NCBI GenBank assembly: GCA_003602575.1
Contig: QQRY01000044.1
Location: 27,166 to 71,979, forward strand
Direction: 5' to 3'
Source: Candidatus Poseidoniales archaeon
GTDB lineage: Archaea > Thermoplasmatota > Poseidoniia > Poseidoniales > Poseidoniaceae
DNA: 44,814 nt
The notes beneath the pieces are model-generated. The model did not search any database. It was not told the origin of the DNA and saw nothing but the letters and a program-made list of their open reading frames with translations. Position numbers and translations under genes: made by a program. This document shows positions 1 to 44,814 of this stretch, piece after piece (the stretch's first letter is position 1; every line of letters begins with the position of its first letter).

Positions 1-572
1 TGAGCTATTTGATTAATGCCTTTGGAAACAACCCTTAGTGCGTCGATATCTAGGCCAGAATCGGTCTCATCAAGTAAGGCTAATTGCGGCTTAAGAAGTA
101 ACATTTGAAGAGTTTCTAAACGCTTTTTTTCTCCTCCACTAAATCCATCATTTACATATCTAGACAAAAAGGATTTATCCATTTCGAGTTGTTCCATCGC
201 TCCATTGAGTTCCTTTCTGAATTCTCTAGCCTTTAATTGCTGATCTCTGACCGATGCAACTGACTTCTTCAAAAAGTTACCAACTTGAACTCCTGGTATC
301 GAGGGAGGATATTGGAATGAAAGAAACATTCCAGCACGTGCTCTTTGATGAACTTCATAATCTTCGAGAGGCTTACCTAGGAAAGATACCTCTCCGGAAG
401 TAATTTCATATGCGGGGTGGCCCATGACAACATTAGCTAAAGTTGACTTTCCTGCTCCGTTGCGACCCATAATTGCATGAATTTCACCTTTTTTAATGGT
501 CAATGAAATTCCATTAATTATAGGAGTCCCCTCTACAGATACATGCAAGTCGGTAATTTTCAACACCTCCAT
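1..572 (-). CDS. sufC: SufC, Fe-S cluster assembly ATPase (C-terminus outside window)
   Basis: This is the ABC-type ATPase of the SUF iron-sulfur cluster assembly complex (SufBCD), a soluble cytoplasmic protein. I translated it from the minus strand; the frame is open from the ATG at 572 to the window edge, about 190 codons. Walker A (GRNGAGKST) is at residues 36-44. The ABC signature is the SufC-typical FSGGEKKR, and Walker B is followed by the SufC hallmark [11 protein letters not shown] purine-rich AGGGGGAG lies just upstream of the ATG. It is divergent from the NifU-like gene at 721, so the two Fe-S genes share a 148 bp control region. The last quarter or so of the protein is missing only because the window starts here. 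Confidence 0.95.
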
Positions 573-650
573 TTTCGGCTCCCCCTGTATCTCAACGTCT
601 AATCCCTCCTTTATCAAGTGGTGTAAAGAAATGTCTCGCAGTATTGCGAT

Positions 651-666
651 TTTAGGTTGACCTAAA
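651..666. promoter_or_regulatory. Perfect 7+2+7 palindrome in the suf divergent promoter (candidate operator)
   Basis: TTTAGGTTGACCTAAA is an inverted repeat with 7 bp arms and a 2 bp centre. It lies in the 573-720 intergenic region between divergent sufC and the NifU-like gene. The TTAGGT half-site resembles sites recognised by iron-dependent repressors of the DtxR/IdeR type. Given two Fe-S assembly genes, a metal- or Fe-S-responsive operator is a reasonable inference. I found no second full copy in the window. Confidence 0.5.
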
Positions 667-720
667 CTGTAATAATGTGGCAATAAAAGAGTTCAAATTG
701 ATTGGACGAGAGCAGGAGTC

Positions 721-1182
721 ATGTCGGATGATGATTTGGTGTCCAAATATGCGGCTGAAGCATTGGCATCAATGAAACTAGAGGCAAAGAAACGAATCGA
801 AGATTCTACTGATAAAGAAGAAGAAGATAGACTTAGAAAATTATCTCTGGTAGAAATAATCGATTCAAAAGAAATCATTCCTGCCTTATTATCTAGATTG
901 AACGAAGTTAGAGCAGCACTTGATGGTCATGGGGGTGGCATAGAATTGACATCTTACGAAATATTAGATTCTGATTCTAAGTGTCTGAATATTGTTTTAG
1001 ATTTGACTGGAGCATGTCTTTCTTGCGGTGCTGCACCAGGTACTTTAGAAGGTGTAAAGTCGGACTTGGAATCGGATGATGAAATATCTTCGGTGAAATT
1101 TTCCAGCGCTTTATTGGACTCATTTGATGAACTGGGTAGAGAATTCATATTGGCACACGGTAAAGTAGAGTTTGTAGATTAA
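721..1182 (+). CDS. NifU-like (Nfu) Fe-S scaffold/carrier protein
   Basis: A 153-residue soluble protein. Its C-terminal two thirds match the NifU C-terminal domain, which carries a nascent Fe-S cluster for transfer to target proteins. The cluster motif is visible as GACLSC (Cys99 and Cys102), followed by TLEGVKSDL, equivalent to the family's TLxxGIE helix. A GHGGG turn near residues 69-73 matches the usual D-x-GG start of the domain. The N-terminal 50 residues are charged, helical and not recognised. The family usually has CxxC followed by S-x-x-TL; here Ala-Ala-Pro-Gly stands between CxxC and TL. It is divergent from sufC, consistent with a shared Fe-S assembly role. Confidence 0.85.
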   Translation: MSDDDLVSKYAAEALASMKLEAKKRIEDSTDKEEEDRLRKLSLVEIIDSKEIIPALLSRLNEVRAALDGHGGGIELTSYEILDSDSKCLNIVLDLTGACLSCGAAPGTLEGVKSDLESDDEISSVKFSSALLDSFDELGREFILAHGKVEFVD

Positions 1183-1203
1183 TGCTAATTTTACTCGCTT
1201 TTG

Positions 1204-3501
1204 ATGGATGGTTTGAAGGAGGTCGTGCACCGGCCAGTAACTATGGCAGCATGGCGTGAAGGGACCCGAGATGATCCCGAGCCATGCAGAGAGCAAGATA
1301 AAGGTAAATTTGAGGTCGTTGTCAGAGATGGACGTGCTCGAATTGGACGGTTACATACAGAACACGGAATCCTTGAAACACCTGCTCTCTTGCCAGTAAT
1401 TAACCCCAATATACGAACAATTGAGCCTAGAGAGATGTGGGACAGGTATGGTATAGGGGCTTTGATTACTAATTCATATATTATCTGGAAACATGATGAA
1501 TTAAAGACCAAAGCTCAAAATGATGGTGTTCACGAATTGATAGATTATCCCGGAATAATAATGACTGATTCAGGAACATTCCAATCTTATGTTTACGGTG
1601 ATGTCGAGGTAGGTGTCGAAGAAATAGTCGAATTTCAGCGCTCCATAGGCGTTGATATAGCGACTATGCTTGATGTATTCTCTCGTCCAGATATGGTTGA
1701 ATCGGAAGTAGCAAATTGTGTTGATGAAACTTTGGCTAGGGCTCAGAAAAGTATTGATGCAGCCCAAAAAACAATGTTGAATGGCCCAATTCAGGGTGGT
1801 CTTTTCAGAGAGTTGAGAGAAAAGTCAGCATCAGAAATGGGCAAATTTGACTTTTCTGTTCACCCAATCGGTGGAATTGTTCCTGTAATGGAGCAACACA
1901 GATACAAAGAATATGCAAAAATTATGTTATCGAGTTTGCCTAAATTGCCTTCAAATCGCCCAGTGCATATGTTTGGTTGTGGCCACCCAATGCTATTTCC
2001 GATGTCAATAGCACTTGGGGCTGATTTATTTGATTCTGCAGCATACGCACTCTTTGCTAGAGATGGTCGTCTTTTGACTCCTTGGGGTACAGAGAAAATT
2101 GCAAATTTGGTCGACTGGCCAGTTACCACTCCAAGTATTGCCTCTCTTACTCCTGAAGAAGTACGACAGATGGATGGTAAAGAGCGAACTAAAATCCTTT
2201 CGAAGTACAATCTTGAGGTCACTCTAGCGGAATTAGCAAGATGTAAGCAAGCAGTTCGTGATGGTACTATCTGGCGTATGGCTGAACGACGAAGTCATCA
2301 GCATCCTGCACTACGTGAAGCCTTTTTGTGGTTAATAACAAATCCCTCGCTCGGGCAAATATCGAATTTTTCCAAGGATGAAATGATTTTAGATGAGAAA
2401 TTAGCATCCCAAGAAACAGGTTCTGAAAAAGGAGCGTGGGAGACTAGTTGGGATTGGATTGTGAAGTCTCAAACAACTCCTCGCAAGGGTGGGGAATCAT
2501 GGGGTGGTAAGGATACTTTAGCAAGACCTCATATTATCGCAGCAAGACACATGATGTTCACTAGGTGGCATTCTCAGAATCCTTTAGGCGTAGGCTCAAC
2601 AGATGTATTGATTCTACATGGTCGCTCAGGGCCTTGGAGGGAACGATGTGATAATCTTGTGACTAGGCTAATTCATCATGCTCCAGGTCTTGAAGTGATG
2701 ATACTAACTCCAATTGGATTAATGCCTTATTCATTAGAAGATGTAAATCCATTTACTCACATCGTGGGTCCTGATTGGATTTGGAGAAGCCGTCCAGACC
2801 TTTCGCTAATCAGAAATGAATTGGACAAATTCTCCATGAGTGATAGAAGAATAATTACACTTGACCTCAATGGAGATAATTTAGTTGAGAGGGCATTATC
2901 GAAATTGGTTGAGCTGGAAATTTTAGATGAATCAATCAAGAGCAAGTCGATCGAGGCAAGCGATTTCGAAGCCTCACAATTACAGTTGCGTAGAAGGAAA
3001 GCAGCGGATAAATTTGCATTATTCTTCAATGTTCAAAGTGAACTTTCACATGAACTCACTAGTAAGTCAAACTTTGTAATAAATCGCCAAGGTAGAATAA
3101 AGAATGTACTTAGTTCATCAAATAAACACTTGGCTAGTTTTAGGCTTGGGGATGGTGGATTGTCTCTCAATAACGATGGTGCAATTGAATTGTATAGTCA
3201 TCGTAGAAGACAGTTGCCTACGGCTTTTTCTGACCCTGAAATATTTGGCTACAGTGGAGAGGGGTTAGCAATAGTTGTGGTAGATGATGATGCAGAACCG
3301 TTCATAAGACAAGGAAGAAATGTATTCCATGGTTTTGTAATCGCTTGTGATCCTTGGATTAGGCCTAATGAAGCATGCTTGATTGTTAACCAAAGAGGAG
3401 AATTACTTGGCCATGGTACTTCCCAGTGTACCTCCAGTGAACTTGCATCATTCAAGAAAGGAATTGCGATAAAGACTCGTGATGGTATTAAAAATGAATA
3501 A
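1204..3501 (+). CDS. tRNA-guanine transglycosylase/ArcS-like protein of archaeosine synthesis
   Basis: Archaeal TGT inserts preQ0 at G15 of tRNA; its paralogue ArcS adds lysine on the way to archaeosine. The N-terminal 375 residues are a TGT barrel with TDSGTFQ (about residue 122-128) and ADLFDSAAYALFARD (about 273-288), so both Asp regions of the active site are present. The zinc site is gone: the usual CxCxxC is replaced by VTTPSI before LTPEE, and the His of the HNL motif is Tyr (KYNL). Residues about 450-560 resemble the ArcS core (DUF5591) but lack its PCxxxKPYxxSxxH motif. A PUA-like domain ends the protein. At 765 residues it is longer than P. horikoshii ArcTGT (582). The start is uncertain: ATG 1204, GTG 1225 or ATG 1243 are in frame, and an AAGGAGG lies at 1216-1222. 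Confidence 0.8.
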   Translation: MDGLKEVVHRPVTMAAWREGTRDDPEPCREQDKGKFEVVVRDGRARIGRLHTEHGILETPALLPVINPNIRTIEPREMWDRYGIGALITNSYIIWKHDELKTKAQNDGVHELIDYPGIIMTDSGTFQSYVYGDVEVGVEEIVEFQRSIGVDIATMLDVFSRPDMVESEVANCVDETLARAQKSIDAAQKTMLNGPIQGGLFRELREKSASEMGKFDFSVHPIGGIVPVMEQHRYKEYAKIMLSSLPKLPSNRPVHMFGCGHPMLFPMSIALGADLFDSAAYALFARDGRLLTPWGTEKIANLVDWPVTTPSIASLTPEEVRQMDGKERTKILSKYNLEVTLAELARCKQAVRDGTIWRMAERRSHQHPALREAFLWLITNPSLGQISNFSKDEMILDEKLASQETGSEKGAWETSWDWIVKSQTTPRKGGESWGGKDTLARPHIIAARHMMFTRWHSQNPLGVGSTDVLILHGRSGPWRERCDNLVTRLIHHAPGLEVMILTPIGLMPYSLEDVNPFTHIVGPDWIWRSRPDLSLIRNELDKFSMSDRRIITLDLNGDNLVERALSKLVELEILDESIKSKSIEASDFEASQLQLRRRKAADKFALFFNVQSELSHELTSKSNFVINRQGRIKNVLSSSNKHLASFRLGDGGLSLNNDGAIELYSHRRRQLPTAFSDPEIFGYSGEGLAIVVVDDDAEPFIRQGRNVFHGFVIACDPWIRPNEACLIVNQRGELLGHGTSQCTSSELASFKKGIAIKTRDGIKNE

Positions 3502-3570
3502 TTCCATAACTCATGTAGTGGTATACTTGAAGAGGCGTCTTCAATCTCATAGAGATAAGGGAGTGGCAAC

Positions 3571-4578
3571 ATGGTTGATGATTATATCATAAACACGACC
3601 AATTTATGCAAATCCTATGGCCCCCATATGGCACTAGAAGACCTAAATTTGAAGGTTGAGAAGGGCGCAACAGGGCTTCTAGGTCCTAATGGTGCAGGTA
3701 AATCTACATTTTTGAAAACTATTCTTGGCCTTATTCAAGCAACATCTGGAGAAGGGACCGTACTTGGTCACGATATTAGGACTGAAGGGGCAGCGATTCG
3801 TTCACGGATAGGATATATGCCAGAATATGAAGCATTGAATCCGGATATGGATGCAATCTATCAGGTTAGGTACTCAGGTGAACTATTGGGCATGAATCCT
3901 GTTGTAGCTATGTCTAGGGCTCATGAAGCCTTGCAATATGTCGGCCTTGGTGAGCAAAGGTATCGTAACATTGGAAGTTTTTCTACCGGTATGAAACAGG
4001 CAACAAAACTAGCTTGTGCAATAATCCATGACCCTGAATTAATCATTGCTGATGAGCCTTCAAATGGTCTTGATGCAGTTGCTAGAGAATTTATGATTAC
4101 AACACTTCAAAATACTGTTAAAACAGGGAATAGGTCAGTCTTAATGGCATCTCACCTGATGGATGATGTTGAAAGAGTCTGTGAAAATATTGTACTTTTG
4201 CACAAGGGGAAATTAGCAGCACAAGGCCGTATTGAAGACTTGAAAGATATCGATAGAGAGATTGAGATACATGTTTGGGGTGGTGCAACTAAACTTGAAG
4301 AAGCTATGGCTAAAGTCGGTTTGACTGTCAGAAGAGAAGGCAGAATAATGAGAATCCAACATATTGGCGAAGACACAACTACGCTGATTTTGAAATGTGC
4401 AGCAGAGACGGGTGCACAAATACGTAGAATGCACGAATATGAAGCCTCTCTGGAAGATTTATTTTTGGTAATTATGGAAAACCTTGGCTATGAAGTTAAG
4501 ACCAGTGAAGATTTACTTAGAAGTCCTGTTCAAGCAAGACAAGTAGATGCTCCAAAGAGTATGGGTGGTGGCTCGTGA
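3571..4578 (+). CDS. ABC-2 type exporter ATP-binding subunit (first of two)
   Basis: A 335-residue cytoplasmic ATPase that would energise the permease encoded immediately downstream. Walker A is GPNGAGKST near residues 38-46. The signature region reads FSTGMKQ, an ABC-2/NatA-like variant of LSGGQ. Walker B with its Glu is LIIADEP, followed by the D-loop GLDA and the switch His in MASHL. The C-terminal 110 residues are the regulatory extension common in ABC-2 exporters. A GGGAG stretch precedes the ATG. Its stop overlaps the next gene in a TGATG arrangement, and it is the first of five tightly linked genes (3571-9170). The substrate cannot be read from the sequence. Confidence 0.9.
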   Translation: MVDDYIINTTNLCKSYGPHMALEDLNLKVEKGATGLLGPNGAGKSTFLKTILGLIQATSGEGTVLGHDIRTEGAAIRSRIGYMPEYEALNPDMDAIYQVRYSGELLGMNPVVAMSRAHEALQYVGLGEQRYRNIGSFSTGMKQATKLACAIIHDPELIIADEPSNGLDAVAREFMITTLQNTVKTGNRSVLMASHLMDDVERVCENIVLLHKGKLAAQGRIEDLKDIDREIEIHVWGGATKLEEAMAKVGLTVRREGRIMRIQHIGEDTTTLILKCAAETGAQIRRMHEYEASLEDLFLVIMENLGYEVKTSEDLLRSPVQARQVDAPKSMGGGS

Positions 4579-5645
4579 TGGATGGCGAAGACGAAATCCA
4601 AGCACCAGCGCCAATCCCGATTGAACTGGGAGAACAAGAAATCTCCTATGATGCTGAAGCTCCTGTCAAAGGTAAGGGTAGAATGGATGCCGCTTGGGGT
4701 TCTTCCCAAGGTGATGAAGTTAATACTGCTCAAGTTGCCCCATCCAAAGATACAACTGGATTTATTTTTGAGCAAGTGTATCAACCGTGGAATGGTACTT
4801 TGAATCCTCGATGGATGAGGAATTGGGCGATTTTAAGACATCATGTTGCGGGTATTTTTCGTAAAGGACATAGGCCTTGGAGTATCCCTACCAGACTTTT
4901 CCTAGTAGTGGTTTTTATCGCTTCTTTAGCCGATGTTGGATTAACTTTACTTTCAGCCCTAATCGGTAGCGCAGAACTACATTCTATGTGGGGTGTAAAC
5001 CGTGATAATTTATACGCCCATGTACTTGGATTCTTCCCTAGAAATGTCCTCTATTTCCCGATAGTTGCAGCACTACTTGTTGGTGGTGTGATCTCTGAAG
5101 ATAGATTACATGGTACATCTGCTCTTTATTTCTCTAGGCCGATAAATCGATTTGACTATGTCATGATGAAATATATTTCAGTTGCTTTAATTCAAGCAAT
5201 GATTGTTTTGTTAACTCTATGCTTGTACTACTTTTCAGAAATAATTAGCATGGGTCGTGGGTGGGCTTGGATTATTGACACGTTTCCATTATTTTTAGCA
5301 GCATTTGTTGGGGGTACTTTACTGATCATTACATACACAAGTATTGGCCTAGGTCTCTCCAGTGTCTCAAAAGGTAAGTTCTTCCCAGGAATTGGTTTGA
5401 TTGCAATTGTTCTTGGCAGTAAAACATTGGCGATTATAGTGTCTCAATTATTCGATCGTGAAATTCTCTATCTGCTCTCTCCATACGACTGTTTAGCCCA
5501 TGTTGGGCAGGCGATAATTGGAACTGAGCCAACTTACAATCAGTATTCTTGGACTTGGTCATTGGCTTCTTTAGTGGCGATGAATGCACTTTCACTCTAT
5601 GTTCTAAGTTCTAGAGTCTCTTCTATGGAGGTGACACGAGAATGA
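4578..5645 (+). CDS. ABC-2 type permease (first of two)
   Basis: A membrane subunit of about 355 residues. The first 105 residues or so are hydrophilic and acidic, presumably cytoplasmic. About six hydrophobic segments follow, starting at TRLFLVVVFIASLADVG and ending in a C-terminal helix. The ISEDRLHGTSALYFSRPI stretch between the second and third helices is the conserved ABC-2 coupling region. The ATG at 4578 overlaps the upstream TGA as TGATG, and its own stop overlaps the next ATG, so the pair is translationally coupled. It most likely forms a heteromeric exporter with the second permease at 6634-7968. Substrate unknown. Confidence 0.85.
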   Translation: MDGEDEIQAPAPIPIELGEQEISYDAEAPVKGKGRMDAAWGSSQGDEVNTAQVAPSKDTTGFIFEQVYQPWNGTLNPRWMRNWAILRHHVAGIFRKGHRPWSIPTRLFLVVVFIASLADVGLTLLSALIGSAELHSMWGVNRDNLYAHVLGFFPRNVLYFPIVAALLVGGVISEDRLHGTSALYFSRPINRFDYVMMKYISVALIQAMIVLLTLCLYYFSEIISMGRGWAWIIDTFPLFLAAFVGGTLLIITYTSIGLGLSSVSKGKFFPGIGLIAIVLGSKTLAIIVSQLFDREILYLLSPYDCLAHVGQAIIGTEPTYNQYSWTWSLASLVAMNALSLYVLSSRVSSMEVTRE

Positions 5646-6634
5646 TGCCAGATTTTGACCAAAGCGGGCTACCTGAAACCAAAGAGTGGGTGCCAGAGCA
5701 AGCAGCACCGGTAATTCTTCTAGAAAATGTCTCAAAAACTTATGGCAGAATTCACGCACTAACTGGAATAACTCTCTCATTAAGTGGAGGGGTGACTGGA
5801 ATTCTTGGAATGAATGGCGCAGGAAAGTCTACATTATTCAAGATCCTAATGGGTAAAATAAAACCTAGTTCAGGTCAAGTTAGGTTATTTGGAACAAATC
5901 CATGGAAAAACCCAGCGCCATATGCTAGAGTTGGATTTGTCCCGGAACATGAAAAGATGTATGACTGGATGACTGCGCACGATTTCATTTCAACATTCGC
6001 CAGATTGAATGGTTTGACACGTGATGAAGCTAAGATTGAGGCAGACCGTGTCTTAGATTTTGTAGGGCTTCTAGATGTCGCTCACAAACAGATTGGCCGC
6101 TTTTCCAAGGGAATGAGGCAAAGAACAAAAATTGCTCATGCTCTTGTCAATGACCCAGATCTAATTATTTTGGATGAACCTCTACAAGGCTGTGACCCTT
6201 TGGCTAGAACAACAATCATGAATGTTATTAGAGAACTTGGCCGAATGGGTCGAACAGTGATTGTAAGCAGCCATATTCTGCACGAAATCGAGAGAATAAC
6301 CGAACAAATTGTAATTTTACATTATGGCAGATTATTGGCACTTGGTAATCTACACGCAATAAGGGAAAGATTGGATAAAATACCTCATAGAATTGATATT
6401 GGAACTGAAAATCCAAAAGAATTAGCTAAGAGTATAATTGAAATTGATTCTGTTCATGGAATATTTTTCCCTCAAGGAAAAAATTTGTCTATTCAAACTC
6501 ATAATTTAGGTTCTTTCCATTCAGATTTACCAAAAGCGATTGTAAAAAGTGGTCAAAAGGTCGAATCAATAGATAATCCGGATGATGATTTGGAATCTAT
6601 TTTGGGGTATCTAACCGGTGGAGGGCGAATGTGA
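5642..6634 (+). CDS. ABC-2 type exporter ATP-binding subunit (second of two)
   Basis: A 330-residue ABC ATPase, clearly a paralogue of the one at 3571. Walker A is GMNGAGKST, the signature is FSKGMRQ, Walker B is LIILDEP followed by LQGCDPL, and the switch His is in VSSHIL. About 30 residues of charged N-terminal extension precede the domain. It starts inside the stop of the first permease (ATGATG at 5642) and ends in a TGATG overlap with the second permease. The gene order ATPase-permease-ATPase-permease suggests one complex with two different ATPases and two different membrane halves. Two separate exporters transcribed together would be the alternative. Confidence 0.9.
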   Translation: MMPDFDQSGLPETKEWVPEQAAPVILLENVSKTYGRIHALTGITLSLSGGVTGILGMNGAGKSTLFKILMGKIKPSSGQVRLFGTNPWKNPAPYARVGFVPEHEKMYDWMTAHDFISTFARLNGLTRDEAKIEADRVLDFVGLLDVAHKQIGRFSKGMRQRTKIAHALVNDPDLIILDEPLQGCDPLARTTIMNVIRELGRMGRTVIVSSHILHEIERITEQIVILHYGRLLALGNLHAIRERLDKIPHRIDIGTENPKELAKSIIEIDSVHGIFFPQGKNLSIQTHNLGSFHSDLPKAIVKSGQKVESIDNPDDDLESILGYLTGGGRM

Positions 6635-7968
6635 TGGCGACTAAACCTGATACAATTTTCCGAGCACTTGACCGTAAGGCTGCTGCAGTGACAGAGTTTA
6701 CCATGCGTCAGTACAGAACAAAAATATCGACTTGGGTTGTTTTGATTGTTGGATTTATGGTAATCAGTCTTCTGCTTCTATTCTATGTAGATGGTATGCA
6801 AAAGGATTACGAGTCAATCGATAATGATGGGGACTCAGAAGATTGGGATGGAGATGGTTACCCTACAGGGCAAGAGAGATTGTACGGTACAGATCCAAGT
6901 TCATCCGATTCCCACCCTGGGCTCTTAGTTCCGCCAGTGGAGCCTGACCCGCCAGAAAAATGGATAGATGAAGATGATTTCGATTGGGATTCAACACCAG
7001 GATCAGGACAAACTATCTCAGTCGGTTATGATGATGACGGAGATTGTGACCGAGATGATAGGACCGATTCGCAGAAAGATTCCAATGATAATAACGTCCC
7101 TTGCGACATCATTCTTGAAGGTCCTCAAGAGGGATTAAACGATGATTTTACAGTTGAAGCAGATAATTTTGTTGATGAAGACCCAGATGATGCTGCTTAT
7201 GCAAAAGAAGCAATTCACAGAGCCTCCGTACTAGCTATCGGTAAACTTGGTTTTGTATTCATCATCGGAATTTTTGTTCCATTGTTCTTGGCAACTGGTC
7301 TAATCAGAGATGAAATGTCTTCAGGAACTATGCATTACATGTTATCCAAGCCGATAGCTAGAACCGAAGTATTCCTTTACCGGATATTAGGCTATTTAGG
7401 AATAGTATGGCCATACTTGGCAATTCTTGTATTTATTTCTGCAATGGTAACAGGATTAGCAGGGCCTAGTGATTCCTTTTTTAGATTCTCAGAATTTGGA
7501 ATTTGGTTATCGGTATTATTTGCTGCAATGTTAGCGACATTGGTTTATGGAATGTTATTCTGTTTCTTTGGCGTTTTATGGCGCTATGGGATTATTCTCG
7601 CTATTCCTTTTGCTGCTTGGGAACTTGGCATGGCTCTCCTCTCAATGGGGGTGCCTGAAGCATCGATTCTTAAATTCTCAGTAATTGGTTGGGCTTTGAC
7701 TATTGTCGATTCAGCGGCGATGCTTGTTTGGCCTGACTTAGATTTGTTCATCCAAATGGGATGGTGGGGTGGTGGAGGTGACGGTACTGGATTATTTGGT
7801 AGTTCAATCGAAGGTACAGCACCATTAACTTATTTCAGTTCAAAACCTAGTTTAGGCAGTATTGGTCCCTTTGTTTCTATGCTCATAGCTACATCTGTAC
7901 TCCTAGTTCAAGCAGCGGTTTTGTGGCTGATTGGTGGAATACTATTCAAAGGAAAGGAAATCGAATGA
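6634..7968 (+). CDS. ABC-2 type permease with large acidic extracytoplasmic loop (second of two)
   Basis: A membrane protein of about 444 residues. A first transmembrane helix lies near residues 34-53. Then comes an extracytoplasmic stretch of about 140 residues that is extremely rich in Asp. It includes DNDGDSEDWDGDGYPTG followed by GTDP, the pattern of thrombospondin type 3/EF-hand-like calcium-binding repeats. The remaining helices follow from about residue 197, with an IRDEMSSGTMHYMLSKPI coupling region like that of the first permease. Such a loop is unusual for ABC-2 permeases and may bind calcium or a surface substrate in seawater. A glycine-rich GWWGGGGDG stretch precedes the last helix. 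Coupled by overlap to both neighbours. Confidence 0.82.
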   Translation: MATKPDTIFRALDRKAAAVTEFTMRQYRTKISTWVVLIVGFMVISLLLLFYVDGMQKDYESIDNDGDSEDWDGDGYPTGQERLYGTDPSSSDSHPGLLVPPVEPDPPEKWIDEDDFDWDSTPGSGQTISVGYDDDGDCDRDDRTDSQKDSNDNNVPCDIILEGPQEGLNDDFTVEADNFVDEDPDDAAYAKEAIHRASVLAIGKLGFVFIIGIFVPLFLATGLIRDEMSSGTMHYMLSKPIARTEVFLYRILGYLGIVWPYLAILVFISAMVTGLAGPSDSFFRFSEFGIWLSVLFAAMLATLVYGMLFCFFGVLWRYGIILAIPFAAWELGMALLSMGVPEASILKFSVIGWALTIVDSAAMLVWPDLDLFIQMGWWGGGGDGTGLFGSSIEGTAPLTYFSSKPSLGSIGPFVSMLIATSVLLVQAAVLWLIGGILFKGKEIE

Positions 7969-9170
7969 ATTCAGATATGGAGTCATTTACTGGTGATCTT
8001 TCACGTATGTGGAAATTACAAGAGAGGCCACCTCTAAATCATCTAACTTGGGATTGGTGGTGGTGGCTTTTGATGCTTGATGATGAAGATGGTAATCCAA
8101 GTGGAAAACAATTGATGGTTCTATGGTCGACTAAAGACAACTCGAAAGTTATTGTTAGCGATACTGTTTGGGAGCCTAAAGGTAGACCTGGATTTGATGA
8201 TGAGAGTGGTATCGCTTTAGATGGAATGGTTTGTGCTTGGTGGTATGATGGAAAAAGAATGCATGAACCTTTAATCAAGCGTAAATGTAGGATTATTACG
8301 ATGGATGATACCCATTCAAAGTGGCCTGAAGTTTCAGAGGATTCCGGTCGTGGAGGTGGTGCTGTAGTCCCTCTTCTTGACGATGACTTGTCTATGGGTC
8401 TGAAAAGTGACCTATCCGAATTTTGGCTAAATTTGACCAGTGATAAACAACCAATTCCTGGAATGGTTCCACAATCTATGAAATTTCAGATCACGCCTTG
8501 GAATGATGCGATGTCTACTGCAAGACACGCTACGGCAACCTATGCGATGAATATGGGTTATGACATCTTAAGATTACATGGGTGCAAAGTGGAAGGTAGT
8601 TTGGATAATCAGCATGTAAAGGGTACAGCATATTTCCAAAAAGTGTGTGTTCAAGCTCCATCAGTGCCATGGTATTGGGGTGTTTTACATCTTGCCGATG
8701 GTTCATACATAGATTGGTTCTTACCACACTTAAGTTTTACAATAACAGCACGTGATAATAGGCCTTGGAAGAAGCGAGACTTGAGTCATATTAGTTTATC
8801 ACAAGGCGGACTTTTTCATGATGCTAAGAATAATCGTTCTGAAAAGTTTACCAATGTCCAAATTGAAAAAGAAATTTCTAATCGCTCGGAGGGCAAACAT
8901 GGACATCATCCAGACGCTCCTTTGCCGTGTTTCATAATCAAGATGTGGAATGAAAATACTACCATATCGATCCGTGTCGATGCTGTAGATAGAGCACATT
9001 GGACATTTGAACAACCAACAAGGGGTGGTCTAACTTCACATTTCACTTACAATGAGTACCCTCTTGAAACTAAATATTTGAAAATCGAGGATGAAACGGG
9101 AGTCAGGACTCACAAAGATTACTCATGGATTAGAGGTAATGCTGAACATTCTTGGGGCCTTCTTCATTGA
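7965..9170 (+). CDS. Putative lipocalin-like protein (AttH/CrtC-like), ABC exporter operon
   Basis: A 401-residue protein without signal peptide or membrane helix, very rich in Trp (a WDWWWWLL stretch near residue 26). The central part, with VEGSLDN, VKGTAYFQK and WYWGVLHLADGSYIDWF, resembles the two-barrel hydroxyneurosporene synthase/AttH family, where a small-molecule ligand or substrate is bound. This is pattern recognition, and I could not confirm it. The ATG at 7965 overlaps the permease stop (ATGA), so it is the last gene of the ABC operon. AttH-type proteins are also found beside ABC exporters elsewhere. It may modify or carry the exported hydrophobic compound. Confidence 0.5.
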   Translation: MNSDMESFTGDLSRMWKLQERPPLNHLTWDWWWWLLMLDDEDGNPSGKQLMVLWSTKDNSKVIVSDTVWEPKGRPGFDDESGIALDGMVCAWWYDGKRMHEPLIKRKCRIITMDDTHSKWPEVSEDSGRGGGAVVPLLDDDLSMGLKSDLSEFWLNLTSDKQPIPGMVPQSMKFQITPWNDAMSTARHATATYAMNMGYDILRLHGCKVEGSLDNQHVKGTAYFQKVCVQAPSVPWYWGVLHLADGSYIDWFLPHLSFTITARDNRPWKKRDLSHISLSQGGLFHDAKNNRSEKFTNVQIEKEISNRSEGKHGHHPDAPLPCFIIKMWNENTTISIRVDAVDRAHWTFEQPTRGGLTSHFTYNEYPLETKYLKIEDETGVRTHKDYSWIRGNAEHSWGLLH

Positions 9171-9238
9171 TTTTTCCAGTTTTGAAGGGGGAAGGTTCAT
9201 GGTGGATAAGTCATTAAAGCCATATTAGGAGGCTTACT

Positions 9239-10258
9239 ATGAGTGATGAAGTTGCCGAAGAAAAGACTACCAATGAAGAGTCAGAAGCAAAAAATGCCGA
9301 AAAATTAGCTAAAACGTTCCGTTTGATAGATGGAGAAGAAATTTTACTTACTAAAAAACCGAGTATATTTGCCTTTTTAGGATTATATGTGCTGGGAGGC
9401 ATCGTACTTGCACTACACTTTATTTTTGGTCATGTTGAATCTCTTGGCAATGATGCTGAAGGATTTATGGGGCTTGTTTGGTCATTTATCGACTTGACTA
9501 CTAGCGATCAAATGTCATTTAGTTTTGTTTTCGTGATGCTTTTTATCACATGGCTCAATAGGCTAATGAACACCTCAACATCCGGTAGATGGGTCACTAT
9601 GTGGCTGTTTTTGGTTGCAGTGACTCCAGTCATCATTCAATTCGATGACTTCCTAGGTTTCATCTCAGACTTGTTTGGTATGGAAAACGATATGGATTTC
9701 ATTCCGTTTTCATACAGTTTCACAATATTTGGACTTGTTTACAGTGGTCTATTTTGGGTTTTAACATTCTATTATCAAAACAGTTTCCACTACGCAATCA
9801 CTTCAGATGCTGTGATTTTCGAGCACAGTTTCCTTCTATCTAGGGCACATCGAAGAATTTTATTCGACAGAATTTCTGAAGTTATTGTAGACCGTTCTCC
9901 AGTAGGAACAGTTTGTGGTTTTGCTACAGTTTCAATTTTGACCGATTCAGGAGTTGGAATTGTTGACGAAACCCTAGGAGCTGGCGGAGCAGTTTCCATG
10001 CCTGGTTCAACCGAAAAAGCAGATGACACTGTAGCAGAGAAAGCGCGTAAGTCGCTTCTTCGTTCTTTCTTTGCTTTGATGACCTATCAAAGAACAATCA
10101 AAACCGTTAGGCCTGACCCTAAGCACTGTTTCTATTCAATCAGGCATTGGGAAAAGTGTAAGATGCTACTAAATGAGATGCATAAAAAGCACAGCCAATC
10201 TAATCTTTTGAGCGATTTGAAAGACTCAATTACAGGTGCAAAATCTGAAGAAGATTGA
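9239..10258 (+). CDS. Membrane protein with bacterial PH-like (bPH2/DUF304) domain
   Basis: A 339-residue protein. A charged N-terminus is followed by hydrophobic segments near residues 42-60, 95-112, 120-136 and 158-180. After the last helix comes a cytoplasmic bPH2-type domain with the usual pattern YAITSDAVIFEHSFL...RILFDRISEVIVDRSPVG. The family has no settled function; members are often membrane-associated scaffolds. A strong Shine-Dalgarno (AGGAGG, 9227-9232) fixes the ATG at 9239. The gap of 68 bp to the ABC operon suggests a separate transcript or a weak extension of it. The C-terminal 60 residues are basic then acidic, with no recognisable domain. Confidence 0.7.
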   Translation: MSDEVAEEKTTNEESEAKNAEKLAKTFRLIDGEEILLTKKPSIFAFLGLYVLGGIVLALHFIFGHVESLGNDAEGFMGLVWSFIDLTTSDQMSFSFVFVMLFITWLNRLMNTSTSGRWVTMWLFLVAVTPVIIQFDDFLGFISDLFGMENDMDFIPFSYSFTIFGLVYSGLFWVLTFYYQNSFHYAITSDAVIFEHSFLLSRAHRRILFDRISEVIVDRSPVGTVCGFATVSILTDSGVGIVDETLGAGGAVSMPGSTEKADDTVAEKARKSLLRSFFALMTYQRTIKTVRPDPKHCFYSIRHWEKCKMLLNEMHKKHSQSNLLSDLKDSITGAKSEED

Positions 10259-10321
10259 AATTTTTTCGAGCGAGTCTTTCAAGAACTGAAACCTCCCCCC
10301 CTTGATTATTGAGGACTTGAT

Positions 10322-10840
10322 ATGAGTGAAGAGATATTAGAATCAGCGATTGAATTGTTTAGAAGTGGAGACTTAGCAGGAGCAGTTGCTGAATTGGAAG
10401 CCAAAGCAAAATCACATTCAGATGTTGCCATAGTGCATCACACTTTTGCAGAATTTGCTAATATGCTAAATACCGAAGAGCAGGATGACGTTATCCCTGG
10501 CGGTAAAATAATGATGTCATACAAAAAAGCAATGCAACTCGATGAAGAAAATGTAGAATTCATTGCTGATTTTGCTTCATTTGCATTGGAATGCCGTCGT
10601 GTTCCAGTCGCAGTTAAAGAATTCCAGAGATACGCAAAGAAATTGGAAATTGAAGATATTCCAGTAGATGATATTCTATATCAAGCCAGTAGAAATCTTG
10701 TAGATGCGATTGAAGTAATGGACCCTTCACGTAAAGCATCAACAGTTCAGCCATGGCTTAAGCAAGCACTTCTTTGGGCTGTAGGTGGATTAGGTTTCAC
10801 CGTTGAAGAAGCAATAGAAGTTCTTGGCAGTGAAGACTGA
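10322..10840 (+). CDS. Small TPR-like helical repeat protein
   Basis: A 172-residue acidic, all-helical protein. At least two tetratricopeptide-like units can be recognised: ESAIELFRSGDLAGAVAELEAKA near the N-terminus and a second pair around residues 60-105 with SYKKAMQLDEENVEF. TPR proteins mediate protein-protein contacts; the partner is unknown. It ends 3 bp before the GTG start of truA, so the two are probably co-transcribed. No signal peptide or membrane segment is visible. Confidence 0.65.
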   Translation: MSEEILESAIELFRSGDLAGAVAELEAKAKSHSDVAIVHHTFAEFANMLNTEEQDDVIPGGKIMMSYKKAMQLDEENVEFIADFASFALECRRVPVAVKEFQRYAKKLEIEDIPVDDILYQASRNLVDAIEVMDPSRKASTVQPWLKQALLWAVGGLGFTVEEAIEVLGSED

Positions 10841-10843
10841 GGT

Positions 10844-11761
10844 GTGAGTTTGACGGACGGTTTAGTTCGTCTGGCTTTTCGCATAGGTTATCTTGGCGAT
10901 AGTTTTCACGGTAGCCAAATTCAACCGGATGTAAAAACAGTTCAAGGTGAACTGATTAAGGCATTCAATCAACTAAAATGGCTAGAACAAAGTCAAGAAG
11001 GCCATAATTTGGTGTTATCAAGTCGAACAGATGCTGGAGTAAATGTTAGATTGAATGGTGGCGTTGTGACAATTAAACGCAGTTTATGGAATGCTCTAAC
11101 ACCTAGAAAAATGATTAGAGCAGTTGACGACCATCTTTCTGATGAAATTGCTTTCCTAGATGTCCATGAGGTTGATGAGGAATGGAATCCTCGTATTGCC
11201 AAGTATAGAGTCTACAGATATCGATTAGAAGGAATAGAATCTTGGCGAGATCCTGGAGAAGTTTTTAGCGAATGGTTGGAACTATTTGTCGGGAACTATG
11301 ATGCCAGAAATTTTGCTAGAATGGAAGAGGGGAAAAATCCGATGAGAAAAATATTCTCTTGCACTCCCTGGGTTGTTCAAGGTCGCACTGTTGGATTTGA
11401 AATAATAGGCGAAGCATTTCTTTGGAATCAAGTTAGGCGTACTGCAATGGCATTATTCAAGTTAAGTACAGGTGAATTAAAAGTAGAAGATATCAAGAAT
11501 GCTATTGCTAATCCAGAGGTTTCAGTGGACTTTGGTGTGGCTCCACCTGATTGGTTAGTTCTTTGGGGAGTGTCATGGGAGAAATTCCCAATTCCAGTGG
11601 AAGAAAACACGGAATTTACATTTACAGAAGTTCCAGAAGATTTAGCATTGGAGAGAACTATGCGTAGTCGATGGGAAAACGGAGCACGCTTAGAAATGAA
11701 AAGTATGCTATATCATGAGTGGGCATATCTAGGGCGATTACCGATAGTAAAACATAATTGA
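10844..11761 (+). CDS. truA: tRNA pseudouridine synthase TruA family
   Basis: A 305-residue enzyme that isomerises uridine to pseudouridine in the tRNA anticodon arm (positions 38-40). The catalytic motif SRTDAGV is at residues 60-66, with Asp63 as nucleophile, and the N-terminal GYLGDSFHGSQ matches the family. The C-terminal half contains FLWNQVRR, the usual TruA FLxxQVR motif. The GTG at 10844 is nearly in contact with a GAGGTG sequence; a TTG at 10850 in the same frame would have better spacing, so the true start may be two codons later. It converges with ribK with only 5 bp between stops. Confidence 0.9.
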   Translation: MSLTDGLVRLAFRIGYLGDSFHGSQIQPDVKTVQGELIKAFNQLKWLEQSQEGHNLVLSSRTDAGVNVRLNGGVVTIKRSLWNALTPRKMIRAVDDHLSDEIAFLDVHEVDEEWNPRIAKYRVYRYRLEGIESWRDPGEVFSEWLELFVGNYDARNFARMEEGKNPMRKIFSCTPWVVQGRTVGFEIIGEAFLWNQVRRTAMALFKLSTGELKVEDIKNAIANPEVSVDFGVAPPDWLVLWGVSWEKFPIPVEENTEFTFTEVPEDLALERTMRSRWENGARLEMKSMLYHEWAYLGRLPIVKHN

Positions 11762-11766
11762 TTAAA

Positions 11767-12234
11767 CTAAATCAATTCTATATCTACTGTATCCCCATCT
11801 TTAAGATCTAAATACTCTCTTAAGAAAGTCGGAGATATGATTTCAACAACATCAAAATGCCTTGTTAAGTCAGGAATTAAAACAGCACAATCTACGGTTT
11901 TTTCATTTGCCGTAAAGTTAGCCTTGAATGCTGTTGCACCACCAAATGAGATGCCATCTCTAAGGAATCCTCTAATTCGTAAACTTTCGATATTTTCTAG
12001 CGAAATTTGCTTTGCATCATCAATATCTTGTTTTTCAGCGTCTAGGGTATCAATACCGGATTTAATTCTCAATGAGATATAGTTTACTAGATTGACACCC
12101 GAAACGCTTAGATTAAGAGTTCCAGGCCAGACACTTTTGCCCATGACATCAACGAATTGGTCTTGATAGTGCTTTTGAGCCATGAACACATGTGCTCTAC
12201 CAAGTCCACTACTGACGATTCCACTTATCCGCAC
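11767..12234 (-). CDS. ribK: CTP-dependent riboflavin kinase
   Basis: Archaeal RibK (DUF120) phosphorylates riboflavin to FMN using CTP rather than ATP. Visible family signatures are the N-terminal GIVSSGLGRA, WPGTLNLSV, the GGATAFKA strand, and the C-terminal FDVVEIISP...LREYLDLKDGDTVDIEL. I chose the GTG at 12234 because it aligns exactly with the N-terminus of M. jannaschii MJ0056 as I recall it. It also has GGGAGG just upstream and leaves about 105 bp for a promoter facing the next gene. A longer frame from GTG 12303 is open and would add 23 residues of no recognisable content. Confidence 0.88.
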   Translation of the reverse strand: MRISGIVSSGLGRAHVFMAQKHYQDQFVDVMGKSVWPGTLNLSVSGVNLVNYISLRIKSGIDTLDAEKQDIDDAKQISLENIESLRIRGFLRDGISFGGATAFKANFTANEKTVDCAVLIPDLTRHFDVVEIISPTFLREYLDLKDGDTVDIELI

Positions 12235-12339
12235 AAACCTCCCAAGTGCCCGCCCTTTTTGAGTTTCTTGGATTTTAAGTTCAAAGAAATGATACAAAAG
12301 CACTTCAAGTATCGACTACTGCATTGGATAGGTGAGACT

Positions 12340-13521
12340 ATGCCCGGTGATATGTCATGGATGAAAGAAAGGTATGAACAACTATCTTCACAATCATTAC
12401 TTTGGGAACCTCCAACTCTTGAAAGTTCAAATGAGCCAAGATGTACTATTGAAGGTAAACCTACAATAATGCTTTCAGCAAATAATTATCTCAACCTTAC
12501 CACGCATCCAAAAGTTGTCGAAGCCATGATTTCAGCAACTAGAAGATACGGCTCAGGTAGTGGCAGTGTTAGGGCAATCGCCGGAACTATGGACATTCAT
12601 TTGGAGGCAGAAAAGAAAGTAGCAGAATTCAAAAAAGTAGAATCATCTCTAATTTATTCTGCAGGATATACAGTTAATGTAGGTTTAATTCCAACTCTAG
12701 TATCAGGGCCCCAAGATGTAATTATTAGTGATGAATTAAATCATGGTTCGATTATAGATGGCGTTCGATTGACAAAAGCAAGTCGTGGTGTTTATGCACA
12801 CAATGACATGGGTGAATTAGAAGCAGTATTGAAACAGCACCAAGATAGTGAAAGGAAATTGATAATTACTGATGGTGTGTTTTCAATGGATGGTGACATC
12901 GCCCCACTTGATGAAATTCATAAATTAGCTGAACAGTATGATGCTATGATATATGTTGATGATTGCCACGGAGAGGGTGTTCTTGGCGATGGAGGAGCAG
13001 GCATAGTTGATCATTTCAAATTACAAGGTAAAGTAGATTTTGAAGTAGGTTCCTTTTCTAAGGCACTCGGTGTACAAGGAGGAATTCTTGCAGGCAGCGA
13101 AATGACTCGAAATCATGCTTTGAATCATTCTCGTTCTTGGTTGCTATCTGGATCACAACCACCCGGTGTTGCAGCAGCACAAAAAGCGGCTGTAGAAGTA
13201 TTGATGGAAGAGCCTGAACATCATCAAAAATTATGGGAGAACACAAATTATTTCAGGAAAGAATTACAAAATTTAGGGTTTAATACTGGTGTTTCCACTA
13301 CTCCGATAATTCCAGTCATGTGTGGGGAGTCTAGTGTTGCAAAGTCTATGACAAACTCCCTTGCAAAGCATGGTGTTATGGCTGGGGCAATCGTATTTCC
13401 TATGGTTGCACGTGACAAGGCACGAATTCGAACTCAGATGTCTGCAGGTCTTACTCGAGATGACCTAAATGAAGTTCTATCTATATTCGAAAAAGTCGGA
13501 CCAGAAGTTGGACTAATCTAA
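12340..13521 (+). CDS. Alpha-oxoamine synthase (KBL/AONS-like aminotransferase family)
   Basis: A PLP enzyme of about 393 residues. It condenses an amino acid with an acyl-CoA (glycine C-acetyltransferase, 8-amino-7-oxononanoate synthase or serine palmitoyltransferase type). Diagnostic motifs are SANNYLNL, GSGSGSVRAIAGT, DELNHGSIIDG, DGVFSMDGD, YVDDCHGEGVLG and the PLP lysine in SFSKALGVQGG. The ATG at 12340 follows GGTGAG and is the first start consistent with family length; the frame is open further upstream. No threonine dehydrogenase or biotin gene is adjacent, so the exact substrate cannot be settled. 2-amino-3-ketobutyrate CoA ligase is the most likely reading. Confidence 0.8.
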   Translation: MPGDMSWMKERYEQLSSQSLLWEPPTLESSNEPRCTIEGKPTIMLSANNYLNLTTHPKVVEAMISATRRYGSGSGSVRAIAGTMDIHLEAEKKVAEFKKVESSLIYSAGYTVNVGLIPTLVSGPQDVIISDELNHGSIIDGVRLTKASRGVYAHNDMGELEAVLKQHQDSERKLIITDGVFSMDGDIAPLDEIHKLAEQYDAMIYVDDCHGEGVLGDGGAGIVDHFKLQGKVDFEVGSFSKALGVQGGILAGSEMTRNHALNHSRSWLLSGSQPPGVAAAQKAAVEVLMEEPEHHQKLWENTNYFRKELQNLGFNTGVSTTPIIPVMCGESSVAKSMTNSLAKHGVMAGAIVFPMVARDKARIRTQMSAGLTRDDLNEVLSIFEKVGPEVGLI

Positions 13522-14193
13522 TCATTCGGATTCAAAATCATCGACTACTGACATCATCTCGGCATCCTCTGATTCAATATCTTCGGAAAAGGATTCATAT
13601 TCTTTTTCTTCGTCCTCCATTGCTTCAAATGGGTTTCTTCCATCTTCAATCATGCATAGTAGCCTCCATCTTGGTGCCCAAGATAGATGGACATACATCG
13701 GCCCAGGAAGTAGCATTAGGAGCCATGAAACAATTGCAGGAATCTCCAAAATATCAGTTCTATCAATAGTTAGTAGGGCCAATCCGATAAACGGCATTGG
13801 ATAAAGGATTGAGCGGGGTGGCGCAGTGGGGAATCTTCCGGTAATACTGATTATTATTGTAGAGCATAGTCCAAGGAAGAAACAAGCTACTAGCAACAAA
13901 CAACAGTGAAGTCCCCAATCAGCTAACCAGCCAGTGTGGTCATCACTTGCAAAGCGGTAGGGTAGCAAGAGTGCGACTGCCACAAGTAATCCATAGAATC
14001 CTCCGATGTTAGCAGGGTGTGATAGCCAGAGTGGTAGTTTTGTGAACAATTTGGAAAGGGAGGTCCCTAATAGCGTGTCACGCTCATTGGAACCAAGAGA
14101 CTCAAGTCTCGATTGCCATTTTGATAACCTATTCACAACCTTTCGAAAACGATTAAGCCTTTGAATATGCAGGGCAAAAAAGAGTTTTTTCAT
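13522..14193 (-). CDS. Unknown membrane protein, about four helices, acidic tail
   Basis: A 223-residue protein I do not recognise. A basic N-terminal 60 residues (cytoplasmic by the positive-inside rule) is followed by hydrophobic stretches near 62-81, 92-117, 127-143 and 148-168. The final 45 residues are strongly acidic, with runs of Glu and Asp. It starts inside the stop of the gene at 14190-14834 (ATGA overlap), so the two are co-translated and may form a complex. Its stop codon abuts the stop of the oncoming alpha-oxoamine synthase gene. Confidence 0.7.
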   Translation of the reverse strand: MKKLFFALHIQRLNRFRKVVNRLSKWQSRLESLGSNERDTLLGTSLSKLFTKLPLWLSHPANIGGFYGLLVAVALLLPYRFASDDHTGWLADWGLHCCLLLVACFFLGLCSTIIISITGRFPTAPPRSILYPMPFIGLALLTIDRTDILEIPAIVSWLLMLLPGPMYVHLSWAPRWRLLCMIEDGRNPFEAMEDEEKEYESFSEDIESEDAEMMSVVDDFESE

Positions 14194-14834
14194 TCACTTC
14201 GGCCAATTATTTTAGAAATCGGCCCGGAAATGTCCATTTCTTCTTCATCCATCCATTCTCTATCGAGTAATCCGCTTTCTTCAGACTCCCTATCTCGTGC
14301 ATCTTCGATATCATCTTGGACATCATTAACAGCATCTCGAAGAGAAAGTGCTTGATTGATCAAAGTTACTTGCATGTTTATTGTTTTATAATTCCTTGAA
14401 TTACTAAAATGACCTAAACTAGTATAATTTTCATTATCTTCGACAATATTGTATCCGCCAATTAATTCATCGCGTGCCAACTTCAATCTATCATTTCCAG
14501 GTTTTATCCATGTCCCGTCAGATAGGCCAATGTAAACTTCCGCTTTACCGAACGGTTGGTCTTCAAAGAAAGGGTGATTGAGATTTACTCCTAAAGGTGT
14601 ATTGAGAATAGCCAATTGGTTTGGTAAGAAAAGAGATGAGATAAATCCAGTTATAATTATTATAACAATCACAGACCATGCCGGCAATTCTAAAGAAATC
14701 CATGCTAATAATGTAAAAATGGTTAATGTCATTATCGTTAAAATCATCAAAAGTAATTGATTACGTTGTGGCTTGGAGACTGGCAATTGATGGAATGGAA
14801 GAATGCCTTTGGGTAGCCCCCCTTGCTCTGCCAT
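14190..14834 (-). CDS. Unknown membrane protein, two N-terminal helices, acidic C-terminus
   Basis: A 214-residue protein of unknown function. Two adjacent hydrophobic helices (about 26-47 and 52-70) form a hairpin. About 100 residues of soluble domain follow, containing HPFFEDQPFGKAEVYIGLSD, then an acidic Glu/Asp-rich tail. The ATG at 14834 is preferred over an upstream TTG at 14858; no Shine-Dalgarno is visible, so the transcript may be leaderless. It overlaps the next membrane gene by 4 bp. It diverges from the DUF835/DnaA-like operon at 14980 across about 145 bp, which may mean shared control. Confidence 0.68.
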   Translation of the reverse strand: MAEQGGLPKGILPFHQLPVSKPQRNQLLLMILTIMTLTIFTLLAWISLELPAWSVIVIIIITGFISSLFLPNQLAILNTPLGVNLNHPFFEDQPFGKAEVYIGLSDGTWIKPGNDRLKLARDELIGGYNIVEDNENYTSLGHFSNSRNYKTINMQVTLINQALSLRDAVNDVQDDIEDARDRESEESGLLDREWMDEEEMDISGPISKIIGRSE

Positions 14835-14979
14835 GATACAGGGTAATAATTCGACCAATTAGACTTTACAATCACATGATGGTAATTTTCAATGAGTGTC
14901 AAAAACCAACATTTCACAGTAATTCATCCGCACCTTTCAAGAACATATAGCGAAGGCTTGACTCGTAGGGGTCTATCTA

Positions 14980-16995
14980 ATGGTCGAATTACCTCAGGGG
15001 GTTGTCATAGAAGTTCGCCGTGGTGGACACGACGCTTTGAAGCAACTAGCAGGTGATATGTCGAGACTCAATGTTTCTGGTCATATTCGTATTGAGCGTA
15101 AACCAAAAGAATTGATGCCACGTATTAGTCAAGTGATTATTCAAGATGGAATGCCAAAAATTGCAATTCATGAGTCTGATGCGATTAAAATGGGTCTTGA
15201 GGCATTGTTAGAGATTGAGAGTGATGCAACAGCAATAGATGCTTTAATTTCATTACATGAACTTTCAGAAGAGGAATTAGATAAAGTCATAAGATTATAT
15301 CCTGATGCAAATATTTACTCTCAAGAACAAAATGAATCAAGCGATGATGGGCAATGGTGGAATCAAGTAAAATTACAATCGAGAAGATGGGCAAGAGACA
15401 ACCGCCTACCTGAAATGGAAGCAACGGTCGATGCTCCTGAATTTATAAGACAGAAAACCCAAGCACAACTAAGGAAACTTGAAGGCAATACAAGGCAATT
15501 GAATCTAGGAGATGTAATACTATTTGATGCGGATGATTCTAGTCTTTTAGTTGAACTATCGGGTGCTTTAGCAGGGCATGGAAGGCCGATTCAAATAATC
15601 ACTAGAACTCATCCTACAATTTTGAATAGAGCACATGACATACCAGTTAGTTCTTGCCTCTGGCTCAGTACAAGTGACGAAGAAGGGGCAATTTCATCAG
15701 ACTTAGAAAATTTAAGAAGAAAAATTTTGAACTTCTTATGGGCTAATAAACAAGCAATAGTAGCTATCGATGGCTTAGAATACTTGTCTAGCAGAAATGA
15801 TGATTCAGCCTTGATGGACTTCATTCGTAGCATAGCCGATGAGGTTCGAATGGAAGACCACGCATTATTATTATCTTGCGATCTTTCATCATTTGAATCC
15901 AAAACAAGACACAGTATTACAAGAGAAGTAGAAGAGTTGTCGACAAACATTGTTGATTTATGGTTAATGGAAGATGAATCATTGTTCGAGCATCCAATTT
16001 GTAGAGATGTTAGTGAAGAAGAGTCTATGTGGATTCAGCAGCAACTAAACCTTCATGCATCAAGAACTGGTGATTTAATTCATTCTTCCAGTGTTGAACT
16101 TGTTGGAGGAAGTCCAATTATCGAACAAGAAGATGTTATTTCTGCTGGTGAAAATTTAGCCCAAGTTGTTGATCAATGGAGCGAGGAATCACGACAAGTG
16201 CCTCAAATCTCTCCGATTCAGGAAGTATTTGAGGAAGCGAGTAAGGAATTTATTGTGAAATCATATCAAGATGAGAAATATGGAGATAATAGTTTAGATG
16301 ATGTTCTTGATGACAATGACTCATCAGTTATTCTAGAGCATAGTAACCAATCATTATCTGAAATAGAACTTATAGATGAGCCGGCGCCTAAAGTTTCTAT
16401 CAAAATAAAATCACCAGTGCCTCGTAGCCCGATTAGGATGAAGAGGAGAAAAGTTCGAAAATCAAAAAAGCATAATGATTCGGTGCATATTTCGAAAAGT
16501 AGAATCTCAGCAGCAGTAAAAAATAATGCTGAGTTAACTGATATTGGCAATTTAGAATCTTATAAGGCAAGAAAATTAGGTATTTCTGATAACCTGGCAG
16601 AATACTCTCAACGTCAAGATAATGCCTTCAATAAAACATTCAAAGAAAATGACCAATCTTCTGATAAATCTCTAATTCAAGCAAGTATGCAGAAAGCTGC
16701 TAAGAAGAATCCTTCGATTAAGTCAATGAAATCGGAAAGGAAACACCAGCAATTGGCGGTAATACTTGATAAAAATCAAGATACATCGTTGAATCCATTG
16801 ATGGCAAGAGGGGTAAAAGTTGATACAAAAGTATCAAAGTTTTCTAGAGAATCTGCAACCCGAAAACAAACTATTACCACCGTTGATGAGCATTACCAAG
16901 AATGGACTAAAGGTGAAAATACAGCCAAGTCCTCGGGAAAATTATTTGATGAAAAGGGTAAAGAATTGAAGAAAGTAACAGGTGATAGACAATGA
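14980..16995 (+). CDS. DUF835 domain protein with basic tail, DnaA-like operon
   Basis: A 671-residue protein. Residues 1-115 look like an archaeal regulatory domain of the DUF2226/DUF4388 kind (weak recognition). Residues about 165-325 form a DUF835 domain, an archaeal RecA-like fold of unknown biochemistry, recognisable by VILFDADDSS, IITRTHPTILNRA, WANKQAIVAIDGLEYLSS and HALLLSCDL. There is no Walker A. From about residue 420 the chain is low-complexity and becomes highly basic (SPIRMKRRKVRKSKKH near 485-500), plausible for nucleic-acid or membrane binding. It is the first gene of a three-gene operon; its stop overlaps the next start (ATGATG at 16992). Confidence 0.65.
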   Translation: MVELPQGVVIEVRRGGHDALKQLAGDMSRLNVSGHIRIERKPKELMPRISQVIIQDGMPKIAIHESDAIKMGLEALLEIESDATAIDALISLHELSEEELDKVIRLYPDANIYSQEQNESSDDGQWWNQVKLQSRRWARDNRLPEMEATVDAPEFIRQKTQAQLRKLEGNTRQLNLGDVILFDADDSSLLVELSGALAGHGRPIQIITRTHPTILNRAHDIPVSSCLWLSTSDEEGAISSDLENLRRKILNFLWANKQAIVAIDGLEYLSSRNDDSALMDFIRSIADEVRMEDHALLLSCDLSSFESKTRHSITREVEELSTNIVDLWLMEDESLFEHPICRDVSEEESMWIQQQLNLHASRTGDLIHSSSVELVGGSPIIEQEDVISAGENLAQVVDQWSEESRQVPQISPIQEVFEEASKEFIVKSYQDEKYGDNSLDDVLDDNDSSVILEHSNQSLSEIELIDEPAPKVSIKIKSPVPRSPIRMKRRKVRKSKKHNDSVHISKSRISAAVKNNAELTDIGNLESYKARKLGISDNLAEYSQRQDNAFNKTFKENDQSSDKSLIQASMQKAAKKNPSIKSMKSERKHQQLAVILDKNQDTSLNPLMARGVKVDTKVSKFSRESATRKQTITTVDEHYQEWTKGENTAKSSGKLFDEKGKELKKVTGDRQ

Positions 16996-19115
16996 TGAAT
17001 CGTAGGCAAAGGCTTCACTCAGCATTGGATAATGCCAAGCGACATTTACAATCTTTAGACGGTGAATCTAGTGAAACTGATAACTCAGAGCCTTCAAAAG
17101 ATTTTACCCCCTCTAAATCTAAACTTAATCATTTACTTGGGAGAAAGTCAGTTCAAGATGCACGCACTACGAAGTTACTTCAGAGGGTTGGTGTATCAAA
17201 TAGGCCAACATTTGATTTGATTGCAGACCATGTTCTAGGAAGAGATAGTCGTAAATTCAAACCTTCTTTAGACCTAGCCAATGATGGCGATGATGTTTCA
17301 GATGTTGTAGCAAAAAGATTAGCCAATTTAAGGCAAAGAACGTTTGAATCTTTAGAAGATATTAGTGAATCTAACTTTGGAGATGACAATAATTATGTTG
17401 GATTTGACGACGAAGGTACTCCAATTTGGAAGAGTGTAATGCAAGGTCAAAGGAGGAGTGATAAACTAACAAATCTTGAACTCGAGCAAGAAATATCCCT
17501 TGCAGCACATCATCATTCTGTATATATCCCAAAAGATTTTGATTGGCCCAAAAAACTTGGTTTTGAAACACATAATACATTCAAACATTGGGTCACAGTT
17601 GTCGAAAATCGCCGAGCAACTCAATTGGCTGAAGGAGTTATTGATTCGCCTGGAAATGCACTAAATCCATTGTTGATTATCGGAGATAGAGAGACCGGTC
17701 GCTCACATTTGATTCATGCAATTTCACAGTCGATATTGCAAAGACATGAAGGGCATGTCTTCCTTCTATCAGGGGTTGAAATCGAGCAACTAGAAGCACT
17801 CCCTGAGGGGTGGCAGGAGTCTTTAATCGGATGTCGACTATTGGCATTTGATGATATTGATATGATTGTAGAAAACAAACTCTTGGCAAATTTAATTGGT
17901 AAAATGATAGATTATGCATTGAATTTGAATGTTCATGTTGTTCTTACTTCATCATGTTCACCTAGCGATTGGCCTGCCTCAAGACTTTGGGATTTGTGCC
18001 GAGGAAGTGTTCAAACTACAATGAAACAGCCTAGTGCAGGAAGTCTGATGTTATTTGCCAGAAGAAAATCAATCTCGATGAATATTGTTCTAGATGATAG
18101 CCAGTTGGCAACCCTTGTCACACATGATGCGTTGAGTTGGCGATCTACAAATTCAAACTTGGAAAAGTTAGCAGCATCAATTAGGAGTGGAGAACAGATT
18201 GTTGATGCACACGATGTATCTTCAATACTTTCTGATATGCCTCTTGAATCACAAATGGAACATGATGATATTGTACGTGAACGTGTTGAAGATATTGCTC
18301 AAAGACTTATTTCCAACGCTGTAGATGTTGTTTATAGCGACCATGAACTAGGTGGTATAGAATTAACCAGTGAACTACCTGAACTCACCGAAGAGTATGA
18401 ACCTCCTAATTGGGACAGTGAAGAACTATCAAGTTCGCAAGCAGACTTATTGGAAAGGCATGTTAAAACAACTCTAGAAGATTTAACTCCTGAAGCCCCA
18501 TCTGTCCTAGATTTACATGACCGTGATAAGCACTTAGTAGCTGAAAGAACACGAATAAAGAATGAAGATTTTGGCAAAGCAGCAGATATTTTAACAGATA
18601 TTGAAATGAATCTTGATGACCAGTTCCACTCAGCAGAACTCGAGTTAAATGAAAATTCCATAATTCTAGAAGGTCTTGAAAAGTCTATGATAGATTTAGC
18701 CCAGAGGGCTAGTGATGCATCACTTGAAGATTTAATTCTAATTGCAGATGACTTGAGGGAATTGGAAGAGAAATTAGTAGAGATAGACCCTGAAAAACCT
18801 CCATTGCCAGAATTTGTCGAGGCAAAATTAATTCGTAAGCCCGCTAATAGAAGAAAGAAGAAGCAGCGTACTGCAAAGGCAAGTATTCTGAAAGTATCAT
18901 CAAATATTTCATCGATTCTAGATAGTCATGAGCCTGAAGGTGAATGGAATATCAATGATAGTGAAGTGTCTGCAGATGACCTTTTATCATCAGATAATTT
19001 AGCGATTAATTCACTTAAAGAAATCAAGCAAACATTAGTTCCTCATCCTGACGGAAATCAAAAAACAGCTACCTTGACTGTAAAATCCGTACTTGTTTCG
19101 GGTGAAGAAGAATGA
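16992..19115 (+). CDS. DnaA-like AAA+ protein with altered Walker A
   Basis: A 707-residue protein. Residues about 180-410 closely follow bacterial DnaA domain III: HNTFKHWV near 194, then NPLLIIGDRETGRSHLIHAI (225-244), LLAFDDIDMIV (283-293) and HVVLTSSCSPSDWP (315-328, sensor 1-like). The Walker A lysine is Arg: GDRETGRS instead of GxxxxGKS. Walker B keeps both Asp residues. There is no DnaA domain IV helix-turn-helix; instead the C-terminal half is acidic and coiled-coil-like (about 490-620), followed by a basic RKPANRRKKKQR patch near 621-632. A role as archaeal replication initiator is unlikely, since archaea use Orc1/Cdc6. It is coupled by overlap to both neighbours. Confidence 0.7.
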   Translation: MMNRRQRLHSALDNAKRHLQSLDGESSETDNSEPSKDFTPSKSKLNHLLGRKSVQDARTTKLLQRVGVSNRPTFDLIADHVLGRDSRKFKPSLDLANDGDDVSDVVAKRLANLRQRTFESLEDISESNFGDDNNYVGFDDEGTPIWKSVMQGQRRSDKLTNLELEQEISLAAHHHSVYIPKDFDWPKKLGFETHNTFKHWVTVVENRRATQLAEGVIDSPGNALNPLLIIGDRETGRSHLIHAISQSILQRHEGHVFLLSGVEIEQLEALPEGWQESLIGCRLLAFDDIDMIVENKLLANLIGKMIDYALNLNVHVVLTSSCSPSDWPASRLWDLCRGSVQTTMKQPSAGSLMLFARRKSISMNIVLDDSQLATLVTHDALSWRSTNSNLEKLAASIRSGEQIVDAHDVSSILSDMPLESQMEHDDIVRERVEDIAQRLISNAVDVVYSDHELGGIELTSELPELTEEYEPPNWDSEELSSSQADLLERHVKTTLEDLTPEAPSVLDLHDRDKHLVAERTRIKNEDFGKAADILTDIEMNLDDQFHSAELELNENSIILEGLEKSMIDLAQRASDASLEDLILIADDLRELEEKLVEIDPEKPPLPEFVEAKLIRKPANRRKKKQRTAKASILKVSSNISSILDSHEPEGEWNINDSEVSADDLLSSDNLAINSLKEIKQTLVPHPDGNQKTATLTVKSVLVSGEEE

Positions 19116-19576
19116 AAGCACCTTGGTGGATGAAGGGAGTTCCCTTCTCATGTCAGCCTGAATGTGGTAAGTGTTGTGATGAACCCGGCGGAATAGTGTT
19201 TCTCAGTACCAATGATGCCAAAAGAATCGCAGATCATTTTGAGATGGAAGTTTCAGATTGGTTGGAGAGAGATTGTCGAAAGACATTGGACGGAAGATAT
19301 ATTCTAAACAGTCGCAAAAGTGATGATGTATGTATTTATTTGGATGGTTCAAAACAATGTGACATCTATCAAGTTAGGCCTCAACAATGTGCAGCATTTC
19401 CTTGGTGGTCCGAAAATCTATCTTCTGAAAGAGCATGGAAAGACGTTAAAAAATCATGCCCAGGATTAACCTCAGATGATGCTATAGTAATCGATGGTAA
19501 CACAATAAGGATTCAAATTTTTTCTGATAGGCAAGCGACAAAAGGTTTTCGTAGTTGGCCAAATAAAAATAAATAA
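19112..19576 (+). CDS. YkgJ-type Cys-cluster protein (putative metal-binding)
   Basis: A 154-residue protein of the YkgJ family (zinc/iron-chelating domain). The hallmark N-terminal cluster CQPECGKCC (about residues 14-22) is present. Two more cysteines lie in the DVCIYLDG and QCDIYQVRPQQCAAFPWW segments, the latter being the typical C-x-I-Y-x-x-R-P-x-x-C-x-x-F-P motif. The family's metal and function are unsettled. The ATG at 19112 overlaps the stop of the DnaA-like gene, making it the third gene of the operon. A T-rich stretch at about 19585-19602 follows the stop and may act as terminator. Confidence 0.82.
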   Translation: MKAPWWMKGVPFSCQPECGKCCDEPGGIVFLSTNDAKRIADHFEMEVSDWLERDCRKTLDGRYILNSRKSDDVCIYLDGSKQCDIYQVRPQQCAAFPWWSENLSSERAWKDVKKSCPGLTSDDAIVIDGNTIRIQIFSDRQATKGFRSWPNKNK

Positions 19577-19638
19577 CATTCAAATTGTTTTGTTTTTGTA
19601 GAGGCCGACTTTATACACAAGTGGTTTCTCGGGATGTT

Positions 19639-19645
19639 AAGGGGG
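19639..19645 (+). promoter_or_regulatory. Ribosome binding site that favours a TTG start for citrate synthase
   Basis: AAGGGGG is placed six bases ahead of TTG 19652. An in-frame ATG at 19634 lies upstream of this site and has no Shine-Dalgarno of its own. A TATA-like TTTATA at about 19610-19615 would place transcription start near 19637, after that ATG. The TTG is therefore the better start. Confidence 0.5.
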
Positions 19646-19651
19646 ATTAAT

Positions 19652-20818
19652 TTGACTGATGAAGATGTGTTACTGGAACTGACAGATAAGCATTTGAACA
19701 TCGGACTTAGAGGAGTTCCAGTCGGTACATGTCGCACCTCATTTGTCACTCCAACTGAAGGTGTACACTATTGTGGATACCCAATAAGGGAATTAGCAAG
19801 TTTTGAGCCTGAAGATATTGTTTATCTTCTTATGAATAAAGAATTGCCAAATGCCTCCCAATCTCAAGAAATTCGAATGGATTTAGCTAGTCGTGCTGAG
19901 ATTCCTGGTGATTTAGAATCCGTCTTACGTACTCTTCCTAAATTTGGTCATCCAATGGACTGGCTGTCTGTAGGAATACACACTCTAGGAATGTTTGAAA
20001 CTACAGATGATTGGAAAGAAGACGCATTGAATCTTATCGCCCGAATGCCTAGATTGATGGGTCTTATCTTTAGAATCAGAGAGGGTAGAGATTCTGATAT
20101 TCCTGATGACGATGTGTCACTTTCTTTGGTAGATCGATTCATCAATACATTGGGTCTTGAAAATGTAGACCGAAAGATTATGAATAGAGTAATTTCAACC
20201 TATTTGGTATTACATATGGACCACGGGGGAGGTAATCTTTCTACATTTACAGGCAAGGCAGTAGCATCGGGTAAGGCCACAGTTTACTCTTCTATTGCTG
20301 GTGCAATGAATGCACTATCAGGGCCATTGCATGGTCGTGCCAATCAATCTTGTTTGGAATTTGTTCTAAAGATTGGAACCAGTGATACCAATGAAGTCGA
20401 GGCATTTGTTCGTGCAGAATTAGATGCAGGTAGGCCAATTTTTGGTTTTGGACATGCAGTTTTGAGGGTTGAAGATCCTCGTGCAACCGTTCAGTTTGAA
20501 CTTGGAGAAGAGATATGTCCAGATGATGAAAACTTCAAGATAATAAGAACACTTAGAGAAGTAGCCCCAAGAGTTTTACGGGAAAATCCAAAAATAAGTA
20601 ACCCAAACGCAAATGTCGATATCGCTAGTGGTGCATTATTGCATCATGTTGGTTTGACAGACCCAACTTACTATACTACTTTCTTTGGATGGGCAAGAGT
20701 CGCTGGTATAGGTGCTCAGATAGTTGATGAGAGGTCAGTTTTCCGTGGTGGAAAGGGCGTTCCAATTTATCGACCTAAGTATTATGCTGAACAACAAACA
20801 TTGCGACATATAGAGTAA
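19652..20818 (+). CDS. Citrate synthase, mitochondrial-like type
   Basis: Condenses acetyl-CoA with oxaloacetate to citrate, the entry step of the TCA cycle. Catalytic residues are visible: His in GPLHGRAN, His in GFGHAVLRVEDPRA and Asp in NANVDIASGALLHH. The family's usual prokaryotic motif is GFGHRVYKxxDPRA. GHAVLR instead, together with AAMNALSGPLHG-like and YYTTFFGWARVAGIGAQ segments, matches the animal/yeast mitochondrial form. At about 388 residues it lacks the mitochondrial leader. The TTG start is chosen for its ribosome binding site; ATG 19634 would add six residues. The stop abuts the stop of the convergent GDPD gene. Confidence 0.9.
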   Translation: MTDEDVLLELTDKHLNIGLRGVPVGTCRTSFVTPTEGVHYCGYPIRELASFEPEDIVYLLMNKELPNASQSQEIRMDLASRAEIPGDLESVLRTLPKFGHPMDWLSVGIHTLGMFETTDDWKEDALNLIARMPRLMGLIFRIREGRDSDIPDDDVSLSLVDRFINTLGLENVDRKIMNRVISTYLVLHMDHGGGNLSTFTGKAVASGKATVYSSIAGAMNALSGPLHGRANQSCLEFVLKIGTSDTNEVEAFVRAELDAGRPIFGFGHAVLRVEDPRATVQFELGEEICPDDENFKIIRTLREVAPRVLRENPKISNPNANVDIASGALLHHVGLTDPTYYTTFFGWARVAGIGAQIVDERSVFRGGKGVPIYRPKYYAEQQTLRHIE

Positions 20819-21973
20819 TCACTTGATTACAGGTCTAGATGTTTTTCCCGAACCCCGATGTCCAATTAATCTAACACTTTCCCATGGCGGAGAGTCTGTG
20901 CTTTTTGCTATTGTATCATCTATATCAATTTGCCAATTCCATTTTTTACGCCAATACTTAATCAGTTCAATTTTCCTTTGTTTATCACATTCATTCCATG
21001 TTGGGGTTTCTAATTTTAATTGCTTAATTATCGAAAGATGCTGGTCTTTAGTTGCATTGTCCAATATGAAATTTTGACTTTCATCCAGAGGCATTGTCGC
21101 AGGATTAAACCATCTTGCTTTATCACTTGGCAACCAAGTTAAATTTGGGTCTAGGTGATCGCTTAGTGCAGTTAATCCAGCACTCAATACTTTGTGTTCT
21201 AATTCGGGTTTAGTTGGCCATACATAAGTCGGAGTTCCCTTTTGACATCTCGATAGATATTCTCTACGCTTTCCTTGTAGGCCAACCATTCTTCCAAATA
21301 GTGCACGTGAATAAATCGGTGAGAAATATTCCATTGCACATGGAACCATCGAAGAACCTGAATTTCTATGTTTCTTGACTAGACGGGAAAATGGGGTTAT
21401 GAAATATTGTGGGTATGCATACATCCTCTTCATTGTACGTGTTCCAATAGTTGGTACAGATGGCATTAATTCAGCCCAATTACGTGTAATAGATTCTTTT
21501 TCAATTATTTTATTCATACCTTTGTAGAATGAATAGAAGACCGAGTTTTGATTTGGAATTTCTTCTTGTTTTAATTTTAATTCTGCTATTTTCATAGCGG
21601 CACTCAAATTACTTATCTGCCTTGACTTAGAAAATATCCCCCTACCACTAGGGGATAGTAGATGAGGCCTTTTGAATTCAAGACAAACCATCTTACCCTT
21701 TTCAATCCACTGTTTTCTTATTATGGAATCATTCAATATGTCATCTAGAGAGCAGAACCCCTCATTCTTTAGTTCATCTAAACTCCAATTTTCTACCCAC
21801 TTACTGCGGTCATCTAAGTTCTCTTTTGGAATAGATACAACAGAATCATGGTGGACGATAAGTTCATTATCACTGGTCAGGCGAATATCGAGTTCTATAC
21901 CATCAGCCTGAACAATCCCATGTCGGAGACTTTCCAAGGTATTTTCCGGCGCTTGTTCCCACTTTCCCGGCAT
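20819..21973 (-). CDS. Glycerophosphodiester phosphodiesterase, apparently circularly permuted
   Basis: GDPDs cleave glycerophosphodiesters to glycerol phosphate and an alcohol, and normally begin HRG-(loop)-PENT. Here PENT is at residues 9-12, right after the start, followed by GIELDIRLTSDNELIVHHD (25-43, metal ligands Glu27 and Asp29 and the catalytic His region) and CLEFKRP (97-103). The missing first strand with HRG occurs instead at the very C-terminus: RLIGHRGSGKTS, with His372 and Arg373 of 384. An in-frame TAA lies six codons upstream of the ATG, so no HRG is hidden at the N-terminus. The order fits a circular permutation cut inside the HRG-PENT loop. Residues about 110-300 include unrecognised insertions. 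No signal peptide is visible. Confidence 0.8.
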   Translation of the reverse strand: MPGKWEQAPENTLESLRHGIVQADGIELDIRLTSDNELIVHHDSVVSIPKENLDDRSKWVENWSLDELKNEGFCSLDDILNDSIIRKQWIEKGKMVCLEFKRPHLLSPSGRGIFSKSRQISNLSAAMKIAELKLKQEEIPNQNSVFYSFYKGMNKIIEKESITRNWAELMPSVPTIGTRTMKRMYAYPQYFITPFSRLVKKHRNSGSSMVPCAMEYFSPIYSRALFGRMVGLQGKRREYLSRCQKGTPTYVWPTKPELEHKVLSAGLTALSDHLDPNLTWLPSDKARWFNPATMPLDESQNFILDNATKDQHLSIIKQLKLETPTWNECDKQRKIELIKYWRKKWNWQIDIDDTIAKSTDSPPWESVRLIGHRGSGKTSRPVIK

Positions 21974-22096
21974 AGATATTCCATGATGTGATTATTTGTA
22001 AAGGTACATACTGGATATTATTTTTTCATTGACTAATCAATCATTATTTGTTTTTGTAGTCAAAAAGGATATATCATCATAAGGGGCGACAAAGGC

Positions 22097-23530
22097 ATGA
22101 GCCCATATAGAGTTATGATGTACATGATTCTATTTTTGACGCCAATTATTTGTTGGGCATTCACATTGAAAATGAAAGGTCGTAGAATTCCCATAAGAGA
22201 TTGGATAAAAGAATTCCATGAAAAGCGATACTATCTACACGCTATCGGATATATCATTATTATCAGATGGAAATCAATTACTGATTCTCTTAATGAACCG
22301 ATCAAGATGAATGTTGGACATTGGACCAGCTGGCTTTACTCAATTGAAGGTGAATTCACTAAAGGAATTCAGGATTTTTTTTACAATGATACTCTAACGG
22401 CAATTTTGAATTTCCATTATCTGTTCATCTATCTTTTCTTAATCTATGTCACGACTGTATATTTTGCATATAGCGGAGATAGAGATATGACTGATAAAGT
22501 TACTATGAATTACCTCTTAATTTACGCACTTGCAGTTCCTTATTATTTATTCTTCAATGTAGAGGTGACATCTTCGTGGATACCAGGCATGGATGCTTTA
22601 CTTTACCAAGATGGGGCATACACTTCTTTCTATGCATTACACGACCCGTTAGATAACGCAGTACCTTCTTTACATGTAGCAATACCATTTGGAATATTGG
22701 TTTTGAATTATCTCCATGTCAAAGAAAAGGGCGGAAAGATGTCTGATTGGGACCATTGGCCATATCATTTATTTATTCTAATCAATACGATTATTTTCTG
22801 TTTTTCAATTTTATATCTCGGGATTCATTGGTTCACTGACATCCCATTAGGAATGATAATTGGTGGAATAGGTGCACTTTTCATTCATCATTTACAACCA
22901 AGACTTAGAAATGATCACGGTTCTTTCTTCAAAGGAATTACCCGTTCTAAAGTCAAAAATCATTCGATAATTGAAGGAATTGGGACCTTATTTATGCTAA
23001 CAATTATTCTTATGGCGGTAAACTTCCAAATTGACCAGTCGGATGAAAGAGTCTCTTACAAATTAGGGCCACAAGACTCAACCTTCGAAATAATTCAAGA
23101 AATAAGTTATGGGGATGTAGTAGATTCTCAAATAACTAATTTGGATGATAGCCTTACTCTCGAGGTAGTATATTTACAAGTTGAAGAGAGTGTCTCAGCC
23201 ATGGATGGTGGGAATATAGATTGGGATGAACTGAAAACTTTAGGTGAAAATTATTCGATTCCTGCCGGAGGGACATTAGAAATTAAAACAACTCAGCATA
23301 ATGTATTTCATTTCATTATATTACACAATTCTGCGGAATCTTCAGATTCAGTTTTAGATGTTAGAGTAGAGAATGATTATCATGAAGATAAAATGGCTAA
23401 TGCTATTATACTATCATTGCCCTCACTGTGGATGACAATGTTTGTCTTCAATCGATTGAGAAGATTAAGACTGAATAAGCGTTCATTAATCGATTCTTCA
23501 CCATCACACATTTGGGATGAAGAAGAATAG
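22097..23530 (+). CDS. PAP2-superfamily membrane phosphatase/phosphotransferase (Aur1/IPT-like)
   Basis: A 477-residue polytopic membrane protein. The PAP2 motifs PSLHVAIPFG (about residues 194-203) and YLGIHWFTDIPLG (about 244-256) supply the catalytic His and His/Asp residues. About six helices lie in the first 270 residues, as in inositol phosphotransferase-like PAP2 proteins that act on lipid head groups. After a further helix near 295-312 there is an extracytoplasmic domain of about 120 residues, then a last helix and a short cytoplasmic tail. It is divergent from the GDPD gene; both could act on phospholipid head groups. An AAGGGGCG-like site precedes the ATG. Confidence 0.75.
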   Translation: MSPYRVMMYMILFLTPIICWAFTLKMKGRRIPIRDWIKEFHEKRYYLHAIGYIIIIRWKSITDSLNEPIKMNVGHWTSWLYSIEGEFTKGIQDFFYNDTLTAILNFHYLFIYLFLIYVTTVYFAYSGDRDMTDKVTMNYLLIYALAVPYYLFFNVEVTSSWIPGMDALLYQDGAYTSFYALHDPLDNAVPSLHVAIPFGILVLNYLHVKEKGGKMSDWDHWPYHLFILINTIIFCFSILYLGIHWFTDIPLGMIIGGIGALFIHHLQPRLRNDHGSFFKGITRSKVKNHSIIEGIGTLFMLTIILMAVNFQIDQSDERVSYKLGPQDSTFEIIQEISYGDVVDSQITNLDDSLTLEVVYLQVEESVSAMDGGNIDWDELKTLGENYSIPAGGTLEIKTTQHNVFHFIILHNSAESSDSVLDVRVENDYHEDKMANAIILSLPSLWMTMFVFNRLRRLRLNKRSLIDSSPSHIWDEEE

Positions 23531-23570
23531 TTATCGTTTGAGTTATGTGTTTGCACCTTTTGGGATAATC

Positions 23571-24365
23571 ATGGCCGAGAAGGAATCACTCACTCAGACA
23601 GTTGCTGAGTTGGTAGAATCGCCTGGAGGTCAAATTTTAATCGATGTAAAAGAGTTCTTGATTTCAAAAATAAAATATATTGTTGGAATTTTTATTCTTG
23701 GCGTGATTATCGGTTTCCCTTTGACGAAATCTGTTATTTCATGGCTAATAGATCCTTCAAGATTACCAGATGATGTGAATATAATTGTAATAACGCCAGT
23801 TGAATATATTCTGCTTCAATTCCATATTGCTACTAGTTTAGGGGCGTTCATGGTAATGTTATACCTATTTTTCGTGGCCGTATGGAGAGGTCTTGGTAAT
23901 GATTCAGTAAAGCAAAGGATTGCAGAGTTAAATCTACGCCTTCCTTCAGTTGGACCGACTGTCATTCTCACATTGTTGTCCATATTGGGATTAGCGATTG
24001 GTGGTTTAATTTATTCATGGGAATTACTGACTCCAATGATTCTTCAGTACTTGACTGATGACGCTCAAAATGCAGGATTATCGACAGAGTGGCGCTTATC
24101 TGGGTACGTAGGTTTCATAGTGAGCCTTGCTCTTGCATCAGTTATAGGTTTCCAATCTCCCGTGGCGACATTGCTTGTTCTTAGAATGGGCGTTTTAGAA
24201 AGGAAACAGATACGTGGATATCGCAGACACATATGGTTCACAGCATTCTTACTTGGAGCCTTACTTTCTCCACCAGACCCACTTTCACTATTCTTGGTTG
24301 CATTACCAGTTGTAGTTTTATTTGAGTTTGCACTGATTCTTGATTCAATTACTCGAAGAGGGTAA
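23571..24365 (+). CDS. tatC: TatC, twin-arginine translocase core subunit
   Basis: A polytopic membrane protein of about 264 residues that recognises twin-arginine signal peptides and exports folded proteins. Visible family features are the conserved TPVEYILLQ segment before the second helix, about six helices, the LRMGVLERKQIRGYRRH cytoplasmic segment and the ALLSPPDPLS motif before the last helices. The ATG at 23571 is the likely start; an in-frame ATG at 23517 would overlap the PAP2 gene by 14 bp and add 18 residues. No tatA/tatB-like small protein is adjacent. The 3' end overlaps the convergent PHP gene by 21 bp. Confidence 0.88.
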   Translation: MAEKESLTQTVAELVESPGGQILIDVKEFLISKIKYIVGIFILGVIIGFPLTKSVISWLIDPSRLPDDVNIIVITPVEYILLQFHIATSLGAFMVMLYLFFVAVWRGLGNDSVKQRIAELNLRLPSVGPTVILTLLSILGLAIGGLIYSWELLTPMILQYLTDDAQNAGLSTEWRLSGYVGFIVSLALASVIGFQSPVATLLVLRMGVLERKQIRGYRRHIWFTAFLLGALLSPPDPLSLFLVALPVVVLFEFALILDSITRRG

Positions 24366-25232
24366 ATCAATATTCAAATCTTTGAATGGCACCACTGCAT
24401 AACCGGGTCTATGACCATGGTTATTACCATGGAAATCAGATCCACACGTGATAGACATTCCTTTTTCATCAGCTATTTTCCAAAGTTCAAAGCGATATGA
24501 ATCGGGGTGACTGCCATGGAATGCTTCGATAGAATCTACCCCCTTGTCATGACAATATTGAATTAATTTTTCAGGCTTAACACCATAGTATAACGGATGG
24601 GCTAAAGAAACAAAACCGCCAACGGAATGAACAATTTCAGTTGCCTCTTCTATACTCGGCTTAGGCTGAACATAATGGCCAGGCATCCCATCACCGATCC
24701 AAATTTCAAAGGCTTCATTCTTAGTTTGAACATACCCCTCTTCAACCATTACTTCGGCCAAATGGGGCCTTCCTACAGACCCTCCTGCTTTTTGGAGGAC
24801 CTTTTCTAGAGATATTGGCATCCCTAATTTTTCGAGTTTTTCAACCATCTTAACCATACGAGGGAGACGGCTCTCTTGAAGTGGTTTCAACCATTTTTCA
24901 AATTTCTCGATTCCCTTGTTAGAATCTTTATACTTTGGAAAATAAGCAAGAAGATGCCATGATTTCGACGCACCTTGACGTTCGAGTCTGTTCAATTCAT
25001 CTTCGTCAGCTTCCAATCCAGGGGAGCATGTGATCTCTACGCCTGGAATAAAATGTATACCTCTTTTATGTGCAGCATTTCTTGCCTCCTCCCAACCACT
25101 GATAGTATCATGGTCTGTTAATGACCAATATTTGACATTTGAATCTTTCATCATTTGTGCAACTTCTTCAACTTCATGTATACCATCGCTATGTGTCGAA
25201 TGGCTATGAAGGTCAAAATCCTGTGTCCACAC
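24345..25232 (-). CDS. PHP-domain metal-dependent phosphoesterase
   Basis: A 295-residue cytoplasmic hydrolase of the PHP superfamily, close to the YciV/RNase AM type that acts on nucleotides or RNA 5' ends. Metal ligands are visible as HSHSTHSDG (residues 9-17), LTDHDT (38-43), IPGVEITC, SLAHPLYYG and the C-terminal TCGSDFHG. The start is a GTG at 25232 with no clear Shine-Dalgarno, so the transcript may be leaderless. The substrate cannot be read from the sequence. Its last 21 bp overlap the end of tatC on the other strand. Confidence 0.82.
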   Translation of the reverse strand: MWTQDFDLHSHSTHSDGIHEVEEVAQMMKDSNVKYWSLTDHDTISGWEEARNAAHKRGIHFIPGVEITCSPGLEADEDELNRLERQGASKSWHLLAYFPKYKDSNKGIEKFEKWLKPLQESRLPRMVKMVEKLEKLGMPISLEKVLQKAGGSVGRPHLAEVMVEEGYVQTKNEAFEIWIGDGMPGHYVQPKPSIEEATEIVHSVGGFVSLAHPLYYGVKPEKLIQYCHDKGVDSIEAFHGSHPDSYRFELWKIADEKGMSITCGSDFHGNNHGHRPGYAVVPFKDLNIDLPSSSN

Positions 25233-25271
25233 AATACTATCGATGTGCCCAACATGTATTGAACTTGTGAT

Positions 25272-26102
25272 TTAGAATAAGTTGTCAATATCGGGTAATT
25301 CAGGAGTTGGTTGAAGATTCTTTTTCGACTTGACATCTAGATTTTCTAATTCGGGCAATTCAGGCGTTTCATCCTGAACTCCTTGATTTGGCAACTCGAT
25401 AAGTCCTAATTCTTCCAGTGTTATTTCCTTTGTTTCTGCCTCTTTGTTCATCTCAGGTAGAGGTATTTCTTTTACCGCAACCTCAGTAGTGAATGTTGCG
25501 TCAGACTCCATCCACGATAAATCCGGAACAGATGATACAGACTTATTTGGTAGAGGTATATTATCGATTTTTGTTCTTTTTTCGTGTGCCTCATTTTTAT
25601 CGACTAGAACCGTATCTAATACTTGCGTGGCGTTTTTATGAGGTGCTGGATTTGAGGAGGCCTCGGCCGCTGAATAAATTCCGATTTCACCTTTTGATAA
25701 TGAATCAATCGCCGCATTAACTTCGCCAGCATTCGGTTCATTTTGAGTTCCAATAACAGATTGGATAATGCTTTGAGTTTGATTATTGACAGTTTCTAAG
25801 CCAAATTGGTCCGTGCTTGTCGAAACAGAACGGACAACAGTCGGTGTAGATTCTAGGTCTGCAAACTGCTGCTCAACACTAGGATTTTCATTTAATTCAG
25901 GGATTTTTCTTTCTCGGGATGCCCAGAAACTTATCACTAAACTAACAATCGAAATTCCGATCAATGCGTATATCAGAATATTTCTTTTATCTGTTGATAA
26001 AATATCCGTTGGAATCATTTTCCATGAAATAATACTGATCAAAAGAAGTAGGCCGCAAATGACGCGTCCTGCAACTGCTAATCTTGGAGCATTTGATTCC
26101 AT
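25272..26102 (-). CDS. Unknown membrane-anchored protein with long disordered tail
   Basis: A 276-residue protein I do not recognise. Two hydrophobic helices at about 8-25 and 41-60 are followed by a hydrophilic region of about 215 residues, rich in Ser, Thr, Glu, Asn and Pro and probably disordered. The C-terminus carries two copies of a short acidic motif: TPELPELENLD (about 246-256) and TPELPDIDNLF (266-276, the very end). The related ELGLIELPNQ occurs just before. Such repeated terminal motifs often serve as docking sites. It lies between folD and the PHP gene on the same strand, with 40 bp gaps. Confidence 0.6.
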   Translation of the reverse strand: MESNAPRLAVAGRVICGLLLLISIISWKMIPTDILSTDKRNILIYALIGISIVSLVISFWASRERKIPELNENPSVEQQFADLESTPTVVRSVSTSTDQFGLETVNNQTQSIIQSVIGTQNEPNAGEVNAAIDSLSKGEIGIYSAAEASSNPAPHKNATQVLDTVLVDKNEAHEKRTKIDNIPLPNKSVSSVPDLSWMESDATFTTEVAVKEIPLPEMNKEAETKEITLEELGLIELPNQGVQDETPELPELENLDVKSKKNLQPTPELPDIDNLF

Positions 26103-26145
26103 TCAATCAAGACTATTGGCTCTTGGATATGAGTGTTATCGTAAC

Positions 26146-27021
26146 TTAAATCAATTTATTTTCAGCAGACCTTACAGTATTTTCCATAAGCATGGCTACG
26201 GTCATCGGCCCAACTCCACCAGGTACTGGTGAAAGCCATGATGCCACATCATTAACCTCTGGAGCAACATCTCCAGCAAGTCTCCATCCCCGTTCACGAG
26301 ATGAATCATCTACTCGATTGACTCCAACATCGACAACTATTGCACCTTGCTTAACCCAATCTGGTTTAACCATCTCGGGCCTTCCTACAGCAGCAACAAT
26401 AATATCTGCGGATTTGCAAATTTCAGGAATATTTTCGGTCTTAGAATGAGCGATTGTAACTGTGGCATCAGCACCTCTAGCTGTTAGAAGAAGCGCCTGA
26501 GGCATGCCGACATTTTGAGAGCGTCCAATTACCACTGCGCTTTTCCCTCGGGTTTCAATTCCTGCCCAATCAAGTAAGCGCATTACCCCGCTCGGCGTAC
26601 ATGGCAGCATTCCATCACTGCGACCTTGTACTAGGCGGCCAAGGTTAGTAGGGTGGAATCCATCAACATCTTTACTTGGTTCAATCAAGTCAGTCAATTC
26701 TTCTTCATCTAAGTGTTTAGGTAATGGTGATTGAATTAAAATTCCATGGACTAATTCATCTGTATTTAGTTCCTGGACTATTTCCTTTAGTTTATCTTGA
26801 GTGGTTTGTTCTGGTAATTCGATATGTGTGCTTTTTAGATTCAATCTTTCGCAAGCCTTTATTTTAGCACCGACATATACATGGCTTGCTGGGTCATCAC
26901 CGACGATAATAACTGCAATATGAGGGGTGACTCCCCTGTCAATACAGGTCTGAATCCGCTTGGTTAGGTCTGCTTCGACTTCCTGAGAACAAGCTCTACC
27001 ATCCAAGCATTGTGCCACCAT
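26146..27021 (-). CDS. folD: FolD, methylenetetrahydrofolate dehydrogenase/cyclohydrolase
   Basis: A bifunctional cytoplasmic enzyme of 291 residues that interconverts 5,10-methylene-THF and 10-formyl-THF with NAD(P). Conserved elements are SHVYVGAKIKACE with the catalytic Lys at 53, GILIQSPLP, DVDGFHPTNLG, PCTPSGVMRLL, the cofactor-binding VVIGRSQNVGMP and the C-terminal PVPGGVGPMT. The canonical motif reads QLPLP; here it is QSPLP, a small change that keeps Gln. Together with gcvT at the right edge of the window it implies folate-based C1 metabolism. The VOC gene lies 35 bp upstream on the same strand. Confidence 0.95.
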   Translation of the reverse strand: MVAQCLDGRACSQEVEADLTKRIQTCIDRGVTPHIAVIIVGDDPASHVYVGAKIKACERLNLKSTHIELPEQTTQDKLKEIVQELNTDELVHGILIQSPLPKHLDEEELTDLIEPSKDVDGFHPTNLGRLVQGRSDGMLPCTPSGVMRLLDWAGIETRGKSAVVIGRSQNVGMPQALLLTARGADATVTIAHSKTENIPEICKSADIIVAAVGRPEMVKPDWVKQGAIVVDVGVNRVDDSSRERGWRLAGDVAPEVNDVASWLSPVPGGVGPMTVAMLMENTVRSAENKLI

Positions 27022-27056
27022 GAGCAGTCCACATACTATTGGCCCTTGAGTATTTC

Positions 27057-27512
27057 TTAATCTAGAACCCCTCCGCCGATCTCATTTTCTCCACCTTTCG
27101 ACGTCGCAAATAGATTCTTATCATCACGGAATGACTTGAACTCCAATGCATTTCCGGATGGGTCATCGATGAACATTGTTGCCTGTTCTCCTACTTTACC
27201 AGGATAGCGTATGTGTGGCTTTATCCTAAATGAAATATTTTTTTGAATCAAAACATCTCTAAAATGATTCCAGTCGTCCCATTCCATTACTAACCCAAAA
27301 TGGAATGGTGGAACTTTTTTACCATCAACTTGGCCATCAGCAGAACTTCCTCTAATTGATTCTACTAAATGTGCAACAATTTGGTGACCATGGAAATTAA
27401 AATTTATCGAATTAGGTGTCCTTCTTCCAATACTACATCCGATTACTTTGACATAGAACTCTTCAGCATCATCCAAGTCCAGTACTGGGAAGGCCAAATG
27501 GAAGGGTCGCAC
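27057..27512 (-). CDS. VOC (glyoxalase/bleomycin resistance/dioxygenase) superfamily protein
   Basis: A 151-residue single-domain metalloprotein of the vicinal oxygen chelate fold. The two beta-alpha-beta-beta-beta units begin FHLAFPVLDLDDAEEFY and FHFGLVMEWDDWNHF, with candidate metal ligands His in FHLAF, His in FHFGL and Glu in NALEFKSF. The pattern DDPSGNALEFKSF near the C-terminus is typical of dioxygenase-like members. The substrate is not predictable. The start is a GTG at 27512. It is probably co-transcribed with folD. Confidence 0.8.
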   Translation of the reverse strand: MRPFHLAFPVLDLDDAEEFYVKVIGCSIGRRTPNSINFNFHGHQIVAHLVESIRGSSADGQVDGKKVPPFHFGLVMEWDDWNHFRDVLIQKNISFRIKPHIRYPGKVGEQATMFIDDPSGNALEFKSFRDDKNLFATSKGGENEIGGGVLD

Positions 27513-27546
27513 AATTGTTCTTGTGGCACTTAGTTAACTGTTTTTT

Positions 27547-27622
27547 TGGAGCCAACGGAGGGACTCGAACCCCCGACCGTCGGATTACAAATCCGAAGCA
27601 CTACCAGCTATGCTACGTTGGC
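27547..27622 (-). tRNA. tRNA-Thr (anticodon UGU), CCA encoded
   Basis: A cloverleaf folds by eye on the minus strand: 7 bp acceptor (GCCAACG with CGTTGGC), 4 bp D stem with one wobble, anticodon stem TCGGA/TCCGA with the 7-base loop TTTGTAA, and a 5 bp T stem with loop TTCGAGT. Positions 34-36 are TGT, giving Thr for ACA and ACG codons. No intron is seen. The discriminator is U and it is followed directly by CCA in the gene (27547-27549). G15, the archaeosine site, is present, which fits the TGT-like gene in this window. The body without CCA is 27550-27622, 73 nt. Confidence 0.93.
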
Positions 27623-27751
27623 GACAACCCACCCAATCAGCAATCATTGATGAATGAAACGGATGAATTGATTGAAATTAATATCAATTTTATGAAGTTT
27701 GATTTATTCACCAAGAGTTAACTCAAAGAGGAGATGCATGATGGATAATCC

Positions 27752-29035
27752 ATGAGCGAAGGGGCAGGGGCAGGTTTTCTCAATGCTTTTTCCCAAACCA
27801 AAGTTGGAAATGATACTATTTTTTCTTGGTGGGCGAGATATCAAGAAGCGGTTAGTGAAGGTCATGATGCAGTAAATGGCACCATCGGCGCTTTGCTAGA
27901 GGATGATGGTGAACTGGCCATAAACACAGTTGTTGACAAAGTTGTTAGAGAATCTCCACCTATCGAAATTGCTGCTTATGCTCCTTTGAAGGGATTACCG
28001 GCATTCTTAGATTTTTCAATTACTTTAGCACTTGGTGATATGCGTGAAGAGTTAGAGAGCATTGGCATGAATATGACTGCAACTGCTTCACCAGGAGGTT
28101 CAGGGGCATTATTTTTAGCAGCAGCAAATTTTGCCGATAGAGGCGACAAAGTTCTACTGCGGGACCGTCATTGGGGTCCTTATGATGGATTTTTAGCAGG
28201 CTGTGATTTAGGTATAGCAACTTATCCATTACTCCCCAAAAACACTGAACAGAATTCGTTTTTAGACTTGGAATCCTTAGAAAAAGAATTGTCAAAACTT
28301 TGTGATGAACAAAATAAAGTTATGTCATGGTTAAACGATCCAGCCCATAACCCCACTGGCTTATCAATTACAAAACAGGATAGATATGATTTGATGAAGT
28401 GCTTTATCGATAGTGCTTTGAAGAATGAAGAAGTTTCACATACTTTGTTAATTGATGCAGCATATCATCTATACGCCAAACAGCCTCATGGTTGGGCTGA
28501 TACGATTTGTCAATTATTGCATGATGGAATTTCTTGGCCCAATAATTTACTCGTAACATTTGCTTTATCTTTATCTAAATCTCATACAATTTATGGTCTT
28601 CGAACCGGAGCATTGGTCTCAATTCATCCAGATAAGGAAGTTACAGATAGAATCGCTACAGTGATGGGTGTTACAGGAAGGCAGACATGGTCGGCGACAT
28701 CTAGGCTTGCTCAATATGCTGTTAGCCATATTCATAACGATGAAAATCTAGGTTCTAAGTGGGATGATGAAAGAGAAAGATTACAGCATATCTTGGAGAA
28801 CAGAAGAGAATTATTTATCGAGGAATGTCAAAAACTTAATGTTCCTATAAATCCAACACATGATGGCTTTTTTGCTTGGATGGAATGTGACGACCCTGTT
28901 CATATTGCTAATGAATGTGCAAAATCACACGTATACTTAGTTCCGTTAACTGGTGGGGTTAGGATAGGTCTCTGTGCAATACCAACAGAAAAGATTGTAA
29001 ATGTGGCCTACGCACTCTCACAAGCCCTTTCATGA
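27752..29035 (+). CDS. Aromatic/aspartate aminotransferase family protein (class I)
   Basis: A 427-residue PLP enzyme resembling the AspC/TyrB branch of class I aminotransferases. Landmarks are the GGSGALFLAA cofactor loop, DRHWGPYDG, NDPAHNPTGLSI (the NPTG motif), LLIDAAYHLY and the PLP lysine in LSLSKSHTIYGLRTGAL. The family's usual SKNFGLYGERVG becomes SKSHTIYGLRTG here. It would interconvert amino acids and 2-oxo acids, probably aspartate or aromatic amino acids. The ATG at 27752 sits 15-20 bp after GAGGAG. It ends 9 bp before the next gene. Confidence 0.8.
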   Translation: MSEGAGAGFLNAFSQTKVGNDTIFSWWARYQEAVSEGHDAVNGTIGALLEDDGELAINTVVDKVVRESPPIEIAAYAPLKGLPAFLDFSITLALGDMREELESIGMNMTATASPGGSGALFLAAANFADRGDKVLLRDRHWGPYDGFLAGCDLGIATYPLLPKNTEQNSFLDLESLEKELSKLCDEQNKVMSWLNDPAHNPTGLSITKQDRYDLMKCFIDSALKNEEVSHTLLIDAAYHLYAKQPHGWADTICQLLHDGISWPNNLLVTFALSLSKSHTIYGLRTGALVSIHPDKEVTDRIATVMGVTGRQTWSATSRLAQYAVSHIHNDENLGSKWDDERERLQHILENRRELFIEECQKLNVPINPTHDGFFAWMECDDPVHIANECAKSHVYLVPLTGGVRIGLCAIPTEKIVNVAYALSQALS

Positions 29036-29044
29036 GGTGTCTAG

Positions 29045-29425
29045 ATGTCCCGCAATCCTCGTGAAAACTTCATTCTAGGTGGATTCATATGTATCGCTTT
29101 TGGGGCATTTTTCACTGTTGGTGGAGTTTACTCAATGGGAGCAACAGTTGGTGTTTGTGGATTGATAATTTTCATTATTGGGATGAGTTTAAAATCTGAG
29201 ATTGGATTATCTGAAGAGGCAATACATGATTGGAAACCAAGTTCTGGAATGCTCCCAGATGCTGGAAGAGTGATGTATAGGGTTGATGTTACTCTCGATG
29301 AACCAATTCGAAGTACAATCGTGTGTGGACCTTGTGGTAATGTTGTTGTTCAAGATGGCCCTAGGCCAGCGACTTTTACTTGCCCAAAATGTTCGATACT
29401 TCTTTGGGAATTGGAAGAAGAATAA
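29045..29425 (+). CDS. Small membrane protein with C-terminal zinc ribbon
   Basis: A 126-residue protein. Two hydrophobic helices (about 8-28 and 30-48) form a hairpin at the N-terminus. The C-terminal 40 residues carry CGPCGN and CPKCS, a four-Cys zinc ribbon, ending in an acidic WELEEE. Such hairpin-plus-ribbon proteins are common in archaea and have no known function. The start follows GAGGTG with good spacing. It probably shares a transcript with the aminotransferase. Confidence 0.68.
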   Translation: MSRNPRENFILGGFICIAFGAFFTVGGVYSMGATVGVCGLIIFIIGMSLKSEIGLSEEAIHDWKPSSGMLPDAGRVMYRVDVTLDEPIRSTIVCGPCGNVVVQDGPRPATFTCPKCSILLWELEEE

Positions 29426-29496
29426 TACCTCCATAATCGGAATTTTATCCAATACTCAAGCATAGATTTGAAAGATAGATTCTTTCTCGAAGGTTC

Positions 29497-30981
29497 ATGG
29501 ACGCCTCCAAATTACTCAATCCGGAGCGTCGAATGTTGAAATTGATGCAATCAGACTCATCAAAAAAATGGTCTCTAGAAGAGGTTTTATCTTCTTGTAA
29601 TTGGAGTGACCAAGCAGTAGCAGTAGGTGCTGGATTAGGACTGAGTGATGCTGGATTTGTCGAGATTGAAGAAAGTGTAGAAACCGTGATCAGACTTTCT
29701 TCACAAGGAGCTTCTGCGATTGAAAACGGCCTATTGGAATCAAGGTTATGGTCTTGGATATCTAATTCTGATTCAGCAGATATGGCTTCATTGCAACAAT
29801 CCTTTGAGAGGCATGAGGCTGGTCCCGGTGTGGGGCTACTCAAGAGAATTGGTGTTCAATTAGATGGGGGTAAATTTGTTGCTAGTGACCCTGGTGAAGT
29901 AGAAAAAGAAATCTCTCAAAGAACAAATTTCCTATCTAGCCTTCCAGATTTAGTTGAGAACTTAGATTCGGAAATGGTCGAACACTTCAGGGGTCGAAAA
30001 GGATTTATTGAAAATCAAGAATCCACCACACGTTCGTGGAAAATCAATCAAAATGGTCTATCGGTAAGTTCAGATTTACTAGTTGAAAAAGAAATGATTA
30101 CTGAGATAACCCCTGAGTTACTACAAAGTGATAATTGGAGAGATTCAGAATTCCGTTCCTTCGATGTCACTCTAGAATCAGCAACTCCTAGAACAGGAAG
30201 AAGCCATCCAATGCAAGCATTGATTGAAAGAATTAGAAGCATATTTCTAGAAATGGGATTTTCTGAATTAGTCGAAGATTATGTGCAAACAGCAGGATGG
30301 AACATGGATGCATTATTCATACCTCAAGATCACCCTGCTAGGGAGATGCAGGATACTTTCTATTTAGATAATCCAGCGAGTATGGAACTTCCTGATGATG
30401 TCATGAGTTTATGGTCTGGAATCCATAAGCATGGTGGCGATACCGGTTCAGTAGGATGGGGTGGAGATTTCTCCAAAGAAACATCGCAGAAGGGACTTCT
30501 AAGAACTCACACTACGGTTAATACAATCCAATATCTTGCTGAGAATCCATCAAAACCATGTCGTATGTTTACCGTTGATAGAGTCTTTAGAAAGGAAGCA
30601 ATAGACCGAACACATTTGCCCGAATTTCATCAAATTGAAGGAATCATAATGGAAGAAGGTGCGAATTTACAGATGCTTGTTACTACTTTGAAGACTTTTT
30701 ACCATAAGATGGGATACCCAGAAGTAAGAGTTAGACCTGCTTATTTCCCCTATACAGAACCAAGTTTGGAAATTGAAGTAAAGTGGCGAGGAAAGTGGTT
30801 AGAGCTTGGTGGAGCGGGAATTTTCCGTCCTGAAGTTACTGAACCTCTAGGAATTACTACTCCAGTATTAGCTTGGGGAATGGGCCTTGAGAGATTAGCA
30901 ATGCTAGTCCTAGGCTTAGATGACATTCGTCAATTATACATTTCAGATTTAGAGTGGTTGAGAAATCAACCGATTATATGA
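29497..30981 (+). CDS. pheS: Phenylalanyl-tRNA synthetase alpha subunit (archaeal/eukaryotic type)
   Basis: The catalytic subunit that charges tRNA-Phe; 494 residues, as expected for the archaeal/eukaryotic cytosolic form. The N-terminal 200 residues are the winged-helix region. Class II motifs follow: motif 1 near HPMQALIERIRSIF, motif 2 around CRMFTVDRVFRKEAIDRTH, and motif 3 in WGMGLERLAMLVLG. PAYFPYTEPSLEIEV is diagnostic for PheS. The pheT (beta) gene is not adjacent. The ATG at 29497 follows GAAGGT. The stop abuts the stop of the convergent surface protein gene. Confidence 0.96.
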   Translation: MDASKLLNPERRMLKLMQSDSSKKWSLEEVLSSCNWSDQAVAVGAGLGLSDAGFVEIEESVETVIRLSSQGASAIENGLLESRLWSWISNSDSADMASLQQSFERHEAGPGVGLLKRIGVQLDGGKFVASDPGEVEKEISQRTNFLSSLPDLVENLDSEMVEHFRGRKGFIENQESTTRSWKINQNGLSVSSDLLVEKEMITEITPELLQSDNWRDSEFRSFDVTLESATPRTGRSHPMQALIERIRSIFLEMGFSELVEDYVQTAGWNMDALFIPQDHPAREMQDTFYLDNPASMELPDDVMSLWSGIHKHGGDTGSVGWGGDFSKETSQKGLLRTHTTVNTIQYLAENPSKPCRMFTVDRVFRKEAIDRTHLPEFHQIEGIIMEEGANLQMLVTTLKTFYHKMGYPEVRVRPAYFPYTEPSLEIEVKWRGKWLELGGAGIFRPEVTEPLGITTPVLAWGMGLERLAMLVLGLDDIRQLYISDLEWLRNQPII

Positions 30982-33270
30982 TCATCGCTTCTGCCACTCT
31001 GTGCCAGTCCACCAAGTCATGCTTCCATCGCTCATACTTCTCCAGGTATATCCTGATTCATCAGTCCATTGCTGAAGAACAGTTGGTTCAGCAATAGGCT
31101 GAACAACTGGTTGTACAGTAGTTTGAGCAACTGGTTGTACCACAGGTGTCTGTTCCATTAGTGGTTGTTGAGTAGAAATGGTGGGCTCGATAGAATTAAG
31201 CTCGCTGGCAATATCTTTGCTCGCAGAGAAGTCTTTGGCTATACTTTCTCTTCCTTTGCGCATGAATAACACTGTTCCGACTGCCCCTGAGATTAAAATT
31301 AGAACTACAATGATAATAATTTTATTTCTCGTTGCCTTATCTTCAGATGCCTGTTGTTCATTATCTCCAACCCCATTACCGTCTGAGTCTTTGGTTTCTG
31401 ATGCATCGTTAGGGAAAGCATCAGCGTTATTTGCAACTCCATCACCATCAGTATCGGCTGATTCAGTAGGGTCATCAGGATAGAGGTCTGAGTTATCTCC
31501 TACTCCGTCTCCATCTGAGTCAACGGTTTCAGTTGGGTCATTATCGAATGCATCAGCATTATCACCAACTCCATCATCATCAGAATCCATCGATTCATTT
31601 TGGTCTTTAGGGAAAGTATCTACAGAATCTACAACGCCATCGCCATCATCATCAGTATCAACATCATCGATAATTTGGTCACCATCTGTGTCTTCTTTGC
31701 CAACGTTACTTGGATGGCTAGCATCATCAGTGTCTAGTATGCCATCCCCGTCATCATCGTCATCAGCATTATCTCCAGTTCCATCAGAGTCGGTGTCTGT
31801 AGTTTCACTTGAATTGAGAGGGAAGGCATCATTAACATCAAGAGTTCCATCATCATCATCATCAGTATCTGAGTTGTCACCAGTTCCATCACCATCAGTA
31901 TCGACAGTTTCCAAATCATTTAGAGGGAAAGCATCAGCATTATCTCCAACTCCATCGCCATCGGTATCTAGAGTTTCAGTGGAATCATTAGGGAATGCAT
32001 CTCCATTATCTCCAACGCCATCTTCGTCGCTATCTATAGTTTCAGAAGCATCGTTAGGGAATGCATCGGAGTTATCACCTACAGTATCTCCATCAGAGTC
32101 TAGTGTTTCCGAAGCATCGTTAGGGAATGCATCTCCATTATCTCCAACGCCATCACCATCAGAGTCAACCGTCTCAGTTGGATCATCATCAAATGCGTCA
32201 GCATTATCACCTACGCCATCCGAATCTGAATCTAAGGTTTCAGAAGCATCATTAGGGAAAGCATCGGCGTTATCACCGACACCATCAGAATCAGAATCTA
32301 ACGATTCTGAAGCATCATTAGGGAAAACATCTGAGTTATCACCGACACCATCCGAATCTGAATCTACAGTTTCAGATGCATCATTAGGGAATGCATCTCC
32401 GTTATCTCCGACTCCATCTCCATCGGTATCTTGCCATTCTGAAGCATCATTTGGAAACGCATCAACTGAATCAGCATATCCGTCGCCATCTGAATCAGAT
32501 TGTACAGGACTTGTGATATTTACAATATCTGATTCAACCAATAGACCAAAGTCAGTACCATCTTTAGGCTTGATTGTGACCTTCCAAACTTCACCTACAG
32601 TTGTTGCAGAACTTGGCAAAGTGGTTAATCCCGAATAACTCGGTTCGATATTTCCATCTTTTACCCAATTTATTTCTGTTCCAGATTCAGGATCTCCATC
32701 TGCATCAGAGTAGGTATAACTTACAGTAATATCTGAACTTGTTACAGCATTAGAACTCGGGCTGAGTGCGATATTGGTGGCTTCTGGAGCGTAATTCTTA
32801 GGTAGGTTTTCAGTAATTGTATGTGTATCTGTTGTCCATGAATCACCAGTATTTCCTCCATTAGAATCAGCCATCAGTGCGGCTAGATTTATGGTTACAG
32901 TTCCGGAATTTGCGCTAGGTGCAACCCAATCAAATGTCCATGATGTGAGGCTACTTGATGTGTGTGTTACGCTAGCACCACTAATCGAAACACCAGTTCC
33001 AGCATTTGAAAATGAGCCTTTATCTGCAGAAATTGAAAATCCTCCACCGTTACTGGATGAAATACTTACTGTGACAGAGTGAGTTTGTCCTGCTGTATAG
33101 GCCAAAGGAAAGTTATGATTTATACTCGATAATCCACCTGAGTTATAGTGACAACTACATCCACCGCTACTATTGTGTTTTCCAGATGAAGAAGCATCTA
33201 TTACTGGCGATTGACTTGCAAGCAATATCATCATTATGAAGCCTAAAACACTGAACCTAGACAAGCGCAT
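30982..33270 (-). CDS. Large surface protein with TSP3-type calcium-binding repeats
   Basis: A 762-residue exported protein. Signal peptide is residues 1-26 or so ([21 protein letters not shown]). Then CSCHYNSGG and a beta-rich domain to about 150, resembling Reeler/choice-of-anchor V domains. An Ig-like segment (about 155-250) precedes about 16 Asp-rich repeats of the form [21 protein letters not shown], which should bind many Ca2+ ions. One transmembrane helix ([16 protein letters not shown]) and a short basic stretch follow, so the last 85 residues are cytoplasmic. They end in a Trp-rich motif ([11 protein letters not shown]...WWTGTEW) that I associate with surface proteins of this archaeal group. 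A role in adhesion or polymer binding is an inference. Confidence 0.85.
31360..32505 (-). repeat. Coding tandem repeat, about 16 units of mostly 63 bp
   Basis: The repeat encodes the thrombospondin type 3-like array of the surface protein. Most units are 21 residues (63 bp), sharing D-x-D-x-D-G-V-G-D-N and A-F-P-N-D-A-S-E-T. Three central units are longer, with Asp runs. Neighbouring units are nearly identical in DNA, so copy number may vary between strains and assembly across it may be error-prone. Confidence 0.9.
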
Positions 33271-33291
33271 AAATTTGGCTTGTCTATGAAC

Positions 33292-33300
33292 CTTTTAAAG
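33292..33300 (-). promoter_or_regulatory. TATA box of the surface protein gene (leaderless transcript)
   Basis: CTTTTAAAG is centred about 26 bp upstream of the A of the start codon at 33270. That is the distance between an archaeal TATA box and the transcription start, so the mRNA would begin at or next to the ATG. No Shine-Dalgarno is seen before this ATG, in agreement. Confidence 0.5.
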
Positions 33301-33459
33301 CGATTGGTACATTGATAATACAGAAGTCATGAATAAGAAATTTGATAGAAATTGCTTTTTATTCATACAGTTTGTAATTTAGGTTCTTTACAACGGTATT
33401 AAAATATAATTTCAAATCATATATTATGTAAAGAATAATCATCCACTATGCATAATAGG

Positions 33460-33474
33460 ACTATTTTCAATAGT
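33460..33474. promoter_or_regulatory. Inverted repeat upstream of the thioredoxin-CcdA gene
   Basis: ACTATT-TTC-AATAGT has perfect 6 bp arms and a 3 bp centre, ending 20 bp before the ATG at 33495. An AT-rich ATATATTAT at about 33418-33426 upstream could be the TATA box, which would place the repeat just after the transcription start. It could be an operator or a small 5' hairpin. The sequence is AT-rich and the match could be chance. Confidence 0.3.
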
Positions 33475-33494
33475 AAACTACTACTGGGTCAAAT

Positions 33495-35099
33495 ATGGGG
33501 ACAGAGGAATCAGTCAGTTATGTCGATTCTGTTCACACAGGCGATAATATTGTCAATGAGCCAAAAGCTATTATTGAAGCCTATGAAATTGGAAAAGAGA
33601 GTGAAAAAAAGTCCAGTATTGTGATGTTTTTTAATTCAATTTTTATTTCTGCAGACTTTGCAGTTTTCAAACGTTCTGAAACATGGAAAGCATTTGGTAT
33701 CGCTGCAATAATGTTTGTAACAATTTCATTTGCAGCATTATCTATGTTTGACAGTATGGATGAAATTTTTCAATCTGATGCAGACCCTGCTCCTGTTCCA
33801 AATTTGATTTTCGAATCATTGAACAGATCCGAGTATGAAGCACCTTTGGTCAATGAGACAGGATGGTTTAGCCTTGATGAACATATTGGAGATATAATTA
33901 TTGTAGATTTCATGGCTCGCGATTGTAGCAACTGTCATTCAGTGCAAGAGCATTTGGAAGATAATTTGGACTCTTGGTATCAATTAGCGAATAATTCCAA
34001 CAAAAAACTCAAAGTTTTCGCCTACGGGTCTTGGTATGCAGAAGGGCTTGACTATCTCAATGAGTCGTCAGGTGCTTATCATGTTCCTTATTACCCAACA
34101 GGAATAGGTACTACAAATTCTGCAATACTTGAAGATGGTTCTACGACTGACCCGGTTAGGTTGTTCACTACCGCCGGAACTGGACAAATTCCTGTTGTAA
34201 TGGTTTTGGACGAGGAAGGTTACATCATCGCAAAGCAAGCTACTGGGACACCAACAGATGGCTGGGAATCTTTTGATTCGGTGGTCGAAACTGCTTTGAC
34301 TGGAGATATTGAAGATACAATCGATTTAAGAATTGCTTGGGAAGAACCTTCAACCTCTTATGTTGCTATCTTTGTATTGGGATTAATCCTTTCAATACTT
34401 GTCTATTTCTCACCCTGTGCTTTCCCTGTTCTCCCTGGATTTATCTCCTATTATCTGTCCTTAGGTGCTCGTGAAGATGAACTGATTGAGGCTGGAAAAC
34501 TGAAAACTAAAATGCCAAGTCCAATTGTTATCGGTTCACTTTCTGGATTAGGTATGTGGACTTTTTTCTTGCTGATTGGAATAGTTGCAATGGTTATGGG
34601 AGAAGCCTTTGAGAAGTCAGGATTAGTACATTACATAGCAATAGGAATAGCAATTCTGCTAGTTGTTTTGGGGTCGATAATGTTGCTTGGAATTACATCA
34701 CATCTGATGGGCTTTGTCCAGAAATTCGTCGATAAATATAGCACAACCGAAGATGATGATATTTTCACTCCAAAGAGAAATATGTATCTCTATGGCATAG
34801 GTTATGCTGCTGCATCAATAGATTGTACGGCTGCTGCAGTTTTACCCTTTGTTCTATATTTGGGAACTCTAGGTTCTAGCGCAACCGCACTAGGAATTGG
34901 AGGCTTGATGGTTGGTTTATTGGTTCTAATGATCATTGTGACTTTACTTGTTGGACTTGGTAGGCAAGTAATGATAAATTTCCTTAGAAGAGCCACGGGA
35001 ATGATAAAATTAGTTGGCTCTTGGATGATGATTATGGCTGGTGTAAGTTTGACATTATACCTAACAAACCCAGAAGCAGTTAGTGTTGTTTTCGGTTAA
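33495..35099 (+). CDS. Thioredoxin-CcdA/DsbD-like disulfide reductase fusion
   Basis: A 534-residue membrane protein that would carry electrons from the cytoplasm to an extracytoplasmic thioredoxin domain. Residues 1-62 are cytoplasmic, then a helix (about 66-84), then a thioredoxin-like domain with the redox pair Cys144/Cys147 in DCSNCHS and the cis-Pro in GQIPVVMV. The CcdA part (about 288-530) has the paired cysteines in YFSPCAFPVLPG (Cys308) and ASIDCTAAAVLP (Cys444). In bacterial DsbD the thioredoxin-like gamma domain is C-terminal; here it precedes the membrane part. It may serve cytochrome maturation or repair of surface-protein thiols. The neighbouring surface protein has a CSC motif, but a link is speculative. 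Confidence 0.82.
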   Translation: MGTEESVSYVDSVHTGDNIVNEPKAIIEAYEIGKESEKKSSIVMFFNSIFISADFAVFKRSETWKAFGIAAIMFVTISFAALSMFDSMDEIFQSDADPAPVPNLIFESLNRSEYEAPLVNETGWFSLDEHIGDIIIVDFMARDCSNCHSVQEHLEDNLDSWYQLANNSNKKLKVFAYGSWYAEGLDYLNESSGAYHVPYYPTGIGTTNSAILEDGSTTDPVRLFTTAGTGQIPVVMVLDEEGYIIAKQATGTPTDGWESFDSVVETALTGDIEDTIDLRIAWEEPSTSYVAIFVLGLILSILVYFSPCAFPVLPGFISYYLSLGAREDELIEAGKLKTKMPSPIVIGSLSGLGMWTFFLLIGIVAMVMGEAFEKSGLVHYIAIGIAILLVVLGSIMLLGITSHLMGFVQKFVDKYSTTEDDDIFTPKRNMYLYGIGYAAASIDCTAAAVLPFVLYLGTLGSSATALGIGGLMVGLLVLMIIVTLLVGLGRQVMINFLRRATGMIKLVGSWMMIMAGVSLTLYLTNPEAVSVVFG

Positions 35100-35103
35100 C
35101 CCT

Positions 35104-35856
35104 TCAAAGTTCCTCGAATTGTTGAATGACTGTTTCATCATTTGATTTTTCTAATATTGGAATGAACCAGTATTTCCATGACCAAATTGATATGATAATT
35201 GCTGTGACAGTATCCCAAATGAAGTGCTGCTTAGTAGTCATTACAGACACTGCAAGAAGGAACCAACAGAACCAAAGAATTCCTAATAGTAAATTCTTAT
35301 TTCGAGATTCTCCACCGTACCATCTCTGTACAACTAAAACAGTTAATAGGCTCTGAACAATATGTAATGATGGCCAAGCATTCCATGGTGTATCTACCGA
35401 GTGAAGTGCTTCAAAAAACACCGACCAAATTCCCATTTCATCATATTCAATAGATCCTCGTAAGTCTACTTTTGCGGGAAGGAAAATAAAAATCAACCAA
35501 ACAAACCAAGTTAGAATCAACAAGACTTGATGAAATAAAACACATTCACGCTTACTTTGCTCATTTTTCATTCCTAAAAGTGCCGCCATTGGATAGTATA
35601 GGTATAATGTATAATACGGTAAAATCATCCATGGAATTACTGGAATAGCAGTATCAAGCGAGGTTGTTGGGTCAAATGCTTCCCAATCTCTCCAATTAGA
35701 GAACTTATTTATTATGAGATATCCTAAACCGGCACCAATCATTATCGAACTGATCAATGCAATCGGCAATCTAGTGCCAAGCCATGAATCCCTATTTTTC
35801 CAATGACTTCTCCATAACTTCCATGGCTTTGAACCCAGTTCTATTGCCATATCCAT
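35104..35856 (-). CDS. PAP2-like membrane protein, second copy
   Basis: A 250-residue polytopic protein with about six helices. The PAP2 motifs are WPSLHIVQS and TTKQHFIWDTV, giving the His and His/Asp residues of the phosphatase site. It is shorter than, and only distantly similar to, the PAP2 protein at 22097. It would dephosphorylate or transfer a lipid-linked phosphate group. The start is ATG 35856 (a GTG at 35859 is also in frame). It is the last gene of the seven-gene minus-strand run and ends 4 bp from the stop of the convergent thioredoxin-CcdA gene. Confidence 0.75.
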   Translation of the reverse strand: MDMAIELGSKPWKLWRSHWKNRDSWLGTRLPIALISSIMIGAGLGYLIINKFSNWRDWEAFDPTTSLDTAIPVIPWMILPYYTLYLYYPMAALLGMKNEQSKRECVLFHQVLLILTWFVWLIFIFLPAKVDLRGSIEYDEMGIWSVFFEALHSVDTPWNAWPSLHIVQSLLTVLVVQRWYGGESRNKNLLLGILWFCWFLLAVSVMTTKQHFIWDTVTAIIISIWSWKYWFIPILEKSNDETVIQQFEEL

Positions 35857-35879
35857 CACTATGAGCTAGTCTAAACAAA

Positions 35880-37103
35880 TCAAATGAAATTGAATCCACA
35901 ATATGGACATGTACTCCATTCAGCCTGAACTGCCTTGCCACATGAGTCACATACCTTCGCTTGTTGAACTCCTATTGTCGAGGAAGGATTTTCTCCACCA
36001 CTCCCATCAACAGCCTTCTGTGCAGTTTGTTGTTTCAAGAATTCTTGCATTACTTCAGGAGTCAAGGCTCCATTTTCAGCAGCCATTTCCATCATCTTGA
36101 CTTGCAAATCATTTTGCTTATCCATTCTTTGATTTTGATGGCCATGTTGTTGTTCGATACGTTCGCGTTTCTTCGCTTGTACTTGCTCGAATAGAGCCAT
36201 TGCTTGCTCAGTTTTATGGCTCGCTTCTTTCATTTTCAATTCAGATTTGCCCTGATCTCGCTTGAGTTCCGCTTCCCATTGAGCTTCTTGCTTACGTAAT
36301 TCTTTCAATTCACTTTCTAATTCAACTGAAACCCTTCCAGCAGCTTCGGCTTTAGCAACACTGACTTCACACTCAATTCTTCTTAGCGTTGCAGCCTCTC
36401 TGATAGCAATTCTTTCCATCAATGCCTCAGCATGCGCTCCTTCAGTTTGAGTAGCAGCAGAGAGTTCGGAACGTAATTGTGCAATCTTTTCATTATCTGT
36501 CGAATTTGTTGCAACAAAAGCCTTCAAGAATGTAAATCCGAGAGTTGATAATGTTGCTCGCATTTCTACTTCTGCTCTCATTTCAAACTGCTCCTGGAAA
36601 TCGGGTTTTCTTAGGTCTTCATCCGACTGACACAACGATAGAGATGGTGCAATTACCCGATTATTCAATTCATGTTGTAATACTTTGATTAGTCGTTCAC
36701 GGTCTAGTATTGGTGCACTATTGGCAAACATATTCAGTAGCTTAGGAATATCGTCATCACGTATTTGGACCCTGAGATTAGCAAATCCTTGGACCTTTGT
36801 CCCATTTGGTAAATTATTTTCAAAAGGAATGGAAATATCAGCAGGACCAGTCATAGCAAAAAGCATTCTACGATCTGTTGCGGTAGCACCAAGCATATCT
36901 CCAAGATATCTTCCTAACCCACCACCGATATTTCGTACTATTTTTTCAGAGACTATATCACCAATTCTTCCATCAATTATGAAAGCGCAAGCCTCATTCG
37001 GTTTTAGAATAACTTGCTTTGACTTCCAAGTTTGGATATCATTAGCATTTACTAATCTGGCAAGAATTGTTGGATTACTTCTCCATCGATAGACATTTGA
37101 CAT
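35880..37103 (-). CDS. SPFH/Band 7-like protein with coiled coil and zinc ribbon
   Basis: A 407-residue soluble protein. Residues about 25-200 look like the SPFH fold of the virion core protein/YdjI-like branch: LKPNEACAFIIDGRIGD, a PADISIPF strand, then FANLRVQIRDDDIPKLLNMF. A long charged coiled coil (about 200-340) follows, rich in Glu, Lys, Arg and Ala. The C-terminus is a zinc ribbon CDSCGK...CPYCGF. There is no membrane segment, so it would assemble on a membrane or partner. AAGGAG eight bases ahead fixes the ATG at 37103. It follows the small helical protein by 5 bp, which suggests a functional pair. Confidence 0.75.
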   Translation of the reverse strand: MSNVYRWRSNPTILARLVNANDIQTWKSKQVILKPNEACAFIIDGRIGDIVSEKIVRNIGGGLGRYLGDMLGATATDRRMLFAMTGPADISIPFENNLPNGTKVQGFANLRVQIRDDDIPKLLNMFANSAPILDRERLIKVLQHELNNRVIAPSLSLCQSDEDLRKPDFQEQFEMRAEVEMRATLSTLGFTFLKAFVATNSTDNEKIAQLRSELSAATQTEGAHAEALMERIAIREAATLRRIECEVSVAKAEAAGRVSVELESELKELRKQEAQWEAELKRDQGKSELKMKEASHKTEQAMALFEQVQAKKRERIEQQHGHQNQRMDKQNDLQVKMMEMAAENGALTPEVMQEFLKQQTAQKAVDGSGGENPSSTIGVQQAKVCDSCGKAVQAEWSTCPYCGFNFI

Positions 37104-37108
37104 TTTTT

Positions 37109-37657
37109 TCACTCCTTCTTAACTTTCTTTTTCTGACGTAATCCGCCGAGAATAGTTGCTCTTGAACCGAAGAAACCACGACAGCTTGTTGACATTTGTT
37201 GACATTGTCTAATCAATTGAATGATTTCATCGGAAGTTAGGCCAGTGTTGAATGCATGTTCAGCACTATTTGCAATATTAACTGATTTTGTCACCATTTC
37301 AATTACATCATGGTCATGTTTGATTAATTTTTTCAAGTCTGAATTTGATGCAGAACGAGAGCCTGCGAAGAATGCATGGTCCATCCCAGTAGAGGCTTTG
37401 TCAACATCTTCAATAAGTGCGTCTATCTCAGTACAAGCAGATTTAGCCGCCCTTGCTACAGGAATCGCCCCATCCTTGAAAGCCGCATCATGAATGTTAG
37501 AAATATGGCTACGTGCTCTTCCTGCAGCACGCTCAATTTCTTCTCTAATCAATTTATCAGCATCCCTACGCTTACCTTTTGTATATCCTGAATAACCGGA
37601 TAAGACCATTTGGATTCCTCGGACATACGGTAAAACATCTAACGGGGTGCCTATCAT
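37109..37657 (-). CDS. Unknown small helical protein paired with the SPFH protein
   Basis: A 182-residue protein with predicted long amphipathic helices and no signal peptide or clear membrane helix. The N-terminal 25 residues (PLDVLPYVRGIQMVLSGYSGY) are weakly hydrophobic and could contact membrane. The C-terminus is a basic RQKKKVKKE. I do not recognise a family. It sits 20 bp after thiQ and 5 bp before the SPFH gene, all on one strand, so it is probably a partner or substrate of the SPFH protein. Confidence 0.6.
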   Translation of the reverse strand: MIGTPLDVLPYVRGIQMVLSGYSGYTKGKRRDADKLIREEIERAAGRARSHISNIHDAAFKDGAIPVARAAKSACTEIDALIEDVDKASTGMDHAFFAGSRSASNSDLKKLIKHDHDVIEMVTKSVNIANSAEHAFNTGLTSDEIIQLIRQCQQMSTSCRGFFGSRATILGGLRQKKKVKKE

Positions 37658-37677
37658 GCGCGCTCATACATTCTTTG

Positions 37678-38367
37678 TCAACGCTCGTTATTATTGCTTT
37701 CCTCATCAGTTTGTGACTCTAAACAGATGTTTTCCCATTTCAAGACAATATCAGCGATTAATTCAGCCTCTTCTTTGTCATGGGTGACATGGATAGCAGT
37801 CATCTTTCTAGACTTCAAAATTTCACGTGTATCTTTGGCAATTTTACGACGTGATTTTACATCGAGTGCCGAAAATGGCTCATCTAACAATAATAATTCT
37901 GGTTCAGCTAGAAGGGCTCTAGCAAGAGCAACTCTCTGTGCTTCTCCACCTGAAAGAGATTCAGTTTTTCGTTTGGAAAATCCGGGCAATCCAATGAATT
38001 CTAACTCTTTTTCAATCAATGATTTATTCATTTTTTTATCACCTTTAACCTTTGAACCTAGTAATATATTTCTCCCGACATTTAGGTGAGGAAAAAGTAT
38101 CGGTTTTTGGAAAATTAAACCGATTTGCCCACTCAAACTGATTTCATTTACATCTTTACTGTTGAAGTAAATAGTATCCATTTCACAATTCTCCAATCCA
38201 CAAATCATTCTCAACATAGTAGTTTTCCCACATCCACTAGGTCCTAATATTGCTATAATTTGATTCTCTTTAATTGATAGATTTAGTCCATTGAATATCT
38301 CTTTTCCATCAAAACTTTTACTCAAATTTTTAATTAATAATACTTCAGATAATTCTTTTTCAACCAT
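37678..38367 (-). CDS. thiQ: ThiQ-like thiamine ABC importer ATPase
   Basis: A 229-residue importer-type ABC ATPase. Walker A GPSGCGKTT, Q-loop IGLIFQKP, signature LSGGEAQRVALARALL, Walker B LLLLDEPFSALD and switch His in HVTHDKEEA are all intact. It lacks the long C-terminal domain of sugar or spermidine ATPases, as expected for ThiQ. Its ATG overlaps the stop of the permease gene (TAATG at 38365-38369). The thiamine assignment comes from the ThiB-like protein and ThiN regulator in the same operon; Fe3+ import is the main alternative for this ATPase type. Confidence 0.82.
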   Translation of the reverse strand: MVEKELSEVLLIKNLSKSFDGKEIFNGLNLSIKENQIIAILGPSGCGKTTMLRMICGLENCEMDTIYFNSKDVNEISLSGQIGLIFQKPILFPHLNVGRNILLGSKVKGDKKMNKSLIEKELEFIGLPGFSKRKTESLSGGEAQRVALARALLAEPELLLLDEPFSALDVKSRRKIAKDTREILKSRKMTAIHVTHDKEEAELIADIVLKWENICLESQTDEESNNNER

Positions 38368-40127
38368 TAAAAACCACTTCCTTCGCCGTTTGGTCTAACC
38401 TTTTCTGCTAATAAAAATAATATGAATGTAAGGATCATCAGTACCGTGGCACTCGCCATTGCCATTGGATAAATTAGAGGATTGAATTTTGGCTGACTCA
38501 TCAATTGATCAACAAGTATCGAAAGAGTGTCCCACGAACCTGAGCGAACTAAAATCCAGGTTGCACCAAACTCACCAAGAGAGAATGCAATTGTCAAAGA
38601 ACCCGCAACTGCAAGAGGGGCTAGCAGAAAACTCAATTTTGAATGAATCCAGATTTTCAGTGGAGAGAGGCCTAGCATTCCTGCTTGCTCTTCAAATGAA
38701 GAATCAAGACTTCTGATTGCTGGAAGCATTATTCTTACTACAAATGGTGTTGTGAGTAATATGTGTGGTAGAACGGGAATTAAAAACCAATTGAATAATG
38801 AGGGACTCCATCTTAGTATTCCTAACAAGATTCCAAGTCCTATCATAACTGCTGATATTGCCAGAGGTGCCAAACTTATCATGTCAACAATTTTTGCTAA
38901 CTTATTGTTACCGGATTTTTCCAAACGATGTATTGATGAAGCCATTACCCACCCAATAGTAATTGAGAAAATTAGTGTAATTAGAGAATAAATCAATGAA
39001 TTACTCAGTGCTTCTTGTAATCCCACAGTCGAGTTGTCTCCATCATAAACAGCCTTCCATGCGTCAAGAGAAAAGTCATTAGTAATACTTCCATCTTCAA
39101 TAGTTCGTACAATAAACGAAGAAATAGTCACTAACGCCAGTGGTAATAATGTGAATACTAGGCCAACTGAAACAATAATTTTAGCAGATATAGTTGGTCT
39201 TCCACGGCTTCTTCTAGCACTAGATTCACTTACCATCGCATGCCTTAGAGAATGCTTTCTTTGTAATCTAGAAGTTAAAGCTAATGCGGAAACTAGTATG
39301 ATTAACTGGACAATACAGATAGATAAGACAATCTCACTAGTATCAATTCTGTAGTTGTATATCCCTGCAGTACCTCCTGAATCAGCCATCAATGACTCAA
39401 GTGTTGAGTTATTTGGTGTAAGCCATTTTACCAGTGCAAATGAAGTGAATGAAAAGACGAAACATAAAGCCGATGCACATGCGATTGCAGGTCCAATAAA
39501 AGGCATCCAGAGATTTTTCACACGACCTAACCGTGTATTTCCTGCTGGAAGTAACTTGATTTGTTCTTCCCACCTAGGATCCATTGTAGATAATGTTGGT
39601 TCAACCATTCTGACAATAAGCGAGATATTAAACCAAGCATGAGCTATTATCAAAGCAATAAAGTGTCCAGGATTTTCTAAACCAGTGAATGAGGATATAT
39701 TGGTAAAAACCCCACTTTCACCACGTAAATCTATACCTATTTTTTGCAATGGTCCTCCTTGGTCAATCAATGCCAAAAATCCCATAGCAGCAACTATTGA
39801 AGGCATTACAAAAGGTATTGACAACAGTGAACGAATAATCGCTATTCGTTTCCATTCATATCGGCTCAGTTGCCAAGCGAGAGGTAAACCGATGGTTAAG
39901 GTTAATGCTACAGAAAAAAGCGATTCTAATATGGTAAATCTCAATGCTTCTTTGGTCAAAGGTTGCTCAAAAAAAGTGAATATAGATTCGATAGAACTAA
40001 CACCCGTTACAGCCTCCAAACGCATTATTGCATAGGTTAAGGGTAAAATAATGGCTAGAGAATATGATATTATTACAACCCATTGTGCTGAATTGGAAAT
40101 AATACTTTTCTGCTTGCCAGTTAGCAT
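38367..40127 (-). CDS. thiP: ThiP-like ABC importer permease, two fused halves
   Basis: A 586-residue membrane protein with about twelve helices in two homologous halves, as in ThiP and FbpB. Each half has an EAA-type loop that contacts the ATPase: around AGNTRLGRVKNLWMPFIGPA in the first half and GLSPLKIWIHSKLSFLLAPL in the second. The half-repeat boundary lies near residue 300 (basic RKHSLRHAM...RRSRGRP segment). It follows the binding protein gene by 12 bp and overlaps thiQ. Substrate inferred from context. Confidence 0.82.
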   Translation of the reverse strand: MLTGKQKSIISNSAQWVVIISYSLAIILPLTYAIMRLEAVTGVSSIESIFTFFEQPLTKEALRFTILESLFSVALTLTIGLPLAWQLSRYEWKRIAIIRSLLSIPFVMPSIVAAMGFLALIDQGGPLQKIGIDLRGESGVFTNISSFTGLENPGHFIALIIAHAWFNISLIVRMVEPTLSTMDPRWEEQIKLLPAGNTRLGRVKNLWMPFIGPAIACASALCFVFSFTSFALVKWLTPNNSTLESLMADSGGTAGIYNYRIDTSEIVLSICIVQLIILVSALALTSRLQRKHSLRHAMVSESSARRSRGRPTISAKIIVSVGLVFTLLPLALVTISSFIVRTIEDGSITNDFSLDAWKAVYDGDNSTVGLQEALSNSLIYSLITLIFSITIGWVMASSIHRLEKSGNNKLAKIVDMISLAPLAISAVMIGLGILLGILRWSPSLFNWFLIPVLPHILLTTPFVVRIMLPAIRSLDSSFEEQAGMLGLSPLKIWIHSKLSFLLAPLAVAGSLTIAFSLGEFGATWILVRSGSWDTLSILVDQLMSQPKFNPLIYPMAMASATVLMILTFILFLLAEKVRPNGEGSGF

Positions 40128-40139
40128 GAAAAACCCTCA

Positions 40140-41276
40140 TTACTGAGTAGAAGTTTTCCATTTTGAAAGCCATAATTCCATATTTAGTTCAATTCGTTCG
40201 AGTGGAATTTCTGCATTTTGAGTTGCTATATCCGAATGAAATCTAAAACCATCAGTTTCAGGTAGACTAGAGTTTTCTAGGACGGAATACATCAGATTAT
40301 TTTCTGGCATCATAGTATTGACATCATTTGATAGGAGGTATTCGATAAATGATTCAGCACCTGCAACATTAGCAGCTCCGTTAATTATTCCAGTATATTC
40401 AACTTGATGATATGTTGATTTCGGTAGGATAAGACTAGTTGAATGAGTCCAATTAGAACTGTAAAATGCTTCAACTCCAGGTGAGTGACAGTATGAAACA
40501 GTGAGGTGTGAATCGCCAATATGCCCTACTGTGTATTCACCATATCCTCCTGTATAGTGTGTCTCATATGCTTCACTCCAGCCTGATGTAAATGTCGCTC
40601 CATTATTTTCCATTTCACTCCACCAATCAAAAGCATCGGTTTGATCATCACCATCGTTTTCAAAATAATCGATAGTAGCTAACATAAATGCTCTTCCTGG
40701 AGATGATGAAAGTGGGGAGGGGAATACAGTCTTTCCATTCCATTGAGTTTCTGTCAAGTTCCATAGAGATGTCGGAACAGTTATGTTTTCTCCATCAACA
40801 AAATTTTCATCATAGTTTAGACAAACTGTACCTTGGTCAAATGGAATTGCTAGTTTACCCTGATAAGGCTCTAGAGCCGAATTGGATATATTGTCATATT
40901 GTGGGTTTTGAGTGAATAACGTTTCACGCAGTAGGCAATTATCGATTGCAGTTTGTAAGTATGAATTATCTAATCCTATCATCAAATCTGCTTGTTGGGC
41001 TTCTTTTGTTAGCATCATTTGGTCTAAAATCCCACCTGAATCAGTTTCTTTGATGAATTCAACCTCAATGCCAGTAAATGATTCAAATTGATCTATCATC
41101 GAGTCATTAAGAGCTAATACGTCATAAGTCAAAATTCTTAATTTTCCATCATCCTCATGACCGGCAGGTAATGTGACGCACTCCTGCTCTAAACTTTCTA
41201 AAATTTCTTCTTCCAAGCATCCGGATAGTGCAGATGAAAATAAAATAAATATGATTGCAAATAATTTCAGATTCAT
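40140..41276 (-). CDS. thiB: ThiB-like thiamine-binding lipoprotein
   Basis: A substrate-binding lipoprotein of 378 residues for the importer. The N-terminal signal ends in the lipobox LSGC (Cys20), so it is membrane-anchored outside the cell. ILTYDVLALND near 50, ADLMIGLDNSYL, AIPFDQGTVCLNYD and FPSPLSSSPGRAF match the ThiB/TbpA pattern (YTYDSF, ADVVLGLDNN, PFDYG, DPRTSTPG in bacterial homologues). Start at ATG 41276 rather than TTG 41282: GAGG lies 8 bp upstream, inside the end of thiR. The close packing thiR-thiB-thiP-thiQ supports thiamine uptake. Confidence 0.82.
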   Translation of the reverse strand: MNLKLFAIIFILFSSALSGCLEEEILESLEQECVTLPAGHEDDGKLRILTYDVLALNDSMIDQFESFTGIEVEFIKETDSGGILDQMMLTKEAQQADLMIGLDNSYLQTAIDNCLLRETLFTQNPQYDNISNSALEPYQGKLAIPFDQGTVCLNYDENFVDGENITVPTSLWNLTETQWNGKTVFPSPLSSSPGRAFMLATIDYFENDGDDQTDAFDWWSEMENNGATFTSGWSEAYETHYTGGYGEYTVGHIGDSHLTVSYCHSPGVEAFYSSNWTHSTSLILPKSTYHQVEYTGIINGAANVAGAESFIEYLLSNDVNTMMPENNLMYSVLENSSLPETDGFRFHSDIATQNAEIPLERIELNMELWLSKWKTSTQ

Positions 41277-41278
41277 AT

Positions 41279-42136
41279 TCAAGCCTCAAGAGTCGCAACA
41301 ATTTGGTGTGTTCTATCAATCAATTCAAGGGGATTATGAGCGAGAATATACATGCTTGGTTCCCAACCGAAATCTCCTGTGTCCAAAATCACATCTAATT
41401 TACTATGAGAGCCAGATATTTTGCCCTTGCTAGAAAGTGCAAATGAATATCCCAGTTGTTCGCATACCTCTTGAATTTTCTTTTGTTCAATTTTTGTCTT
41501 CCCGTTCATTGGATTGATATTGATGATTGATGTCTTTGCCTCATTTACTATGTGTGCCTGTATTAGCAAGCTTGCCAAGTGGCTTGAAACACCGAAACTC
41601 GGAGTTTCATGATGGCGCAATTTATCGTCGACAATAGATATCTTGCCAGGGAAAGCGGCAACCTCAGAAACATCTCTAGAACCTTTGTTGCATGATGCTA
41701 TATTCATGCCCACAGCAGGCATGACATGCTTAATTCTTCTAGCATCGAGTCTACCAATTGCCCACTCGAGTCTTCTAAGTAGTGCTCTTTGCTCTTGACC
41801 TCTGTCTAAATCTAATCCGGTTAAGGTCTTGTCAAATCGGATCGTATGATTTCCTTTGAACTGGAATTCCACTACCAGTCTTTGCCTTACGATTTCTCCC
41901 TTAGGCCCTATTGAGTTCAGTGCCTGAGATAATTCACTAGACCAAGCATCTATAATTGCTTCATCTCCTGAAGATGATAATTCAATAGTTGATTTTTGAA
42001 TGTGGCGTGAAATTGTACTTTGGGTGGAACCAAGAATATCTGCGATTTCAGCCTGCGACCAACCTTTGCTCCGCAAATCTTTAGCAACATCTTGGTGCAA
42101 TCTATCAAGCCATTTACTTCCTACGTCTCCTAGCAT
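41279..42136 (-). CDS. HTH-ThiN transcriptional regulator (ThiR-like)
   Basis: A 285-residue regulator. Residues about 12-48 form a helix-turn-helix (GWSQAEIADILGSTQSTISRH). Residues about 115-280 match the ThiN domain, with VMPAVGMNIASC, VAAFPGKISIVDD and PSFGVSSHLASLLIQA. In archaea HTH-ThiN proteins (ThiR) are known as repressors of thiamine genes that sense thiamine phosphates; fused to ThiD, ThiN is instead an enzyme. Here it is the first gene of the thiamine import operon, so autoregulation is likely. I saw no THI-box riboswitch upstream. Its last bases overlap the ribosome binding region of thiB. Confidence 0.82.
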   Translation of the reverse strand: MLGDVGSKWLDRLHQDVAKDLRSKGWSQAEIADILGSTQSTISRHIQKSTIELSSSGDEAIIDAWSSELSQALNSIGPKGEIVRQRLVVEFQFKGNHTIRFDKTLTGLDLDRGQEQRALLRRLEWAIGRLDARRIKHVMPAVGMNIASCNKGSRDVSEVAAFPGKISIVDDKLRHHETPSFGVSSHLASLLIQAHIVNEAKTSIININPMNGKTKIEQKKIQEVCEQLGYSFALSSKGKISGSHSKLDVILDTGDFGWEPSMYILAHNPLELIDRTHQIVATLEA

Positions 42137-42467
42137 GTTGCTTGTTAATAGGTTCTACTATTCAATGTTACTAATGATTTATGCACTTTGAATGACTTTA
42201 TTCTCGTCAAATACACTATTCATGGGGGAATATGGAAAAAATAATCTTTGTTTACATTGTTTTAAGCCATCAATGTATTTCTGTGTCAGATTGAGTAAAT
42301 TATGTTGATATTAATGATTAAATGGCTCTTAGTAGTCTAAATGCACTTTGGGTTAAAACTTATTCAACTCAAATTAAGACTAATTAAATACCCCCTTATG
42401 AACATTAACTTAGCATATTACGGCATAAGACTAATACTTGAATAGAATAGCCGGTTTGGGGACGGTG
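42137..42467. promoter_or_regulatory. 331 bp AT-rich divergent control region, thiR / decarboxylase
   Basis: No ORF of substance or RNA gene is visible here. It must hold the promoters for thiR (leftward) and the decarboxylase (rightward). It contains two copies of ATGCACTTTG (42181-42190 and 42341-42350) and a TATA-like TTAAATA at about 42384-42390. In-frame TTG 42438 and ATG 42468 compete as start for the decarboxylase. Confidence 0.5.
42181..42350. repeat. Pair of direct 10 bp repeats (ATGCACTTTG)
   Basis: ATGCACTTTG occurs at 42181-42190 and again at 42341-42350, same orientation, 160 bp apart, one near each divergent promoter. A shared regulator site is possible; chance cannot be excluded for a 10-mer. 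Confidence 0.3.
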
Positions 42468-43889
42468 ATGGCTATTGAGGATTTCATCGATAATCTCGCT
42501 GACAGAATCCTTGGTTATGTCAAGAAAGGTGATGATAAGTCAAATAAAACACTTGACTTCATGACTTCAGAGTCCCGTTTCAAGACAACAGATCTAAAAT
42601 TACCACTTCAGGGTTTAGGTCCACAATCGGTAATGGATGATATAGATGAATTTCTAAAACAATGCGTCAAGACAAATCAGGGTGGTTTCATGAATCCTCT
42701 ATGGGGAGGCCTCAACATTACGGCTTTTGCTGGTGAGGTAATATCTGCATTGACAAACCAATCTATGTATACCTATGAACTCGCACCTCTTGCCACATTA
42801 ATTGAACAGACCATTATCAGACGTATGTCAGAACTCATTGGTTTCTCTGAAGGAGTTGGTACCATGACTACGGGGGGTTCCAATGGCAACATGCTTGGCA
42901 TGCTTTGTGCAAGGCAATCCTTGCTCCCCATGTCCTCAAAGGTCGGTTTTAATGGTAGTAAATATGTAGCATTTGTCTCAAGTGAATCGCATTACTCGGT
43001 TTTGATGTCGGCTAATGTAGTAGGCATTGGCCACCAAAATGTGATCAAAGTAGCTTGTGACCAAAAAGGTAGAATGAAAGCCTCTTCATTGCAAGAGGAA
43101 ATCGTTCGTTCTCGTGAGAATGGGTTAATTCCATTTTGTATTATTGCTACCTCGGGTACTACTGTAAGAGGTGCTTTTGATCCAATTGATGAGATTGCAG
43201 AAATTGCGCATAGTGAATCGATATGGCTTCATGTTGACGCAGCGTGGGGAGGAAGTTGTCTATTTTCATCAAGCAAGAGGTACTTGATGAAGGGAGTTGA
43301 ATTAGCCGATAGTGTATGCTGGGATGCTCATAAAATGATGGGGATGCCATTGATTTGTAGTGCCTTTATTGTCAAGAATGAGGTAGTTTTGAGAAGTGTT
43401 TGTTCTCACGGAGATATAGCGCACTATCTATTCCATGATGAAACCAAGGACATTGATTTAGGAAGAATCTCCTTACAATGTGGTAGAAGAAATGATTCGC
43501 TCAAGTTATGGCTTGCTTGGAGAGAGATAGGAGATTCAGGTTGGGCAAAAATGGTCGAGCATTATTGCGACTTGGCTGATTATCTCGAAGAAAAGGTCAT
43601 CATAGAGCCAAATTTAGAGATGTGTTCTGATAGGGAATGGACCAACGTTTGCTTCAGATATAACGACGAGTCTAGGACAGATGATTTGAATCAATTAAAC
43701 ATAGAGATACGTAATAGATTACTAAAAGAGGGCGAAATTATAGTCAGTCGCTCCAACATAGGTGAAAAAACAGTTCTTAGACCAGTAATTTCTAACCCCG
43801 CTGTGGATAAGGAAATCATTGAATTATTGATTGAAAAAGTCAAATCACACGCCATGGAAATAATCTCAGGTATACCATCATATAATTGA
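42468..43889 (+). CDS. PLP-dependent decarboxylase, animal GAD/CSAD-like
   Basis: A group II decarboxylase of 473 residues that converts an acidic amino acid (glutamate, cysteine sulfinate or aspartate) to the amine. Motifs are TTGGSNGNMLGM, SESHYSVLMSANVVGIG, ATSGTTVRGAFDPIDEIAEI, WLHVDAAWGGSCLFS and the PLP lysine in WDAHKMMGMP. ISLQCGRRNDSLKLWLAW and TNVCFRY follow animal GAD65/CSAD closely in order and spacing. Product could be GABA, hypotaurine or beta-alanine; the sequence alone does not decide. Start ATG 42468 is preferred for family length; TTG 42438 would add ten residues. It is 55 bp upstream of gcvT. Confidence 0.85.
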   Translation: MAIEDFIDNLADRILGYVKKGDDKSNKTLDFMTSESRFKTTDLKLPLQGLGPQSVMDDIDEFLKQCVKTNQGGFMNPLWGGLNITAFAGEVISALTNQSMYTYELAPLATLIEQTIIRRMSELIGFSEGVGTMTTGGSNGNMLGMLCARQSLLPMSSKVGFNGSKYVAFVSSESHYSVLMSANVVGIGHQNVIKVACDQKGRMKASSLQEEIVRSRENGLIPFCIIATSGTTVRGAFDPIDEIAEIAHSESIWLHVDAAWGGSCLFSSSKRYLMKGVELADSVCWDAHKMMGMPLICSAFIVKNEVVLRSVCSHGDIAHYLFHDETKDIDLGRISLQCGRRNDSLKLWLAWREIGDSGWAKMVEHYCDLADYLEEKVIIEPNLEMCSDREWTNVCFRYNDESRTDDLNQLNIEIRNRLLKEGEIIVSRSNIGEKTVLRPVISNPAVDKEIIELLIEKVKSHAMEIISGIPSYN

Positions 43890-43944
43890 ATTAGAAATTC
43901 TATTTTTTACTTGAGTTTAAGGAGTGTCTAGTTTTCCAACAACC

Positions 43945-44814
43945 ATGGGCGGGAATGAGCCGGTTCGAACCTCACTATATGACGAGCATATTTCACTTGG
44001 TGGAAATATAGTTGACTTCCATGGTTTTGAACTACCAATATGGTATAGTAATATCAAGGATGAGCATCTTTCCACACGGAATAGTTCAGGATTATTTGAT
44101 GTATCTCACATGGGTGTTTTCAAATTTTCAGGCCCAGAAGTCAAACAGTGGTTAGAGAGTATCGCAACTCAAAAAGTTACTTCTATTTCGTCATCACGTT
44201 GTGCTTACACCCATTTCTTAGATGATGATGGCTTCATTATAGACGATATGATATTTGCAGTAGTATCTGATAGTGAGATACTAGGAGTACCAAATGCTTC
44301 GATGATTGGTGTGATGTGGAACTGGTTTAATTCCAAATTACCTAGTAATGGTTCGGTTAAAATAGACAACCTGTCCGACGATTATTCTATCATAGCTCTT
44401 CAAGGGCCAGAATCAAAAAGTATCTTGCTCGAGGTATTAGGTGATGAGAACCACGTTGGAAGATTTCGCTGGCAAGAAATAAATCAAAATCAACATGATG
44501 TGACTGGTTGGATTCAAGGGACTGGATATACAGGTGAATCCGGTTATGAAATTTTCATTCCAAATAGCGAGGCGCCGGTACTGTGGCGAGAATTGATAAA
44601 ATCCGGAGCCAAACCAGTTGGCCTTGGAGCAAGAGATACTCTTAGATTGGAAAAGGGATACTTATTGTCAGGTGTAGATTTTATCTGGCCTAAACTAGAT
44701 CCTAACGACGCATTTCTCGCTCGTGATACATGGGAAACAAATGTACCGTTTGGACTAGATGTAGAACATGATTTTGTTGGTAAACAACGTGTAATTAGCC
44801 ATCATGAAGATGAT
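43945..44814 (+). CDS. gcvT: GcvT, glycine cleavage system T protein (C-terminus outside window)
   Basis: Aminomethyltransferase that moves the glycine-derived methylene group from the H protein to tetrahydrofolate. 290 codons are present and the frame runs off the window. Recognisable: LYDEHISLGGNIVDFHGFELPIWY, GLFDVSHMG, the ALQGPES segment, GTGYTGESGYEIF and GLGARDTLRLEKG, all GcvT hallmarks. The C-terminal OB-like domain is only begun. In-frame GTG 43924 is possible but touches the AAGGAG at 43919-43924, so ATG 43945 is preferred. With folD in the same window it feeds C1-folate metabolism. Confidence 0.93.
   Translation, partial: MGGNEPVRTSLYDEHISLGGNIVDFHGFELPIWYSNIKDEHLSTRNSSGLFDVSHMGVFKFSGPEVKQWLESIATQKVTSISSSRCAYTHFLDDDGFIIDDMIFAVVSDSEILGVPNASMIGVMWNWFNSKLPSNGSVKIDNLSDDYSIIALQGPESKSILLEVLGDENHVGRFRWQEINQNQHDVTGWIQGTGYTGESGYEIFIPNSEAPVLWRELIKSGAKPVGLGARDTLRLEKGYLLSGVDFIWPKLDPNDAFLARDTWETNVPFGLDVEHDFVGKQRVISHHEDD

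Follow-up and report, generated by a model that had tools for sequence, protein, structure and literature searches.

Glycerophosphodiester phosphodiesterases (GDPDs) canonically have a linear order in which strand beta-1, bearing the catalytic HRG motif, precedes the PENT motif. The window (i.e., the whole stretch of DNA analyzed here, 44,814 nucleotides from a Candidatus Poseidoniales archaeon) encodes a 384-residue protein that departs from this order. Its chain starts with MPGKWEQAPENT, the PENT motif being P9-T12, and finishes with RLIGHRGSGKTSRPVIK, which contains His372 and Arg373. The question raised by this locus is whether such a chain is a circular permutation of a GDPD, as the initial annotation had proposed, or a degenerate or wrongly read gene. 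We conclude, with a probability of roughly 0.88, that the gene encodes a GDPD with a circularly permuted TIM barrel in which the catalytic beta-1 has moved to the C-terminus.

Reading frame and family membership

The translated open reading frame agrees with the initial description of a chain that begins just before PENT and carries HRG at its C-terminus (Table 1); the five residues RPVIK lie beyond RLIGHRGSGKTS at this end. An in-frame stop codon stands six codons (SHHGIS) upstream of the ATG, and none of the frames across the 123-bp gap that separates the gene from the divergent PAP2 gene contains HRG. The initial annotation had discounted a hidden N-terminal HRG on the basis of the stop codon.

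The protein matches PF03009 (GDPD) above the curated threshold (46.4 bits against a cut-off of 23.6), with positions 7–69 of the 244-position profile aligned to residues 7–72. As the match starts at profile position 7, the first profile positions have no N-terminal counterpart. The GDPD catalytic set is complete: His372/Arg373, Glu27, Asp29, His42, Glu99, and Lys101 fall in the same columns as in 39 canonical GDPDs when the tail is moved first. Because HRG begins at residue 372 of 384, we class the protein with permuted variants and apart from canonical GDPDs.

Table 1. Features of the putatively permuted GDPD gene and its neighbors, in window coordinates.
Feature	Position	Strand	Basis
Putative circularly permuted GDPD gene, 384 aa	20819..21973	-	ORF; PF03009 46.4 bits; order common to 166/172 distinct homologues
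PENT motif, residues 9–12, now N-terminal, before helix alpha-1	21938..21949	-	Sequence; model helix 13–22
Beta-2 with Glu27 and Asp29, residues 24–31, counterparts of metal-site residues	21881..21904	-	Conservation; model strand 25–32
His42, counterpart of second catalytic His (GDPD insert)	21848..21850	-	165/165 members; His in 39/39 canonicals
Beta-3 Glu99-x-Lys101	21671..21679	-	Conservation, 165 members and 39 canonicals
Beta-8, residues 268–272, last strand of canonical GDPD	21158..21172	-	Model strand 268–271; hhalign
Helical linker, residues 273–367, beta-8 to putatively moved beta-1	20873..21157	-	Helices 298–305, 312–322, 331–345, 351–357
Putatively moved beta-1 and catalytic loop, residues 368–376, RLIGHRGSG	20846..20872	-	Model strand 369–372; HRG columns
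His372 codon	20858..20860	-	
Citrate synthase gene, convergent, ends at base adjoining GDPD stop codon	19634..20818	+	PF00285 294 bits
PAP2-superfamily protein gene, divergent	22097..23530	+	PF01569 35 bits
Gene for 707-residue protein with bacterial DnaA ATPase domain match	16992..19115		37.5 bits

Conservation of the motif order

Motif order was read in 216 loci, which yielded 172 distinct sequences with the N-terminal motif. HRG was found near the C-terminal end in 166 of the 172, with the histidine at the 8th to 19th position counted back from the last residue; this count, the unbiased measure of the C-terminal motif, rules out a chance match. Five of the six homologues without the motif (L024, L112, L116, L126, and L167) are truncated by contig ends, such that HRG is retained in 166 of the 167 distinct homologues uncut by contig ends. 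It had also been argued that homologues with an additional N-terminal HRG would count against permutation, and none with such a strand was found among the 172. Two of them have HRG ahead of the motif while also carrying it at the C-terminus: in L095, SHRG occurs in frame directly before the ATG, in a stretch that lacks a start codon and contains ambiguous bases, and in L100, HRG lies at the distant upstream end of a lengthy open frame, again with no start codon ahead of it. An additional mid-chain HRG was observed in 13 of 165 members.

The sixth homologue, L052 (genome G037), is a permuted gene without the beta-1/HRG tail. Its frame ends early, and the 460 bases read there, taken in three frames, show no HRG strand; the loss would reflect either decay or an assembly error.

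A 48-sequence alignment leaves out L024 (contig end), L052 (tail absent), and L029 and L030 (N-terminus outside the frame), and shows N11, E27, D29, H42, E99, K101, W252, D272, and H372-R373-G374 to be invariant. The 165-sequence alignment comprises members selected for the C-terminal HRG, so the invariance of HRG in both alignments is partly by construction. Within the latter, E27, D29, H42, and E99 are invariant in 165/165 members and K101 is present in 164, the remaining one being ambiguous. The matching columns of the canonical GDPDs hold E-x-D in 39/39 and His in 39/39, with 37 Glu and two Asp at the Glu99 column, and 38 Lys and one ambiguous residue at the Lys101 column. Once the tail is placed first, 30 permuted GDPDs share their HRG columns with the 39 canonical ones. 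The spacing from D272 to H372 is 99 residues in the window protein and ranges from 60 to 103 across the permuted family.

Profile comparisons across the joined termini

The canonical profile used for comparison comprises 39 GDPDs (49 loci offered, nine failing the motif filter and one duplicate); these were picked for having HRG before the motif and their order is therefore by construction. In native order, the family profile aligned to it with an hhalign score of 123.4 (residues 6–277 on columns 14–257 of 268), and a second match, of residues 365–379 on canonical columns 2–16, was weak (probability 17.6). Moving the tail (last 25 columns) first produced a single alignment over columns 2–257 with a score of 145.2. 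The same score was obtained with a doubled profile, whose best path ran through 365–384 and then 1–277 against canonical columns 2–257; that is, the best alignment crosses the junction of the joined C- and N-termini. With fifty column-shuffled control tails, scores averaged 123.8 and never exceeded 127.4.

Single-sequence scoring agrees weakly with permutation, the gain being small. Re-ordering the window protein increased its Pfam score from 46.4 to 48.9 bits and extended the match from profile positions 7–69 to 1–69; without the linker, the re-ordered protein scored 49.4 bits, compared to 47.0 when the tail was shuffled and 47.1 when it was left off, both matching from position 7. The homologue L035 rose from 36.7 to 41.3 bits. 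When 100 members were re-ordered and scored with a 17-sequence canonical HMM, 95 gained (mean 2.6 bits) and 58 matched from the profile start, compared to none before re-ordering; a gain was likewise seen for 400 of 500 shuffled tails, averaging 0.6 bits and reaching 8.0 bits at most. As this HMM distinguishes true from shuffled tails on average only, the profile-profile comparison was used.

Predicted structure

An AlphaFold2 model of the window protein, built on 65 sequences, had a mean pLDDT of 93.1 and a pTM of 0.92. Its main predicted strands (residues 25–32, 95–100, 144–148, 165–168, 210–213, 249–254, 268–271, and 369–372, with a short extra strand at 38–40) correspond to the usual eight strands of a GDPD-type TIM barrel, with beta-1 coming last. 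The C-terminal HRG segment, for which the initial annotation had anticipated a strand in such a model, was predicted with confidence as strand 369–372, and pLDDT was 96 for both residues 361–370 and 371–380. A similar prediction was obtained for L132, in which 60 residues separate the beta-8 Asp from the HRG His (pLDDT 89.8, pTM 0.89, C-terminal strand 320–323). Its linker, about 40 residues shorter, is poorly ordered (pLDDT 62–81); pLDDT was 71 for residues 311–320 and 95 for 321–330.

Foldseek retrieved 52 PDB chains at E up to 0.001, led by 1o1z (E 6e-8). The best 50 of the 52 are mostly named GDPD, the others being lysoplasmalogen- and lysophosphatidylglycerol-specific phospholipases D, the phosphodiesterase 3qvq, and two beta-1,3(4)-glucanase entries. 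TM-scores by target for these best 50 were 0.30–0.65, from sequential alignments that are blind to permutation. In a coupling analysis of 165 sequences (Neff 92), the beta-8/beta-1 pair 269–369 ranked fourth of 71,253; we do not use this as support.

Distribution and gene neighborhood

Genome counts rest on profile matches. Of 59 near genomes, 55 had a match, and the family profile matched 180 of 194 sampled genomes of the class, which comprise 173 in the order (families f1 and f2) and 21 in a third family (f3) outside it. We take the order to be Poseidoniales (Marine Group II). Within it, 167 of 173 genomes had a profile match and 165 a match to the permuted family; G050 and G183, from one genus, matched only via canonical GDPDs and are left out of the 165. 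Matches were strong (E 4e-62 or better) in 164 of the 165, while G006 contributed a 24-residue tail fragment only. In the genus of the window, PF03009 detected one protein in 31 of 35 genomes, always at the permuted gene, and none in four.

Outside the order, the third family gave weak matches in 13 of its 21 genomes, and all 13 GDPDs read there were canonical, with HRG near the N-terminus. Across the phylum, 140 of 294 genomes had a match; among the matches listed, those outside the order were weak (best E 1.6e-9) and mostly covered residues ~7–80. When 150 genomes of the phylum were searched with Pfam, nearly all outside-order matches listed began at profile position 1.

Other GDPD-like genes occur within the order. 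Genus g9 includes genomes with permuted and canonical GDPDs together (L164 and L186 in G123; L165 and L185 in G204) and two, G050 and G183, in which a canonical GDPD alone was found; the canonical GDPD of this genus has an N-terminal hydrophobic segment. G037 encodes a short GDPD-like paralogue (L159, the single example whose motif was read) with HRLG in place of HRG, and other f2 genomes have PF03009 matches in frames of 190–215 residues. Judging from profile matches that start at positions 2–7, this short f2 paralogue is apparently in canonical order.

For the gene neighborhood, 80 loci were retained from at least 395 relatives in the named collection. In 77 of the 80, a convergent citrate synthase gene follows downstream, within 120 bases in 72 loci; in the other three, the contig terminates before the GDPD gene is complete. 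PAP2 is present in 67 loci and divergent upstream in 66. In L102, L103, L105, L107, and L117, the distance from the GDPD gene to citrate synthase is ~3.3 kb. Separately, the window of this archaeon holds a gene whose product matches a bacterial DnaA ATPase domain (Table 1), and many relatives retain this gene close to citrate synthase.

Proposed origin of the permuted family

FastTree recovered the permuted clade as monophyletic (1.0) and adjoining third-family canonicals (0.75 with LG, 0.88 with WAG), and a core-only IQ-TREE gave the clade a support of 43 and a different sister; these support values were taken after re-rooting and may be off by one node. W252 and D272 did not line up with the canonical W and D columns in the alignment behind the trees. 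Given that the two trees place the clade differently, we claim no sister. A single origin that predates the last common ancestor of the order's members, with vertical inheritance thereafter, most likely accounts for the family; a tandem duplication or a fusion, after which both ends were lost, may have been the route. A viral source was also considered and rejected, as 77 pattern matches in viral contigs included no relatives.

Proposed mechanism and alternative explanations

In the proposed arrangement, the chain would run from alpha-1 (PENT) through beta-2 to beta-8 and the helical linker to beta-1 with its HRG loop. The cut would fall within the catalytic beta-1/alpha-1 loop, so that both chain ends should meet at the mouth of the active site. 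The C-terminal strand would close the barrel between beta-8 and beta-2, bringing His372/Arg373 to the metal site (Glu27, Asp29, and Glu99) and to His42. By homology, the enzyme would use the metal-dependent GDPD mechanism with two histidines to hydrolyze glycerophosphodiesters, and release of glycerol phosphate from them may be its role. The active site would become complete only after the last ~20 residues are made.

Closure need not occur within one chain. In a strand-swapped dimer, beta-1 of one subunit would complete the barrel of its partner and the site would exist only in the oligomer. The tail sits on a long, variable linker that could reach a neighbor, and sequence does not distinguish the two forms of closure; the monomer models, on the other hand, place the strand both in the window protein and in L132, with its shorter linker. 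We therefore regard the dimer as unlikely, and closure within the single permuted chain as probable.

The remaining explanations dispense with permutation. If the gene were degenerate or truncated, it would have lost its N-terminal strand and the C-terminal HRG would be a matter of chance or serve another role. The restricted native-order Pfam match and the tail-less L052 fit such a history, but the C-terminal motif is kept in all other distinct homologues uncut by contig ends, the tail aligns to canonical beta-1/HRG while shuffled tails score far lower, and E27, D29, H42, and E99 are kept throughout the 165 members, making this account very improbable. Less probable still is that a frameshift, wrong start, or assembly error conceals an N-terminal HRG. 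The SHRG preceding the ATG of L095 would be in keeping with this, but the upstream stop codon and the HRG-free 123-bp gap stand against it, 28 of the 172 members have 12 or fewer open residues before the EN of the motif, and the same motif order recurs across many assemblies. Truncation, frameshift, and chance are hence rejected. Circular permutation, as first proposed, is supported by the motif order of the homologues, the junction-crossing profile alignment compared to shuffled tails, the two models, and the uniformly canonical GDPDs of the third family.

Relation to known systems

Canonical GDPD/GlpQ enzymes (PF03009; PDB 2pz0, 4oec, and 1o1z) are the best sequence and fold matches of the protein and have HRG, E-x-D, H, E-x-K, and the predicted TIM barrel in common with it. 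In contrast to them, the permuted family has beta-1/HRG at the C-terminus, 60–103 residues after the beta-8 Asp, and both of its chain ends lie in the active-site loop. The permuted protein is also longer (384 residues, compared to ~220–290 for most matched GDPD chains).

Changed order has been associated with other barrel enzymes. GH70 glucansucrases are TIM-barrel enzymes with changed order. Work on non-sequential alignment discusses transaldolase B and class I aldolase (PMC2213659), and the amylase MalS has a C domain split around the barrel domain (PMC10223318). All four are linked with permutation but belong to superfamilies other than GDPD, and in MalS the barrel itself is uncut in the catalytic loop, unlike in the permuted GDPD.

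Among the Foldseek matches is LpgD, a lysophosphatidylglycerol phospholipase D (PDB 8ghh/8ghi). LpgD belongs to a GDPD subfamily whose site depends on Mn and uses two histidines, and the GDPD mechanism involves two histidines, a metal, and a cyclic phosphate intermediate (PMC10404611). In the same work, the LpgD mutant H51A retained significant activity, and H93A was deficient. LpgD is in canonical order, its first active-site His being residue 51, whereas HRG of the permuted GDPD is C-terminal; we read His51 as the counterpart of the HRG His. The window protein matches the LpgD family NF053857 (NCBIfam) weakly, at 23.5 bits, far under the family cut-off of 450. No description of a permuted GDPD was found among the open-licence PubMed Central papers listed, in line with the initial annotation, and the term "permuted" is absent from the searched main text of PMC3482391.

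Very probably, this is the first natural circular permutation of a GDPD, arising close to the root of Marine Group II in a single event that cut the catalytic loop, and kept across the order with a site that forms after the whole chain. As PF03009 covers about a quarter of the protein's length, annotation may label permuted genes partial. The family offers a natural experiment on barrel folding, in which the catalytic loop is cut and yet almost every genome sampled from the order retains the gene, and canonical relatives in the same class provide a matched comparison. If the permutation is true, the C-terminus would lie no more than ~20 residues from the conserved catalytic His and Arg, and the active site would form only once the whole chain is present.
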